A stretch of DNA of 64,000 bases from Candidatus Eiseniibacteriota bacterium (GTDB lineage: Bacteria > Orphanbacterota > Orphanbacteria > Orphanbacterales > Orphanbacteraceae), in the NCBI GenBank assembly GCA_024276995.1, contig JAJRWB010000012.1:33618-97617 (forward strand). The letters are read 5' to 3'. The position numbers were made by a program, and so were the translations under genes. Of this stretch, positions 1 to 64,000 are shown piece by piece (the stretch's first letter is position 1; every line of letters starts with the position of its first letter). The notes under the pieces are model-generated. The model was given only the letters and a program-made list of their open reading frames with translations, was not told the DNA's origin and did not search any database.

Positions 1-2
1 GC

Positions 3-668
3 GTCGAGGGGGTGATCGATTCGGGGCTTCACCGGCTTTCGATCAGCGTGGACGGCGAAGATGAGGTCTCGTATCGCGACGCCATGGGAGGGGGGGATTT
101 CAATGCGCTCAAAGCCAATGTGGACCGTTTTCTCGCGGCCCGCGGGAAGAGGAGAGATCCGGTCGTTACCCTGCGCGTGACCCGTCCCTCGCCCGATCGG
201 TTCGATCGTCCCGGGGAAACGCCGCTGGCGCGGTGGGGAGCCGACTTTCTCCAGGTGGTGGATCCCCACGTGTGGAGCGGGACCGACGCGGCGCGCCGGC
301 GCGGCCTCGGTCTTGGCCTGGGAGGGCCGCTCTCCGCGTGCGCACGGATCTGGTACGGCATGGGAATCCTGTGGGATGGAACGGCGGTGCCCTGCTGCAT
401 GGACATGGAAGGGGAGAAGCCGGTGGGAGACGTGAGGGAGGAGCGTGTGGAGGAGGTTTGGAACAGCGCCGCCATGGTAGAACTGAGAAGGCGTCACGTC
501 GAGGGGCGTTTCGACGGCATCGGCATCTGTTCCGGTTGCGACGAGCTTCGTCTTCCCGGCCCGCACGGGGTGGTGGTGGAGGCGAAGAACCGGGCCAAGG
601 AAAAGGCACGGCGGTTCGCGCCCCGTCTCTTTTCGCGACACGGCGACGTCCGGGGAGGAGGCGATTGA
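3..668 (+). CDS. Radical SAM/SPASM domain protein, C-terminal fragment
   Basis: The reading frame is open to the left window edge, so the N-terminus and the CxxxCxxC radical-SAM motif are outside the window. What remains is the end of the barrel (a V-D-G strand near the start) and a SPASM region: a Cys before a W-Y-G-M-G-I-L-W segment, a P-C-C-x-D motif, and a C-x-x-C pair near the C-terminus. In this family the SPASM cysteines bind auxiliary Fe-S clusters. The stop lies in a TTGA overlap with the next glycosyltransferase gene, so it belongs to the glycan cluster. Its substrate cannot be told from the fragment. A second SPASM protein closes the same cluster at 13365. Confidence 0.8.
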   Translation, partial: VEGVIDSGLHRLSISVDGEDEVSYRDAMGGGDFNALKANVDRFLAARGKRRDPVVTLRVTRPSPDRFDRPGETPLARWGADFLQVVDPHVWSGTDAARRRGLGLGLGGPLSACARIWYGMGILWDGTAVPCCMDMEGEKPVGDVREERVEEVWNSAAMVELRRRHVEGRFDGIGICSGCDELRLPGPHGVVVEAKNRAKEKARRFAPRLFSRHGDVRGGGD

Positions 669-1591
669 ACTCGGGCCGGCAAGAAGGGACGCGGCCGTTC
701 ATCGCCGTGCTGATCACCACGAGAAACCGGCGGTCGATCCTGGAAAGGACGCTCTCCCGTCTCTTTCGGAACGAGCCCCCCCCGGGGGGATTCGAGGTGG
801 TGGTGACCGACGACGGGTCGGAGGACGGGACGGCACCGTTCCTCGCGAAGGTTCACCCGCCGGGCCATGTTCGATACCGGTTCGTATCGATCCCTCGCGC
901 CGGCACCGGAACGGGGTTCAACACGGCGGCCGCCGCGGCCGAGGCCGACCATTTCCTCTTTCTCGGCGACGACGCATTCGTCCCCCGCGATCTCGTGGCG
1001 GCGCACGCGCAAAGGTTGCGCGAACTCGACGACCGACGCACCGCGGTCTCGGGGAGGGTGGAGTGGAGCCGCGACCTTCCGCCGTCCCGCTTCCGCGATT
1101 GGCTCGGGAAGGGGATCATTCACCGCCACCCGCCCGGGAGGCGCGCCCGGTTCGCGCCGGCGCGACATTTCTTCACCCTCAACGCCTCGATCCACCGGTG
1201 GTTGTGGGAGAGGGCCGGCGGATTCCCGGAAGATGTGCCGTCGTGGATCGATACGCTCTTCGCTTTTCGCGCGTCGTCGCACGGCATGAGGCTATTCTAC
1301 GACCCCGCCGTGGTGGTCGAACACCACCACGCCTGGACGAAGGAGGCGTTTTGCGCGCGGCGCTACGAGAAGGGGAGGATCGCCGCGCGCCTTCTCGATT
1401 CGTCGCCCCGGTTCGCCGACTTCGTCGAAATCCCCCGGCCCGGGAGGTGGAGAACCGTCATGAGAACAATGAGCCGGTTCGTCGCGGGACCGGCGGGCGC
1501 GCTCGGCGTTCGGGCGGTGGAGGATTGGTGTTTCGCCCATGAAATCAACGGGGCGTTCGTGAAGGGCTATCTCGAGGCGGGCGGGAAATAG
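665..1591 (+). CDS. Family 2 glycosyltransferase
   Basis: A 308-residue GT-A-type glycosyltransferase. The N-terminal strand with T-T-R-N-R is followed by V-T-D-D-G-S-x-D-G at about residue 48, the nucleotide-binding acidic motif of GT2 enzymes, and by L-G-D-D-A near residue 97, the probable DxD-like metal site. The start is taken as TTG at 665 because it overlaps the upstream stop (TTGA) and the GT2 fold begins a few residues later; the frame is open much further upstream but that part lies inside the SPASM gene. It probably adds a sugar to a surface polysaccharide or lipid-linked glycan; donor and acceptor are unknown. Confidence 0.85.
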   Translation: MNSGRQEGTRPFIAVLITTRNRRSILERTLSRLFRNEPPPGGFEVVVTDDGSEDGTAPFLAKVHPPGHVRYRFVSIPRAGTGTGFNTAAAAAEADHFLFLGDDAFVPRDLVAAHAQRLRELDDRRTAVSGRVEWSRDLPPSRFRDWLGKGIIHRHPPGRRARFAPARHFFTLNASIHRWLWERAGGFPEDVPSWIDTLFAFRASSHGMRLFYDPAVVVEHHHAWTKEAFCARRYEKGRIAARLLDSSPRFADFVEIPRPGRWRTVMRTMSRFVAGPAGALGVRAVEDWCFAHEINGAFVKGYLEAGGK

Positions 1592-2727
1592 TGCGAAAGC
1601 GTATCATCATTCTCAGCGACCAGGAAGAGATCACCGGTGGGATGGAAACGGGCCTGCTCGAGCTCGCCGGGATGATCGACACGGACCGCTTCGACTTGAC
1701 GGTCGCCGCGCCCGCCGGGGCATTCCTTGAGGAGGCCTCCGCCGTGGCCCGGACCGTCCGCATTTCCGCGGCGCCCTTCGAGTCGAAAGGCGCCGTCCGG
1801 GCACTGCTCCGGCTTCTCCGGGATGGACGGCGAATCGGTCGCGAATTGGCCTCCTCGCTCGGCGATCCCCCGGTCGACCTCGTGCACACCGGGTCGTTCG
1901 GCGCCCACCTTCTCGGCGCCGTCGCCGTCCGCGACCTTCGCGCTTCCCTCGTGTGGGACGTGGAGGACTTCTACGACCATCCCTTCGAGCGGTTCCTCTT
2001 CTCGGCGCTGTCGCGAACGACGAGGGTGAGCGCCTTCTTCCTCGGCCCGGAGACGGAGGCGCGGTTTCCGGCGGCGAGACTCCTCCGAAGACGCACCGTG
2101 CCCGGCGGCGTCGACGCGGAGCGCTTTTCCCCGGGCGGCGAGGGTTCCACCGTGCGCGCCGAGCTGGAGATCCCCCCCGGCGCGGAGGTGGTCGGGTTTC
2201 TCGGACAGCTGATTCCGAGGAAGCGCCCCGCCGAGCTGATCGAAGCCGCGGCGGACCTGCGCCGGCTTCGCCCGTCGCTCCACCTGGTCATCGCGGGGGG
2301 CGACTCTCCCCGGTTCGTGCGGTACGCCGCCGACCTGCGGACCCTCGCGGAGCGGGCGGGGCGGTGGGTGCACCTGGCGGGACGGCGAGGGGACATGGAG
2401 AGGGTGCTGCGCGCCATGGACGTTCTCGTCTTTCCCAGCCGGATCGAGCCTTTCGGGCGCGTGATGCTCGAAGCGCTCGCCGCCGGCGTCCCGGTGGTCG
2501 CGCCTCCCTCGTCGGGCGCCGCGCTCTCCGTGGGAAGGGGGCTGTTCGTGAGCGCCGGCGACCGATCCGTCGCGGGGCTCGTGGAGGCGATCGCGTCGCT
2601 CCTTGCCGATGCCGACAGGCGCCGTCGTCTCGCCGAAGCGGGGCGACGGGTGGTAAGGGAGAAGTTCTCCGCCGTCGCGAGGGCCCGCAATGTGGAATTG
2701 TTTTATGAGGAAGTCATCGATGGCTGA
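1591..2727 (+). CDS. Family 4 glycosyltransferase
   Basis: A 378-residue GT-B enzyme. The start is GTG, sharing one base with the preceding TAG. The N-terminal domain begins with a short beta strand and an E-x-x-G-G-M-E acceptor-side loop; the C-terminal domain has V-G-F-L-G-Q-L and the E-x7-E donor-site motif (E-P-F-G-R-V-M-L-E), as in GT4 retaining transferases. No signal peptide or membrane segment is seen, so it is a cytosolic or peripheral-membrane glycan assembly enzyme. It is transcribed with its neighbours. The sugar is not predictable. Confidence 0.87.
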   Translation: MRKRIIILSDQEEITGGMETGLLELAGMIDTDRFDLTVAAPAGAFLEEASAVARTVRISAAPFESKGAVRALLRLLRDGRRIGRELASSLGDPPVDLVHTGSFGAHLLGAVAVRDLRASLVWDVEDFYDHPFERFLFSALSRTTRVSAFFLGPETEARFPAARLLRRRTVPGGVDAERFSPGGEGSTVRAELEIPPGAEVVGFLGQLIPRKRPAELIEAAADLRRLRPSLHLVIAGGDSPRFVRYAADLRTLAERAGRWVHLAGRRGDMERVLRAMDVLVFPSRIEPFGRVMLEALAAGVPVVAPPSSGAALSVGRGLFVSAGDRSVAGLVEAIASLLADADRRRRLAEAGRRVVREKFSAVARARNVELFYEEVIDG

Positions 2728-3904
2728 TTCTCTTCGAATCGCGGTGCACCACAATCTCGCCGAGGGAGGCGCCCTTCGGGCGCTCCGGCAATTCGTCTCC
2801 GCGCTGGAGGCCCGGCACTACGTGACGTGGGCGCTCCTCGACGGGAGGGGGAAGAGGGTTGGGATTCATTCGGATGCGAAGTTTCTTTCGCTTCCCGGAG
2901 ACGGCACGCTCCACTACCTTCACAAGGTCGCCGACCTGTGGAATCTCCGCGAGGCGGACCGGGCGGCGCGGCGTCTCGCGCAGGCGATCGACGCCGGCGG
3001 CTTCGACATCGTGTTTCTCCACCCCTGCCGCTTCGGCCAGGCGCCCTCCCTGCTCCGGTACGTGAGAACGCCGTCGATCTACTACTGTAATGAACCGCTC
3101 CGGCTCTACCGGGAGGCGATTCCCTTCGAGGATGGTGCTTCGCGCGCCCTCGCTTTCCGTGCGGGACGGGCCATCTTCGCGCCCGTGGGCAGGATGTTGA
3201 ACCGCCGGGACCGCTTCCTCGCCCGCCGGGCGTCGCTCCTGTTGACGAACAGCACTTTCTCGGCACGTGCCGTCGAGGATGCGTATCGCCGCGAAGCGGT
3301 GGTGGTCTCCCCGGGCGTCGACACAGACTCCTTTCATCCCGGCGGGAAAACCGATCGGCCCCCTTACCTGCTTTCCGTCGGAAAACTCGTCGAGAGGAAG
3401 GGACACTACCTGGCCGTCCGGTTCGTCGCCGCTCTTCCACCGGCGAGGCGCCTTCCGCTCGTGGTGGCCGGCTTCCCCGCGGGGCGGCCGTTTCGAAAGC
3501 GTCTCGCGGCGCTCGCCGCGGATAGGGGCGTCGATTTGAGGATCCGGACGAACGTTGACGACGGGGAGCTGGCCGACCTTTACAGGAACGCGCGGCTTAC
3601 GTTTTCTCTCTCCCGCGGCGAACCGCTCGGCCTGGCGGCGCTCGAATCGCAGGCGTGCGGCACACCCGTCGTCGCCCTCGACGAAGGAGGACACCGCGAG
3701 ACGGTGGCCGCCGGCGTCACGGGGGTTCTCGTCGATGCCGACCCGGCGCGGTCCGCCGGCGAAATCGGCGCGCTACTCGGCGACCGTTCCCGCCTTTTCG
3801 CCATGGGAAAGGCGGGGAGGAGGATGATGGAAGAGAAGTGGAGTGTCGCCGCGGCCGGAAGTCGGCTGCTGGCGGAAGTGGAGAGGTTCGTCGATGAGAA
3901 CTGA
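2720..3904 (+). CDS. Family 4 glycosyltransferase
   Basis: A 394-residue GT-B glycosyltransferase. Two in-frame ATGs lie further upstream (2690, 2705), but ATG 2720 is preceded at six bases by GAGGAAG and starts directly before the first beta strand, so I prefer it; it overlaps the previous gene by 8 bp. The donor half shows L-S-V-G-K-L-V-E-R-K-G-H, then S-R-G-E-P-L-G-L-A-A-L-E, an E-x7-E motif. The N-terminal domain contains E-G-G-A-L-R-A, the usual substrate loop. Part of the glycan cluster; substrate unknown. Confidence 0.87.
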   Translation: MADSLRIAVHHNLAEGGALRALRQFVSALEARHYVTWALLDGRGKRVGIHSDAKFLSLPGDGTLHYLHKVADLWNLREADRAARRLAQAIDAGGFDIVFLHPCRFGQAPSLLRYVRTPSIYYCNEPLRLYREAIPFEDGASRALAFRAGRAIFAPVGRMLNRRDRFLARRASLLLTNSTFSARAVEDAYRREAVVVSPGVDTDSFHPGGKTDRPPYLLSVGKLVERKGHYLAVRFVAALPPARRLPLVVAGFPAGRPFRKRLAALAADRGVDLRIRTNVDDGELADLYRNARLTFSLSRGEPLGLAALESQACGTPVVALDEGGHRETVAAGVTGVLVDADPARSAGEIGALLGDRSRLFAMGKAGRRMMEEKWSVAAAGSRLLAEVERFVDEN

Positions 3905-4862
3905 CCCTCGTGTCGAAGTGGTGGTGGTCAATCGGAACGGCCGCCCTCACCTGGCGAAATGCCTGCGCTCTCTCCGGGACCAGGAGTACGGTCGTTTCGG
4001 CGTGGTCGTGGTGGACAACGATTCGAGCGACGGGTCGAGGGAAGAGGTGGCCCGCGACTTTCCCGAATTCAGGCGGATCCACCTCGGGCGCAACCGCGGT
4101 TTCGGTGCGGCGGTGAACGCCGGTTTCGCATCGGTCGACGCGGATTACTACGCCCTCCTCAACAGCGACGCCGAGGCGCCGAGGAACTGGATCCGTGCGC
4201 TGGTCGAAGAAGCGGCGAAGAGGCGCGGCATCGGCATGGTGGCGTGCGACATCGTCGAGGGAGGCGCCGGTGGGGGGCGCGTCTCATCGGGGCTCACGGT
4301 GAGCCGCGACGGCTTCGCCCTTCTTCGGTGGAACGATCTCGAAGACGCGCCCCTCCTCGGGCCGAGCGGCGCGGCGGCCCTCTACGCGGCGCCCCTCATC
4401 GACGGCACCGGCGGGTTCGAAGAGAACTACTTCCTGTACTACGAAGACGCCGACCTCGCTATGCGCGCCCGTCTTCTCGGCTGGGAGTGCGCCCACGCCG
4501 CGTCCGCGCCCGTTCGCCACGTCCATTCCGCCTCGGCCGGAAAGGATCGACGCGGGAAGAGAAGGCTTCTCCACCGGAATCGTCTCGAGTTCATCGCCCG
4601 ATGCTGGCCGCGCCCCCTTCTTCTCGCCCACGCGCACTGGATCGTCCTGGGCGAGGCGGGGGCCCTCGCCTACTCTCTCCTGCGCGCTCGCCCGGTTGAG
4701 TTCGCCCGGAACCTCGCCGATCTCGCCGCCGTCGCGATCCGGCTTCCGGCGCTTCGCCGCCGCGCCGCTTCGATCCCCGTCCGTGCCGCGCCGCCGCGAC
4801 TCTGGCCGCGGAGCGGCGGGATTTCCATCCTTCGCCGACGACTCCCGGGGAGGAAACCGTGA
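3894..4862 (+). CDS. Family 2 glycosyltransferase (rhamnosyltransferase-like)
   Basis: A 322-residue GT2 enzyme. V-V-V-V-N-R-N-G starts the fold, V-V-V-D-N-D-S-S-D-G is the nucleotide-binding motif and L-L-N-S-D-A-E the DxD-like site, followed by E-N-Y-F-L-Y-Y-E-D-A-D-L, typical of rhamnosyl-/WsaF-like bacterial GT2 proteins. The chosen ATG at 3894 overlaps the upstream gene by 11 bp and has GGAGAGG about eight bases before it. The last ~60 residues contain a moderately hydrophobic stretch followed by an Arg/Pro-rich tail, possibly membrane-associated. Specific sugar unknown. Confidence 0.86.
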   Translation: MRTDPRVEVVVVNRNGRPHLAKCLRSLRDQEYGRFGVVVVDNDSSDGSREEVARDFPEFRRIHLGRNRGFGAAVNAGFASVDADYYALLNSDAEAPRNWIRALVEEAAKRRGIGMVACDIVEGGAGGGRVSSGLTVSRDGFALLRWNDLEDAPLLGPSGAAALYAAPLIDGTGGFEENYFLYYEDADLAMRARLLGWECAHAASAPVRHVHSASAGKDRRGKRRLLHRNRLEFIARCWPRPLLLAHAHWIVLGEAGALAYSLLRARPVEFARNLADLAAVAIRLPALRRRAASIPVRAAPPRLWPRSGGISILRRRLPGRKP

Positions 4863-5827
4863 GGATCCTTTTCGTAACCGCAAAGGGCCGGCCGATCACC
4901 GGGGCATCGATCTATGCGCGACTCGTGATCGAGCATGTCCTTCCCGCGGTGGACGGCGCCGTCTATGCGAAGCCCCGCGACCTCGACGACAGGTGGGACG
5001 CGATCCATGTTCTCGACGGGAAGCGGATCCCCCGCCCGGTTTGGAAAAGAGGCGGGGACAATCTGATCCTCGACGTCCACGATCATTACTGGTGCTCCCC
5101 ACCGGATTTCCCAGCCCCCGACCGGGCGCTCCGGCTCCTCGCGCAGAAGATCCGCAAGCGGCATTTCGAGAAGGTTCTCGGCAGGGCCGGCCGGGTGATC
5201 GTACATTCCGACGCCGTGGCGGCCGCCCTCTCCCATCGGTCGGTGCTGAAGGTGAATCTCGGTGTTCCCATCCCCTCCGGGCGTCGCGCGGAAGAGAAGA
5301 AAAGGCACGCGATCCTGCTCGCCGGGAGAGACCTCTTTCGAAAAGGGGTGGTCCCTCTCTTCGACGCGCTTCGGATCGCCCTCGACGCGGTTCCCTCGCT
5401 CGAACTGCTCCTCGCGGGGAAGGAGTACCCCCACGCTCTCGCCGGGGCGAAGCTCCTTTCGGCGCACCTTCCGGTGCGTTTTCTCGGCGAACGGACGCCC
5501 GAGGAGATGGATACGCTCTACGAAGAGGTGGCCGGCGTGGTTCTCCCATCCTGGATCGAGGCGTTCGGCATGACGATCCTCGAGGCGATGGCTCGGCGTG
5601 TCCCGGTGATCGCCACCGACTGCGGGGGGCCGGCGGAAGTCGTCCGGCACCGCGTGACGGGACAGCTCGTTCCCCCGGGCGATTCCCGCGCACTGGCGGA
5701 GGCGATGGTCACCCTCTTTCGCGAGAAACGGCTCGTTGCCTCCTGGGCGGAAGCGGGTCGCGATCTTGTCGCCCGCCGCCATTCGATCGACGCTATGGTC
5801 TCCGGCATGATCGAAGCGTATTGCTGA
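4859..5827 (+). CDS. Family 4 glycosyltransferase
   Basis: A 322-residue GT-B protein starting at GTG in a GTGA overlap with the preceding stop, with GGGGAGG just upstream. It is short for GT4, with a compact N-terminal domain. The donor domain is clear: L-L-A-G-R-D-L-F-R-K-G, and P-S-W-I-E-A-F-G-M-T-I-L-E (E-x7-E), then T-D-C-G-G-P-A-E, the usual GT4 loop. It closes the first translationally coupled run of the cluster; a 100-bp gap follows. Confidence 0.86.
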   Translation: MRILFVTAKGRPITGASIYARLVIEHVLPAVDGAVYAKPRDLDDRWDAIHVLDGKRIPRPVWKRGGDNLILDVHDHYWCSPPDFPAPDRALRLLAQKIRKRHFEKVLGRAGRVIVHSDAVAAALSHRSVLKVNLGVPIPSGRRAEEKKRHAILLAGRDLFRKGVVPLFDALRIALDAVPSLELLLAGKEYPHALAGAKLLSAHLPVRFLGERTPEEMDTLYEEVAGVVLPSWIEAFGMTILEAMARRVPVIATDCGGPAEVVRHRVTGQLVPPGDSRALAEAMVTLFREKRLVASWAEAGRDLVARRHSIDAMVSGMIEAYC

Positions 5828-5886
5828 CCGCCCGTCGGGATCGGAACGGCGGGAAGAGCGGAAGTGCAATGCGGGGGCTCGTCGGG

Positions 5887-5892
5887 TATAAT
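5887..5892 (+). promoter_or_regulatory. Possible -10 box upstream of a GT gene
   Basis: TATAAT sits in the only sizeable gap (5828-5927) of the glycan cluster, about 36 bases before the next start codon. No convincing -35 box was found at 16-18 bases, so this is weak evidence for an internal promoter. The same gap holds an imperfect GC-rich inverted repeat around 5830-5855 without a T run. Confidence 0.3.
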
Positions 5893-5927
5893 CCGTCATC
5901 CGACCGACCGGCCGGCCCGGAGGGGTT

Positions 5928-7139
5928 ATGAAGATACTCATGGTGGCGCCGACTCCGTTCTTCGCGAACAGGGGGTGCCATATCCGCATCTTGAGCGAGA
6001 TCCGCGCCCTCCAGGGGCTCGGGCATGCCGTGTCGGTGGTGACCTACCATATCGGCGAAACGCCCGACGGCGTCGACGCCTACAGGATTCCACCTGTTCC
6101 CTGGTACGGGAAGCTCGAAGCGGGGCCCTCCTGGCGAAAGCCCTTTCTCGATATCCTGTTGATTCTCCGAACATGGGCGGTGGCGCGAAAACTCCGCCCC
6201 GACATTCTTTACGGCCATCTCCACGAGGGCGCATTCGTGGCGGACATGGCGCGTCTCCTTCTGCGCCGGCCGATACCGCTCCTTTTCGATGTGCAAGACA
6301 GCCTCACCGCGGAGCTGAGGTCGTACCGGTTCGTCCGGACCGGTTCCTTCGCGGAGCGGATCTTCCTGAAACTCGAGCGGTGGATCTGCAGCCGGGCGGA
6401 TCACCTCGTTTGCAGCTCCCCCTCGAGCGCGGAGCTGATCCGAAACGAATTCAACGCGGACAGATCCCGGGTGGAAACGATGGAAGACGGCGTCGACCGG
6501 AAACATTTCGCCGTGGCGAAAAGGAACGGTCTCCGGAAGAAACTCCGGATTCCGGAAGGCAAGAAGGTGGTGATCTACTCGGGGGCCCTGCTCAAGGTGA
6601 AGGGCGTCGACTTTCTTTTCGATGCCATCGAGCGGGTGTCCGCCAAGCGGGAGGATGTCCACTTCCTGCTCGTCGGTTACCCGGTGGAAGAGTCGAAGGA
6701 GAGGATCGCCGCCCTCGGCCTGCTCGATAAGGTCACCTTCACCGGCGTCGTGCCCTACGGGGATCTTCCGGATTACCTCGCGCTCGGCGATTTGGCGGTA
6801 GACCCGAAGATCGATCTCGCCTCGGAGTCGAGCGCCAAGATCGTCTTCTACATGGCGTCCGGCCTGCCGGTGGTCGGCTTCGATACTCCGGTTACACGGT
6901 CGTATCTGGGCGATGCCGGCGTCTACGCGCTCTCCGGTTCGCCCGAGGACCTGGCGGCGAAGATTCTCTCCGTCATCGACTCCCCGCGCCTCGCGGATTC
7001 GATGCGGCGTGAAGCGAAAAGAAGGGTGTGGGAGCGCTTCGACTGGGAGCGGAACATCCGGATCGTCGAGAGATCGCTCCGCCGTCTCGTCGAAGTTCCC
7101 GGATCGGCGGAGGGCGATCTTGCGCCGCCCGAGCCTTAA
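5928..7139 (+). CDS. Family 4 glycosyltransferase
   Basis: A 403-residue GT-B glycosyltransferase. The N-terminus M-K-I-L-M-V-A-P-T-P-F-F is followed by a G-x-H-I-R acceptor-side loop; the donor domain has Y-S-G-A-L-L-x-V-K-G and a late E-S-S-A-K-I-V-F-Y-M-A-S-G-L-P motif. Here the second glutamate of the usual E-x7-E is replaced by an aromatic residue, which separates it from the other GT4 genes of the cluster but is seen in GT4 subgroups with an S-x-K-[IL]-x-[FEY]-Y-M-A pattern. ATG start; the GGAGGGG at 5918-5924 is a close ribosome binding site. Confidence 0.85.
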   Translation: MKILMVAPTPFFANRGCHIRILSEIRALQGLGHAVSVVTYHIGETPDGVDAYRIPPVPWYGKLEAGPSWRKPFLDILLILRTWAVARKLRPDILYGHLHEGAFVADMARLLLRRPIPLLFDVQDSLTAELRSYRFVRTGSFAERIFLKLERWICSRADHLVCSSPSSAELIRNEFNADRSRVETMEDGVDRKHFAVAKRNGLRKKLRIPEGKKVVIYSGALLKVKGVDFLFDAIERVSAKREDVHFLLVGYPVEESKERIAALGLLDKVTFTGVVPYGDLPDYLALGDLAVDPKIDLASESSAKIVFYMASGLPVVGFDTPVTRSYLGDAGVYALSGSPEDLAAKILSVIDSPRLADSMRREAKRRVWERFDWERNIRIVERSLRRLVEVPGSAEGDLAPPEP

Positions 7140-9057
7140 CCGGCGGTTCGCGTTGCCCCTTCTGGTCGTCGCCGCGGTCTTCGCGGCTCATGGCGTGTCC
7201 CTCCGAAACGGTTTCGTCTACGACGATGTCGATCTCGTGGTTCACCGGACGTCCGGTTCCGGGGAGCCGGGCCTGCGCACATTCGATCCCGACGAACGAC
7301 CGGTGCGACGGATCACGCTCATCGTCGACAAGGCACTCTGGGGGATGCGCCCGGCGGGATACCACCTGACGAACGTGATTCTCCATGCGGTGTGCTCCCT
7401 TCTCGTATTCCTCGTGGGCGCCCGGATCTCGTCCCGGAGCGCGGGAGCGGTCGGTGCACTGCTCTTCGCCGTGCACCCGATCGCAACGGAGTCGGTGGCC
7501 TGCATCACCCATAGGAAAGAGATGCTCGCCGCCGGGTTTCTCATGGGAGGATATCTCGTATTCTTTCGGAAGCCGGAGCGGTGGGCGAATCGTGTCGGCG
7601 CGGCGGCGCTCTATGCGCTCGGCCTGTTTTCGAAGGCGTCCGCGGGAACGCTGCCTCTCCTCGCGGCCGTCACGGAATGGATTCGTGGCGAGTGGGATCT
7701 GCGACGCCTTATGAAATATGCGCCCCTGCTCCTGCCGGCGGTTCTCTTCCTGGCGGTGAAATCGAGCGCGCTGCACGACTACAGCCGCTCCCGTGTCGGA
7801 GGAAGGTCGTATTACCAGAGATTCAACCCGGAGTTGGGGGGAGAGGCTTCGTACGACGCCGTGCTGGTGAACGCCGCGGCGGCGCAGGGGATGGCGTTCC
7901 GCTACTTCCTTTGGCCGATCCCTCTTTGCGCGGAGCACACGATTCCAGAAAGCCCCGCCGTGCGCGCGGCATGGGCCGTGACGGCGCTCGCCGGAATCAC
8001 GTTTCTCCTCTTCCTGGTCGCAAGGTTCCGGCGCCGCCGGCCGGGCGCGGCGATCGCCGCCGCCTGGATGCTGATCACGCCCCTTCCGACGTCGAACCTC
8101 GTCCCGGTGACATTCTTCTTCGCCGAACGATACCTTTATATTCCCCTCGCCGGCTTCTGCTGGCTCGTGGGAATCGGCGTCGCGGCGGCGGCGGCGCTTC
8201 CCATGCCGGAGGGGACGCGCCGCGCCGGCCGGTTCGCGCTTATCTTGCTCCTGCTCGCCGCGACCCTTCTCTCCGCCTCGAGAACCGTCCGCTGGAAGGA
8301 CAATGAAACGCTTCTCGCCGCGACTCTCGAGACGAACCGCGGGGCGCCGAACGCCGGCTATTATATGGCGGGTATCCTCGCCGAAGAGGGGAGGAGGGAC
8401 GAAGCGGTTCGTCTTCTCCGTTCCGTGATGAAGCGATGCCCCGAAAGTCCGGTGATCCATGCGAAAATGGGATCGATCTTCTGGGATGCGGGGGAGCTCG
8501 ACTCTTCCCTCGTTCATCTCGAGCGGGCGGCGTTGCTCCGCCCCGGATGGGGAAGGGTGCTCGGCGATATCGGAACGCTCTACTGCAGGAAAGGGGATTT
8601 CCAAACCGGTGTGGCGAAGCTGAAAGAGGCGCTCGCCGCGAAAAACGACCTGACCTCGGCGCGCTATAATTTAGGCTTGGCCTATCTTCGCACCGGCAGG
8701 GAGGATGAGGCGCGCGAGGAACTTCGCACCGCCTGGAACTCGAAACCGGACGACCCTTCGATCGCCCAGGCATTGGCGGAGGCGTCTCTTCTTTCGGGAC
8801 GGCCCGACGCGGCGGCGGTGGTGTTGGACGATCTTCTTCGGCACTCGCCGGACGATAATTCGGCCCTGTGGGGCGCCGCGCGGGCGCGGCTCGCCATGGG
8901 GGACACCGCGGCATGCCAGGAAAGGCTTGGCGCCATGCTTTCCTCCTCCGCCCCCGATACCCTCCTCGCCCGCGAAGCGAGAAAGCTTCTCACCGCTCTT
9001 CGCGAGGCGTCGCCGGCGTCCGGCGGCGCGGGGGCCGAAAGGGAGGTGATGAGATGA
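7120..9057 (+). CDS. TMTC-like GT-C membrane protein with C-terminal TPRs
   Basis: A 645-residue protein: about ten hydrophobic segments in residues 10-390, then four to five TPR-like helical pairs (about 405-630). The first loop holds Y-D-D-V-D, the acidic motif of GT-C glycosyltransferases, followed by H-L-T-N-V-x-L-H, the TMTC/DUF1736-type region of protein O-mannosyltransferase-like proteins. In such enzymes a lipid-linked sugar is used on the outer face of the membrane. The start is taken at TTG 7120, with GGAGGG about five bases before it, overlapping the previous gene by 20 bp; no ATG or GTG precedes the first membrane segment. It may glycosylate exported proteins or complete the glycan made by the cluster. 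Confidence 0.78.
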   Translation: MRRPSLNRRFALPLLVVAAVFAAHGVSLRNGFVYDDVDLVVHRTSGSGEPGLRTFDPDERPVRRITLIVDKALWGMRPAGYHLTNVILHAVCSLLVFLVGARISSRSAGAVGALLFAVHPIATESVACITHRKEMLAAGFLMGGYLVFFRKPERWANRVGAAALYALGLFSKASAGTLPLLAAVTEWIRGEWDLRRLMKYAPLLLPAVLFLAVKSSALHDYSRSRVGGRSYYQRFNPELGGEASYDAVLVNAAAAQGMAFRYFLWPIPLCAEHTIPESPAVRAAWAVTALAGITFLLFLVARFRRRRPGAAIAAAWMLITPLPTSNLVPVTFFFAERYLYIPLAGFCWLVGIGVAAAAALPMPEGTRRAGRFALILLLLAATLLSASRTVRWKDNETLLAATLETNRGAPNAGYYMAGILAEEGRRDEAVRLLRSVMKRCPESPVIHAKMGSIFWDAGELDSSLVHLERAALLRPGWGRVLGDIGTLYCRKGDFQTGVAKLKEALAAKNDLTSARYNLGLAYLRTGREDEAREELRTAWNSKPDDPSIAQALAEASLLSGRPDAAAVVLDDLLRHSPDDNSALWGAARARLAMGDTAACQERLGAMLSSSAPDTLLAREARKLLTALREASPASGGAGAEREVMR

Positions 9058-11165
9058 ACCTTCCCGTCTCCGAAGAGAGGGGGGGGTGCCGGAAGAGTTC
9101 GGTGCTCCTTTCCGGGGCGTATCTCGGATTCTGCTGGGGACTTTTTTCATGGGCGGCGGTGTCCGCGGTTCAATGTCCGCCCGTTTTCATGGGAGTGCTC
9201 GAAACCCTTCTCACCGTCATCCTCTGGGCGGGCATCGCGCATATTGTCGCGTGCATCGTGGAGGCGATCCGTCTTCCCGGAGATCGCGAGACGCTCTCGC
9301 TGGCCGCGACGGCGGGGGTCTTCGTTTTCGCCTACACCAACTATCTGCTACATCCATATCTGATCGCCGGCGTCTATCTCCTCTCTCGCCCCGGTTTTCT
9401 GATCAGCGCGGCGATGCTCGTTCTGTTCTTGCCGCCCGCCCTTCTTCTTCGCGGCGGACGGCTGGGGCGCGCGGAGGAGCTTCGGAAAAGACTCTTCTTT
9501 CCGCCCGTCGCCATGGGTTTCCTCTTCGTTTTCGGCCGGTGCATCCTCGCCTCGATGCTTCCCGGGAGCGGGCGGCTGCCGATCGCCTTCGCATCGGCGT
9601 TCCTCCTCTTCTTTCTCACGGCGATCGTGTTTCGGAAGGGGATGGGGGGCGCGCCGTGGAGCGTCTTGCGCGTCCTCGTTCCGGCGGTGCTGATCGCCGT
9701 CATCATGGGAGGAAGCGTGATCCACGGCTTCGACCGTTTCCTCCGGCGGTCGATGGAGTCGGCGGGGCGTTATCCCGCTTCGCCGTCCCCGCCGGTGATC
9801 TTGATCTCCCTCGACACGGTCCGGCCGGACCATCTCTCCTTGTACGGGTACCGTTTCGACACCACCCCGAGGCTCGTCGAATTCGCCTCGTCCGCCGTGA
9901 CGTACGACCAAGCGTACTCCGTTTCGAGCTGGACCCTTCCCGCACACGCGTCGATCTATACGGGTGTCTACCCGCGGGAGCACGGGGCCCACTATCCGCC
10001 GGGAGCGCGGCCCGGTGTGGTGCCCGGTGAAATCGACCGTACGCTTCCGACTCTTGCGCAGGTGATGAGCGCGCAGGGCTACCACACCGCCGCGATCGCC
10101 GCGAACCGGCTCGCCGTGTCGCCGGAGTACGGCCTTGAGAGGGGATTCGACGATCTCCTCGTCGCGAGACGGCTGACCGATAAGCCGATGCCCTTCACCA
10201 CGCTCAAGGCGCTCGGAAGGCTCGTCCGTATTCCCTCGATCCGCCGCATCATGAGAGAGCACGACGACGCGGCGACCATCACCGACCGTGCGCTCGCGTG
10301 GGTCGAGAGGTGCGGCGGAAAGGACCGGCCTTTTTTCCTCTTCCTGAACTATATCGATCCCCATACTCCATACGCCGCTCCGGCGCGATACGATGTGTGG
10401 GGGGCGAGAAGATCGTGGCGGGAGCGGTTTCGCGAGATCGTGCTTCTCGGGTACGAAACGAAATCGAGCGGTATCGATCTCGATGAAACCGATCGGGCGA
10501 TTCTCGATCGGCACTATGACCGGGAGATTTCGTATCTCGACCATGAACTCGGGAGACTTTTCGCCGGCTTCGAAGAATCGGGCCTCCTCGACAGGGCGTG
10601 GATCGTGATCGTTTCCGATCATGGGGAATTCCTGGGGGAACATCATCGCCGGAATCACGGAAAGGCGTTGTACGAAGAAGTGACCCGCGCGGTTCTCATC
10701 GTCCGCCCCCCGGGCGGTGTCGAGGGAGGGGGGAGGAGAGAGGTGCGGCTCGCGTCCACGCTCGAAATCCCGAGACTCATCGCCGAGGCGGTCGGCTTCG
10801 CTCCGCCGCGCGGCATGGTCCGGCACCGTCCCGATCAGAGCGGCTTCGTGATCTGCGAGAAGTACCTCACCCATCGATATCGCCGCTACCTGGACCGCGA
10901 CGACGTCGGTCGCCTCCGGGCGGTGTTGATGGGAGGGTGGAAGTGGATCGTCGCCGACCCTGGGGGAACGGAAGAACTCTATCATCTCGTCGATGACGGC
11001 GACGAGTCGGTGAACCGGGCCGAAGGCGAGAGCGGAATCCGGAACGCCATGAGAGCCCGCTATGCCGCGTGGCTCGAGGGAACGGTTTCGCCGTTCCCGG
11101 ACGGCGGCGTAGGAAGAGACCAAGAGAAGAAGGACGCGCTGCGCGCTCTCGGCTATCTCGACTGA
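9054..11165 (+). CDS. Membrane-anchored sulfatase-superfamily protein
   Basis: A 703-residue protein coupled by an ATGA overlap. Residues 20-235 carry about six membrane segments; from about residue 250 a sulfatase domain follows: V-I-L-I-S-L-D-T-V-R-P-D-H-L, the nucleophile region S-W-T-L-P-A-H-A-S, V-S-D-H-G-E-F-L-G-E-H, and a C-terminal A-L-G-Y-L signature. The usual C/S-x-P-x-R of formylglycine sulfatases is T-x-P-x-H here, so a Cys-derived formylglycine is absent and a Thr nucleophile, as in phosphotransferases of the alkaline-phosphatase superfamily, is more likely. It may modify surface glycans with, or remove, a phosphate-containing group; sulfate ester hydrolysis is less likely. Confidence 0.82.
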   Translation: MNLPVSEERGGCRKSSVLLSGAYLGFCWGLFSWAAVSAVQCPPVFMGVLETLLTVILWAGIAHIVACIVEAIRLPGDRETLSLAATAGVFVFAYTNYLLHPYLIAGVYLLSRPGFLISAAMLVLFLPPALLLRGGRLGRAEELRKRLFFPPVAMGFLFVFGRCILASMLPGSGRLPIAFASAFLLFFLTAIVFRKGMGGAPWSVLRVLVPAVLIAVIMGGSVIHGFDRFLRRSMESAGRYPASPSPPVILISLDTVRPDHLSLYGYRFDTTPRLVEFASSAVTYDQAYSVSSWTLPAHASIYTGVYPREHGAHYPPGARPGVVPGEIDRTLPTLAQVMSAQGYHTAAIAANRLAVSPEYGLERGFDDLLVARRLTDKPMPFTTLKALGRLVRIPSIRRIMREHDDAATITDRALAWVERCGGKDRPFFLFLNYIDPHTPYAAPARYDVWGARRSWRERFREIVLLGYETKSSGIDLDETDRAILDRHYDREISYLDHELGRLFAGFEESGLLDRAWIVIVSDHGEFLGEHHRRNHGKALYEEVTRAVLIVRPPGGVEGGGRREVRLASTLEIPRLIAEAVGFAPPRGMVRHRPDQSGFVICEKYLTHRYRRYLDRDDVGRLRAVLMGGWKWIVADPGGTEELYHLVDDGDESVNRAEGESGIRNAMRARYAAWLEGTVSPFPDGGVGRDQEKKDALRALGYLD

Positions 11166-11197
11166 AGGCGCGCACCCGTTCGGAGGATTCGGCCGGG

Positions 11198-12178
11198 ATG
11201 GATATCGCCTATTTCTCAACCGTGCTCTCCCTTCTCGCCGACCGGACGATCGACGTGACGGCGTTGGAGGCGATTCCCGGGGGATACGGCTCTCCCCGGG
11301 TCGATCGAATCCGCCTCGCGCGACCGTTTTGCGGGCACTCGTCGGTGGTGGCGAAGTATGTGCCCGCGGGGGCGGGGGGGGAAGTGAGCGCGTACCGGTG
11401 GTTCGTCTCTCCTTTCGTCGGCGAGGAGTTCGGGCCGCTGGCCATGGTGCACGCCGAGGAAGGGGGGTGGTGGATCTTCCTCCCCGATTTCGGCGACGAG
11501 ACGCTCGATACGACGAGCGCCCCGGCCGCCTGGCGCGAGGCGGCGCGGTGGATCGCTCGTTTCCAGGCCGCCCCTCTCCCCTCCCTCCCGGCGCGGCTTC
11601 CGCGCGGAGAGCGGTTTCTGTCGTGGAGCCGCCGGGGCATTGTCCGCCGCCTTCGCGAGGGAGGACGGCGCCTCGAGCGCTTCGAGAAGATCGTCGATCT
11701 TCCCGGCGGCGAGACGATGGTGAGGAGATGGGGGAATCGCGCCGCCTTCTTGAGGACGGTCCTCCCCCGCGTGCCGGGGGGGTTCGAGCGTCCGCTCCAT
11801 GGAGACTACAAGGGGAAGAACCTCCTCGTCGACCGCTCGGCCGGCGATGTCCGGATCCACCCCGTGGATTGGGCGAATGCCGGGTTCGGCCCGCTCTTTC
11901 TGGATATTCACACCCTTGCCCGCGACCTTCCGCCCGGCGAAAGGGAGGACGTGGTGGGCGCCTTTTTCGACGAAAGGACGGACGTGGGGTCGACGCTCCT
12001 CTCCCGCGACGAAGTCTCCCTCGGAATGGCGATCGTCGCCTTGATGAATAGTCTTCTCAGCATTGTCGTACTCGCCGACTACCTGGAGCGGGGCGTGGAT
12101 GAGACGGGTACGCCGTTCACGCTGGCGCGAAGGTTCGAGGAGATGGAGGGCGCCTTTGCGGCGGCTGCGGCCTTATGA
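11198..12178 (+). CDS. APH-like phosphotransferase (small-molecule kinase)
   Basis: A 326-residue kinase-fold protein. It has a glycine-rich loop near residue 28 (P-G-G-Y-G-S), a V-A-K lysine, the Brenner motif H-G-D-Y-K-G-K-N about residue 204, and V-D-W shortly after, the Mg-binding Asp of aminoglycoside/choline-kinase-type enzymes. The length is normal for the family. ATG 11198 is chosen because GGAGGA lies ten bases upstream; the longer frame runs into the previous gene. Embedded among glycosyltransferases it more likely phosphorylates a sugar or lipid intermediate than a drug. Confidence 0.75.
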   Translation: MDIAYFSTVLSLLADRTIDVTALEAIPGGYGSPRVDRIRLARPFCGHSSVVAKYVPAGAGGEVSAYRWFVSPFVGEEFGPLAMVHAEEGGWWIFLPDFGDETLDTTSAPAAWREAARWIARFQAAPLPSLPARLPRGERFLSWSRRGIVRRLREGGRRLERFEKIVDLPGGETMVRRWGNRAAFLRTVLPRVPGGFERPLHGDYKGKNLLVDRSAGDVRIHPVDWANAGFGPLFLDIHTLARDLPPGEREDVVGAFFDERTDVGSTLLSRDEVSLGMAIVALMNSLLSIVVLADYLERGVDETGTPFTLARRFEEMEGAFAAAAAL

Positions 12179-13368
12179 AGATCGGTTTCGTGAAGATGAC
12201 CCCCCTCGACGACGACGGTGCGCCGATCTCCGGTGTCGGATCGGTGGTTCGCGACTGGATCGAAGCGCTCCGCCGCCGGGGTCACGACGCGGAAGTTTTT
12301 GCCTTCAAGGATCATCTTACCACCGGCGAGAACGCGACGGCGGTCTATCGGAAAAGCCTTTTCGGCGACCGTCGTCTCGGTGCGACGCTTCGCCGGTGGT
12401 CGGAGGATTCGGGCGTGGAGATTCTTCATTTCCATACGTCCCTCCGCCAGACTTTCCGCGCGCTTCGCCGCCCGCTTCCCCGCCCGGCGATCGCGTCGCT
12501 CCACACCTTCGAGGCGGTTTGTCCGCTCTGCACGAAACGTCTCCCGGGCGGGGAGGCGTGCCGCTTTTCCCCGGGGCCGGTCTGCGTCCGGCAGGGGTGC
12601 CGTTCGGTGCGGCGCTATTGCATGCACGATCTTCCCGCTCGTGCGCTCAGGCGTCGTTCGTGGAGGTTTCTCTCCCGCGTGCTGGTTCATAATCGCGCCC
12701 TCGGCGAGGCCCTCGGGGGAATGCTGTCGACGACGGCGGTGACCCGGGTTCCTCTCGGTGTGGATGTCGCGAGGTTCGCCGCGACCCGCCGCCCGGGAGA
12801 CGGGAGAACGGTCGTGTATGCGGGAAGATTCCGGCGGGAGAAAGGGGTTCACCATCTCATCGCGGCGTTCGCGCGGGTGCGAAGGAAGATCCCCGCCGCG
12901 AAACTTCTTCTGATCGGCGCTGGCGAGGAGGAGGCGCCTCTGCTGAATCTATGTGATCGTCTCGGCGTGAGCGGGTCGGTCCGGTTTACGGGCGCCGCGG
13001 CGCGCCGGGAGATTCCGCGACGTCTTTCGGGTGCCTCGGTGGCGGTGCTTCCGTCGATCTGGGAAGAGAACTTCGGTCTCGCCGGTCTCGAGGCGATGGC
13101 CGCCGGGCTCCCCGTCGTGGGATCGGACATGGCCGGGATCCGCGAATGGCTCGAGAACGGACGGAACGGTTATCTCGTTCCTCCCGGCGATGAAATCGCC
13201 CTGGCGTCCGCCGTCGAGAAAATTCTGCGGGACAACGGACGTCGGCGGGAAATGGGACGGGCGGCGCGGATAACCGCGGAGGCGTTCGATATTCACGCGG
13301 TGACGGGCGCATTGGAAAAGGTGTACGAACAGGTCATCGCGGAAGCGGGAAACGAGGTGGGTGGTTGA
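12175..13368 (+). CDS. Family 4 glycosyltransferase
   Basis: A 397-residue GT-B enzyme with an ATGA overlap to the kinase. The N-terminal half contains a Cys-rich insert (C-P-L-C at about residue 118, C-R-F, C-V-R-Q-G-C, C-M-H), a pattern seen in a subset of GT4 proteins and possibly metal-binding. The donor half shows V-Y-A-G-R-F-R-R-E-K-G-V and W-E-E-N-F-G-L-A-G-L-E (E-x7-E), then S-D-M-A-G-I-R-E. It ends in a TTGA overlap with the next radical-SAM gene, so the two are translationally coupled. Confidence 0.86.
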   Translation: MKIGFVKMTPLDDDGAPISGVGSVVRDWIEALRRRGHDAEVFAFKDHLTTGENATAVYRKSLFGDRRLGATLRRWSEDSGVEILHFHTSLRQTFRALRRPLPRPAIASLHTFEAVCPLCTKRLPGGEACRFSPGPVCVRQGCRSVRRYCMHDLPARALRRRSWRFLSRVLVHNRALGEALGGMLSTTAVTRVPLGVDVARFAATRRPGDGRTVVYAGRFRREKGVHHLIAAFARVRRKIPAAKLLLIGAGEEEAPLLNLCDRLGVSGSVRFTGAAARREIPRRLSGASVAVLPSIWEENFGLAGLEAMAAGLPVVGSDMAGIREWLENGRNGYLVPPGDEIALASAVEKILRDNGRRREMGRAARITAEAFDIHAVTGALEKVYEQVIAEAGNEVGG

Positions 13369-14357
13369 ACGGGAGAATCGTTCCGCGGAAAGTGCGGCTC
13401 GAAGCGACGAGCGTCTGCCAGCTTCGTTGTCCCGCGTGTCCGACCGCGACGCGGGTGATCGCCCCGGTGATCGGCCCCGGTTATCTCGCAAAGGAGGATT
13501 TCGACCGCTTCATCGACGGCCATCGCTTCGTTCGCCATGTCGAGCTGTCCAATTTCGGGGAGCTGTTCCTGAACCCCGACCTGGCGGACATCCTGGAAAT
13601 CGCCTACCGCCGCGGCGTGGCCTTGTCGGCGGACAACGGCGCGAACATGAACCGCGCGCCCGACGAACTTCTCGAAGCACTGGTCCGTTTTCGTTTCCGA
13701 AGTATGGCCGTTTCCATCGACGGGGCGAGCCGGGAAGTGTACACCCGGTATCGCGTCGGGGGCGATTTCGACCGGGTCATCCGGAATATTCGAACCGTGA
13801 ACCGGTTCAAGGAGAAGTACCGGTCCCCGTTCCCCCGCCTGGCGTGGCAGTTCATCGTGTTCGATCACAACGCCCACGAGTTCGAGAGGGCCCGCGCTCT
13901 GGCGTCCGGATTGGGCATGGAATTCCGGCCGAAACTCCCATGGAACGAATCGAAAGTTTCCGCATCGATGGAACCTCTTCGCTCTTCCCTTCCCGGAGGA
14001 TTCCTTTCGAGAACGGAGTTCGCCTCGGGGAGGGGAAGGCATTATTCCGGGGCGCTCTGTCACCATCTGTGGCACGAACCTCAAGTGAACTGGGACGGTT
14101 CGGTTCTGGGCTGTTGCGTGAATTACTGGGGCGATTTCGGGGGAAACGTCTTCGAGGACGGTCTTCTCGCCTGTGTGAATGGCGAGGGAATGAAGCACGC
14201 CCGCGCCATGCTTCGGGGGAAAGCGCCCGCGAGGAAGGATATTCCGTGCAGCGCCTGCGACGTCTATCGTTTTATGGCGGAAAGAAAGAGCTGGATCGGT
14301 CCCTGCGAAATCCTCCGGGCGCGTTTCGCGGCGCTTTGGGCGGGAAGGAACCCCTGA
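13365..14357 (+). CDS. Radical SAM protein with SPASM domain
   Basis: A 330-residue radical-SAM enzyme. Cys18, Cys22 and Cys25 form the CxxxCxxC motif that binds the 4Fe-4S cluster and S-adenosylmethionine; a V-S-I-D-G strand follows near residue 115. The C-terminal SPASM region holds a Cys near residue 227 (A-L-C-H-H-L-W), V-L-G-C-C-V-N and C-S-A-C for additional clusters. The TTG start lies in a TTGA overlap with the glycosyltransferase upstream. It resembles the truncated SPASM gene at the start of the window; such enzymes occur in glycan and cofactor gene clusters, but the reaction cannot be assigned. Confidence 0.84.
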   Translation: MNGRIVPRKVRLEATSVCQLRCPACPTATRVIAPVIGPGYLAKEDFDRFIDGHRFVRHVELSNFGELFLNPDLADILEIAYRRGVALSADNGANMNRAPDELLEALVRFRFRSMAVSIDGASREVYTRYRVGGDFDRVIRNIRTVNRFKEKYRSPFPRLAWQFIVFDHNAHEFERARALASGLGMEFRPKLPWNESKVSASMEPLRSSLPGGFLSRTEFASGRGRHYSGALCHHLWHEPQVNWDGSVLGCCVNYWGDFGGNVFEDGLLACVNGEGMKHARAMLRGKAPARKDIPCSACDVYRFMAERKSWIGPCEILRARFAALWAGRNP

Positions 14358-14376
14358 AAAGGGCCGTCCATCCGTG

Positions 14377-14838
14377 TCATTCCCCTTTCCTTTCTTTCTC
14401 GAGGAAGAGAACTTTCTTCTGAAGCTCCTCGATCTTCTCCGACATCATGCGGATACTGCCGGCGAGTCCCCGGATGAACGCGTTGGCGAAGGCGGGGTAG
14501 TCGGCGACCGCCTCGAGAAACGCCTCCTGGTGGAGCGAGAGGGCGTGCGTATCTCTCGTGATCCTGACTTCGTCGAAGACCGCTTCTTCGACGCCAAGAA
14601 GGCGCAGCAGCCCGAAGGCATATCCCTTCAGCGCCCGCCGAACCACCACGCCCCCGCGGAGCTGCTCGACTTCACCGTCTAGAATGAAGAAGAAACTCGT
14701 CGCCGACTCGCCGGTGGACGGGATGACTTCCCCCGCTTCGAAGCGAACCTCTTCCGTTCTTGCCGCGATGAGGGCGACTTCATCGGTGGGGATCGTCTTG
14801 AAGAGATCCTCCTCCATCAGGGCGATCGCCTTTTCCAT
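14377..14838 (-). CDS. Cyclic nucleotide-binding domain protein
   Basis: A 153-residue protein with a single cNMP-binding beta barrel: F-x-A-G-E-V-I, then F-F-F-I-L-D-G-E-V-E and a G-x-x-F-G-x-L region, followed by an amphipathic C-terminal helix with coiled-coil character. The canonical R-T-A phosphate-binding arginine is not obvious. The ATG at 14838 lies six bases after the stop of the MFS/HEAT gene and has no good ribosome binding site; the same frame is open upstream to 14910 and reads smoothly into a leader resembling linkers of MFS-HEAT-cNMP fusion proteins. It may therefore be the C-terminal domain of that protein separated by a frameshift. Confidence 0.72.
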   Translation of the reverse strand: MEKAIALMEEDLFKTIPTDEVALIAARTEEVRFEAGEVIPSTGESATSFFFILDGEVEQLRGGVVVRRALKGYAFGLLRLLGVEEAVFDEVRITRDTHALSLHQEAFLEAVADYPAFANAFIRGLAGSIRMMSEKIEELQKKVLFLEKERKGE

Positions 14839-14843
14839 GATGC

Positions 14844-17447
14844 TCAGTTCATTAATGCGTTGCGTGACGATCCCTCCCCCCCGGCGACGGTGAGCTTCTC
14901 CATGGCCCACCGGGCAGTGTCGCGAATGATCGGATCCGACGATTTCATGTGATCATAGACCAGGTCGAGATGGATATCGAGTTTCGTCGATCCCACGACG
15001 AATAGACCGATCGCTCTCAACCATGCCTCGCGGCTCTCCAGAAGTTCCATGATCGTTCCGTATACCGAAGGAGAACCGCGGTGCAGCACGAAGCCGGCGC
15101 GTCTTACTTTTCCATTGAAGGAAGATTCCTCGAGCACGGGGAGAAGCGTTTTCTTGTGATCCTTTTCGAGGATCGAATCGAGATACTCGATCGATTGCGC
15201 CCGCAGCCGCCTGTTTCGGCCGAGGTAACCTCGGTGGGCGAGGAGCGTGTCCCGGGTGGGATAAACGAGGGCGAGCCTTCTGAAGATCCGCTCGAGAGAC
15301 TGGGCGGTTCGTTCGTTGATCACCCGGCCAAGGAGTCTGCGAACGTCTTCATTTTCGATGGAGAGCACCGCGCGCTGCTGGACGAGCCGTTGGCAATAGC
15401 GAAGGATCTCGCCGTCCAGCCTTTCACGGACGATTTTCCACGGCAGCGAGACCGCCGGGTTTTTCAGGCGGATCTGGTTGAGCGATCGGAGCACCTGGTT
15501 CATCACGATCCGGTTGGTTCCGAGGTGGCCTGCCCGGAAAAGTGAATATGCCGCATCCTGGCTCCCGATGGCGGCGAGTACCCGCGCGATCTCTACGCGG
15601 GTGGCTGGACTCACCGAGTCGTCGACGAGCCTGTCGCCGAGGAGGCCGACGATACGGTCGCCGTAGAGGGTGAGACTCTCCCTGGCGTCCTTGCGGTCCT
15701 CCCCTTTTTCGAGTCGGTCGATCAGCGCCGGAACGAACCGGCCGTCGCGGGTCAACCCGGCGCTCCTCATCGCGGTGACGCGCACATCTCTTTCCGGATC
15801 GTCGATCAGTTCGCGGAGCCTGTTTCTCGGTATAGGCGATCCGAGTTCTCTTCCGGCGGCGGCGGCCACCGCCACCCGGTCGGCGGTCGTCTCCTCGAGG
15901 CTCATGTCCGCCATCGCCTCGCCGGATGCACCGTCCCGCTGGAAACCGGTTTCCCACTCGAGTCCCTCCACGTTGGCGCCGCCCGCGATCAACATGGCAA
16001 GTGCTCTCGCCCGCACCGTCGGGGACGGATGGTGGAGGAGGAGCGAGCTTTTCTCCCGAACCGCTCCCATGTTGCCGTTTCGGAGAACCTCGAGAGCGTA
16101 GAGTACGCGACTTTCGTCTTCGCTTTCGAGGAGTGCCACCCAGTCGGTGGAAGGGTCCCACGTGGTGACGGGCGACGGCGCCTGCGTGCGTATCGACACC
16201 GACCGGTGGAGTGGGCGGGAAGCCTGCAGACGATACGATCGACTCACGGCGAACTCGAGGGCGAGCCAGCCGGCGGTGAGGACGGTCACCGCCAACGTGA
16301 TCTCCTTCATCCCGCCGTTTCCCGTCGTGTTGAGGAGGAGGATGAGAAGCCCCGCCCCGGCGTCGGCGCTCCTCGCGACGGCCACATCGATCAACCGCTT
16401 CGCCAGCCGTCTCGTATGATCGCTCAATGGGAAGTAGAGGAATTCCCACGCCGTCCTGGAAATCGACACACGGAGGGTCGCGTCGTAGAGACGGGTGGAA
16501 AGAACGAGGAGGAAGAAGGGGGAGAAAAGCGTGGCCACCGATCCGGCGAGTATCCCCACGGGGAGCGCCAGTGCGGCGCTTCGCGGACCGAAACGGGAGA
16601 GGACGAAACCGGCGAGACCGAGCTGCGCCGCGAGGGCGATCACATTTTGGGCGCCGTAGAACCCCCCCAGAAGCGAGGTGATCCGCCCCGATTCGGCGAA
16701 GTGTTTCTGGAGAAAAAACTTGAACTCATAATCGAGTACGGTGGAGCAGATGCCGCCCACGAGAAAAAGGGCCACAAGCAGCCGCACATACGGCTTCGAC
16801 AGCGCTTCGCGAAAACCTCCGCGCGCCGCTTTCCGGCGATCGGCGAGGAGCGGGGCTTTCTCGCTCTCCTTCACACCGCTCCGGTTCGACAGGATCGCCG
16901 CCGCGGCGTGGAGGGCCGCGGCGATGACTAGAATCCAATCGGTTCCCACCGAACCGCCCAGAAAAGTGGCGGCGCCGCCGCCGGTGAGACCGCCCGTGAT
17001 ACCGGCGGCGCCGATCATGGCGAAAAGTCGCTTCGCCTCTCTCGGGTTGACCCTCTCGTTCACCAGGATCCAGAACTGAGAAATCAGGATGAGGCCGTAC
17101 GCGCCGCTCCAGAGGTAGAAGGCCACCGCCGCGACGCGCGGCGCCGCCGGGAACCAGAGGGCGAAGAGGATGAGCGAAAAACCGGTGGAACACAGGGCGA
17201 AGGAGAGCGTGTTGTGTGCGGCTCTTTTCGCCGTGAACTTTCCGAAGCCGTAGACCGCGAGTGCCGTCCACCCGGCGACGCCGAGGTAGACGTAAGGGAG
17301 GTTGCTCGCGGGAAGCTCGGCGAGGAAGAGACCGTCCCTCGCGATCCTTGCCAGGGTGAATGAGAGAATGATCAAGAAGTGAAGCGATCCGAGAGAGACG
17401 AGCAGAGGGATTTCCGTTTTTCTGAAATGAAACAGACCGCCGCTCAT
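14844..17447 (-). CDS. MFS/ATP-ADP translocase-like membrane protein with HEAT repeats
   Basis: An 867-residue protein. Residues 1-400 hold about eleven to twelve membrane segments of MFS or NTP-transporter type (a G-G-x-T-G-G-G glycine-rich stretch in the middle); residues ~440-860 are soluble alpha-helical HEAT-like repeats (for example L-I-D-D-P-E-R-D-V-R and S-D-P-I-I-R-D-T-A-R). ATG 17447 is chosen since GGGAG lies seven bases upstream and it sits just before the first membrane helix; the longer frame is high-GC read-through. In related bacterial proteins the HEAT part continues into a cyclic-nucleotide-binding domain, here encoded by the next gene. Substrate unknown; a nucleotide or sensor role is inference. 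Confidence 0.75.
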   Translation of the reverse strand: MSGGLFHFRKTEIPLLVSLGSLHFLIILSFTLARIARDGLFLAELPASNLPYVYLGVAGWTALAVYGFGKFTAKRAAHNTLSFALCSTGFSLILFALWFPAAPRVAAVAFYLWSGAYGLILISQFWILVNERVNPREAKRLFAMIGAAGITGGLTGGGAATFLGGSVGTDWILVIAAALHAAAAILSNRSGVKESEKAPLLADRRKAARGGFREALSKPYVRLLVALFLVGGICSTVLDYEFKFFLQKHFAESGRITSLLGGFYGAQNVIALAAQLGLAGFVLSRFGPRSAALALPVGILAGSVATLFSPFFLLVLSTRLYDATLRVSISRTAWEFLYFPLSDHTRRLAKRLIDVAVARSADAGAGLLILLLNTTGNGGMKEITLAVTVLTAGWLALEFAVSRSYRLQASRPLHRSVSIRTQAPSPVTTWDPSTDWVALLESEDESRVLYALEVLRNGNMGAVREKSSLLLHHPSPTVRARALAMLIAGGANVEGLEWETGFQRDGASGEAMADMSLEETTADRVAVAAAAGRELGSPIPRNRLRELIDDPERDVRVTAMRSAGLTRDGRFVPALIDRLEKGEDRKDARESLTLYGDRIVGLLGDRLVDDSVSPATRVEIARVLAAIGSQDAAYSLFRAGHLGTNRIVMNQVLRSLNQIRLKNPAVSLPWKIVRERLDGEILRYCQRLVQQRAVLSIENEDVRRLLGRVINERTAQSLERIFRRLALVYPTRDTLLAHRGYLGRNRRLRAQSIEYLDSILEKDHKKTLLPVLEESSFNGKVRRAGFVLHRGSPSVYGTIMELLESREAWLRAIGLFVVGSTKLDIHLDLVYDHMKSSDPIIRDTARWAMEKLTVAGGEGSSRNALMN

Positions 17448-17584
17448 GGCAACTCCCGGAAGAAACACGCGCGGGCGGCGGCTGAAGTGCACGGCGCCCG
17501 GAAGAGCGATTGTAACAGACGAAGCGCGCGCACACATCAGAGGCGGCCTTGCCGCGGGGGGCGGTGCTCTGGTAAACCTCTTCC

Positions 17585-19096
17585 ATGCCAGGGAACCAGA
17601 CCGGACAGATCGAACCACCCGTTTTCGCCGCCATCGATCTGGGGTCGAACAGTTTTCACATGGTGATCGCCCGGCTCGACGGGAGAGATCTTTTTGTGAT
17701 CGACAGGCTTCGCGAACCGGTGCGCCTCGCCGATGGCCTCGACGCCGGAGGGAACCTGGGTTCGGCGGCGGTTCGCCGGGCGATACTCTGTCTCGAACGG
17801 TTCGGCCAGCGGACCGCCGGCATATCGCCCGGGCGGCTTCGCGCCGTGGGAACGAACGCCTTGAGGCGGGCGGAAAGCCTGACCGCCTTCCGCCGTCGCG
17901 CCGTGGAGGCGCTCGGCCATGATGTCGAAGTGATTTCGGGCCACGAAGAAGCGCGCCTGATCTACCAGGGTGTGGCGCATACCCATTCGTACGACGGGAG
18001 GAAACGGCTCGTGGTCGACATCGGCGGCGGGAGCACGGAGCTGATTGTCGGCCGCGCCTTTGAAGTGCTTCGCGCCGACAGTCGGGGCATGGGATGTGTC
18101 GACTTTACGAGGAAGTTCTTTCCCGGGGGATCGCTGGCGAGGGAGAACTTCGCCGCAGCCGCCCTGGCGGCGGCGCTCAAGATGCGTCCCGACAGGAAGG
18201 AGATCCGGAGTGTCGGATGGGAGGCGGTGGTGGGATCTTCGGGCACGATCAACGCGGTGTCGTCGGTGCTCGCGTCGAGCGGCTACAGCGATGGACGGAT
18301 CACCCTCGCGGGTATCGAGTGGCTCGTCGAGGAACTGGTCCGCGCCGGCACCGCCGGCGCGATCGACCTTCCCGGGTTGAGCGAGGAGAGAAAGCCGGTG
18401 TTCGCCGCCGGCGTGGCGATCCTCTCGGCCGTCTTCCGGTCGCTCCGCTTCGATTCGATGAGCGTCTCGTCCGGGGCGCTTCGCGAAGGCGTGCTTTACG
18501 ATCTCGTTGGCCGGTCCCGCCGTGACGATGTGCGAAGCCGGACGATCCGGCGGCTGATGCGACAGTACAATGTCGACGGAGAACAGGCTGTTCGCGTGGA
18601 GAAAGCGGCGAGGTTGCTCCTCAAGAAAGCGGCGCCCCGGTGGGCGACCGACGAGCCGCGCGCGGGAACACTTCTCACCCGGGCCGCCTCGCTCCACGAA
18701 ATCGGGCTCGCCGTCTCCCACTCGGAGTACAACCGGCACAGCGAGTATCTTCTGGTCCACTCCGACATGCCCGGTTTTTCCCGGGACGAGCAGGCGCTTC
18801 TCGCGATCCTCGTCAGGAGCCACCGCAAGAGGCTCGTCCCCGGCATGTTCGAAGGATTCACCGGCGCCGCGAGAGAGGAGGTGATCCGGCTGTGCATCCT
18901 CTTTCGGCTCGCCGTTCTTCTTCACAGGAGCCGCCAGGGCGAAGAGCCGCCCCCGGTGGATGTACGCGCCGAAGACCGCTCGCTCGCCGTTTCCTTCCGC
19001 GGAGGATGGCTCGACGGACACCCCCTCACACGGGCGGATCTGGAAAAGGAATCGGCCCGTCTGAAGGCGATCGGCTATCGCCTCGATCTCGCCTGA
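17585..19096 (+). CDS. ppx: Ppx/GppA-family phosphatase (exopolyphosphatase)
   Basis: A 503-residue two-part enzyme. The actin-like ASKHA ATPase-type fold shows A-A-I-D-L-G-S-N-S-F-H near residue 15, S-G-H-E-E-A-R-L-I-Y and V-D-I-G-G-G-S-T-E near residue 140, plus G-S-S-G-T; residues ~320-500 form the HD-like helical domain with L-H-E-I-G and S-D-M-P-G-F. The family removes terminal phosphate from polyphosphate or the 5'-phosphate of pppGpp. It faces, tail to tail, a PPK2 polyphosphate kinase (19133-19942), which favours a polyphosphate role. Confidence 0.88.
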   Translation: MPGNQTGQIEPPVFAAIDLGSNSFHMVIARLDGRDLFVIDRLREPVRLADGLDAGGNLGSAAVRRAILCLERFGQRTAGISPGRLRAVGTNALRRAESLTAFRRRAVEALGHDVEVISGHEEARLIYQGVAHTHSYDGRKRLVVDIGGGSTELIVGRAFEVLRADSRGMGCVDFTRKFFPGGSLARENFAAAALAAALKMRPDRKEIRSVGWEAVVGSSGTINAVSSVLASSGYSDGRITLAGIEWLVEELVRAGTAGAIDLPGLSEERKPVFAAGVAILSAVFRSLRFDSMSVSSGALREGVLYDLVGRSRRDDVRSRTIRRLMRQYNVDGEQAVRVEKAARLLLKKAAPRWATDEPRAGTLLTRAASLHEIGLAVSHSEYNRHSEYLLVHSDMPGFSRDEQALLAILVRSHRKRLVPGMFEGFTGAAREEVIRLCILFRLAVLLHRSRQGEEPPPVDVRAEDRSLAVSFRGGWLDGHPLTRADLEKESARLKAIGYRLDLA

Positions 19097-19132
19097 TCCG
19101 CTCCCGGCGATGCCGCTCTTCCAGCGGGCGGG

Positions 19133-19942
19133 TCAATAGATTTCCGGTATGAACGTCTGATCGGTGATCGGGGGACGGATATACCCTTTCCCCTTCTTGC
19201 GGGGACGCAGATCGAAGGGGGGGGGCGTGAGATCTTCGTACGGGAAGAGGCTGAGAAGGTGGTGGATGCAGTTGAGCCTCGCCTTTCGTTTCACGTCGGC
19301 GTCCACCACGTACCACGGCGCCTGTTTGATATCGGTGTGGGAGAACATCACGTCCTTCGCCTTCGAGTACTCCACCCACTTGTCCCGCGATTCCATGTCC
19401 ATGGGACTCAGTTTCCAGCGCTTCACAGGATCGAGATTTCGCGCCTGGAACCGGCGCTCCTGCTCTTCGTCGCTGATGGAGAACCAGTACTTGATCAGCG
19501 TGATGCCGGAACGAACGAGCATCCTTTCGAACTGCGGGCACGAGCGGAGAAACTCGAGGTACTGCTCCTCCGTGGCGAACCCCATCACCCTCTCCACGCC
19601 CGCCCTGTTGTACCAGCTTCTGTCGAAGAGCACCATCTCGCCGCCCGCCGGAAGATGCTGCACGTAGCGCTGGAAGTACCACTGCGTCTTCTCGCGTTCC
19701 GTCGGGATGCCGAGCGCCACGACGCGGCAGATCCTCGGATTGAGACGCTGGGTGATCCGGGTGATCACCCCTCCCTTGCCGGCGGCGTCCCGACCCTCGA
19801 AGATCACCACCACCCTCTTGCCGCGCTGCTTGATCCATTCCTGAAGTTTTACCAGCTCGACCTGGAGCTTGCGCAGCTCCGCCTCGTAGACCTTGCCGGT
19901 GAGGCGCCTCTTCTCTTTTTCATTCTTGTGGCGGCCGGACAC
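19133..19942 (-). CDS. ppk2: Polyphosphate kinase 2 (PPK2) family protein
   Basis: A 269-residue single-domain PPK2. Walker A G-R-D-A-A-G-K-G-G is at residues 50-58, Walker B F-D-R-S-W-Y-N-R at about 106-113, and the lid arginines follow in E-E-Q-E-R-R-F. These enzymes transfer phosphate between polyphosphate and nucleoside mono- or diphosphates. The start is GTG 19942, with GGAGGG about nine bases upstream; the open frame extends far into the cstA gene and is spurious. It lies 29 bases behind the cstA stop on the same strand, so the two are probably one operon. Confidence 0.88.
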   Translation of the reverse strand: MSGRHKNEKEKRRLTGKVYEAELRKLQVELVKLQEWIKQRGKRVVVIFEGRDAAGKGGVITRITQRLNPRICRVVALGIPTEREKTQWYFQRYVQHLPAGGEMVLFDRSWYNRAGVERVMGFATEEQYLEFLRSCPQFERMLVRSGITLIKYWFSISDEEQERRFQARNLDPVKRWKLSPMDMESRDKWVEYSKAKDVMFSHTDIKQAPWYVVDADVKRKARLNCIHHLLSLFPYEDLTPPPFDLRPRKKGKGYIRPPITDQTFIPEIY

Positions 19943-19971
19943 GGTCTTTTCCCTCCCTCTCGCGAGTGATG

Positions 19972-21642
19972 TCAGCAGAGCGATACCGGTTCGTCGCCGA
20001 GACGCTTCGGTTCGACTTCCTCCCGCCGCGGCGGGGGACGACGGAAGGCGAGCGCCGCCTGGATGACGAGGACCAGGGCAAGCACGAAGAGCACCGCCGA
20101 TGTCATCCGGACCACGCCGGTGGCACTTTCGGAAAAGATCAGAATCACGAGCGCCCAGAGCGTCATGGCGATCATGAAGACCATCGGCACGAAGGTGAAG
20201 ATTACGGAGCGCCCTTTCTGTCTCAGCCAGAGGGTGATCACCAACAACGCGAGGCCGGCGAGGAGCTGGTTCGTCGCGCCGAACACCGGCCAGATGGCAC
20301 GCCAGGCGGGAACGACATTCCCCTGGGCATCGGTGAGGGTGACGAAAGCGAAAACCGCCGGGAGGGCGAGGGACGCCACGGTTCCGGCGATGCGCCCCCG
20401 GTTCCCCTCGAACCCGAAGATTTCCTGGAAGATGTAACGGGCGAGGCGCGTGCATGTGTCGAGCGTGGTGAGGAGGAACGTCGATACCGCCAGGAGCCCG
20501 AAGTGCCTGCCCGCTCCGGGAGGAAGCCCGAGCACCGAGAGGAACCGGCCCATGCCGTCGGCGAAGACGAGCGTCGGATGGATCCCGGCGAGACTCGTAC
20601 CGGGCGCGAGCACCATAACCGTGGCGAGGGCGATCACGGCGAGCACCCCCTCGATGAGCATCGACCCATACCCGATCGGTGTGGCGTCTCGTTCGCACCG
20701 GAGCTGTTTCGACGACGTACCGGAAGCGACGATCGAATGGAATCCGGAGCATGCGCCGCACGCCACGGTGATGAAGAGGATCGGGAAAAGGGGGCCGATC
20801 TTCGCGTGAAGCGACGTGAAGGCGGGATACTCCACGGGGAGTCCGCCCAGGAGAATGCCCGCGAATCCGCCCACGATGGAAGCGTAAAGGAGAAACGAGG
20901 AGAGGAAATCGCGGGGCTGGAGAAGCGCCCATACCGGTACGATCGACGCGAGCAGGCAATAGAGGAGGAGAACGATATCCCAGAACCGCTTCACCTCCCC
21001 GGCGACCGGCGGCGGAGAAAGGGGCATCTTCGGTCCCGCCCAGAGGGCGGCGGCGAGGAGGGGAATGAAGACGAGAGTGGTGCGGCCGAGGGGCGCCCCT
21101 CCTCGGTAGAGAAGGAGACCGAGAACGATGGCGAGGAGGATGAAGAGCATCGAGGAGGAGGCGACGCCGCCGTCGGCGGTGAACGTACCCGACGTGAGGT
21201 CGAGGAAGACGATAAGCACGTAGATCATGGCGAGCCATATGAAAAGGAGGAAGAGGATGTACCCGGTACGGGACATGTGAATGTTCACCAGTTCCGCCAC
21301 CGACCGTGCCTTGTGGCGGATCGACGCCACGAGGGAGCCGAAGTCGTGGACGCCGCCGATGAAGATCGAGCCGATCACCACCCAGATGATCGCCGGCAGC
21401 CATCCGAATGCGATGCCGGCGATGATCGGCCCCACGATCGGCCCGGCGCCGGCGATCGACGAGAAATGGTGGCCGAGAAGCAACGGCGTCTTCGTGGGCA
21501 CGTAGTCGACGCCGTCGTACATCGTTTCCGATGGAACCTTATTCCGGTTGTCGAGTTCGAACCTGCGACCGAGGAAGGCTCCATAGAAGCGGTAGGCGAT
21601 AATGAAACAGAGAAGACAGAATGTGAAAATCCCCGCGAGCAT
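19972..21642 (-). CDS. cstA: CstA-family carbon starvation / peptide-pyruvate transporter
   Basis: A 556-residue polytopic membrane protein with about 14-16 hydrophobic segments. It shows the CstA signature near residue 60-90 (G-H-H-F-S-S-I-A-G-A-G-P-I-V-G-P), G-G-V-H-D-F-G-S, and C-G-A-C-S-G-F-H-S. CstA/BtsT proteins take up pyruvate or peptides under carbon limitation. It is shorter than the ~700-residue enterobacterial proteins but in the range of the shorter branch. ATG 21642 has GGGAG about ten bases upstream. It is divergent from glgC and followed by ppk2, linking it to storage metabolism. Confidence 0.86.
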   Translation of the reverse strand: MLAGIFTFCLLCFIIAYRFYGAFLGRRFELDNRNKVPSETMYDGVDYVPTKTPLLLGHHFSSIAGAGPIVGPIIAGIAFGWLPAIIWVVIGSIFIGGVHDFGSLVASIRHKARSVAELVNIHMSRTGYILFLLFIWLAMIYVLIVFLDLTSGTFTADGGVASSSMLFILLAIVLGLLLYRGGAPLGRTTLVFIPLLAAALWAGPKMPLSPPPVAGEVKRFWDIVLLLYCLLASIVPVWALLQPRDFLSSFLLYASIVGGFAGILLGGLPVEYPAFTSLHAKIGPLFPILFITVACGACSGFHSIVASGTSSKQLRCERDATPIGYGSMLIEGVLAVIALATVMVLAPGTSLAGIHPTLVFADGMGRFLSVLGLPPGAGRHFGLLAVSTFLLTTLDTCTRLARYIFQEIFGFEGNRGRIAGTVASLALPAVFAFVTLTDAQGNVVPAWRAIWPVFGATNQLLAGLALLVITLWLRQKGRSVIFTFVPMVFMIAMTLWALVILIFSESATGVVRMTSAVLFVLALVLVIQAALAFRRPPPRREEVEPKRLGDEPVSLC

Positions 21643-21774
21643 GGTACGGCTCTCCCGCCGGAAGCAAAAAGAACGACCGCGCGCCTTCAGGTAGAGGGAA
21701 TACCGGGAGGCGTTTTCCAGTATACTGGCGACAGCGGCGACGGTCAAAGGGGGAGATGCCGGGAGGGTTCGACG

Positions 21775-23061
21775 ATGGAAAACACGGAACGGATCATCGG
21801 CCGGGTGGCCACCGTCATTCTCGGCGGCGGGCGGGGGACGAGACTCTTCCCACTCACCCGGGAGCGCGCCAAGCCGGCGATCAGTTTCGGCGGCAAGTAC
21901 CGGCTCATCGATATCCCGATCTCGAACAGCATCAACTCGGGGATCCGGAAGATCTTCGTGCTCACCCAGTTCCTTTCCGCCGGACTGCACAGGCATATCA
22001 CGCGGACATACAGGCTCGACAGTTTCTCCGACGGTTTCGTCGAGATTCTCGCCGCCGAGCAGAGCCATACGCATCTCGAGTGGTTCCAGGGGACGGCCGA
22101 CGCGGTACGACAGAACCTCCGGTACCTCCTGCGGGGGAGCGCCGAGAACTTCATCATTCTCGCCGGGGACCAGCTCTACAGGATGAGTTTCCGGAATATG
22201 CTCGCCTCCCACCTCTATCACGACGCGGATGTCACCATCGCGGCGACGCTCATCCCGGAAGAGGACGTTACGAGGATGGGAATCCTGCGATGCGACCCCG
22301 ACGGCAGGGTGCTCGAGGCGGTGGAGAAACCGGACGACTCGGAGCGCATCGAAGAGCTGAGAATCCCCGAAGGGGTAAGGGTGCGGTACATGACGGGCAC
22401 CGACGGGCGGAATCACGTCGGCTCGATGGGTATCTACATCTTCCGGCGCCGGGCGCTCGTCGATCTCCTTTCCGACCTCGAGATACAGAGCTTCGCCCAC
22501 GATCTGCTCCCACGGGCGGTGGAAAAGTACAGAGTGTTCTCCCACCCCTTCGGCGACTACTGGGTCGACGTGGGAACGATCCGGAGCTACTTCGACGCCA
22601 ACCTCGATCTCACCGACCCGGTGCCGCGGTTCAACCTCTACCAGTGGCAGTACCCGATCTTCTCGCGGCACCGGAATCTCCCCGCCGCCCGGATCGTCGG
22701 GGGCGACCTGAGGCGGGTGATCGTCGGCGAGGGATCGATTGTCGAGGATGCGCGAATCGAACGGTCGATCGTGGGGCTGCGCTCGATGATCCGGTCGGGC
22801 GCGGTGTTGAAAAACGCGATCGTCCTGGGGAACGATCACATGCCCGGCGAGGAGGATGGGAAGCGGATCCCGGAGATCTGCGGGAGTGTGTATGTCGAAA
22901 ACGCGATTATCGACAAGAACGTAACCATCGGCGAGGGAAGTCGTATCGTCTCGTCCGGGGGAGCGGCCGAAAAGGACGAAGAGCTCTACTGCGTGCGGGA
23001 CGGGCTCGTGGTGGTGCCTCAGGGTGTGACGATCCCCCCGGGAACGACGATCGAAATCTAA
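21775..23061 (+). CDS. glgC: Glucose-1-phosphate adenylyltransferase
   Basis: A 428-residue ADP-glucose pyrophosphorylase, first step of glycogen synthesis. The nucleotidyltransferase domain shows L-G-G-G-R-G-T-R-L-F-P-L-T near residue 16, K-P-A-I-S-F-G-G-K-Y-R-L-I-D, W-F-Q-G-T-A-D-A, and later D-Y-W-V-D-V-G-T; the C-terminal left-handed beta-helix has the I-D-K-N-V-x-I-G repeat. ATG 21775 has GGGAGGG eight bases upstream. It is head to head with cstA; the gap holds TATACT at 21721-21726 but no clear -35. Length and motifs are normal. Confidence 0.92.
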   Translation: MENTERIIGRVATVILGGGRGTRLFPLTRERAKPAISFGGKYRLIDIPISNSINSGIRKIFVLTQFLSAGLHRHITRTYRLDSFSDGFVEILAAEQSHTHLEWFQGTADAVRQNLRYLLRGSAENFIILAGDQLYRMSFRNMLASHLYHDADVTIAATLIPEEDVTRMGILRCDPDGRVLEAVEKPDDSERIEELRIPEGVRVRYMTGTDGRNHVGSMGIYIFRRRALVDLLSDLEIQSFAHDLLPRAVEKYRVFSHPFGDYWVDVGTIRSYFDANLDLTDPVPRFNLYQWQYPIFSRHRNLPAARIVGGDLRRVIVGEGSIVEDARIERSIVGLRSMIRSGAVLKNAIVLGNDHMPGEEDGKRIPEICGSVYVENAIIDKNVTIGEGSRIVSSGGAAEKDEELYCVRDGLVVVPQGVTIPPGTTIEI

Positions 23062-23085
23062 AGAAAAAAGGAGAGGGACACAGCC

Positions 23086-23829
23086 TTGGGATTCACGGGA
23101 TCACTTCTGGGCGGAGTTATCGGGTGGGCGGTCGCCGGGCCCCTCGGGGGGATCGTCGGCTCCCTCATCGGCGGCGGCGTGTCGTCGTCGATCGGTTCGC
23201 GGACGGAGGGAGCGCCCGGCGCGTCGCGCCCCCGGGCGGTTCGTCGCGGCGGCGAAGGCGCTTCGGCGGCGATCGCCCTCGTGGTGCTCATGGCGGCGGT
23301 GACCCGGGCGGACAAGAAGGTGAGCAAGGGGGAAGTTGCGTATGTAAAGGAGTTTCTCCTGCGATCTTTCGGCAGGGAGAACGCCGCCGACATGATGAAG
23401 GTGTACAAGGAAGCGCTCGACCGCGAACTCGATCTCGCGCCGATCTGCGAGCAGATGCGCGCCGCGCTGCCACGCGCCGCGCTAAGCCAGTTGATTCATA
23501 CACTCATCGGTCTCGTGCAGGCGGACAGCGAGGCGGCCGAATCCGAGATCCGCATGGTGCGGGAGATCGCCCGCCGGCTCGGTCTTCCCGACGAGGAGCT
23601 TTCCCGTATCGAGGCGATGTACTGGAACGACACCGACTCCGCCTACAAGGTGCTCGGCGCGACGTCGACCGACTCGATGACCGACATCAAGAAGAAGTAC
23701 AGGGAACTGGCCAAGAAGTACCATCCCGATAAGGTCTCCCATCTCGGCGAGGAGTTTCGGGAGCTGGCGAGAAAGAAGTTCGTTCAGATCCAAGAAGCGT
23801 ACGAGACGATCGAAAAGAGCCGCGCTTGA
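23086..23829 (+). CDS. DjlA-like TerB-DnaJ co-chaperone
   Basis: A 247-residue protein: a glycine-rich hydrophobic N-terminal segment (residues 1-38, possible membrane anchor), a TerB-like helical domain (about 55-180, with A-D-K-K-V-S-K-G-E acidic loop and A-D-S-E-A-A-E-S-E), and a J domain at the C-terminus with the H-P-D tripeptide at residues 213-215. DjlA stimulates DnaK at the inner membrane. The TTG start is supported by GGAGAGG ten bases upstream and by the hydrophobic segment directly after it. It lies 24 bases after glgC and is probably co-transcribed. Confidence 0.83.
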   Translation: MGFTGSLLGGVIGWAVAGPLGGIVGSLIGGGVSSSIGSRTEGAPGASRPRAVRRGGEGASAAIALVVLMAAVTRADKKVSKGEVAYVKEFLLRSFGRENAADMMKVYKEALDRELDLAPICEQMRAALPRAALSQLIHTLIGLVQADSEAAESEIRMVREIARRLGLPDEELSRIEAMYWNDTDSAYKVLGATSTDSMTDIKKKYRELAKKYHPDKVSHLGEEFRELARKKFVQIQEAYETIEKSRA

Positions 23830-23868
23830 TTCTCCGCCCCGCCGCGCGACGGCGTGCGGACCGTCGCC

Positions 23869-25876
23869 TCAATCAACCGTTTGCCCCGCCGCGCGGGCAC
23901 GCGCCTCCAATCTCCGGATCATCTTCTCAGTTTCGTCCACGTCCATGCCGATCCGTTTCCCCCGGGAGTTCTCCCGGATCCAGGTAAGGTGGCGGATGGC
24001 GGCGGCATACGCTTCTTCGGCGCGGCGTGGTCTTCCCGCGGACATGGCGTCGTCGCCGGACCGCCGGTAGAGATCCACCAGGGTTTCATGCACCGGTCCT
24101 GCGCCGCGTTCTTCGATTCCCGACAGCAACGCTTTCTCGCACGGCGCGATCACTTCTTCCGGCGAAGCGCCGGAACGGTGGCGCAGCTCGGCGAGCCTGA
24201 GAAGAAGGGGCACCTTCGCCGGACCGGAGGCGACGAGCCGCTCGAGTGCTTCCAGGGCGGCGTCCGTTCCCTTCTCTCTCACCAGCCGGTCCGTCTCGGC
24301 AAGCCGATCTTTCCACGGTGCGCGCTCCGTGCGGGAATAGATAGTGATCGTGGGACGGAAGTAACCATAGTCGCTCGGGAGAAGTTTCCACGTAAACGGG
24401 ATCGGGCCGAAGCGGATCGGGCGCTCGAAGGTTAAGGTTTTCTTGTAAGACCCGCCCGGGCCGATCTGTTCGAGAAACCGGCTCCGGGCGATGCGGTCGC
24501 CGATCGAATAGTCGGGAATGGCGATTTCCACGTCCGCGATCATCAGTATTTCCGGGTCGTACGCGGCGAGCCGGACCGGTTCGAATCCGGTGACCACGGT
24601 GGGATGGATTTTCGTGTCGATCGGCGGCGTATAGTACGCCCTTCCGTTTCTCGGGCTCGGAACGGCGATCATCGCACCGGCGGGGACGTTGTCGCGGATC
24701 CACCGGGCCGCCTCGTCCCTTACGTCGGTGGTGGAGAAGATCGACGCAATGGTGATCGCGTGAAGGAGGGCGAATGCGCCCAGGAAGAGCACCGCGGCGA
24801 CAGCGACCTTTCGCCCGCACCGGACGAGGCGACCGAGGGCGAGTCCCCCGAATAGGGAGGCGAGCACCGACAGCGGCAAGAAGTGGCGATAGAAGAGCAA
24901 AGGGCTTACGACGAAAAGAACGGTGAAGGCCGCCGCCACGGCGAAGAGCACCCATTTCCCCTTCTCCTTACGTTCGGGCGAGGAGGAAGACACCGAAGGG
25001 AAAGAGAATCGCCAGTGGAAAACCGAGGGAGTTGACGATCATGGGAAGAAGCGTCCCCCCCCGGAAGAGGGGGGAGTAGTAGAAAAGGCCGCCGAGACCG
25101 GTGGGGCCGAGGAAGGAGCGGAGATCGACGATGGCGGGAAACCCGACAAGGAGTCCGGCGATGAAACAGGTCGCCGCGCTCCATCGTTTCCATGAGCGTC
25201 ACGATTCGGCGTCCGCGAGGATCGCGTAGAGCGGCGCCGCGATGACGACGATGGAGATATACTTCGTCGCCGTGGCGAGGCCGGCAAAACCCCATGCGAG
25301 GGCAAGTGCCGCCGTGCTTTTCCGCGAGGCGAACCGCAGGGCGAAGTAAACCGCCGCGAGAGACACCGTGCTCGCGGTAAGATCCACCGCGGCATAATGG
25401 CTCTGGATCACGTGGTTCGGATTGACGGCGAGGAGGAAAGCCGCGCCGTAGCCGGCGCCTCGCCCGAGAGACAATGCGATCAACCCGGCGAGGAGCACCG
25501 CCACGGCCCCCGCAAGGGCCGAAACGATCCTGCCGCGCAATGTCCACGCGGCATGCAGGGCGGCGGGGGCTTCCCGCCACTCATCGAAGGTGAGTCCGAA
25601 CGGCGCCGGAACCGTGGGATCGGCGGCGATCAACGCGCCGACAAGGCAATAGTAGAACGGCGGGTTGATCATCCAGCCCGGGTGGAGGTCGAGCCGCCGG
25701 GGCTCCATGGGGGAAAGGGCCGAGCTGACCTGCCTTTCGTCGGGGTGAAACGACCGCGCTCTGTCCGCGCCATGGAGCGCCCAGTCGATTCCCGCCAGGC
25801 GAAGGGAGAGAGCGAGGAGGAAGACGGCGACCCACGGAGCCGCGCGGCGGAAATGCCCCCTCCCGTCCCCTGTCAC
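23869..25876 (-). pseudogene. ArnT/PMT-like GT-C membrane protein, disrupted by a TGA and a frameshift
   Basis: Read in one frame from GTG 25876 (GTGA overlap with the upstream stop) the gene gives 225 residues with the GT-C signature F-H-P-D-E and several membrane segments, then an in-frame TGA at 25199-25201. The same frame continues with clearly coding hydrophobic sequence (R-S-W-K-R-W, then F-I-A-G-L-L-V-G-F-P) to TAA at 24968-24970. The last third lies in another frame from GTG 24993 to 23869: membrane segments, then a soluble helical TPR-like tail. Joined, the three parts make about 660 residues, normal for PMT/ArnT-type transferases. Either a real pseudogene or sequence errors; a CGA-to-TGA change would explain the stop. 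Confidence 0.7.
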
Positions 25877-26400
25877 TCGCACTCCTTCCGAAAGGCGCAC
25901 GTCTCGCAGAACGAAGCCTCCCACGCCTCGTCGAAAACCGCTTCCACCGCCCGGATCGCCTTCCGGTCGGTGGTGATGAGGCCGAGCTCGAGATTACGCC
26001 GGCTCGCCCCCCGTGCGCCGAGGCCTGCACCGGTGAGATTCGCGCTTCCCGTGTAAAGAAACCGCCCGTCCACTGCGACGATCTTCATGTGCGATCGCCG
26101 GCAGAACATCATTTCGAATCTCTCGGAGCGCGCGAGGGTCGGCCGCGCCGCGAGCGATTCCCTGAACGGTCCCGATGGCCTGCCGCCGTGAAGGATCGAA
26201 ATCTTCACGTCCCGCTCGACGAGCTTTTCGAACTCCCCCACGATCGAGCGGTACCACCGCCGCTTTCGCACGTAAATATCCTTCACGTTCGCCGTGGCGA
26301 TCTTGACGTATTCCTTCGCCTTCAAGATCCCGTCCCGGAAGACGACGGTGTGGTGTTCCTCGTGGCGGACAATGCGGAAAGGGCTGACCGGGTCGCTCAG
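25873..26400 (-). CDS. Phospholipase D-like domain protein
   Basis: A 175-residue protein with one HKD-type motif: S-H-M-K-I-V-A-V-D-G followed by Y-T-G-S-A-N-L-T near residue 115-130, the H-x-K-x4-D plus G-S-x-N signature of PLD-family hydrolases and nucleases. A single motif implies a homodimer. The C-terminal tail has four cysteines' worth of spacing (C-E-T-C, then C), possibly metal-binding. The start is probably CTG 26400: it overlaps the preceding stop as CTGA and has AGGAGG five bases upstream. An ATG at 26442 is the alternative. Substrate (nucleic acid or phospholipid) is unknown. Confidence 0.72.
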   Translation of the reverse strand: MSDPVSPFRIVRHEEHHTVVFRDGILKAKEYVKIATANVKDIYVRKRRWYRSIVGEFEKLVERDVKISILHGGRPSGPFRESLAARPTLARSERFEMMFCRRSHMKIVAVDGRFLYTGSANLTGAGLGARGASRRNLELGLITTDRKAIRAVEAVFDEAWEASFCETCAFRKECE

Positions 26401-27602
26401 GGGAGCCTCCTGATAACGAGGATCGTGGCGTCGTCGTCCCATTTGCCGCCGCCGAAGTTCTTCGCGGCTTCGAAGATCGCCTCGAGCAGTTCCTGGGCGG
26501 AGGCATTCTTGTGCTTCTCCATCAGTTCGGAAACGGGATCATCCCCGAAGTCTTCACTCGCGGCGTCGTGCCGTTCTAGGATACCGTCGGTGAGGATCAC
26601 CAGCACGCCTCCCCTGTCGAGGTGGACGAAGCCCCGCTTGAAACGGATATGCGGAAGGGGACCGAGAATCGAACCTCCCACGTCGAGCCGGAAGAATCCA
26701 CGGTCCATCAGGAGGAACGGGGGGACATGTCCGGCGTTGACGTACATCAAGTTGCCGTTCGCCTCGAGCTCGCCGTAGAAGAGGGAGACGAACTTCGTGG
26801 AGACCGTGCTTCGATGAATCACACGGTTCAGCTTCTCGATGGTAGGGGAGATTTTCGTTTCCTTCTCCACGCCCATGCGAAGCCCCGTCACCACGTCGCG
26901 TACGAGAAGGGCGGCGGGGAGGCCGTGGCCGCTCGCGTCGCCGAGGGCGATACCGAGAATATCCTCGCTCAGCTCGAGGAGGTCGTAGAAATCGCCCCCC
27001 ACGTCCTCGGCGGACACCGACCGCGCGGCGATTTCGTAGCCCGGAAAGACGGGGTTCCTCTTCGGAAAGAGGCTTCGCTGGATAAGACGAGTCTCCTTCA
27101 TGTCCGCGCGGATTCCCTCGGTCTCGAACCTATGGTTCAGCGCGTGGCGAATCGTGTTGAGGCATAGTTCGATCTCCTCACGCTGCCAACCGGGCGCGAG
27201 GCCGAAGGCGAGCACCGCGAGCCGCTCCCGCCCGACGAGAATCGCGGCCGAATCGGTGAAGCCGCCGATGACGTTCTCCTCGAATTCCTTGTCGATGCCG
27301 GGGGTGGTTGAATCGAAGATGTAGCACCTGTTCTTCATCAGGAGCCGGACGGGGGGATAGTCGAGGGGGATCCGCTTGCCCGCTTCGTCCCGGTTCGCGC
27401 TCTTCAGGTTGAGCCGGAGCTTCAGCTCGTCTCCCACCACCTCGTAGAGGCGGCCGTTGGCGATGGAAAGGCTTTCGCCGAACTGATCGACCACCTCGTG
27501 AATAACATCGGAAAGAAGCTTCGTTCTCTCGCCGGACATCTCGATCCGCGAGAGGAGCGTGTCGAGTTGTCGATAGAATCTTTTCCCGTCATGCAGCGGC
27601 AT
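26397..27602 (-). CDS. PP2C/SpoIIE-type serine phosphatase with GAF-like sensor
   Basis: A 401-residue protein. Residues ~20-170 look like a GAF-type sensor; from about residue 200 a SpoIIE/RsbU phosphatase domain follows: S-L-F-P, V-G-G-D-F-Y-D, L-G-D-A-S-G-H-G (metal-binding Asp), N-A-G-H-V-P-P and I-L-T-D-G-I-L-E near the end, with W-D-D-D-A-T as last acidic motif. Such enzymes dephosphorylate anti-anti-sigma proteins in partner-switch pathways; no STAS or kinase partner lies in the window. ATG 27602 is preceded by GAGGAAG; the gene is head to head with the atp operon. Confidence 0.86.
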   Translation of the reverse strand: MPLHDGKRFYRQLDTLLSRIEMSGERTKLLSDVIHEVVDQFGESLSIANGRLYEVVGDELKLRLNLKSANRDEAGKRIPLDYPPVRLLMKNRCYIFDSTTPGIDKEFEENVIGGFTDSAAILVGRERLAVLAFGLAPGWQREEIELCLNTIRHALNHRFETEGIRADMKETRLIQRSLFPKRNPVFPGYEIAARSVSAEDVGGDFYDLLELSEDILGIALGDASGHGLPAALLVRDVVTGLRMGVEKETKISPTIEKLNRVIHRSTVSTKFVSLFYGELEANGNLMYVNAGHVPPFLLMDRGFFRLDVGGSILGPLPHIRFKRGFVHLDRGGVLVILTDGILERHDAASEDFGDDPVSELMEKHKNASAQELLEAIFEAAKNFGGGKWDDDATILVIRRLP

Positions 27603-27745
27603 AAACTTCCTCTTTCTCCCCGCGAACGGCCCCACAGATGTTCCGTGACGGGCGGTGTGTTGGCAAGGAGAAATCGGCCCGCCCGCGCCTCGCCGGTGCT
27701 CGGTCGTCCCGGAGTTTCGGAGCTCTTCCGAAAGACGATTTCTTG

Positions 27746-27774
27746 TTGCCAAACAGGCAGGAGGCGAATATAAT
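27746..27774 (+). promoter_or_regulatory. Sigma70-like promoter of the atp operon
   Basis: TTGCCA (27746-27751) and a perfect TATAAT (27769-27774) are separated by exactly 17 bases, the best promoter in the window. It lies directly before the first atp gene and points along it. The predicted transcription start, about 27781, is only a few bases before the TTG at 27784. Confidence 0.75.
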
Positions 27775-27783
27775 ATAAATCTT

Positions 27784-28077
27784 TTGAGCAGCGAAAACCG
27801 GAAAAAGGAGAAAAACGGTCCCGATCCGGTGCGGAGCGGGTTCGACAAGATCAGGCGGGCGGGGCGAGCCGAGTCGCTTGTGGGGCGCTATCTCCACCTG
27901 GGGCTTACGTTTACGCTCTCCATCCTCCTTTTTCTCTACGTGGGGTATCGGCTCGACGGCCGTCTCGGGACGCTCCCCCTGTTCACCCTGATCGGGACGT
28001 TTCTCGGAGCCGGCGGGGGCTTCCTGTACATCTACAGGGAGCTGATCACCGGGCGGGGACGGAACGGGTCGGAGTGA
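27784..28077 (+). CDS. atpZ: AtpZ/AtpI-type F0 accessory membrane protein
   Basis: A 97-residue protein: a basic N-terminal ~35 residues, then two membrane helices (Y-L-H-L-G-L-T-F-T-L-S... and F-T-L-I-G-T-F-L-G-A-G) linked by Y-R-L-D-G-R-L-G, the hairpin layout of the F0F1-ATPase gene-1 family, which aids assembly of the c-ring or transports Mg. The start is uncertain: TTG 27784 would make the message nearly leaderless; GTG 27829 would give 82 residues with AAGGAG 18 bases upstream. First gene of the atp operon. Confidence 0.72.
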   Translation: MSSENRKKEKNGPDPVRSGFDKIRRAGRAESLVGRYLHLGLTFTLSILLFLYVGYRLDGRLGTLPLFTLIGTFLGAGGGFLYIYRELITGRGRNGSE

Positions 28078-28081
28078 CCGA

Positions 28082-28525
28082 ATGAGAGCGGGATCGGTTC
28101 GGCTTTTCGGGGCAGGCTGCCTGGTTGTGGTGGCGCTGCTCTTCTTCGGCCTCAGACCGCTTTACATGGCGCGGTTCCGGGAAGAGGGGGTTCTCTCTCT
28201 CGCGCTGGGCCTCGCTGCGTGTCTCGGAGTGGTGGGGGCGAGTTTTTTCTTGCTGAGGTGGGCGATCGGGGCGTCGAACGCCGCATTCCACCTCGCCTTC
28301 GCCGGCGGGATCGCCGGGCGCCTGCTTATTCTCGGGGCGCTCGTGGGCATCTCCCGCCTGGCGCCGGGCGTGAACGGGACGGGTGTCGCGTTCGCGGTGA
28401 TAACGGCTTTCTTTCCGCTTACCATCCTGGAGCTTTTCTGCGTGCTCCGGGGGAAGAGCGGATCAAATGAGCGGGACCGGCGGGACGACACTCCGGGGCG
28501 GTCTCGAGCGGGACGAATAGAATGA
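28082..28525 (+). CDS. AtpI-like small membrane protein of the atp operon
   Basis: A 147-residue protein with four predicted membrane helices (about residues 8-22, 40-57, 66-88 and 95-120), a G-x-x-x-R-L-L-I-L-G loop and a highly charged C-terminal tail. Sequence motifs are weak, but its place between atpZ and atpB and its four-helix layout match ATP synthase I proteins, which help build the F0 sector. ATG 28082 follows the upstream stop by four bases; the gene ends in an ATGA overlap with atpB. Confidence 0.65.
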   Translation: MRAGSVRLFGAGCLVVVALLFFGLRPLYMARFREEGVLSLALGLAACLGVVGASFFLLRWAIGASNAAFHLAFAGGIAGRLLILGALVGISRLAPGVNGTGVAFAVITAFFPLTILELFCVLRGKSGSNERDRRDDTPGRSRAGRIE

Positions 28526-29400
28526 CGGAGACAACAGTCGGGGAGTTCCTGCTCGCGCAGGTGGGCGGGCACGGTGGCGAAGAAGCGGTCGGGGGCGCGG
28601 TCCACGGAGCGGAGCACGCCGCCGGATCGTTCGAATTCACCGAGATGTTTCACCACATCCAGGACCACGCGCTCATCGCCATTCCCCCGGTGCATATCGG
28701 CGGTGTGACCTTCGATTTCTCGATCACCAAGTTCATCCTCATGATGTGGATCTCCGGGCTTCTCTCCCTTCTCGTCTTTGGTGCGGTGGGGAGGAGGATC
28801 CGGGACGGGCGCGCGCCCCGCGGCGCCTTCGCGAACCTGTTCGAATCTCTCTTCCTCTTCGTCCGGGATGAGATGGTTTACAACATGATGGGGAAGGAAG
28901 CGGGGCGGCGTTACGCGCCGTATTTTTCGTCCCTTTTCTTCTTCATCCTGTTCTGCAATCTCTTCGGGCTCATCCCATTCATGAATACGGCCACGGGAAA
29001 CCTGGCGGTTACCGGCGGGCTCGCCGTGCTGACCTTCCTCATGACCCAGGCGGGGGGGATGCGCGCCATCGGTGTCGTACCCTAGCTGAAGAACATCGTT
29101 CCACCGGGGCTTCCCGTTTTTCTCTTTCCCATCATGTTGCCCATCGAAATCATGGGGCACTTCACGAAGCCCTTCGCCCTCACCGTGCGACTCTTCGCCA
29201 ACATGGTCGGCGGCCACGTGATCATCTTGTCGCTCATCGGCATGATTTTCATGTTTCGCGCACTCTGGGTCGCCCCAATAGCGATCGGGTTCATATTGTT
29301 CATCGATTTTCTCGAAGTGCTTGTGGCGTTTCTGCAGGCGTATGTTTTCGTTCTTCTGTCGATCCTCTTCGTCAATTCGGCGATTCATCCGGAGCATTAG
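28522..29400 (+). CDS. atpB: ATP synthase subunit a, interrupted by an in-frame TAG
   Basis: In one frame from ATG 28522 to the TAG ending at 29400 the gene would encode 292 residues, normal for subunit a. A TAG at 29083-29085 cuts it after residue 187. Both sides are plainly AtpB: before it T-A-T-G-N-L-A-V-T, after it P-I-M-L-P-I-E, the essential arginine in L-T-V-R-L-F-A-N-M, and F-L-Q-A-Y-V-F. The stop sits where a Tyr (TAC) would fit before L-K-N-I-V-P-P-G. The truncated product would lack the proton-channel arginine and could not work. The N-terminus is His-rich. Neighbouring genes use TAG as a normal stop, so global recoding is unlikely. Confidence 0.85.
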
Positions 29401-29479
29401 ACGGAGGATCAACATTCATGACCGTCCGCGCGGGTGAAAGGAAACCGCCGGAGGGGAGTCATCAAGGAGGAAACAGGAA

Positions 29480-29701
29480 ATGGATTTCGGATTTCTCGGT
29501 GCTGGTATCGGAGCCGGTCTTGCTGTGATCGGCGCTGGTCTCGGAATCGGCCGGCTCGCCGGCTCCGCACTGGAGAGCATGGGCCGCCAGCCGGAGGCGA
29601 TGGGCGATCTCCGGGCGAACATGGTGATCGCCGCCGCCCTCGTCGAGGGGGTCGCGCTGTTCGCGCTCGTTATCTGTATTCTTCTGGCCACGAAGGCTTG
29701 A
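29480..29701 (+). CDS. atpE: ATP synthase subunit c
   Basis: A 73-residue helical hairpin. Helix 1 is glycine-rich (G-A-G-I-G-A-G-L); the polar loop is R-Q-P-E-A; helix 2 carries the ion-binding glutamate in A-L-V-E-G-V-A-L-F. The residue after the glutamate is Gly rather than Ser/Thr, and helix 1 has no Gln at the sodium-site position, so this c-ring is expected to use protons rather than sodium. AGGAGG lies well placed before ATG 29480. Confidence 0.92.
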   Translation: MDFGFLGAGIGAGLAVIGAGLGIGRLAGSALESMGRQPEAMGDLRANMVIAAALVEGVALFALVICILLATKA

Positions 29702-29731
29702 TCACCGGCGACGCCGAAGGCGGGGGTTTGA

Positions 29732-30235
29732 ATGGATAATCTGTTAGCCATAAACCCGGGGCTCATGATCTGGACCATCGTGAGCTTCCTGATATTCGTC
29801 TTCCTTCTCCGGAAGCTGGCATGGGGACCGATCATGAGCGGTCTCGACATGCGGGAGAAGGGTATCCGCGACTCGATCGAGCAGGCGGAGCGGAATCGGG
29901 AGGAGTCGGAGAAGATTCTCGATGAGCAGAAAGAGGCGCTTCGCCGCACGCACGAGGAAGCGAAGGAAATGATCGCCCGATCGCGAGATTCCGCGGAGAA
30001 AGAGGGGAACCGGATCATCGAAAAGGCCCGGAAAGAGGGCGACGATCTCATCGAAAGGGCGAGGGCGGAGATTCGGTCGGAAGAGCGGCGTGCCGTGGAG
30101 GAAGTTCGTCGCCAAGCGGTCGACATCGCCCTCGACGCGGCGGGCAGACTGATACGGAAATCACTCGAAACCGAGGATCACCGGCGGATCGTGGAAGATT
30201 TCATCGCCCGGCTCGGCTCGGAGCGCGATTCGTGA
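29732..30235 (+). CDS. atpF: ATP synthase subunit b
   Basis: A 167-residue peripheral-stalk subunit: one N-terminal membrane helix (about residues 8-27) followed by a long charged coiled coil (E-E-S-E-K-I-L, A-R-K-E-G-D, and so on) ending in a short delta-binding segment. Only one b gene is present, so the stalk should be a homodimer. The gene overlaps atpH by a GTGA. Confidence 0.92.
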   Translation: MDNLLAINPGLMIWTIVSFLIFVFLLRKLAWGPIMSGLDMREKGIRDSIEQAERNREESEKILDEQKEALRRTHEEAKEMIARSRDSAEKEGNRIIEKARKEGDDLIERARAEIRSEERRAVEEVRRQAVDIALDAAGRLIRKSLETEDHRRIVEDFIARLGSERDS

Positions 30236-30795
30236 GCACTTTCGGCGGAGCGATAGGGCGTGTCTACGCCGCGGCGCTTTACGAACTGGCCCGCGACGGT
30301 GGTGCCCTCGAGGAGCGACTCGAGGAAGTGCGCGCCCTGGCGGGGGTGATCGACCGGGAAAAGGGTCTTCGAGAAATCCTCACCTCGCCGCGGATCTCTG
30401 TGGCGGAAAAGGAGAGGCTGGTCTCCGATGTGATGGGGCCGGGCGTCTCGACGGAACTTAAGAACCTCGTGAATCTGCTGATCGGGCGAAACAGGCACTT
30501 CTTCCTGCGCGAAATCCTCGAGACGTTCGTGGAGATCTACCGGGAAGAGAAGGGGCAGATCAAGGCGAAGGTCACCACCGCCTTGCCTCTCGACGACGAA
30601 ACGGCCGGCCGCCTCGCGGCGGCGCTCGGTTCGCGCACCGGGAGGGAGGTTTTGTTCGACAGGAGTGTCGATGCCGGCCTGGTGGGCGGTGTCGTCATAC
30701 GCTACGGCGATTACATCGTGGACGGCAGTTTGAAAACACGGATACGCAAGATGAAGGAAAGCCTCCTCGAAACCACAGATCAACAAGGGAGCTAG
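30232..30795 (+). CDS. atpH: ATP synthase subunit delta
   Basis: A 187-residue protein with the helical OSCP/delta N-terminal domain (A[11 protein letters not shown]) and the C-terminal [12 protein letters not shown] signature. It links the b stalk to the top of the alpha-beta hexamer. GTG start in a GTGA overlap with atpF. Confidence 0.92.
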
Positions 30796-30803
30796 GCGTT
30801 CAG

Positions 30804-32324
<1,521 letters not shown>

Positions 32325-32333
32325 CACCAGACC

Positions 32334-34650
<2,317 letters not shown>

Positions 34651-34914
34651 ATGGAAAGAGAGCTGCACTGCGAAATCCTCTCTCCCGACGGGAGCGTTTG
34701 GTCGGGAGAGGCCGTCATGGTGGTGGCCACTGCCGTCGACGGGCAGCTGGGTATCCTCTTCAACCACGCCCCCCTCGTTACCGCCCTCGGCGACGGCCCG
34801 CTCCGGCTCAAGTCGGCCGACGGGTCGGAGAGAAAGTACGTCGCCCATGGCGGCTTTCTCGAAGTGTTCCGCAACCGGGTGACCGTGCTGACCGACAAGA
34901 TCGAGGAAGGATAG
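34651..34914 (+). CDS. atpC: ATP synthase subunit epsilon, short form
   Basis: An 87-residue subunit consisting only of the N-terminal beta-sandwich (G-I-L-F-N-H-A-P-L-V-T-A-L-G near the middle, then H-G-G-F-L-E-V). The C-terminal helical hairpin that inhibits ATP hydrolysis in ~135-residue proteins is absent. Short forms are known in the FCB group. It starts directly after the atpD stop and ends the operon; no clear terminator hairpin is visible before the convergent gene at 34942. Confidence 0.92.
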   Translation: MERELHCEILSPDGSVWSGEAVMVVATAVDGQLGILFNHAPLVTALGDGPLRLKSADGSERKYVAHGGFLEVFRNRVTVLTDKIEEG

Positions 34915-34941
34915 CCCCGCCGCGGTGCTCGTATCCGCGAT

Positions 34942-36345
34942 CTACCTGACGAGCACGACCCGTCCGCCGGCCGGCGACCGATCGGAACGGACGGGCCGAT
35001 AGAAATAGACTCCCGCTCCCGCGTCGTCCCCACCGTCGGTACGCCCGTCCCACACGAACGAATCATTTCCTTCCAGGCGCCTGACGAGCCTTCCCGCCGG
35101 GTCATAGATATCGATTTCCCGCACCTCGTCGCCCGGTCGGCGGAAGAAGAGTTCCGTGCTCGAGCGAAAGGGATTCGGCTGCGCCCACGAGGCGCGATTC
35201 GCGGGGAATGAACCGGCCTCCCCGGAGCCGGCGATTCCCACGTCGATCGGGCTTACTACTACGAGATCGAACGGCGGAAGGCCGGTCGAAATCGGGCTCG
35301 TCGTCAGTTCGGTTTCGGAAACGGTGTTCACCACCCGAACGCCGGGGGAAACGGCGTCCCTGTCGGCGAGAAAGAGAAGAGACGACGAATCGTCGTATTC
35401 GAGGTCCGAAACGAATCCGGTGGTGGAGAGAATCGTGCCGAGCTTCGCTCCGGTGGCGACGGAGACGGTGACAAGCTGGTTGGTATAGAAGAAATCGGAC
35501 GACACGATCGCATACGCCGTGTTTCCCGCCATGGCGAACGGTCCGACGTCGCCGCCGAGATCGGTTTCGGTGGTGACCCATCCTTCCGATGCGAGGCTGT
35601 TCGTATTCACCTTTTCAATCCCCCCGTCATTCACGCCGTATGCGCCGAGGAGCGAGACATAGAGCGCCGCGCCCGCCGAGTCGAGCGTCATCTGGCCGTT
35701 CGGGTTCCCCGCGGAAAGAGAGATCGCCTGGGTGCCTGGAAGAGAACCGTCGGCGTCGACGGTGAGATTCGTGGTGATATCGATCACGGCGATCATCCCG
35801 GGAACGACGGGAGTCCAGAAGTTATTCCTGTCGAGCCGTTGAAGCTGGACGAAGAGCAGGTCGCCGCGTCGCGCCATGCGGCTCATCTCGGGAAGGCCAT
35901 CGGTGTCGGCGAAAGGGGACAGATCGATCGAATCGATCACCGCTCCGGTGGCGGGATTCATTTCGTAGAGCCACGCCGACTCGTAGCGCGATACGTACGA
36001 GCGCGACGGGTCGATCACCACGATATCCTGGGGGTTGCTTCCCGGTCCGGTCGACACCTCCGACTGCGTGGCGAACGAGAGCGCTGGGTCGAGAATCTGG
36101 ATGTTGTCCGCCAAGGAACGGTTGAGAACGTACAGCTTTTCCCCGGCGTAGCGGACAACGGGATCGGAGCCGACCGCCTGGAGACCGGTGGCGGTGGTGA
36201 ACGCCGAGTCGATCTGAATGGTCGCGCAGTTGCCGCTCGTCTCGTACGCGGTGGTCACCGAAAAGAGAAAGGGCTGCGTGGCGGCGACGCTCGGCGTGGC
36301 GGCAAAAAGGAGCGCCGCGGCGAGAATCGTTTTGTTTCGGGTCAT
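34942..36345 (-). CDS. Secreted beta-propeller protein with FlgD-like C-terminal domain
   Basis: A 467-residue exported protein. A signal peptide spans residues 1-22 (cleavage near V-A-A-T-Q). Residues ~30-370 contain repeated short strands with Y-V-S-L, L-Y-V-L-N and similar propeller-blade patterns, as in YncE-like proteins; the last ~75 residues are FlgD-like (Q-P-N-P-F, D-I-Y-D-P-A-G-R, G-V-Y-F-Y). It follows the BtuB-like receptor directly: ATG 36345 has AAAGGA nine bases upstream, and another ATG (36354) overlaps the receptor stop. Under the same cobalamin riboswitch it may be a surface partner in corrinoid capture (inference). Confidence 0.75.
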   Translation of the reverse strand: MTRNKTILAAALLFAATPSVAATQPFLFSVTTAYETSGNCATIQIDSAFTTATGLQAVGSDPVVRYAGEKLYVLNRSLADNIQILDPALSFATQSEVSTGPGSNPQDIVVIDPSRSYVSRYESAWLYEMNPATGAVIDSIDLSPFADTDGLPEMSRMARRGDLLFVQLQRLDRNNFWTPVVPGMIAVIDITTNLTVDADGSLPGTQAISLSAGNPNGQMTLDSAGAALYVSLLGAYGVNDGGIEKVNTNSLASEGWVTTETDLGGDVGPFAMAGNTAYAIVSSDFFYTNQLVTVSVATGAKLGTILSTTGFVSDLEYDDSSSLLFLADRDAVSPGVRVVNTVSETELTTSPISTGLPPFDLVVVSPIDVGIAGSGEAGSFPANRASWAQPNPFRSSTELFFRRPGDEVREIDIYDPAGRLVRRLEGNDSFVWDGRTDGGDDAGAGVYFYRPVRSDRSPAGGRVVLVR

Positions 36346-36350
36346 GTGAA

Positions 36351-38417
36351 TCATCCTTTCGTGTTCTTCTGCCGGCGAAACTGAGTGGTCATGTAGACCG
36401 TCCTGCCGGGCATGGGATAGCCGAAGGCGTCGTCGGAACGGACGTCGCCGATATTCTGCACATCGATGTCGACGATGAATCGGGATTGGTGGAAGCGGCA
36501 CTCGATGCCGGCGCCGTGGTACGCTCTTGCCTCGGCGCGATCGATGTCGGTGTTCGCCCTGTCCCGGAACCATCCGTCGTGATAATCGTATTCGTAACGC
36601 GCGCTGAACCGCCCCACGTCCCAGGAGAGCCGCCCGTAGAACTCGCGGGGGGATACGTACGGGAGCCACTTTCCTTCCCAGAGGGAGACGGTGCCGGTAT
36701 GGCGGGCATCCTGGGTGGTGAACGATCCGCTCGCCCGGAACCGTCTTCCCACGCGCAGGTTCGCTTCGACCTCCACGCCGCGCACCACGGCGTCTTCGAG
36801 ATTCCGGGCGACGAAGTTTCTCTGCGAGTTCTGGACGAAGTAGATGAGCGAATCCCGGGTCGATCGATAGGCGCTCAACTCGAGCCGGCCCGTGATCCTT
36901 CCCGGCGCACTCTTTTCGATGATCAGTCCGCCGTCCCACGTGACCCCCTCTTCGGGAACGAGCATCGTGTTGCTCCTCACCTCGCCGTCGGTTCCGAAAA
37001 TCTCGAAGAGCGTGGGGAAGCGGGCATACTCGGTGCGCGCCGCCCGCACGGTGAGGAGCGAAGAAAGGCGTCCGGTCATGCCGAAGCTGAAACCATGGAA
37101 CCGTGTCGTATGGGCGTCGTCGTTCTCGATCGGCGGGCGGCCGAACGGCGGGGGACCGAAGTAGTTGTCCTTTCCCGTCATGCTCCGCCATGAGGCGAAT
37201 AGCTTCAACCGGTCCGACAGGTATGCGGCCTGGTCTTCCACCGACAGATCGACCCTGTCGCGTCGGCGTTCGAACGATCGGGCCGCGGCGGTCGCCTCCT
37301 CGGGAAGGAAGCTCTCGGCGCGCCCCTCGAGAACTACGGTCCACTGCTGGTTCGCCTCGAACCAGAATCCGGTGGCCACCGCCCGAGCGCCCAGGGTTTT
37401 CGAGTTCTGGACCACGTCGTTCCGGTTGAGACCGCTCTCGTTCGCCGGGTTGTAGTACCTGTCCCGGCGGGAGATCGAGTAGCCGGTGAAATCGAGCTGA
37501 AGCCTGTGGGCGACCAGCTCCGGCGACTCGATAGTGGCGGATGTCATGTGGCGCCTATGATCGGCCGAGGCTTCTTTGTATATCAAATTCCCGTGTCCGG
37601 GGATGCCGTTCTCCTTCAGGAGCCAGTCGTCGTGTAGCCGGACTTGCCAGCCCGACACGGGGGCGAAGCTGATCCGGGTCATCATGTTGTTCTCGGTGAA
37701 GCGGTTGTTTCCTCTCGCCATGACCGTGTCGTCCGTGCCGTTGAGGAATCGCGTGCCCGGGTCGTAGAGGAAGAGGAAGTCGCCGTCCGACCGGAGCCGT
37801 CTGAGAGAGACGATATACTCCGTCTCTCCGACACGGCCCGACTGCATCGCCGTTGTCTTCCATGTGTTGTAGCTTCCCGCCGTGACGGAAAGGGCCGTCG
37901 AACCGTCTCCGGCGGACCGGCTTCTCAGATCGATCACCCCGCCGATGCCCGAGGTGCCGAGAAACGCGGGCGCGCCGCTTCGATACACCGTGGCGGTGGA
38001 GAGATGATCGAGGGGGAGTTCCGACAGATCGGTGGTGCCCCATTGGGCGGAGTTGAGTGGAACGCCGTCGAGATAGATCTCCACCTGTCCCGGAGAGCTC
38101 GCCCGTATCGATGCGGTGGTAAACGAGCCGAGGGAACCGTAGCGGCGAACGTGGATCCCGGCGGCCCTCTCGATCACGTCGGCCACCGAGAGCATTCGGC
38201 GGCTTTCTTCCTCGATATCGAGCACGGTAGCGAAATACGGCGAATCGCCGGCGCCTTCACCGGTGATCGGCCTGCCCGGTACGCGGATCGTATCGGTCAC
38301 CACGGGCGGAGCTTCGCCGCCGCCGTCGGGAGAGACGGCACCCGCGGGGAAAGCGAAAAGGATGATCGCGCACGGCGGAATCCACGCCGCCGTGCGGGCG
38401 AACCGGAAAAGCGTCAT
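36351..38417 (-). CDS. btuB: BtuB-like TonB-dependent outer-membrane receptor
   Basis: A 688-residue receptor: signal peptide (residues 1-27), a TonB-box-like V-T-D-T-I-R-V-P segment, a plug domain (S-V-A-D-V-I-E-R-A-A-G-I-H-V-R-R-Y-G-S-L-G, and I-Y-L-D-G-V-P-L-N) and a C-terminal beta barrel ending in M-T-T-Q-F-R-R. The family imports large ligands across the outer membrane using TonB energy. Assignment to cobalamin rests on the cobalamin riboswitch directly upstream (38552-38702). No BtuF/BtuCD or TonB genes are in the window. Confidence 0.85.
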   Translation of the reverse strand: MTLFRFARTAAWIPPCAIILFAFPAGAVSPDGGGEAPPVVTDTIRVPGRPITGEGAGDSPYFATVLDIEEESRRMLSVADVIERAAGIHVRRYGSLGSFTTASIRASSPGQVEIYLDGVPLNSAQWGTTDLSELPLDHLSTATVYRSGAPAFLGTSGIGGVIDLRSRSAGDGSTALSVTAGSYNTWKTTAMQSGRVGETEYIVSLRRLRSDGDFLFLYDPGTRFLNGTDDTVMARGNNRFTENNMMTRISFAPVSGWQVRLHDDWLLKENGIPGHGNLIYKEASADHRRHMTSATIESPELVAHRLQLDFTGYSISRRDRYYNPANESGLNRNDVVQNSKTLGARAVATGFWFEANQQWTVVLEGRAESFLPEEATAAARSFERRRDRVDLSVEDQAAYLSDRLKLFASWRSMTGKDNYFGPPPFGRPPIENDDAHTTRFHGFSFGMTGRLSSLLTVRAARTEYARFPTLFEIFGTDGEVRSNTMLVPEEGVTWDGGLIIEKSAPGRITGRLELSAYRSTRDSLIYFVQNSQRNFVARNLEDAVVRGVEVEANLRVGRRFRASGSFTTQDARHTGTVSLWEGKWLPYVSPREFYGRLSWDVGRFSARYEYDYHDGWFRDRANTDIDRAEARAYHGAGIECRFHQSRFIVDIDVQNIGDVRSDDAFGYPMPGRTVYMTTQFRRQKNTKG

Positions 38418-38551
38418 GAGAACGCTCGATGCAGCCGGGACGGGAACGCCCGCGCGGGAGTTCCAAGAGAAAACCGAGGGGGATGGCGCCTCGGGGATCG
38501 TCGACCCCGCGGCGGCCTTTCCACGAGCCGGCTGCGGTTCCCGATCCTCCG

Positions 38552-38702
38552 AGAAGGTCTTCTGACTTCCGGTTCACCCTACTTTCCGCGCCTTCCCGCG
38601 AATACTCTTCGCAGTGGCCTACAGCGGATTTCGTCACCGGTTACAGCGGCGGGCCCGCAACGGATTCGCACCGTTTTCCCTGAGCCCGGAGAATCGTATG
38701 TA
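38552..38702 (-). ncRNA. Cobalamin (B12) riboswitch
   Basis: On the minus strand the leader shows the B12-riboswitch core in order: A-G-G-G-A-A near 38681, G-G-T-G-C-G-A-A-T-C-C, G-C-G-G-G-C-C-C-G-C-C-G-C-T-G-T-A-A (the conserved C-C-C-G-C-x-x-C-T-G-T box) around 38643-38660, then G-G-G-A-A-G-G-C-G-C and A-A-G-T-C-A-G-A-A-G-A-C-C at 38556-38568. It lies about 135 bases before the BtuB-like ATG; binding should repress the receptor and the propeller gene. Boundaries are approximate. Confidence 0.9.
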
Positions 38703-38714
38703 TTGCGAGGAAGA

Positions 38715-38743
38715 GCTTAGGACGGTGCGCAGCCGCGTGTCAA
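38715..38743 (-). promoter_or_regulatory. Promoter of the riboswitch-btuB transcript
   Basis: On the minus strand a perfect TTGACA (complement of 38738-38743) is followed after 17 bases by a weak -10 box CTAAGC (complement of 38715-38720). It lies just upstream of the cobalamin riboswitch and in the right direction. Confidence 0.55.
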
Positions 38744-38823
38744 GAACGATTCGCCACCCCGGACGGAAGCCGGCCGATACCGGTGACGGCGCGGGCGGGG
38801 CGCCCGCGCTGCGCCATCGCCGG

Positions 38824-39081
38824 CTACGATTCCGAATCGATCTCGAAGAGGTCGAGCAGCTTCTTGAGAAACGCGCCGTCCGGCTCGCGGATCGGGACGC
38901 GGTAGATTACGGCATCCGCAACGCCCGGCGCCTTTCCTCCGCCCTGCTCGTTCCTCCACGCGGCGGAGATGCCGGCCACCGACCATTCGCCGATCCAGGC
39001 GGTCGCCCTCTCGGGGATATCGACGATGCCGGTGCGCAGCAGCGCGAAGATGATGAGTGCGAGAGAGAGAATGCGCTTCAT
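38824..39081 (-). CDS. Small putative secreted protein
   Basis: An 85-residue open frame beginning M-K-R-I-L-S-L-A-L-I-I-F-A-L-L, a short signal-peptide-like or membrane helix, followed by a soluble stretch with W-I-G-E-W and a charged C-terminus ending D-S-E-S. ATG 39081 has GGAGG nine bases upstream. No family recognised. It precedes the riboswitch transcript on the same strand with a 120-base gap. Coding is likely but not certain. Confidence 0.5.
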   Translation of the reverse strand: MKRILSLALIIFALLRTGIVDIPERATAWIGEWSVAGISAAWRNEQGGGKAPGVADAVIYRVPIREPDGAFLKKLLDLFEIDSES

Positions 39082-39437
39082 GATGAAAACCTCCGTTGCC
39101 CCACCCGGTTTGCAACCGGTGTGCCGCCGGGCATTCATCACGATTGACCGCGATCGATCCGTTTTGCCCACCGGAGACGACACGGATGGACCATATGGAA
39201 CGACGCCCCGCGGGGACCGGACGAAACGGTTGGCGCCGGCCACGGCCGATGCCGCCCACACATATCCTCGATCCCCATGGACGGAAGAGCGATTCGAGAC
39301 TATGATCGAGTAACGCGAGGAAGGGAGCGCCTCCGGCAGATCGGAGCGCATCGCCGCCGATCCGGGGGACGGATTCACCCTCGCCGCATGAGTCGATTCC
39401 ATGCCCCTGCAAGAAACGAAAGAGACGTTCGCGCATA
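39082..39437. other. Divergent intergenic region with an imperfect hairpin
   Basis: A 356-base gap between the small secreted ORF (minus) and the thioredoxin-like gene (plus). At 39102-39121 there is an imperfect hairpin (CACC-c-GGTT / AACCGGTG, three-base loop) in the leader of the minus-strand ORF, close to its GGAGG. It matches no riboswitch class I know. No gene or other element is evident. Confidence 0.4.
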
Positions 39438-39992
39438 TTGCCGTTTCTCGCGAGGTCGTACCGGACAGCCGCCGCGGCGGCGATCGTCCTCGCACTTTCC
39501 ATGTCCGCCGCACTCGCCGACCCGGCGCAGATCGGAACACGGGCGCCCCTTTTCACGGAGGTTACCCTGACGGGCGACACGCTCTCCCTCGGCGATCTTC
39601 GGGGAAAAGTCGTGCTCCTCGATTTCTGGGCGAGCTGGTGCGCGCCGTGCCGCAAGGAGATGCCCTTCCTCGTCAAGCTCCGAAACTCGCACAGCGATGT
39701 TCCGTTCGAAATCGTCGCGGTGAACGTCGATAAAAAGGTGAAGAATGCGAAGAGATTCCTCGCCCGTCTCGATCGAAAGCCGCGTTTCCCGATCGTCCTC
39801 GATGCGGCGATGAAGCTTCCACCCCTCTACCGGTTGAAGGCGATGCCGACGACGCTCTTCATCGACCGCGCGGGCGTGATCCGGTTCCGGCACAAGGGAT
39901 TCGCCGAATCGGAGGAGGAAGAATTCGGAAAGGAACTCGAAGAGCTTCTCGCCGAACGGGCGACGATGCCCGGGGAGGAAGAAGCGCGCTGA
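39438..39992 (+). CDS. Secreted thioredoxin-like (TlpA/ResA-type) protein
   Basis: A 184-residue exported thioredoxin-fold protein. A signal peptide covers about residues 1-27 (A-L-S-M-S-A-A-L-A-D). The redox motif is W-C-A-P-C near residue 68-72, preceded by L-L-D-F-W-A-S; the cis-proline loop is M-P-T-T-L-F-I-D. The TlpA/ResA group reduces periplasmic disulfides, for example during cytochrome c maturation. The C-terminal tail is unusually acidic. The TTG start at 39438 is chosen because it completes the signal peptide; its ribosome binding site is weak. Confidence 0.82.
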   Translation: MPFLARSYRTAAAAAIVLALSMSAALADPAQIGTRAPLFTEVTLTGDTLSLGDLRGKVVLLDFWASWCAPCRKEMPFLVKLRNSHSDVPFEIVAVNVDKKVKNAKRFLARLDRKPRFPIVLDAAMKLPPLYRLKAMPTTLFIDRAGVIRFRHKGFAESEEEEFGKELEELLAERATMPGEEEAR

Positions 39993-40036
39993 CGGCGACA
40001 TTCCGCCGCCTGAAAAGTCGGTTATGGTTCGGCCGA

Positions 40037-42922
40037 GTGACGCGCCGGACCCGATACGTATTCCCTGCACTCATCGCGGCGCTCCTCGTGTTTCCCGCCT
40101 CGCCCGCGGCGCTCACCCCGCTCCCTTCCGGCGATGGGAGGTACGACGACGCGGGAAGAACGCTCTTCGCCGGCGGCGAAATCCTCTTTGTAGAAATCAC
40201 CATCGATTCGGCGGACCTTGCCGACCTGCTCGCCGATCCCCACGCGAACGAATACAAGAAATGCTCCGCCCGGTTCCACAACTCCTTCTTCGACGAGACC
40301 ATCGGGAATGTCGGGATCCGTGTGCGCGGGAACACATCGCGCGACGGGCGGAAGAAATCGTGGAAGATCCGGTTCAACGCATTCGAAAAGGGAAGGAGGT
40401 TTCACGGCGTCGAGAAGATGAACCTCAACGGCGACAGGAACGATCCTTCCCTCGTCCGCTCGAAGCTCGCGTGGGACCTGATGCGCGCCGCGCGCATCCC
40501 TTCGTCGAGGACGAACCATGTTTATCTGACGATCAACTACGGCGCCGATGTCCGTGGTGTGTTCCTCAACGTGGAGCAGGTCGACGATCTTATGATGAAA
40601 TCGTGGTTCGGTAACGACGGCGGTTCGCTCTACAAGTGCGCCTACAAAACCGACCGCGCCGATTTGCGCTATCGTGCGCCGGGAGACGGTGGTGCGTACA
40701 GGAACCTCGGCGGCGGGAAGACGTACGACGAGAAGAACCTCGACGATCCCGACTACGAGGATCTCGCGGCGTTCATCGGCTTCATCGACGGCGCGACGGA
40801 TGAAGAATTCGCCGCCCGGCTCGGCGAATGGATTCATCTCGACACGTTCCTGCGCGCCATGGCGGCGGACATCGTTCTCGGGAGTTGGGACGACTACTGG
40901 TTCGGCGCGAACAACTACTATCTCTATCACAACGAAGAGACAGGCCTGTTCGAATACATCCCGTACGATCTCGACAACACGTACGGCGTCGACTTCTTCG
41001 GCATCGACTGGTCCCGCCGGCTCTTCAGCGGCTGGGGGACGGGAGGGTTCGGCAGCATTGGCGACAGCGCGCCTCCTTTGATGACGAGGGTGATGTCGAT
41101 CGGCGCGTTCCGGGACGAGATCCGCTGGTACGCGAGGGAAATCGCGGCCCATTCGTTCATCGTCCCGCTGAGAAGGGGAAAGATCGATGAACTCCGAAGC
41201 ATGCTGGAGCCGTATGCCTTCCGGGGGGCCTTTTCCGGATCGACGATGGACAACGGCTACACGAACGAGGTCTTTCGCGCCGCCTTCGATCTCCCCGCCT
41301 CGTTCGCCGACAGCCCGACGCCGTGGGACTACGGTATCAAACCGTTCATCGAGAATCGGTCGACTTTCGTCACCACGGCGTATTCGCCCCCCGTTCGGCC
41401 GCGCGTGAGAATCAGCGAACTGCTCGCACGGAACCGTTCGGGCGATCGGGACGAAGCGGGCGAGCGGGAAGACTGGGTGGAGCTTCAGAATTTCGGCGCG
41501 TCGCGCGTCGAGCTGGGGGGGATGTATCTCACCGACGATCCCGCCAGGCCGAAGATGTGGCGCGTTCCCGACGGCACATCGATCCCGTCGTCCGGGTATC
41601 TCCGTTTCTGGTGCGACGGGGAGGAAGAGGATGGGCCGCTCCACACGTCGTTCCGGCTCGACGCGGACGGAGACGGCGTCGCCCTCTTCTTCGACGACGC
41701 AAGGCTCAACCTCCTCGTCGACTACATCGACTACGAGCGTCTCGGTCCGGACATCTCGTGGGGACGAAACCCGGAAGGAGACGGTTTGTCGCCCGTCTAC
41801 ATGGCCCGCCCGACGCCGGGCGCGGCAAACGTCTATTCGGGAAACATCGCGCCTTTCATCGAGGAGGTTCGCGTCGATCCCCCGTCGCCCCGGGAAAACG
41901 AAGCGCCGGTGATCACGGCGCGGATCACCGATCTCGATGGATCGGTGGTTTCGGCGCGCGTCTTCTTTCGCCCCGGCGGAGACGAGGGAAGCGCGCCCCT
42001 CGCCGATGACGGTGCCGGCGCCGACGGCGTGGCGGGCGACGGCGTCTTCACCAGCCGTGCCGGCGCGTATGGAGAAGGAACGTTCGTGGGCTACTGGATC
42101 GAGGCGACCGACGACAGCGCCGCCGTCGCCTTCTCCCCGCGAGACGCTCCATCCGATAGGCACGGTTACCAGGTCGATTACATCCGCCCGGCGTTATTCA
42201 TCAATGAAGTGTTCGCCGCGGGCGACACCACACCCGGCACCGGCGACTGGGTCGAGCTTTTCAACGGCGGCGCTTCGTTGATTTCGCTGGCCGGGTTGAC
42301 GCTCAGTGATCGCCTCGACGAACCGGATCGTTTCGTCTTGCCCGATCTCCTTCTCGAGCCGGGGGGATTCCTCCTCGTCCGGTGCGAGGGCCGGCCTGAA
42401 CGGGGCGAACTGCATGCGCCGTTCCGTCTCGCATCGGCGGGGGGCGGCGTCGGACTCTTCGCGCCGGCCGCGGCGGGAAGAGTCGTGGTGGATACGGTCA
42501 CCTACGCGGGGCATGGGGCGGGCGAATCGTACCGGCGGCGACAGGACGGTGGGGCCGACTGGCTGAAAGGAACGGGTGCGACGCCCGGCGCGACGAACGG
42601 CGGCGACTCGATCTTCCCCGAGCCGTGGCGCGACGGTTCGCGGCCTTTCACCGTCTGGCCGAACCCAGCGCCGCCGGCGTTTTCCGACGTGATCCTCGCC
42701 TTCCGCCTCCCCGCGACCGGGCGTGTGAGGGTGCGGCTCTACGACGTGGCGGGCCGCGAGAAAGTCGTCGCCCTCGACGGCGTCTTCGGCCCGGGCGACC
42801 ATCGCGTGCGGTGGGAAGCGGCGGCGGGCATGGACGGGATCGGCGTGGCGCCCGGCGTCTATCTCCTCAGGCTCGAGGCGAACGGAAAGCACGAATCGAC
42901 GCGCATCACGATTCTCCCGTGA
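40037..42922 (+). CDS. Secreted CotH-like protein with lamin-tail domains and FlgD-like C-terminus
   Basis: A 961-residue exported protein. Signal peptide about residues 1-25; a CotH-type atypical kinase domain at about 45-400 (R-V-R-G-N-T-S, K-M-N-L-N-G-D-R-N-D, Y-D-L-D-N-T-Y); a lamin-tail domain at about 455-590 (E-D-W-V-E-L-Q-N-F), a connecting Ig-like domain, a second lamin-tail domain at about 715-850 (G-D-W-V-E-L-F-N-G) and a FlgD-like beta sandwich at the end (W-P-N-P, L-Y-D-V-A-G-R). CotH phosphorylates spore-coat proteins in Bacillus. GTG start. Target unknown. Confidence 0.8.
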   Translation: MTRRTRYVFPALIAALLVFPASPAALTPLPSGDGRYDDAGRTLFAGGEILFVEITIDSADLADLLADPHANEYKKCSARFHNSFFDETIGNVGIRVRGNTSRDGRKKSWKIRFNAFEKGRRFHGVEKMNLNGDRNDPSLVRSKLAWDLMRAARIPSSRTNHVYLTINYGADVRGVFLNVEQVDDLMMKSWFGNDGGSLYKCAYKTDRADLRYRAPGDGGAYRNLGGGKTYDEKNLDDPDYEDLAAFIGFIDGATDEEFAARLGEWIHLDTFLRAMAADIVLGSWDDYWFGANNYYLYHNEETGLFEYIPYDLDNTYGVDFFGIDWSRRLFSGWGTGGFGSIGDSAPPLMTRVMSIGAFRDEIRWYAREIAAHSFIVPLRRGKIDELRSMLEPYAFRGAFSGSTMDNGYTNEVFRAAFDLPASFADSPTPWDYGIKPFIENRSTFVTTAYSPPVRPRVRISELLARNRSGDRDEAGEREDWVELQNFGASRVELGGMYLTDDPARPKMWRVPDGTSIPSSGYLRFWCDGEEEDGPLHTSFRLDADGDGVALFFDDARLNLLVDYIDYERLGPDISWGRNPEGDGLSPVYMARPTPGAANVYSGNIAPFIEEVRVDPPSPRENEAPVITARITDLDGSVVSARVFFRPGGDEGSAPLADDGAGADGVAGDGVFTSRAGAYGEGTFVGYWIEATDDSAAVAFSPRDAPSDRHGYQVDYIRPALFINEVFAAGDTTPGTGDWVELFNGGASLISLAGLTLSDRLDEPDRFVLPDLLLEPGGFLLVRCEGRPERGELHAPFRLASAGGGVGLFAPAAAGRVVVDTVTYAGHGAGESYRRRQDGGADWLKGTGATPGATNGGDSIFPEPWRDGSRPFTVWPNPAPPAFSDVILAFRLPATGRVRVRLYDVAGREKVVALDGVFGPGDHRVRWEAAAGMDGIGVAPGVYLLRLEANGKHESTRITILP

Positions 42923-42940
42923 CGCGGCGGCGCTCACCGC

Positions 42941-44596
42941 CTATCGGAGGAGGGTGAGGCGCTTCACGGCTCTGGCGCCCGCATGATCCTCGAGAATGCC
43001 GTAGTACGTCCCCGTCGAAGCGGGATAGCCGTTCTGCGTGTAGCCATCCCAGGTGATGCCCCCCCGGTCGGCGGCGGCCGGCGAGAGGGGTAGGAGACGC
43101 ACCTGCCGCCCCGTGATGTCGACGATACGAATTCGAGCGTCACGCGAAAGGGGCTCGGACCGTTTCCCCTGAACAGAAACATGAAATGTGAATGACCGAC
43201 CCGGGTTCGGCGCGACGAGGAAGAACTCCTCTTCCACCCGGCCGGATCCCGATCCCGATTCGACCGAAACGACGGCGCCGGCCCCGTAGACATACGACCG
43301 ACCGGCGACGCCGTTCGACCACGCCCCCACGGCGAAGTCGGGGTTCGTGTCGCCGCTGAAGGAAAGCGCCGGCGAAGAAGGACTCCCCGCGACGGCATAC
43401 CCGAACTGGTCGCCGATCGCCTCTCCCTGGATGGAGATCAGGTCTCCCGTCAGTGGAGGGGCTCCGCCCGGCGAGAGGAAAGCGAAGCCCGTATCGGCGC
43501 CTCCCTGGTTCGACCCCGGAACCCCGATGACCAGGTGATCGAAGCCACTGCCGGTCACGTCCCCGCAACCCGCCACGCTCCGGCCGAGCCAGTCATCTTC
43601 CGCCGACCCCCGGACGGTGAAATCGGCGGTCCCGTCGAGGAGGGATCCGCCGTAGAAGACGTATGCCGCGCCGGCGTCGAGAACGGCGCCAGTATTCGCG
43701 TACGGCGCGCCGACGGCGATGTCGAGTTCGCCGTCACCGTTGATGTCTCCGGCGGCCGCCACGGAGAGGCCGAACTGGTCTCCCGCCGCCGCTCCGGCGA
43801 CGGTCCAGTCGGCGAGGGTGTCGAGCGACGGCCCGCCGGAATAGACGTAGGCCGCCCCCTCCCACGTGTGGAGCGCGCTCGAGCGTGGAGCCCCGATGAG
43901 CAGGTCGTCCCCCGCGATGCCGTCGACATTGCCCGGCCCGGCGATCGCACCGCCGAACTGATCGCCCGCCGCCGCGCCGTGAAGGACGAGATCGGCCGTG
44001 CCGTCCGGCACAACTCCCCCGAAGAAGACATAGACCGTTCCATTGACCGTGCGCGGCGCCCCGACGGCGAAATCCATGTAGCCGTCGCCGTTGAGGTCAC
44101 CCGCGGCGCCGACCGCCCTGCCGAGATAGTCGCCGGCCGCCGTGCCGGTGATGATCACGTCGGCGACGGCGTCCATCGGGTTGCCGCCGAGAAAGAGATA
44201 TGCCCTGCCGGCGCTCGCCCCCGCGGTGCTGTCCAGGAACGCGCCGACCAAGAGGTCATCGTAATGATCGCCGTTCACGTCGCCCACCCATGCCACGGCG
44301 GCGCCGAAAAAGCTTCCCGGATCGCCGGTGATCTCGAGGTCGGCGACTCCGGCCGGAACCGCCCGGCCGAAGAAGATGGAAACCTTGCCCGCGTTCTGTC
44401 CCGCTTCGTCGCTCGTGCTCGAGCCGACGGCGAGATCGGCCCTCCCGTCGCCGTTCGCGTCTCCACCGAGAGTGAGCGCGATGCCGAACTGTTCACCGGC
44501 GACATTGCCGTCCCAGGAAGCGAGAAGATCGACCTGTGAAAAGGCGGGCGGGACGGAGGCGGAAACCAGGATCAGGATGACAGCCGGAAGCTTCAT
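42941..44596 (-). CDS. Secreted FG-GAP/integrin-like repeat protein
   Basis: A 551-residue exported protein. Signal peptide residues 1-20 (V-P-P-A-F-S-Q). It has about seven FG-GAP blades, each with G-D-x-N-G-D-G-x-x-D-[LIF]-x-[IV]-G-[AV] calcium-binding loops, forming a beta-propeller; the C-terminal ~80 residues are FlgD-like (A-P-N-P, I-V-D-I-T-G-R, G-T-Y-Y-G). Such proteins are surface adhesins or scaffolds. ATG 44596 has GGGAGG eight bases upstream. It lies after a terminator, so it has its own transcript. Confidence 0.83.
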   Translation of the reverse strand: MKLPAVILILVSASVPPAFSQVDLLASWDGNVAGEQFGIALTLGGDANGDGRADLAVGSSTSDEAGQNAGKVSIFFGRAVPAGVADLEITGDPGSFFGAAVAWVGDVNGDHYDDLLVGAFLDSTAGASAGRAYLFLGGNPMDAVADVIITGTAAGDYLGRAVGAAGDLNGDGYMDFAVGAPRTVNGTVYVFFGGVVPDGTADLVLHGAAAGDQFGGAIAGPGNVDGIAGDDLLIGAPRSSALHTWEGAAYVYSGGPSLDTLADWTVAGAAAGDQFGLSVAAAGDINGDGELDIAVGAPYANTGAVLDAGAAYVFYGGSLLDGTADFTVRGSAEDDWLGRSVAGCGDVTGSGFDHLVIGVPGSNQGGADTGFAFLSPGGAPPLTGDLISIQGEAIGDQFGYAVAGSPSSPALSFSGDTNPDFAVGAWSNGVAGRSYVYGAGAVVSVESGSGSGRVEEEFFLVAPNPGRSFTFHVSVQGKRSEPLSRDARIRIVDITGRQVRLLPLSPAAADRGGITWDGYTQNGYPASTGTYYGILEDHAGARAVKRLTLLR

Positions 44597-44623
44597 GTTG
44601 TAACCTCCCTCCCGAACGGGACG

Positions 44624-44656
44624 AAAAAGGGGAGGCCGGGCGCGACGCCCGGCCTC
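44624..44656 (-). terminator. Intrinsic terminator
   Basis: A perfect 10-bp stem (44632-44641 with 44647-44656, five-base loop) is followed on the minus strand by CCC and five T residues. It lies directly downstream of the small secreted protein gene (44671-45153) and before the FG-GAP gene. Confidence 0.85.
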
Positions 44657-44670
44657 TGTTGAAGCGCGGC

Positions 44671-45153
44671 CTAGAACCGCTCTTTCTGGACGTGGCCCAT
44701 CGCTTTCCGAACCGCGAAGGCGACGCGCGCGGCAAGGCCGACGGTCTGCGTTCCGGACCCGCCGCAATCGTTGATTGTCAGCGAAGCGGTGTCGTTCACG
44801 CTCCCGCCCGAATCGGTGGCGGTGGCGTCGATGGTCAGCGCTCCGGGTGCCGTCAACGGCGGAACGACGAGCGCCACTTCATCGGAAACGACTTCACCCG
44901 CGGCCAGCTCGAGCGTGCCGACAACGGGGCCGAAGGACGTGCCGTTGAAATCGATCATCACGCTGAGTTCGACCTGCTCGGCATCCGCGCCGACATTCTC
45001 CAGAGAGAAGAAGAAACTCACATCGTCGCCCGGGCACGCCTGGGCCGGGTCGAAGGCGATGTTCAGCGCGACGTCGGCGAACGATGTCGCGGGAACGAGA
45101 ATCAATGCGAAGAGAGCGACGGCCAGGCCTGCGGTGGTCATGATGTTCTTCAA
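44671..45153 (-). CDS. Small secreted protein with one Ig-like (CARDB-type) domain
   Basis: A 160-residue exported protein. Signal peptide residues 1-22 (P-A-T-S-F-A-D). The mature part is one beta-sandwich resembling CARDB/Ig-like domains (F-S-L-E-N-V-G-A-D-A-E, L-E-L-A-A-G-E), with Cys near residue 36 and a second near 135 that could pair. The last ~20 residues (A-A-R-V-A-F-A-V-R-K-A-M) are a basic amphipathic helix of unknown role. TTG 45153 is chosen: AGGAGG lies seven bases upstream; ATG 45141 is the alternative. Confidence 0.7.
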   Translation of the reverse strand: MKNIMTTAGLAVALFALILVPATSFADVALNIAFDPAQACPGDDVSFFFSLENVGADAEQVELSVMIDFNGTSFGPVVGTLELAAGEVVSDEVALVVPPLTAPGALTIDATATDSGGSVNDTASLTINDCGGSGTQTVGLAARVAFAVRKAMGHVQKERF

Positions 45154-45524
45154 CTTTTTTCCTCCTGTGGAATCCCTCCTTAACATCGGGATCGGGATTC
45201 CGATTCGTGTTAACGCCACGGGTAGGAATTGCGGACATCGAATCTCGAGGGGGCGGGACATTGCGAACGGAGGAAGGCGGCCTCCGTGGAGACAACTCCT
45301 ACCCCGTATTGCCATACCCGCGACGGCCGGCTGTCCGCCCGTCCCGGGGACCACGGGGCCGCCCCCCGACCCCCGTACAACCCCGGTTGCAGGCGGTTTA
45401 CGAAGGCGGTCGCCCCTCGAGGACAGACACTTCATTCCCTGTTACACCTGTACGGAAAAAGCGCGGGGATTTCCCAAGGATTCCTCTTCAGATCCTGGAT
45501 TTCCCCGGCCGCGCCGCCCCCCTT
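45154..45524. other. Intergenic region with an 8-bp inverted repeat
   Basis: A 371-base gap on the minus-strand side between the anti-sigma gene and the small secreted protein. GGAATCCC (45169-45176) pairs with GGGATTCC (45194-45201) across a 17-base loop in the leader of the secreted-protein gene. Nothing else recognisable. Confidence 0.4.
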
Positions 45525-46370
45525 CTACTCGCCCCGGCCGGACGTGTCCGACCCGGCCTCGAGGCGGAATCGGACCAGCTCGGTCCGATACTCCCGCCCG
45601 TCTTCGAGGACGACTTCGAGCCACCACGAGTACTCCCCGCGGTCGAGAAGACCGTCTCGACGGGTCAGCGTCACTGTCGTCGCGGCGGTTTCGATCGTGG
45701 CCACGGGAGAACCGTCGCTTCCGACCACGCGGAGGCGATAGAGAACGGCGCCGGGCACGGAACGCCATTCGAAGGAGATCTCTCCGGCGGGCCCCCGCCG
45801 GATTTCTCCCGTGGGGAAGAGGAGCGTCTCTTTCTCGAGACCGGACGAGAGGCCGCGGTGATCGCGTTTGATATCGGTCTCCCGCTGCGAGTACCAGATT
45901 CCCGTCGCGAGGAGGACGAGGACCGAGGCGGCCGCCAGGCCCGACCGGAAGAGGGGGCCCTTTCGCAACCTTCCGCCGACCGCCGGGCCGCGCCGGCGCC
46001 TGTGCCCATCACGGCCGCCGATCGCGACGGCGTCGCGGATCATCGACTCGGTCGCTTCCACCTCCTCGGCCCGGTCCGCCGCCGTCGATTCCACGGCGGA
46101 CCGGCAGATCACGCAGCGTTCCAGGTGAGATTCCGTCAGTTCCAACACGGCGCCGTCGAGGTTGCCTTCGGAATAGGCTCCCAGAACGAGGGCGCCGGGA
46201 TGATCGTCGCTGTTCCAGCCCGATCCCTCCTTCAGGAACTCGAATGCGGAAGCACACTTCCCGCAGTACCTCATGTGTGCCCGGGCCGACTCGAGAGAGG
46301 AACCGGCAAGTTCACCGTCGAAGAGCATCTCCAATGCTTCGGCATCGATACATTCCCGTTCAGTTTTCAT
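45525..46370 (-). CDS. Anti-sigma factor with two zinc-finger motifs and one membrane helix
   Basis: A 281-residue membrane protein. Two zf-HC2-type H-x3-C-x2-C motifs are visible: His32/Cys36/Cys39 and His82/Cys86/Cys89; only one is usual. A single membrane helix lies near residues 138-157 and a ~110-residue exported part with fibronectin-like strands (S-F-E-W-R-S-V-P-G-A, E-Y-S-W-W-L-E-V) follows. The cytoplasmic part should bind the sigma factor encoded directly upstream (11-bp overlap). The outer domain is the probable signal input. Confidence 0.82.
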   Translation of the reverse strand: MKTERECIDAEALEMLFDGELAGSSLESARAHMRYCGKCASAFEFLKEGSGWNSDDHPGALVLGAYSEGNLDGAVLELTESHLERCVICRSAVESTAADRAEEVEATESMIRDAVAIGGRDGHRRRRGPAVGGRLRKGPLFRSGLAAASVLVLLATGIWYSQRETDIKRDHRGLSSGLEKETLLFPTGEIRRGPAGEISFEWRSVPGAVLYRLRVVGSDGSPVATIETAATTVTLTRRDGLLDRGEYSWWLEVVLEDGREYRTELVRFRLEAGSDTSGRGE

Positions 46371-47172
46371 AGTTCATCTCTTTTCGCAGCAGTTTCGTGA
46401 TCCGTGCGATCCTCGGGTACACGCTCTTGTAATGTTCCATTCCAATTTCTCCGGCGATCTCACGTGCGGTCTTTCCATCTTCGAAGCGGAGCCGGGCGAT
46501 TTTCCTCTCTTCGGGGGCGAGTCTTTCCAGCGCCGCGAGGTATCTCTCCCGGATCTGTGCGAGTTCCACCCAGCGATCGGGCGATGCGGGGGTGAAACCG
46601 ATCGGCACCCGGCTTTCGATGATGTCCCGCATCTCGTCTTCGTCGAATGAAAGGGGGGCCTGCCTTCGAAAGTGGTAGTCGTGGGCGAGATTGGTTCTGT
46701 AGACGCTCGTCAGGCTTTCCTCGATCGACCGGATATGGGGCGCGAAATCTCTCATTCGCATCTGGATGCCGTACCGGCTGTTGAGCGTCTCGATCACTTC
46801 CGCATAAGAAAGGCCGTCCCAGTAGACGAGAACGAAAATCTTGCGACTGAGCGGCGGCAGTGCTCCGATCGCCCGAGGCATCGTCCGGCGCCCCAGCCTC
46901 GAACGGATCGAGTCGATCGTCAGGTTCCGCGTAATCAGCTTCAACCACGTCGGGAAGCTGCAGAGCTTGTCGCCATCCCCGTCGCCATAGGCGAGAAGGC
47001 GCCTGCCGTTCTCCTCCGCCAGCTTCTGCAGCACATAGAGATAAACGTCCATCCGCTCATCGTCGTCGTCGATCAGCAGGGCGATCGATCGAAGGATGAC
47101 AGGTGTGTAATCCCGGACGAAGCGTTCCCAACCCGCCACGGGATCGGTTCGAAGCAGGTGAATCAGATCCAT
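46360..47172 (-). CDS. ECF-like RNA polymerase sigma factor
   Basis: A 270-residue sigma-70-family protein. The region-2-like part (A-G-W-E-R-F-V-R-D-Y-T-P and F-P-T-W-L-K-L-I-T-R-N-L) is at residues ~15-95 and a region-4-like helix-turn-helix (L-A-P-E-E-R-K-I-A-R-L-R-F-E-D-G-K-T-A) near the C-terminus, with an unusually long linker that includes a second HTH-like stretch (L-S-Y-A-E-V-I). It is longer than typical ECF factors (~180). ATG 47172 starts just before region 2. It overlaps the anti-sigma gene, and both form one transcript. Confidence 0.78.
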   Translation of the reverse strand: MDLIHLLRTDPVAGWERFVRDYTPVILRSIALLIDDDDERMDVYLYVLQKLAEENGRRLLAYGDGDGDKLCSFPTWLKLITRNLTIDSIRSRLGRRTMPRAIGALPPLSRKIFVLVYWDGLSYAEVIETLNSRYGIQMRMRDFAPHIRSIEESLTSVYRTNLAHDYHFRRQAPLSFDEDEMRDIIESRVPIGFTPASPDRWVELAQIRERYLAALERLAPEERKIARLRFEDGKTAREIAGEIGMEHYKSVYPRIARITKLLRKEMNYEN

Positions 47173-47421
47173 CTCGGAGCCGTCCCCCTTTACCGGCGCG
47201 GGCGGCTCCCGGTGATGGGGCCGGCGAATCGTTTCTCGAGAAGTGCCCGGTATAATGAACATATCGGTCGTGAATCTCCCTGTCCCGCGATTTCGACAAT
47301 CACGCGGGAGACCGGTCGACGAACCACCTCCTGGTCTTCCTTTACGGAAAATCACGCGGCGATTCGAAGAGAATCATGCGGGGATTCGAAAAAAGATCCG
47401 CAATCTAACTCTCTATAATAC

Positions 47422-47450
47422 TTGACGTTAGGCGTTCCGCGTGATATCAT
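47422..47450 (+). promoter_or_regulatory. Sigma70-like promoter of the secreted protein gene
   Basis: TTGACG (47422-47427) and TATCAT (47445-47450) are separated by 17 bases. The predicted transcription start, near 47457, is only about six bases before ATG 47463, so the message would be almost leaderless; no Shine-Dalgarno sequence is seen. Confidence 0.6.
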
Positions 47451-47462
47451 GATCGTGTCATC

Positions 47463-48296
47463 ATGAAGAATCGAAACTATCTTCTTCTCCTGCCGGCGCT
47501 GCTGGCCGCCGTCTCGTTTTCCTTCGCGGGGAAGCCTGCGGTCTTCTCGAGCGGCCAGTGCAAAACGGTCTGGGAGAATTCGTCGCCCAGGCTCTATTCC
47601 ATCGTCCGGAACAACCTCTTCGTTCCGGTACACGTTTCGTACACTTTCGACGGTCCCGGCGTTTCGCAAAGCGGCTTCCTTTCCATCCAGGCGAGAGACC
47701 AAGATTCGCTCTACGTGCAGGTGCCGTCTCTTCCCCTTGGAAGTCACGACTTTGTTCTCGCCCTGTGGGATACTTCCGCCGTTCCCGACACCCTCTTCTG
47801 GACGAGCACGTCATCCGTTCTGGTCGTCGATTCGACGCTCTTCCTTTCGGTGGAGCCCGATTTCTTCCCCGCGGTGATCGATGGAGATTCGCCTCTCACC
47901 TATCCGGCGACACCGAAGAAGACAGTGGTCAAGGTTCCCAAGAACGCTTCCTTCTCTGATCCCCGTTCGTCGAGCATCTCCTGGAGCTTCTACATCACGA
48001 ATGCCGACCCGAACGACCCCGGAAACTTGCTTGTCGTTTCGCCCGACTCGGGGAGCGTCGTGGCGATTCCCGGAGAAGAGTTTTCGGTCTTGACTTTCCT
48101 CGACGCCGAGTCACCGGTCGCGCCGGGAACCATCAATACTCTCAACATGCTCGTTTCTATCCAGGGCACGACGATGCTTCACGTCTGCACCCCGGTGGTC
48201 ACCGATCAGCTGGGTGCTCTTCCGATAGCGACGGGTGTGCCGGATGCCGAACAGGAACGTTCTTCCTGGGGCGGGATCAAGACGATTTTTCGGTAA
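47463..48296 (+). CDS. Secreted protein with C-terminal S-W-G-G-I-K motif
   Basis: A 277-residue exported protein. Signal peptide residues 1-22 (S-F-S-F-A-G). The mature part is rich in beta strands (likely two Ig-like domains, residues ~30-125 and ~140-255). It ends with S-S-W-G-G-I-K-T-I-F-R; the same pattern closes the unrelated secreted protein at 62486 (S-W-G-S-L-K-K-L-Y-R). No family recognised. Convergent with the CHAT gene, 12 bases apart. Confidence 0.72.
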   Translation: MKNRNYLLLLPALLAAVSFSFAGKPAVFSSGQCKTVWENSSPRLYSIVRNNLFVPVHVSYTFDGPGVSQSGFLSIQARDQDSLYVQVPSLPLGSHDFVLALWDTSAVPDTLFWTSTSSVLVVDSTLFLSVEPDFFPAVIDGDSPLTYPATPKKTVVKVPKNASFSDPRSSSISWSFYITNADPNDPGNLLVVSPDSGSVVAIPGEEFSVLTFLDAESPVAPGTINTLNMLVSIQGTTMLHVCTPVVTDQLGALPIATGVPDAEQERSSWGGIKTIFR

Positions 48297-48308
48297 ACGC
48301 CGTCCGTT

Positions 48309-51300
48309 CTAGTTCCGGAGAAGGACGAATCCCGCCCAGTAGTACGGGTTCCGGTAGTCTTTTCGCTTCCACGGACCGGTTCGAATTCGATCCTTTCTCA
48401 GTTCCCGCTGTGCTTCGCTCAGCGCGGAGCGGTTGCTCCGCCCGTCGACGATCCGGCGGTAGAACCGGACGGCGAACTCCGATGTGGCCCGGTCGTCCAC
48501 GGGCCAAAGCGTGGCGACCACAGCGTCCGTGCCGGCGTGAAGGAACGCTCCCGTGAGCCCGATGGGGGCGTATCCCTCCGGGGAGTCCGATCGGTACCCG
48601 GCGCCGAGTGCCGTCTCGCAGGCGCCGAGAAAGACGAGCGGAGCGTCGAGACGCATCTGGATAATCTCGTACACCGAAAGGCGTCCGTCCTCCCCGCCGC
48701 CCCCGGCGAGTTCGACATATGAATAGAGAGGATGAACCGGATCGACGACCCCGTGCGACGCGATGTGGATGTAGTCGCCCGGTTCGCCCGCCTTTCCGAA
48801 AAGTGCTTCCCCGGCATCCTTTCCCACAAGGATGGTGCGCCGGTTTCGTGGAAAGAGTTTGCCGATCTTTCGCGCCTCCTCGCCGACGTGGGGAAGCTTC
48901 TCCTCCCGCTCACCGGGATATGCGAAGATCGTCACTCCCTTTGCGGGACGGCTCTTCTTCCGCAAGAACGGAGCGAACGACCCGCGCCGCCGGCACAATT
49001 CGAATCGATCGCCGAGCCAGGCGATCGGGCCCGCGTCGACGGCGTCCGGGGGCGCATCGGCGACCAGCGCGGCGAACGGGAGCGACCGAAGAGGGCCGCC
49101 GGGAATGACGGTCACTCTTCGCGCACCGTCGAGAAAAGTGGAGACGGGGTTGATTAGGATATTGTAAAGGCCTCGAAGGACCGGGACGGTTTCTTCGATC
49201 GGGTTTCGCGGATCGGAAAGGAGGCTCCGGGCGAGCCGAACGCGCCCGTCGAGGTCATCCGAGGCGCAGGAGGTCGTTACGGCGAAGAGCGTTTCGGCGG
49301 TGAGCACGAAAATGACCATCGAATCGGCGGTGTTGAAGTATTCCAGGAGGATTTCGCCGTCATCGAGGCTCTCCTGCATTTCCCGTCGCCCGTTGTTCCC
49401 GCTCCACGGCGGCGAAGAATCGCCCCTCCTTCCGTCCGGCAGACGACCGAGGCTCTCTTCGTGTCTCCGGTACGCCTCTTCCAGTTCACGCCTCAAGTTG
49501 TCGGCGCGATCCGGGTCCCCCTGTTCGAGGGCGCTCCTCATCTCCTCGCGGAGCCGGTCGATGGCGGCACGCCTTTCCCGCTCCTCTCTGGCGGCGGTGT
49601 TCTCCGACTCGCTCCTTCCCGCAAGAGGCGAAGCGGCTACGTTGTCGAGGAAAGATCGCATCCTCGACCGCCCGGCGGCCAGGAAGGCCTTGTCTACGTC
49701 GCCGCGGCGCAGATAGAGAAGAACGAGCGCTTCGTAGGGGCTTCGCTTGGTCTCGAAGAAACCGGCGCGCCCTCTCGGCGTCACGAACTCGGAGCGGAGG
49801 CGCTCGATCTTCTCGATCGCCGACTCGAAAGAGCCGGCGGCCTCCTCGTCCATGGCGAGATGCCGTTCGACTTTCCCCTTCACGTAATCGAACCGCCAAG
49901 CGAGTTCGGGAAGCTGCTCGAGGATCGGTGAGGACGTCGCGCTGTCGAGAACCGACAACGCGTCGGCGAACTCTTTCCTTTTTACGTCGATCCGGGAACG
50001 AAGGAGGGCGTAATTGAGCTTCCCGATGATTAGATCGGTCCGAACGGCCAGGTCGTTGTACTCGTCGGCGATCTTCGAGGCCTCTTCGATACGGTTTTCG
50101 GAGAAGAGGAGGTCGGCGTATTCCGCGAGGGCGTTGACGACGGCGCCCGCGTCGCCGAGCAGGCGATACCGCTCGCACGCCTGCTTCATCGATTCGCGGG
50201 CCCGCTCCTTCTCTCCAATGGTGTAGCGCGTCCGGGCGATCGCCAGAAGGGCGCCCGCCTCGGCCTCGACGTCCTCCATGTCGCGGGCGATGGAGCGTGC
50301 CGCCTCGAAATTCTCCAGCGCTTTTCCCAAATCCCCTTCGGCGAGGGCGAGACGCCCGATCATTTCATAGGTGTACCGCCGGATCGTCGGGAGGGAGAGC
50401 GAATCGGCCGCTTCGATAAGGCGCTTCGCCATGGTTCGGGCGAGGCGGTACTCCCCCGTCTCGACGAGCGACGCCGTCTGGTTGAGCCGCGCCAGGAGGA
50501 AGCCGGGGGCGTTTCCGGCGACGCTGTCGATCCGGGCGGCCTCCTCGTAGCGCACCGCGGCGAGACGGTGATCTCCCACCGTTCCGGCAAGCACCCCCCT
50601 GGCGTTCAACAGATCGCTTCGAAGGGGGGCGAGGTTATTCTTTTCGATGACCGTTTCCGCCGTCGCGAAGGAAGCCCGGGCACCGAAAAAATCGCCGAAT
50701 CGCCGCGCGAGATTCCCCAGGGCGATCGCCGTTTGCGAAATGCCGACGGGGTTTTCCATTTCCCGGTGAATCCGAAGCGCTTCCTCCAGGTGGTCGCGCG
50801 CATGCGGATAGTCCCCGCGGAGCGCCTCGATCCAGGCGATCGACTGGAGCGTTTCCGCGATATCCTGCGACGCATTGAGACGGCGGAAGAGCGCGAGCGC
50901 CTCGACATACTGGCTCAGTGCTTTGTGATAGTCGCCCGAACTCCAGTCGATCTGTGCCAGGTAACCGAGCGTCGCCGTCCGGTTGTAGAGATCGCCCTCT
51001 TCCTCCTGGAGTTTCGAAGCCGCCTTCAGCAGGCGGGACGCCCTTTCGAGATCGCCCCGGTTGAGCGCGGAAAGACCGACATAGCTGCTCGCCAACCCTT
51101 CGCGGTAGCGGTCTCCGGTTTCCCGAAAGAGTGTGACCGCGGAGTCGAGCATCGCCTCCGCGGGCACGTATTCGAGGCGCTGAAGGAGACCGATCCCCTT
51201 CAGGTAGTATCTCTCGCCCCGGCGCCACTTTGTCTTCTCCTCATCATCGAAGGCGCGAAAACGCGATTCGATCCTTGCCGGAAGCGTATCCCCGGCGGCG

Positions 51301-51623
51301 AGTGATCGCCTTGCCCAGACGGCCGCACCGCGCCGGAACGCCTCCGCCTCGTCTCCGCTTGTGTCGAAAGCGAGGCGATGGAGAAGAACGGTCACGTCGG
51401 AGCGATACGATGGATAGGCGGCCAAGAGGGAATCGATGATACCAATATCGGTCGCCCCAGCCGCCGATGCCGCGGCGCGGGCGATGTCGGTCTTGCTCGG
51501 CTCGCCGGCGGGGAGAAGGCAAGGCGTCAGGACAAGCGCGATCGCCGGGACGAGGACGAAGCATCGAGCGGAGAAACGGAGCGACGGCGTGCGGTGATCG
51601 CTCGGCGGGAACCGGGAAATCAG
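48309..51623 (-). CDS. Secreted TPR-CHAT protease-like protein
   Basis: A 1104-residue protein. N-terminal signal peptide (R-F-S-A-R-C then a hydrophobic stretch, cleavage near L-P-A-G), about ten to twelve TPR repeats (residues ~110-640), a charged coiled coil (~690-760) and a CHAT domain (~780-1100) with the catalytic pair His in I-A-S-H-G (about residue 955) and Cys in L-G-A-C-E-T (about 1000). CHAT is a clan CD cysteine-protease fold. The start is CTG 51623 (CTGA overlap with the symporter stop, GGGGGA eight bases upstream); no ATG, GTG or TTG exists before the signal peptide. Confidence 0.8.
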   Translation of the reverse strand: MISRFPPSDHRTPSLRFSARCFVLVPAIALVLTPCLLPAGEPSKTDIARAAASAAGATDIGIIDSLLAAYPSYRSDVTVLLHRLAFDTSGDEAEAFRRGAAVWARRSLAAGDTLPARIESRFRAFDDEEKTKWRRGERYYLKGIGLLQRLEYVPAEAMLDSAVTLFRETGDRYREGLASSYVGLSALNRGDLERASRLLKAASKLQEEEGDLYNRTATLGYLAQIDWSSGDYHKALSQYVEALALFRRLNASQDIAETLQSIAWIEALRGDYPHARDHLEEALRIHREMENPVGISQTAIALGNLARRFGDFFGARASFATAETVIEKNNLAPLRSDLLNARGVLAGTVGDHRLAAVRYEEAARIDSVAGNAPGFLLARLNQTASLVETGEYRLARTMAKRLIEAADSLSLPTIRRYTYEMIGRLALAEGDLGKALENFEAARSIARDMEDVEAEAGALLAIARTRYTIGEKERARESMKQACERYRLLGDAGAVVNALAEYADLLFSENRIEEASKIADEYNDLAVRTDLIIGKLNYALLRSRIDVKRKEFADALSVLDSATSSPILEQLPELAWRFDYVKGKVERHLAMDEEAAGSFESAIEKIERLRSEFVTPRGRAGFFETKRSPYEALVLLYLRRGDVDKAFLAAGRSRMRSFLDNVAASPLAGRSESENTAAREERERRAAIDRLREEMRSALEQGDPDRADNLRRELEEAYRRHEESLGRLPDGRRGDSSPPWSGNNGRREMQESLDDGEILLEYFNTADSMVIFVLTAETLFAVTTSCASDDLDGRVRLARSLLSDPRNPIEETVPVLRGLYNILINPVSTFLDGARRVTVIPGGPLRSLPFAALVADAPPDAVDAGPIAWLGDRFELCRRRGSFAPFLRKKSRPAKGVTIFAYPGEREEKLPHVGEEARKIGKLFPRNRRTILVGKDAGEALFGKAGEPGDYIHIASHGVVDPVHPLYSYVELAGGGGEDGRLSVYEIIQMRLDAPLVFLGACETALGAGYRSDSPEGYAPIGLTGAFLHAGTDAVVATLWPVDDRATSEFAVRFYRRIVDGRSNRSALSEAQRELRKDRIRTGPWKRKDYRNPYYWAGFVLLRN

Positions 51624-52894
51624 GTGTCGTATCCCCCTTTCTCCTGTTCTTTGTCCACCCCCTCTTCCCCCTCCGATCGCGCAATGATCGCCGCGCCGCA
51701 CGAGTCGCTGAACACGTTCACCGATGTGCGGAACATGTCGAGCGGCCGGTCGATGGCGAGCATGATCCCGACGACGGCGTCCACTTCGGGGCCGCGCAGG
51801 TTCACCGATTCGAGGACGAGGAAGATGATCACCAGCCCCGCGCTCGGCACCGCAGCCGCGCCGATCGAGGCGAGAAGCGCCGTGATCACCACGACGAGCT
51901 GCTGGCCGAGGGAAAGATCGATGCCGAGAACCTGGGCGATGAAGAGGACGCCGGCGCACTCATACAGCGCCGTGCCGTCCATGTTCACGGTGGCCCCCAT
52001 GGGGAGGACGAACGACGAGACACGGTTCGATACGCCGACTTTCTTCTCCACCGCGCGGAGCGTTACCGGCAGCGTGGCGCCCGACGAGCTGGTGGAGAAC
52101 GCGAGGGTGAGCGGTTCGAGCATGTTCCGGAAGTGGATTCGCGGGCGGATCCTGCCGAGGACGATCAGGAGAAGCGGGAGGGTGATGAAAAGGTGCACCG
52201 CGAGGCCGGAAGCGATGGTCAGCATGTAAAGCGCCATCGCCCGAAATGAATCGAAACCGGTGAGACCGACGACCCGTGCGATCAGTCCGAACACGCCGAT
52301 CGGGGCGAGCCGGATGATCCAGCCGGTCATCTTCATCATGGCACCGAACCCGGCGTTGAAGAAACGGGAAAGCGTTTCACGCGGTCCTTCCGGGAGAGAG
52401 GCGACCGCCGCGCCGAAGAGAATGCAGAAGAAAATGAGGGCGAGCATGTCCGGTTTCGCCGCGGCATGAACGACGTTTTCGGGGACCATGCGCATGAGAA
52501 GATCGGCGGGCGTCCCCGGTTCGGCGAGTTCGGGGATCGTCGCGCCGCCGGCGCCGGCGATGTTCGCCCCCGCCCCGGGGCGGATCACGTTGACCAGCAC
52601 GAGACCGACCAGTATGGCGAGAAGGCTGGAGAGGATGTAATAGCCGAGGGTCTTGGAGAACATCCGGCCGAGGTTCCGCCCGCCCCCCACCGACGCGACG
52701 CCGGAGATGATCGAAAAAAGGACGAGCGGGACGATCACCATCTTGAGGAGGCGGACGAAGAGGAGGCCGATCCAGCCGACGCGCGGAACGATGTCCGCCC
52801 CGCCCGCCGCCCCGGCGGCGATGCCGAGCGCCATGGCGATGAACACCTGCCAGTGGAGACGACCGTACCAGCGCTGCGCCGCGACGGCGCTCAT
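51620..52894 (-). CDS. Dicarboxylate/amino acid:cation symporter (DAACS)
   Basis: A 424-residue transporter of the GltP/DctA family: eight membrane helices and two re-entrant loops, with the serine-rich H-P1 loop S-T-S-S-S-G-A-T-L-P and the N-M-D-G-T motif that binds Na and substrate (V-N-M-D-G-T-A-L-Y). It takes up glutamate/aspartate or C4-dicarboxylates. ATG 52894 overlaps the YceH stop (ATGA). The last residues are Glu/Lys-rich. Confidence 0.92.
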   Translation of the reverse strand: MSAVAAQRWYGRLHWQVFIAMALGIAAGAAGGADIVPRVGWIGLLFVRLLKMVIVPLVLFSIISGVASVGGGRNLGRMFSKTLGYYILSSLLAILVGLVLVNVIRPGAGANIAGAGGATIPELAEPGTPADLLMRMVPENVVHAAAKPDMLALIFFCILFGAAVASLPEGPRETLSRFFNAGFGAMMKMTGWIIRLAPIGVFGLIARVVGLTGFDSFRAMALYMLTIASGLAVHLFITLPLLLIVLGRIRPRIHFRNMLEPLTLAFSTSSSGATLPVTLRAVEKKVGVSNRVSSFVLPMGATVNMDGTALYECAGVLFIAQVLGIDLSLGQQLVVVITALLASIGAAAVPSAGLVIIFLVLESVNLRGPEVDAVVGIMLAIDRPLDMFRTSVNVFSDSCGAAIIARSEGEEGVDKEQEKGGYDT

Positions 52895-53556
52895 TCGAAC
52901 TGCGCCCGGAACCTGGCGAACTCTTCTTTCAGCGCGGCGAGTTCATCGCGAAGCTCTTTGAGTTCGCCGCAGGTGCGGTCGAGTCGCTCGGCGAGAAGGG
53001 CGACGCCGTCGTCCCGCGCGGCCACGTGAAACGTGTCGTGCCCCTCCTCGGCGACCTCCACCTCCCCGGCGAGAAGGTGCATGTAGCGATTCTCTTTCCT
53101 CCCGGGAAGCCGGGGGAGTCTCACCACCCACGGCTCGCCGGCGGCGGCGAGGGCGTCGAGAATGTCGCCCACTTCGTCGAGACTCTCGAAGCGGTGCATT
53201 CTCCCCGACCGCCCGCGGATCTCGCCCACCGTCTGGGCGCCGCGGAGCATCAGCACGGCGAGGACGACCATCTCGCGTTTCTCAAGACCGCTCTTTTCCA
53301 GGAACGAGTGGCGATACTTACGCGTCCGGCTTCCCGCGCCGTCCACCACCACGACCCATCCCTTGTCGCGAAGCGCCTCGAGAGAGCACTCCACGTCCGA
53401 TTCGGGAAAGATCACCACCGGGTTCCGGTTCGACTTCTGATTGCACGCCGCGGTGAGCGAATTCAGGGTGAGGGGATAGTAATCGGGGGTGGTCAACTCT
53501 TTTTCGATGAGACATCCGAGGATACGCACTTCTCGATGATCCAACTCTTCCCGCAT
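52891..53556 (-). CDS. yceH: YceH-family (DUF480) winged-helix protein
   Basis: A 221-residue protein with the YceH/DUF480 signature: E-V-R-I-L-G-C-L-I-E-K-E-L-T-T-P-D-Y-Y-P-L-T-L-N near the start, then N-Q-K-S-N-R-N-P and L-M-L-R-G-A-Q-T-V-G-E-I-R in the second wing domain, and a C-terminal coiled coil. The two-winged-helix fold suggests DNA binding, but the role is unknown. ATG 53556; coupled to the symporter. Confidence 0.9.
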   Translation of the reverse strand: MREELDHREVRILGCLIEKELTTPDYYPLTLNSLTAACNQKSNRNPVVIFPESDVECSLEALRDKGWVVVVDGAGSRTRKYRHSFLEKSGLEKREMVVLAVLMLRGAQTVGEIRGRSGRMHRFESLDEVGDILDALAAAGEPWVVRLPRLPGRKENRYMHLLAGEVEVAEEGHDTFHVAARDDGVALLAERLDRTCGELKELRDELAALKEEFARFRAQFE

Positions 53557-53609
53557 GGTTTTCCCTTCACTCCCTTCGCCGTCCTGTAGGTTCCGCGGGC
53601 AGGCGTCGC

Positions 53610-55454
53610 CTATTCGAGGATCGCGCGCACCGCATTCGTGAGTGCCACCGTGCGTGGCTCTTCCCCCTCGGCGACGCGGCGAACCGCAGCGCGGACGAGA
53701 CTCGATTCGCGCAGCTCGATCGCGACCGGTTCGTTCGGTGCGATCACTTTATCGCGAAGATTGTACCTGACATCGTCCGGACTTTCGATCTCCTGATTCA
53801 GGGGGAGCACGGTGAGAGTCACCTCCAATTCCTCCTCCTCCGGGAAGAGGTGGACGGTCACGTGGTGTGTTCCTTTGCGCAGCGACACGGTACCGCCCAT
53901 CCTTGTGTTATCGAGCGACAAGTCGAGTGTGCCGTCCCAGCGGGCCATGTCCCCGAAATAGCACCGGCCCGCACGCAGAGAGTCGATCATGGAGGCGGGG
54001 TCGGGGGGGCCGTCGATCCACGTGGCCCACGTGTTCGTGGTTGTCGTGCCGTGTGTCCATGTTGACCCGTGGGAATCGGTTACGCCGATTCCGACCATCG
54101 GATGGCCCGCCGCTGCGAGGGCATCCCAGAGGAGGAGATAGTCCTCAAGCAATCCGGCACCCCGGCTCCAATAGCCCACCTCGAAGAGGTCGGCGCCGAA
54201 AACGCTTTTTTCCACGAGCCTGTGGAACGCCTGTTTTCGGGCCGTCGCGCGTTTTCGCGGCGTGGGCGTCCTTCCGTGGCTGGTCGAAATGGTGCCGAGG
54301 GAATGGGCGAGCGAGTAGATTCCCCGGCGGGCATGAATGGACGCGAGAAGAGAGTCCCTCTGTTCCACGGCGAGCACCCCGAGCCACGCCGTCGGCACCG
54401 GCTCGGGCATATAGACGCAGAAGTGCTCCTTCCTTCCGGGGAACCGGATTTCGGCGCCCATGATCTCCCCCACACCGTACTTTTCGCCTACCTCGGCATA
54501 GACCTCCCGCGCGATCTCGGAGAAGCGTTTCACGCCGAGGGGGGGGATTTCGACTTCCATTCGATCGAACACGATACACATCGAATCGGATGTGCCGTTT
54601 TCGGCGAACAGCTCGATCGTACTGATCGTATGGCCGAGCAAATCGGGCCGTGAGCGCACCGCCGCGAAGAGATCGAGGTCTACGGTAACAGTGGAATCGG
54701 CGGAAGAAACGGGAAGGGGGAGAGGAACGGGAATGAATACGGCTTCTCTCTCGTTGGAACGGAGAGAATCGTGGTCTGCCCGGCCGGTGATGAGGAAGTC
54801 GAGACACGGTTCCACGGGGCGCGCATCCAGTCGATACGAGAGGTAGCACCGGCATTCGATGCGCGCGCCCGGCGGGATTTCGAGTCGACCGAAGACGAGA
54901 CGGACCGTCGGTCTGAAGGCGATCGGCCGGGTGAACCAGTTGAGGTGGATTCGTCCGCGACCGCTTTCCGGTTCGAGTGTGATTCGGGCGGGATCCCCGC
55001 CGGGAGGAAGATCGAGCCGCGCACTCTCCCCGGCAAGGGTGACAAAAGCCCCCCCCTCCACCTCGTAGCGCCACGAGGAAAGGATCCGGCGCAACACTCT
55101 TCTATCGCTCACGAATTCCAGCCGACTCCCCGAATCGGAATGGCGGAAGTCCCGAAACGCTAGCGTAAAGACACGGCGGGAGGGGGTTTCATTGAAGATT
55201 TCACCGTGGTCGGTCCACCAGATGAAATCGTTCCCGGGGAGCGCGGCGGCTTGGGCGACATGCCATTGCACCGAAGCGGGCCGGCGCGCCCCGTTATGAT
55301 TGGAGAGGGAGTGGATGTGAAGCTGGGTCCGGACGGCGCCGGGAGAGAGGTCGTCCGGTGCGCCGCTTCCGGGAGGCATCCCTCCCGCGGTCGCCGCATG
55401 AAAAGGGGCGGCCAGGGCGACCAGAAGGAGCGGTAAGGCGACGATCTTCTTCAC
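53610..55454 (-). CDS. Secreted PHP-domain-like metal hydrolase
   Basis: A 614-residue exported protein. Signal peptide residues 1-23. Metal-ligand motifs of the PHP fold are spread over the chain: H46-x-H48 (L-H-I-H-S), T-D82-H83-G, H in Y-S-L-A-H-S-L-G, and V-T-D-S-H-G in the C-terminal half; a beta-rich insert occupies residues ~120-300. The family hydrolyses phosphoesters. Start taken as GTG 55454, which gives a classic M-K-K signal peptide; TTG 55490 is an alternative. Confidence 0.72.
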   Translation of the reverse strand: MKKIVALPLLLVALAAPFHAATAGGMPPGSGAPDDLSPGAVRTQLHIHSLSNHNGARRPASVQWHVAQAAALPGNDFIWWTDHGEIFNETPSRRVFTLAFRDFRHSDSGSRLEFVSDRRVLRRILSSWRYEVEGGAFVTLAGESARLDLPPGGDPARITLEPESGRGRIHLNWFTRPIAFRPTVRLVFGRLEIPPGARIECRCYLSYRLDARPVEPCLDFLITGRADHDSLRSNEREAVFIPVPLPLPVSSADSTVTVDLDLFAAVRSRPDLLGHTISTIELFAENGTSDSMCIVFDRMEVEIPPLGVKRFSEIAREVYAEVGEKYGVGEIMGAEIRFPGRKEHFCVYMPEPVPTAWLGVLAVEQRDSLLASIHARRGIYSLAHSLGTISTSHGRTPTPRKRATARKQAFHRLVEKSVFGADLFEVGYWSRGAGLLEDYLLLWDALAAAGHPMVGIGVTDSHGSTWTHGTTTTNTWATWIDGPPDPASMIDSLRAGRCYFGDMARWDGTLDLSLDNTRMGGTVSLRKGTHHVTVHLFPEEEELEVTLTVLPLNQEIESPDDVRYNLRDKVIAPNEPVAIELRESSLVRAAVRRVAEGEEPRTVALTNAVRAILE

Positions 55455-55509
55455 GCGATCACCGTCGTGGATCGGCGGTGACGACGACAAGCACTCTTTT
55501 CCCGCACCT

Positions 55510-56772
55510 TCAGTGAAGTTCCTTCGCCGCGATCACGCCGATGCCGCCGGCGATGAGCGCCCGTGCCGTGGCGTTCGCCGCGTCGTGCTTGGAAAGGTAG
55601 TTGTTCTGAAGCGTCTCCATGAGGCCCTTTTCGATGATCTCCTCTTTCGTGAGGAAGTACTCGAGAAGGTCGGAGGGGTGGTCGAGCTTCTCCTCCACTT
55701 CCACGTCCCCCCCTTCATGTTTGGCGCTGATGTTCGGCACGCGTCCGGCGATCTCCACCAGCTCGTCGCGACGATCGTACGGTTGGCGCACGATGCTCTT
55801 GTAGGTTTCCGTGATGTGGTGCTCGAAACGCACCGCTTTTTCAAGGCCCAGCTCCCGTCGGGCCTCGGAAGCGAGTTCGATCGTTTCGTTGGAAACGGAA
55901 TTGGAAAAGTTGAAGCCGACGAGAGGAGTACTCCCGTCGTTGCGGCTGAAGAGCCGAGCGGTGAGGAGCGTCCAGAGCACGGAGTACGGGTTGTCGTTCC
56001 CCATGAACACCGAGATCTTGAACTCCATCTCCACTCCGAGCCGGTGGAGCATGTATCCGAGCAGCACGGTTCCCGGGTTGAGATTGAGCACCTGCTTCAA
56101 CCCGTACGTGGTGTGATAGTAGAGGTATTCGTCGATCCACTTCAGCGCATATCCGTTCGGTTGGCCGACGCCGCCGAAGTAGCCGGTGATCGTCTCCGGA
56201 CCGCCGAGATGGACGTTCGCGCCGTCGGTCCCCTTCGTGTCGAGGGTCTCCACGTACGACGCGCCGATGATCTTCATGGCGGCGGCGATCGCCGCGAGAT
56301 CCCCCCCGTCTCCCTCCGACTCCTTCATGTATCGAACACGGATGAAACGGCCCGGCATGAGATCTCTCTTCTCGATCGCCCGCTTTGCCTCCGCCATGAG
56401 CCACGGAAAATAGTTGAGGGCGCTCACCTCGAGGGTCACCGCGTTGACATCGGGGAAGGGCGCTTCGCTCGGACCGTCGAGAACGCCGGCGCGGTACTCT
56501 TCCATGGTGACGAATGCCCGATCGTCGCGCCAGGCGATCAACCGGTCGAGATCCTTTCTATAAGGAGAATTCTCCCGTTCGAGGACGGCGAGGAGATTCT
56601 CCAGACGGCCCGACTCGCGTGCTTTCTCGTTGATCGCCTCGACGCCGCCGTATTTCTCGACCACCTCGAACAGTTGCTTTGTAAGCGAATTGTTTTTGTT
56701 TAACAGATAGGCGCTGATCTCGTCGAGACGCGCGGCGGAGAGGGCGAGCTTTTTCCCGATCTCGCTGGACAT
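55510..56772 (-). CDS. Unrecognised conserved-looking protein, 420 residues
   Basis: A soluble, alternating alpha/beta protein. N-terminal ~100 residues are helical and charged; the rest has strand-loop patterns of a TIM-like barrel (V-T-L-E-V-S-A-L-N, I-R-V-R-Y-M-K-E-S, A-S-Y-V-E-T-L-D-T-K-G, E-F-K-I-S-V-F-M-G-N-D-N-P). There are no signal peptide, Cys clusters or recognisable nucleotide-binding motifs. Conserved-looking polar motifs are H-L-G-G-P-E-T, G-N-D-N-P-Y-S and H-H-I-T-E-T. AAGGAG lies seven bases before ATG 56772. I do not know the family. An enzyme on small molecules is the best guess. Confidence 0.6.
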   Translation of the reverse strand: MSSEIGKKLALSAARLDEISAYLLNKNNSLTKQLFEVVEKYGGVEAINEKARESGRLENLLAVLERENSPYRKDLDRLIAWRDDRAFVTMEEYRAGVLDGPSEAPFPDVNAVTLEVSALNYFPWLMAEAKRAIEKRDLMPGRFIRVRYMKESEGDGGDLAAIAAAMKIIGASYVETLDTKGTDGANVHLGGPETITGYFGGVGQPNGYALKWIDEYLYYHTTYGLKQVLNLNPGTVLLGYMLHRLGVEMEFKISVFMGNDNPYSVLWTLLTARLFSRNDGSTPLVGFNFSNSVSNETIELASEARRELGLEKAVRFEHHITETYKSIVRQPYDRRDELVEIAGRVPNISAKHEGGDVEVEEKLDHPSDLLEYFLTKEEIIEKGLMETLQNNYLSKHDAANATARALIAGGIGVIAAKELH

Positions 56773-56912
56773 GGAATCTCCTTTCCCTTCGATCGACTGG
56801 AGGGGGTGTCCGGTTTCTGACGAGCGCCGGGATCGTTATAATACAATACGGCATGGCGGGGCACTAGGAGCATTCCCGTCCGGATCCTTCGTCGTCGGGC
56901 GGCTCCGCCCCG

Positions 56913-57028
56913 TGTGGATAAGTGGATAACTCCCGCCGGATCGGATGAAACAGGTGGTTTTTGGTAATAAACTCTATTTCAACGGGTTGGGGGAATCACT
57001 CGCGAATCGCCTTGATCGGTTATCCACA
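56913..57028. other. Cluster of three DnaA-box-like sites
   Basis: TGTGGATAA at 56913-56921 and TTATCCACA at 57020-57028 are perfect DnaA boxes on opposite strands; AGTGGATAA at 56921-56929 matches eight of nine. Between them is an A/T-rich stretch (about 56950-56980) in an otherwise GC-rich region. It is a candidate replication-origin or DnaA-binding locus; neither dnaA nor dnaN lies in the window. Confidence 0.5.
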
Positions 57029-59590
57029 AAAGCCCATCGCGCAAGGAGTAGGAAGAGCACCTCCTTTTCCCGATTGCAGGGCGTTGCGATCGTCACGTGG
57101 ATCGCCTTTTTCGGCGCGGTGATTTCCTCCCCGGACGCGGCGGCGGACCCGCCACGGGCGACCGCCGGGATGGTCTGGTCCCGCGCCGACCTCCTCGGCG
57201 GCGTAACGCTCGACCATTTCTACACCTTCGACAATGCCGACTCTTCGTGGGGGAGTGGCGTCGTCGAACACGGCGTGCTCCTCGTCGATTCCCCCTTCGG
57301 CGAGGCGACGCGATTCGCCGGCAACCGCTGGTCGCCGGGGGAGCGGTTCGCCGTCGAGTTCGAGTCACGCTTCGATAGGGGCCCGGTCGACGCCGAGTTC
57401 GGCGTGGTGCTCGATTACCGGCCGGGACGACAAGGGATTCGCGTCCGAATCAGCGAAGACGGTCGAGTGGTAGTGGAACTTTACAGGCCGGGTGTACGTG
57501 GAGAGCCGATCGCCGTCGCCGACGGAGGAGGGCATTACAGACGAAAGGGCTGGAACCGGATCGCCCTTCGAGGTGAAAGACGCCGTCTTTCGGTGGTGAT
57601 CGGTGGGGAGGAGGTGCTCGTCACGACGCTCCCCTTCATCGAGGAGGGAGGCTTCGCCCTCTACGCCAGCGCCGGGTCGCGCTACCGCTTCGACCACGTG
57701 GCGCTCTATTCGAGGACCGATCAACGGTTGGGGGGGTGGGGGGGGAAGAGCGGCGGTGCGGGCGATTTCGCCGCGGCAGGCGCCGGGGCGGTCTTTTTCG
57801 ATCCGTTCGAATCGGGCGGTGGCGAATGGCTCTACGATCTCTACCCGGTGACGAACGGGGCGCTCCGCGTGGCGCCCGTCGAAGGTAAGACGAGCTTCGA
57901 TCTTCTCCTGCTGAAGCCCTTCGTGCCGCGAACGCTCGAAACGGAGGTTTCGTACGGGAACGGTTCGAGTATCACCCTCCTTCTCGGGGCGCGCTTCGCG
58001 GGAATCGATTTCGAAGGATGGGTCTGGGACGTTGATCCGGGAGGGAACGCCACGCTCTCGCAGCGCCGACGAGGCGAGGAGGAGATCATCGCCGGTCCTG
58101 TTCCCACGCCGCTCTCGCCCGGCGCCGGAAAGGTCGTCCTTCGCTTGGTGGAGGACGATTCCCTCCGTTTCTTCGCTGGCGACGCATCCCTCTTCTCCCT
58201 GCGCCCCGGACTGATCGGGGAAGGGAGCTTCGGTGTGGAGGCGCGCGCCGGCAACGAGCGCGGTTTTTCGCTCGATCAGCTCGTGTTCACTACCGTCCGA
58301 GGAGATGAGCCACCGGTGGGGGACGAGGCGAAGGCGCTCTGGCGGGACGCCGGTGCGATGCTCGAGCGGGACGAGGCCGCCACGGCGCTCGACAGGCTGC
58401 GGCGGCTCTACCTGGAGCATCCCGAATTGAGCCGTGTCCTCGACGTGATCTACAAGGAAGCGATCGATGCCGGTCGCGTGGAAACCGCGCTCGCGGCTGC
58501 TGGGGCGATCCGCCTTGCGGGGACGGCGTCCGGCAGCGAGGCGGAGCAGCTTACCATCATGGCGATGCTGATCGCCGGTCGCGCCGGAGAGGCGTACGGG
58601 ATGCTCGAGCGGTATCGCGCCGAGCGGCCGGACGATCCCTTCGGCTTGGAAAATGCGCTCCTCCTTCTCGACAGGGAGGGGGAGTATGACAGGCTTCTCG
58701 CGGAGTACGAGGCGGCCCGGGCGTCGAGCGGACCGGTGCGCGCCACGAGCCACGGTGTGGCGGCGTGGGCGTACCTTCGCACCGGCGAGCCGGCGAAGGC
58801 GACCGCCGCCGTGCGGACCGGTCTTGCTCTCGGTCCCGGTCGGCTCGACCTCATCGCCGTGGAAGGAGAGATTCTCCGGGCACGCGGGGATGCCGCCGGG
58901 GCGAAGGGGAAATTCTCTGCCCTCCTCGAATCGCCCGTCCTCCCCTTTCCCGAGGAGGAGCTGCGCGTGCGCATCGGTCTGCTCGATTTCGATACGGGCG
59001 CGTACGCCGAGGCGGCCGGGAATCTCGCGGTGGGGGCGGGCGACGAGGAAGGTGCGGCGGTGCGGCCGCTCCAGGTTCTCCGGGCGATCGCTCTCTATCG
59101 AACGGGCCAGGATGTACCCGGCGGGGGGAAGGACGTTCTTGAAGAGGCGCTCGCCCTCGCGGAAGGCTCGATCGCCTCACCGCCCGTGGCCGATGATGCC
59201 GTTCTTCTCGATCTCGCCGGCCGGATCCGGACCGCCCTCGCGGTGATCGATCTTTCCGCGGGAGGGAGTTACGAAACCTACCGGTCGAAGCGGGCGGCGG
59301 CGATGGACTATTTCCGGCGCGCCTCTCTCCTCGACCCATCGTTCAAGGCGCTCCCGGCGGCGGGGGAAGAGGTCCCCGCGCTCGATCCTTCGCTCTACAC
59401 GTCGCTCGTGAACGAAGCGTGGCCCGTGGGCCACCCGGTGGGCGGCTTCGTGGAGAACCGGTCGCGCTGGTATTCGTGGTATGTTGTGACGAAACGCGCC
59501 GATCTGGCGATGCGATCGCTGAGCGGGAAGCTGGGGCGTTGGGGAGAGGACATTCGGCGAGCCGGCCGCCCGGGAGGAGTGAATAGGTGA
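56945..59590 (+). CDS. Exported protein with LamG-like domains and TPRs
   Basis: An up to 881-residue protein. After a basic N-terminal extension, a hydrophobic segment (residues ~46-62, V-A-I-V-T-W-I-A-F-F-G-A-V-I) looks like a signal or anchor. Two concanavalin/LamG-like beta-sandwich parts follow (about 80-260 and 275-455), then TPR-like helical repeats (~465-800). The start is uncertain: ATG 56945 (weak ribosome binding site) or TTG 57074; the latter would leave the DnaA boxes entirely noncoding. It ends in overlap with the HAD gene. Confidence 0.7.
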   Translation: MKQVVFGNKLYFNGLGESLANRLDRLSTKAHRARSRKSTSFSRLQGVAIVTWIAFFGAVISSPDAAADPPRATAGMVWSRADLLGGVTLDHFYTFDNADSSWGSGVVEHGVLLVDSPFGEATRFAGNRWSPGERFAVEFESRFDRGPVDAEFGVVLDYRPGRQGIRVRISEDGRVVVELYRPGVRGEPIAVADGGGHYRRKGWNRIALRGERRRLSVVIGGEEVLVTTLPFIEEGGFALYASAGSRYRFDHVALYSRTDQRLGGWGGKSGGAGDFAAAGAGAVFFDPFESGGGEWLYDLYPVTNGALRVAPVEGKTSFDLLLLKPFVPRTLETEVSYGNGSSITLLLGARFAGIDFEGWVWDVDPGGNATLSQRRRGEEEIIAGPVPTPLSPGAGKVVLRLVEDDSLRFFAGDASLFSLRPGLIGEGSFGVEARAGNERGFSLDQLVFTTVRGDEPPVGDEAKALWRDAGAMLERDEAATALDRLRRLYLEHPELSRVLDVIYKEAIDAGRVETALAAAGAIRLAGTASGSEAEQLTIMAMLIAGRAGEAYGMLERYRAERPDDPFGLENALLLLDREGEYDRLLAEYEAARASSGPVRATSHGVAAWAYLRTGEPAKATAAVRTGLALGPGRLDLIAVEGEILRARGDAAGAKGKFSALLESPVLPFPEEELRVRIGLLDFDTGAYAEAAGNLAVGAGDEEGAAVRPLQVLRAIALYRTGQDVPGGGKDVLEEALALAEGSIASPPVADDAVLLDLAGRIRTALAVIDLSAGGSYETYRSKRAAAMDYFRRASLLDPSFKALPAAGEEVPALDPSLYTSLVNEAWPVGHPVGGFVENRSRWYSWYVVTKRADLAMRSLSGKLGRWGEDIRRAGRPGGVNR

Positions 59591-60270
59591 TGCGCAGACC
59601 GTCCGGGCCGAAGGGGCTTCTCATCTTCGATCTCGACGGGACGCTCTTCAGCGGCGTGAACGCCACCGTCGGCGCGGTGAACGAAGCGTTTCGCCGACGC
59701 GGTGTCGAGCCTCCGCCGCCGGCGACGATCTGCACGTGGTATGGAAAGCCGACCGCCGATTTCGGCGTGTGGCTCGAGTCGCTCTCCCCGGACGGCGCGC
59801 TCGGCGGCGTGGCCGGGGAGGTGCTACGCCGCGAGGTGGAACTCGTCTCCGAGCGGGGGGAATCGCTCCCCGGTGCGGTCGAAGCGGTCGGGGTGCTCGC
59901 CGCCGCGGGCCACACGATGGCGATCTGTTCGAACGGCGGGCACGACTATGTTCACCGCGCCCTCGAAAAGTGCGGTATCCGCCGTCACTTCATGATGATC
60001 CGCCATCGGAAATTCGATCACGACCGAAAGCCGGCGATGGCGCGCGAGCTGCTCGACGCGATTCCGGCGCGGCCGGCGGCGGTGATCGGAGACCGGCATG
60101 ACGACATCGCCGCGGCGATCGAAAACGGCGTATTCGCCGTCGGCGCCGCGTACGGGTTCGGCGGAGCGGGCGAGCTGAAGGGGGCGCACGCGGTGATCAA
60201 GTCGGCGGCGGAACTGCCCGGCGTGATCGGGCGGCTCTTCGCGGAAGGGTCGTGCGGCGATGCGCCATGA
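59587..60270 (+). CDS. HAD-superfamily phosphatase (phosphoglycolate-phosphatase-like)
   Basis: A 227-residue HAD hydrolase. Motif I is F-D-L-D-G-T at residues 14-19 (nucleophile Asp15), motif II C-S-N-G-G near 118, motif III Lys in D-R-K-P, and motif IV G-D-R-H-D-D near 176. A helical cap (C1 type) lies between motif I and II. Start is GTG 59587 or the adjacent ATG 59590, with GGGAGGAG upstream. It follows the TPR gene closely and is probably co-transcribed. The substrate is not predictable. Confidence 0.85.
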   Translation: MMRRPSGPKGLLIFDLDGTLFSGVNATVGAVNEAFRRRGVEPPPPATICTWYGKPTADFGVWLESLSPDGALGGVAGEVLRREVELVSERGESLPGAVEAVGVLAAAGHTMAICSNGGHDYVHRALEKCGIRRHFMMIRHRKFDHDRKPAMARELLDAIPARPAAVIGDRHDDIAAAIENGVFAVGAAYGFGGAGELKGAHAVIKSAAELPGVIGRLFAEGSCGDAP

Positions 60271-60300
60271 CCGGCCGTCTGGACGGATCGATCGTTGCGA

Positions 60301-60519
60301 TCAGCCGGTCGGCTTCCCGTGCTTCTTCATGACCGCTTTCCACTCGTCCTCGTCCATCGTCTCCCCTTCCTCGATCAGCATGATCGGGATATCGTCTTTC
60401 ACCGGGTAGCGTCTGCGCGTAGCCGGATCGGTGGAGACGATCCAATCGCCTTCGAGCACCACGGGCACCTTCGTTTCGGGGCAGGCGAGAATTTCGATCA
60501 GATCTTCGGGAACACCCAT
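60301..60519 (-). CDS. Trm112/YcaR-like small protein
   Basis: A 72-residue protein of the Trm112p-like family (L-I-E-I-L-A-C-P-E-T-K near the N-terminus, then Y-P-V-K-D-D-I-P-I-M-L). The C-P-x-C and later cysteines that bind zinc in typical members are missing except one Cys, so the zinc site appears lost. It overlaps the proS stop by one base (TGATG), so it is coupled to prolyl-tRNA synthetase. The role in bacteria is not clear; it resembles an adaptor in tRNA modification. Confidence 0.82.
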   Translation of the reverse strand: MGVPEDLIEILACPETKVPVVLEGDWIVSTDPATRRRYPVKDDIPIMLIEEGETMDEDEWKAVMKKHGKPTG

Positions 60520-61946
60520 CAGTATGCCCTCGCGATAACGACACGCTGCTTCGATCGTTTCCCGGTGACCATGCACTTCCCTTCGCCCTCACCCAGCTCC
60601 CAGGGGATGCAGCGGATCGTCGCCTTCGTATCTTCCTTGATTTTCGCTTCCGTTTCGACGGTGCCGTCCCAGTGGGCGAGGAAGAAACCGCCATCGCCCA
60701 CCTCGGCCTTGAACTGCTCGTAGTCGTCGATCTCCTTCATATGATCGTCGCGGAAGGCGAGCGCCCTGTCGAAGAGCGTCTTCTGGATTTCGTCGAGACG
60801 TTTCGGCAGAAGCGCGGCCGCCTCGCCGGCGGGGACGAACTCCTTCTCCCGGTCGAGCCGCCTGGTGAAGACGACATGTCCCTTTTCAACATCCTTCGGC
60901 CCGATCTCGATGCGAAGGGGAACGCCCTTTTGCTCCCACTCGGCGAACTTCCATCCCGGCTTGTACTGGTCGCGGTCGTCGAGGCGGATCCGCACCGTCT
61001 CCCCCGCCTCTTTCATGATCCGCCCGGCGAGTTCGAGCACGCCGGCGCGTTCGTCATCGCTCCGATAGATCGGCACGATCACCACTTGGTGCGGCGCGAT
61101 CTTCGGCGGAAGGATGAGACCGTTGTCGTCGCCGTGGGTCATCACCACCGCGCCGACGAGACGCGTCGAAACACCCCAGCTCGTGTTCCAGGCGAAGCGG
61201 TTCTCGCCGTCCTGATCCTGAAAGCTGAGATCGAACGCCTTCGCAAAGTTCTGGCCGAGCATGTGGCTCGTCCCCGCCTGGAGTGCGCGGCCGTCGCGCA
61301 TCATCGCCTCGATGCAGTACGTTCGCACCGCGCCGGCGAACCGCTCGGTCTCCGACTTCTCGCCGACGATCACCGGCATCGCCAGCGTCCCCTCGGCGAA
61401 TTCCCTGTACATATTAAGCGCGAGGCGGGTCTCCTCTTCCGCTTCTTCCTCGTTGCGGTGCGCCGTGTGTCCCTCCTGCCAGAGGAACTCCATGGTGCGA
61501 AGGAAGAGGCGCGGGCGCATCTCCCAGCGGAAGACGTTCGCCCACTGGTTGATCAGAATCGGCAGATCGCGGTACGACATCACCCACTTGGCATACATAT
61601 GGTAGATGATCGTCTCCGACGTCGGCCTGAGAACGAGGTTCTCCTCGAGTTTCTTCCCGCCACCGTGGGTGACCACCGCGCACTCCGGCGCGAAGCCCTC
61701 CACGTGGTCCGCTTCCTTCTGCAGGAAGCTCTCGGGGATCAGCATCGGGAAGTAGGCGTTCTCGTGGCCCGTCGCCTTGATCATCCGGTCGAGCCGGTCG
61801 CGCATGTTCTCCCACAGCGCGAAGCCGTACGGCCGGATCACCATGCACCCCTTCACCGGGGCGTGCTCGGCGAGCTGGGCCATCTTTACAACGTCGGTGT
61901 ACCAGCGGGAGAAATCCTCGCCCATGGGTGTGACTTTCTGTGCCAT
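60519..61946 (-). CDS. proS: Prolyl-tRNA synthetase, archaeal/eukaryotic-type
   Basis: A 475-residue class II synthetase of the short type without the editing (INS) domain. Motif 1 near residue 45-60, motif 2 as F-R-W-E-M-R-P-R-L-F-L-R-T-M-E-F-L-W-Q-E, motif 3 in the G-R-A-L-Q-A-G-T-S-H / G-A-V-V-M-T-H-G-D-D region, then the anticodon-binding domain and the C-terminal extension typical of the eukaryotic/archaeal ProS. ATG 61946 begins A-Q-K-V-T-P-x-G-E-D-F-S-R-W-Y, the normal N-terminus; the longer frame (to 62012) is not needed. Start has no good ribosome binding site. Confidence 0.93.
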   Translation of the reverse strand: MAQKVTPMGEDFSRWYTDVVKMAQLAEHAPVKGCMVIRPYGFALWENMRDRLDRMIKATGHENAYFPMLIPESFLQKEADHVEGFAPECAVVTHGGGKKLEENLVLRPTSETIIYHMYAKWVMSYRDLPILINQWANVFRWEMRPRLFLRTMEFLWQEGHTAHRNEEEAEEETRLALNMYREFAEGTLAMPVIVGEKSETERFAGAVRTYCIEAMMRDGRALQAGTSHMLGQNFAKAFDLSFQDQDGENRFAWNTSWGVSTRLVGAVVMTHGDDNGLILPPKIAPHQVVIVPIYRSDDERAGVLELAGRIMKEAGETVRIRLDDRDQYKPGWKFAEWEQKGVPLRIEIGPKDVEKGHVVFTRRLDREKEFVPAGEAAALLPKRLDEIQKTLFDRALAFRDDHMKEIDDYEQFKAEVGDGGFFLAHWDGTVETEAKIKEDTKATIRCIPWELGEGEGKCMVTGKRSKQRVVIARAY

Positions 61947-62201
61947 GGAGGGAGTGTATCGCGGGTGGAGTGGGAGGGCAAGGGGGGCTCCACCCAATAA
62001 CCGGGTCAACATTATTCCAAGGGAAGCTAGACGCCCCGAGGCTCGTCGAAATCACAATGCCCGGTACACTCGATTTGACCCCACACGGTCCCTTAAATTT
62101 TTTCTTCGCGCAACGCGTTGTGGTTCAAAAGGTTACAGAAAAAAAGGGGGGGGTGCGCGAAGTGAGTTTCCTGCTTTGTCGCGCCTGTATCTCCTTACGC
62201 A

Positions 62202-62213
62202 ACAACCGGTTGT
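62202..62213. repeat. 12-bp perfect palindrome (possible operator)
   Basis: ACAACCGGTTGT, a perfect 12-bp palindrome next to a TTATAAAA stretch that may be a -10 box. It could be a dimeric-regulator site. Confidence 0.45.
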
Positions 62214-62268
62214 GTTATAAAATATTTTTCTAAAAAAATTTTTCCTTTGAAGCGAAATCCCTCTTTTC

Positions 62269-62282
62269 CGGAAAGCTTTCCG
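62269..62282. repeat. 14-bp perfect palindrome
   Basis: CGGAAAGCTTTCCG is fully self-complementary. It lies ~200 bases before the secreted Cys-rich protein gene. A regulator site or RNA stem; role unknown. Confidence 0.45.
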
Positions 62283-62417
62283 CTCTAGGCCCCCCTGGAT
62301 TTCATGTCGATCCGTCATCGTCCCAGCACCGGAACCTGTTTGGTGAAAATCGATTACGACACAGTCGGTTTCTTCACGGCTGTCCGGTCAGGAGATAAGA
62401 AAGGAGAATTCGGCAAT

Positions 62418-62446
62418 CAGGAACAGAAAATGCGGTTCTGTTCCTG
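62418..62446 (+). promoter_or_regulatory. Stem-loop in the leader of the Cys-rich protein gene
   Basis: An 11-bp perfect stem (62418-62428 with 62436-62446) closes a seven-base loop AATGCGG. It ends about 25 bases before the GGAGGAGGGG ribosome binding site. Only two T's follow, so it is not a typical terminator; a regulatory or stabilising leader hairpin is more likely. Confidence 0.5.
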
Positions 62447-62485
62447 TTGTCTCGTCGATTCACCCGATCAGGAGGAGGGGAGATC

Positions 62486-62998
62486 ATGCTCTGTTCGAAT
62501 CCGGGAACAGTCGGAAGCGTCCGGAGAGTCAGCGTGGCGGCAGGCCTGCTGGTTCTGATCTGTGGATTCATCGGTTCGGCTCAGGCCGATCAGAAGCCGG
62601 AAGTACCGCGGGAGGAACCTTGCAGTTGGGGCGGAATCAAGTGCTGTTTCGGCGATGGGCAGTGTGAATGCTGTCCTCGTGGTGGCAAGGGAAGCGGAAA
62701 GATGCCCGGCGAGAAGGATTGTCAGTTCCGCGAGGTGACGGCTGCGGCTCTCCCCGTCTCCGGTTATCTCGCTTCCCGGGATTGCCTGGTGGAAACGGGA
62801 CCGTGGAGCGTGAATGCTCTGGAAGCGTGCCAGGGAGAGCTGAAGTGGGTAGAGTTGAGCAACCCGGGCGATCTTATCGGGGTCGAGTACAGCTATGTGA
62901 AGTGTGACGACGCCGTGCCCTTCCTCGTCAGGACCGCCGGTGGTATGGATCGGGCCGCAAAGACGAGCTGGGGGTCGCTCAAGAAACTGTACCGCTGA
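62486..62998 (+). CDS. Secreted Cys-rich protein with C-terminal S-W-G-S-L-K motif
   Basis: A 170-residue exported protein. Signal peptide about residues 1-34 (L-L-V-L-I-C-G-F-I-G-S-A-Q-A-D). The mature part begins with P-C-S-W-G-G-I-K-C-C-F-G and a Cys cluster (C-E-C-C), with further Cys at later positions, and ends T-S-W-G-S-L-K-K-L-Y-R. Thus the S-W-G-x-[IL]-K pattern occurs twice. GGAGGAGGGG lies six bases before ATG. It has no known family. Confidence 0.68.
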   Translation: MLCSNPGTVGSVRRVSVAAGLLVLICGFIGSAQADQKPEVPREEPCSWGGIKCCFGDGQCECCPRGGKGSGKMPGEKDCQFREVTAAALPVSGYLASRDCLVETGPWSVNALEACQGELKWVELSNPGDLIGVEYSYVKCDDAVPFLVRTAGGMDRAAKTSWGSLKKLYR

Positions 62999-63048
62999 CG
63001 GCGAGGTATGATCGATTGTCGGACAGTGATGGCAGGGAGAGATCGGCG

Positions 63049-63546
63049 ATGAGGAGAATTGCGCGGGCCCTGTTTCTGTGTGCCTGGATTCCCGCTGCCG
63101 GCTTCGCACTCGAGACGCAGTCGGCGGAACCGGTGGACACGATCCAAACCGGGACGGTGTACGCCTACGGGCATGAACTGAAGCCGCCTTACATTCTCGA
63201 TGTGGTGGGCGGCACGCTCCTGATCAACGGTGTCCAGGTCTACCCCGACCTTTCGCAGGTGCGGGAGGAGGAAGAGAAGCCCCCTCGGGAGATTTCGGAA
63301 TGGACGAAGAAGGTGATGCCGGTCTACCGGGCGGTATGGGCGCTTGAGCGAAAATTGGAAGCCGAAGAAGTTCCGGCCAGTGAAATCACAGCCCGGGATG
63401 TGGAGGAGTTATGGTCAAGAGTTGTGTATGAACCATCAGGCGGCGACCTCCTCGACACGATCGACGAACTTCACACCCTCAATAACTTTGGCAAGCAGTT
63501 CATATCCATTGAGTTTCCTCCATCGCTTCTGAGCGCACCGGCATAA
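63049..63546 (+). pseudogene. Small secreted protein gene truncated by an IS element
   Basis: The host part encodes a signal peptide (residues 1-21, A-A-G-F-A-L-E) and a mature part with T-G-T-V-Y-A-Y-G-H-E-L-K-P-P-Y and G-V-Q-V-Y-P; a charged helical region follows. Around 63404 (codon ~118) sequence of an IS256-family end begins, and the frame then runs antisense to the transposase until a chance stop at 63546. ATG 63049 has GGGAGAG nine bases upstream. The original C-terminus is lost or lies beyond the element. Confidence 0.7.
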
Positions 63547-64000
63547 CTGAAAAACCATCGTGAGGGCGGTCGTCCGGGAGAGGCATCCGCGAGTCTTTGC
63601 CGTCCGCAGCTTCACCGTTGCAAAAGTCGACTCGATCGGATTCGTCGTGCGCAAATGGATCCAGTGTTCCGCCGGGAAGTCGTAGAAAGCGAGAAGTTCT
63701 TCCCGGTCCTTCAGGAGGCACTCGGCCGCTTTCGGATACTTCGCGCCATAGGTCTCCACGAACGCATCCATGGCTTTCTCCGCCTTCTTTCGGCCCTCAG
63801 CCATCCAGATCTCATGAACCGCGGCCTTCGCTTTCGCCTGCAAGCCCTTCGGTAGCTTGTTGAGAATGTTCCCTGTCTTGTGCACCCAGCAGCGCAAGGT
63901 TCGGGTCGTCGAATAGACCTTCCGCAGCGCCTTCCAGAAGCCCAGGGCTCCATCACCCACCGCCGCCTTCGGAGCGAGGATCAGGCCCCGTTGCTTCAGA
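63404..64000 (-). mobile_element. IS256-family insertion sequence, partial
   Basis: The transposase reads leftward and its stop (63436) lies close to the element's end. The end, from about 63404, reads on the minus strand T-A-C-A-C-A-A-C-T-C-T-T-G-A-C, the kind of terminal sequence common in this family. The insertion interrupts the small secreted protein gene. The other end and the target duplication are outside the window. Confidence 0.75.
63436..64000 (-). CDS. IS256-family transposase, C-terminal part
   Basis: The last 188 residues of a mutator-type (IS256) transposase; the N-terminus is beyond the right window edge. It shows V-G-D-G-A-L-G-F-W-K-A (DDE Asp), R-C-W-V-H-K-T-G-N-I-L and E-H-W-I-H-L-R-T-T-N-P-I-E-S-T-F-A-T-V (the DDE Glu region), all typical. 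The frame is intact to its stop. Confidence 0.88.
   Translation of the reverse strand, partial: LKQRGLILAPKAAVGDGALGFWKALRKVYSTTRTLRCWVHKTGNILNKLPKGLQAKAKAAVHEIWMAEGRKKAEKAMDAFVETYGAKYPKAAECLLKDREELLAFYDFPAEHWIHLRTTNPIESTFATVKLRTAKTRGCLSRTTALTMVFQLCRCAQKRWRKLNGYELLAKVIEGVKFVDRVEEVAA

Follow-up and report, generated by a model that had tools for sequence, protein, structure and literature searches.

Does a bacterium with an otherwise complete atp operon carry a stop codon inside atpB, or does that stop exist only in its assembled sequence? The question is raised by a stretch of 64,000 nucleotides (the window) from the genome of a Candidatus Eiseniibacteriota bacterium, in which an in-frame TAG interrupts atpB (28522–29400, + strand) after residue 187. 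An earlier note, made from the letters of the window, had described this stop as lying ahead of the channel arginine and had offered three explanations for it: a sequence error, suppression, or a second atpB elsewhere in the genome. The description is borne out by the assembled sequence, where the codon of the channel arginine, R223 (29188–29190), lies downstream of the TAG within L-T-V-R-L-F-A-N-M; this arginine, in its R-L-F-A-N motif, is invariant in the AtpB alignment. Coordinates of the features discussed are collected in Table 1.

Table 1. Features of the atp region and in-frame stops elsewhere in the same assembly. Positions are those of the window unless preceded by an L number.
Feature	Location	Strand	Basis
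atpB, part before the stop (187 aa + TAG)	28522..29085	+	ORF; PF00119 match
In-frame TAG; Tyr codon in 6/6 same-family genomes	29083..29085	+	Sequence; alignment of relatives
atpB remainder in the same frame (residues 189-292 + final TAG), R223 inside	29086..29400	+	66-74% identity to relatives
atpE, atpF, atpH, atpA, atpG, atpD, atpC, intact, downstream of atpB	29480..34914	+	ORFs, stops, aligned homologues
PMT-type glycosyltransferase gene, in-frame TGA (second in-frame stop in the window)	25199..25201	-	PMT_2 match
mcsB-like arginine kinase gene, two in-frame TAGs	L170 17928 and 18474	+	Relative has Glu at both
Thymidine kinase, in-frame TAA	L160 11137	-	
Lon, in-frame TAG	L255 3027	+	
FlgK, in-frame TAG	L241 16331	-	
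LarE-like, in-frame TAA	L240 199	-	
TolB, in-frame TAA	L243 1388	+	

That the frame encodes AtpB on both sides of the stop, as had been claimed, is supported by a PF00119 match that spans it (read-through residues 72–284, profile positions 1–216 of 217, E = 2.9e-58). In gene order, domain content and possession of the channel arginine the gene is like those of other F-type ATP synthase subunits a, and it differs from them in one codon, TAG in place of Tyr, by which its reading frame is interrupted. No further lesion, of the kind expected in a pseudogene, was found within atpB after the stop, and the gene ends at a TAG of its own (29398–29400). The claims made for the rest of the operon also hold: the seven genes downstream on the + strand are each a single open frame, and TAG is the terminator of atpH, atpA, atpD and atpC.

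The genome (G000; 3.76 Mb in 81 contigs, about 96% complete) could be compared with six others of the same family in the collection. The aligned residue is Tyr in all six, encoded by TAC or TAT and by a stop in none, and the earlier suggestion that a TAC codon would fit is thereby strengthened. The Y188 column is invariant in a nine-protein AtpB alignment in which the TAG was counted as Tyr, with more distant AtpBs sometimes having Phe or His at this position. When 60 genomes were searched, no stop was found inside AtpB in the 48 others with an AtpB match. Identity to the relatives is 58–64% before the stop (from residue 60) and 66–74% after it; the part after the stop is thus as conserved as the part before, which argues against decay of the downstream portion of the gene. 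A scan of the contigs of the collection for nearer kin or a second assembly gave closest relatives of only up to about 53% identity.

The title of the earlier note implied that the atpB stop is unique, and this did not stand: it is one of about 15 such sites in a sample amounting to a quarter of the genome. That sample was made up of 20-kb stretches totalling 864 kb of G000, the window included, with 20-kb stretches totalling 1.12 Mb from three same-family genomes serving as controls. Stops having a same-frame coding signal on both sides were sought with a trained hexamer coding score, and the candidates were read by eye before their read-through translations were searched with Pfam or compared with aligned homologues, so that the list partly rests on by-eye judgement after a coding-potential scan. 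A stop count from tblastn homology only was swamped by shadow-frame matches and was set aside in favour of Pfam and aligned homologues.

Using this approach, 15 in-frame stops were identified in otherwise continuous conserved genes of G000. Eight are TAG (atpB, two in mcsB, an M28 peptidase, BatD, a GT1 glycosyltransferase, FlgK and Lon), four are TAA (thymidine kinase (tdk), an ABC_sub_bind protein, a LarE-like protein and TolB) and three are TGA (a GT4 glycosyltransferase, the PMT-type glycosyltransferase of the window and an NHL-repeat protein). A Pfam domain runs across the stop in 12 of the 15, the LarE-like case also having a PDB alignment; in the PMT-type glycosyltransferase, for example, the PMT_2 match covers read-through residues 90–215 and the TGA stands at residue 201. 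The first mcsB site and BatD rest on homologue alignments, and the NHL case is weaker. A further TAA was found in an ABC ATPase elsewhere, with no stop among the matches listed for its relatives. Some candidates were rejected, namely a TAG at L242:19261, which is a natural gene end, a relative having a stop at the same place, and L173:1816, position 34648 of the window and others, which are ordinary adjacent genes sharing a frame.

In the controls, for which 30 candidates were put through Pfam and the others judged by eye, one domain-spanning stop was found, a TGA in a thioredoxin-like protein of the relative G004. Allowing for the lengths sampled, the two counts, 15 in 864 kb and 1 in 1.12 Mb, differ at a binomial p near 4e-5. 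The absence of any stop from 54 response-regulator domains fits a frequency of roughly one per 17,000 codons. The TGA of G004 lies in the thioredoxin-like domain (L187 10081, + strand), and selenocysteine is one possibility there.

The composition of the stops also bears on their origin. The ratio of TAG, TAA and TGA (8:4:3) fits that expected of uniform substitutions on the codon usage of G000 (0.49:0.24:0.27; chi-square p 0.83) and fits transitions alone poorly. All of the resolved sites are transversions, these being Tyr to TAG in atpB, Glu to TAG twice in mcsB (both Glu assignments taken from one relative) and Ser TCG to TAG in flgK. Ordinary pseudogenes and gene decay would bring frameshifts, and no frameshifted gene was detected in the homology-covered sequence of G000. 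Taken together, the mix of stops, the transversions and the lack of frameshifts argue against TAG recoding, against a TAG suppressor and against ordinary decay.

Given these many stops of all three types, sequence error becomes the leading one of the three options that had been put forward. We consider it probable, at roughly three in four, that the atpB TAG is a single-base substitution error in an apparently metagenome-derived consensus, where it would have replaced a Tyr codon, and we infer that the in-frame stops as a group are products of sequencing or assembly which the organism itself does not have. Scattered base errors in the consensus fit all of the observations: the stops are isolated and of three types, occur in codon-usage proportions and in conserved genes of varied function, and exceed the rate in related genomes. 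As nonsense changes make up 2.8% of random substitutions on this codon usage, the 15 stops in 864 kb imply an error rate of roughly 6e-4 per base, which is an approximate lower bound. Contigs of up to 277 kb, which suggest fair coverage, count against this reading. Fair coverage usually keeps substitution errors below roughly 6e-4 per base; the rate implied here is high for contigs this long. Radical missense changes showed no excess, either across the atp operon or within conserved alignments; this is a weak test, as only a few would be expected at 6e-4. A literature search found no report of known nonsense errors in metagenome assemblies.

An unlikely alternative is a genuine nonsense allele in the sampled cells, which either arose recently as a null or belongs to a single strain of a mixed population, the cells conserving energy by other means. 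The TAG does stand in the assembled sequence, and many stop-bearing genes could be expected under relaxed selection or in a transversion mutator. However, profile searches of the genome found one PF00119 gene only and no match to a V/A-type subunit I, so that a true null would deprive the remaining ATP synthase genes of their proton channel; the second atpB that had been put forward as an option was not found. The full conservation of the sequence after the stop and the lack of frameshifts also speak against such an allele, as does the nature of the resolved changes, which are unlike the mostly C/G to T/A transitions of natural bacterial mutation (PMC2936535). Extended to the whole set of stops, the corresponding proposal is that nonsense codons of all three types, scattered over core genes with the only atpB among them, are tolerated or read through in this organism, or that it belongs to a mutator lineage in which transversions are building up nonsense alleles; this we regard as very unlikely.

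A further possibility is read-through of the TAG, with a residue, for which Tyr would fit, supplied by a suppressor tRNA or through leaky termination to give a full-length subunit a; we hold this to be highly improbable. A single-copy atpB with a conserved downstream frame and several in-frame TAGs in intact-looking genes speak in favour of such read-through, and an in-frame TAG in a conserved gene is shared with known TAG reassignment and suppression (pyrrolysine systems, code 15 phages, suppressor tRNAs). Unlike those systems, G000 gave no match to PylS (TIGR02367), and a CUA anticodon occurs in 0 of the 43 tRNA genes found, the one tRNA-Tyr gene having GUA; in an assembly about 96% complete this absence is not proof. 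As tRNA-Ile (GAU) and tRNA-Ala (UGC) were also not seen among the 43 (L031–L075), perhaps having been lost with unassembled rRNA operons, the tRNA list probably falls short of the full set. A match over the cut-off shows RF1 to be present, and TAG is widely used as a true stop, terminating 70 of 253 long ORFs in the first sample. Since TAA and TGA are affected too, and the replaced residues include Tyr, Glu and Ser, TAG recoding cannot explain the in-frame stops, nor would any single suppressor or reassignment; the earlier view that genome-wide recoding of TAG is unlikely is upheld. Least probable of all is a subunit a of two chains, the second begun by re-initiation downstream of the TAG at an internal ATG (29134). 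This ATG opens an 88-aa in-frame ORF containing R223, but a ribosome-binding site is not visible upstream of it, the ATG sits within a conserved stretch, and atpB is split in no relative.

If the stops were real, this bacterium would run core genes, its single ATP synthase included, through nonsense codons. The finding is, most likely, an assembly mistake and not new biology. If it is such an error, false stops in the assembly would number about 60 or more, and calls of gene absence or of pseudogenes made from it would be untrustworthy, a useful warning about the quality of this genome; the living cells, on the same reading, probably encode an ordinary full-length subunit a.
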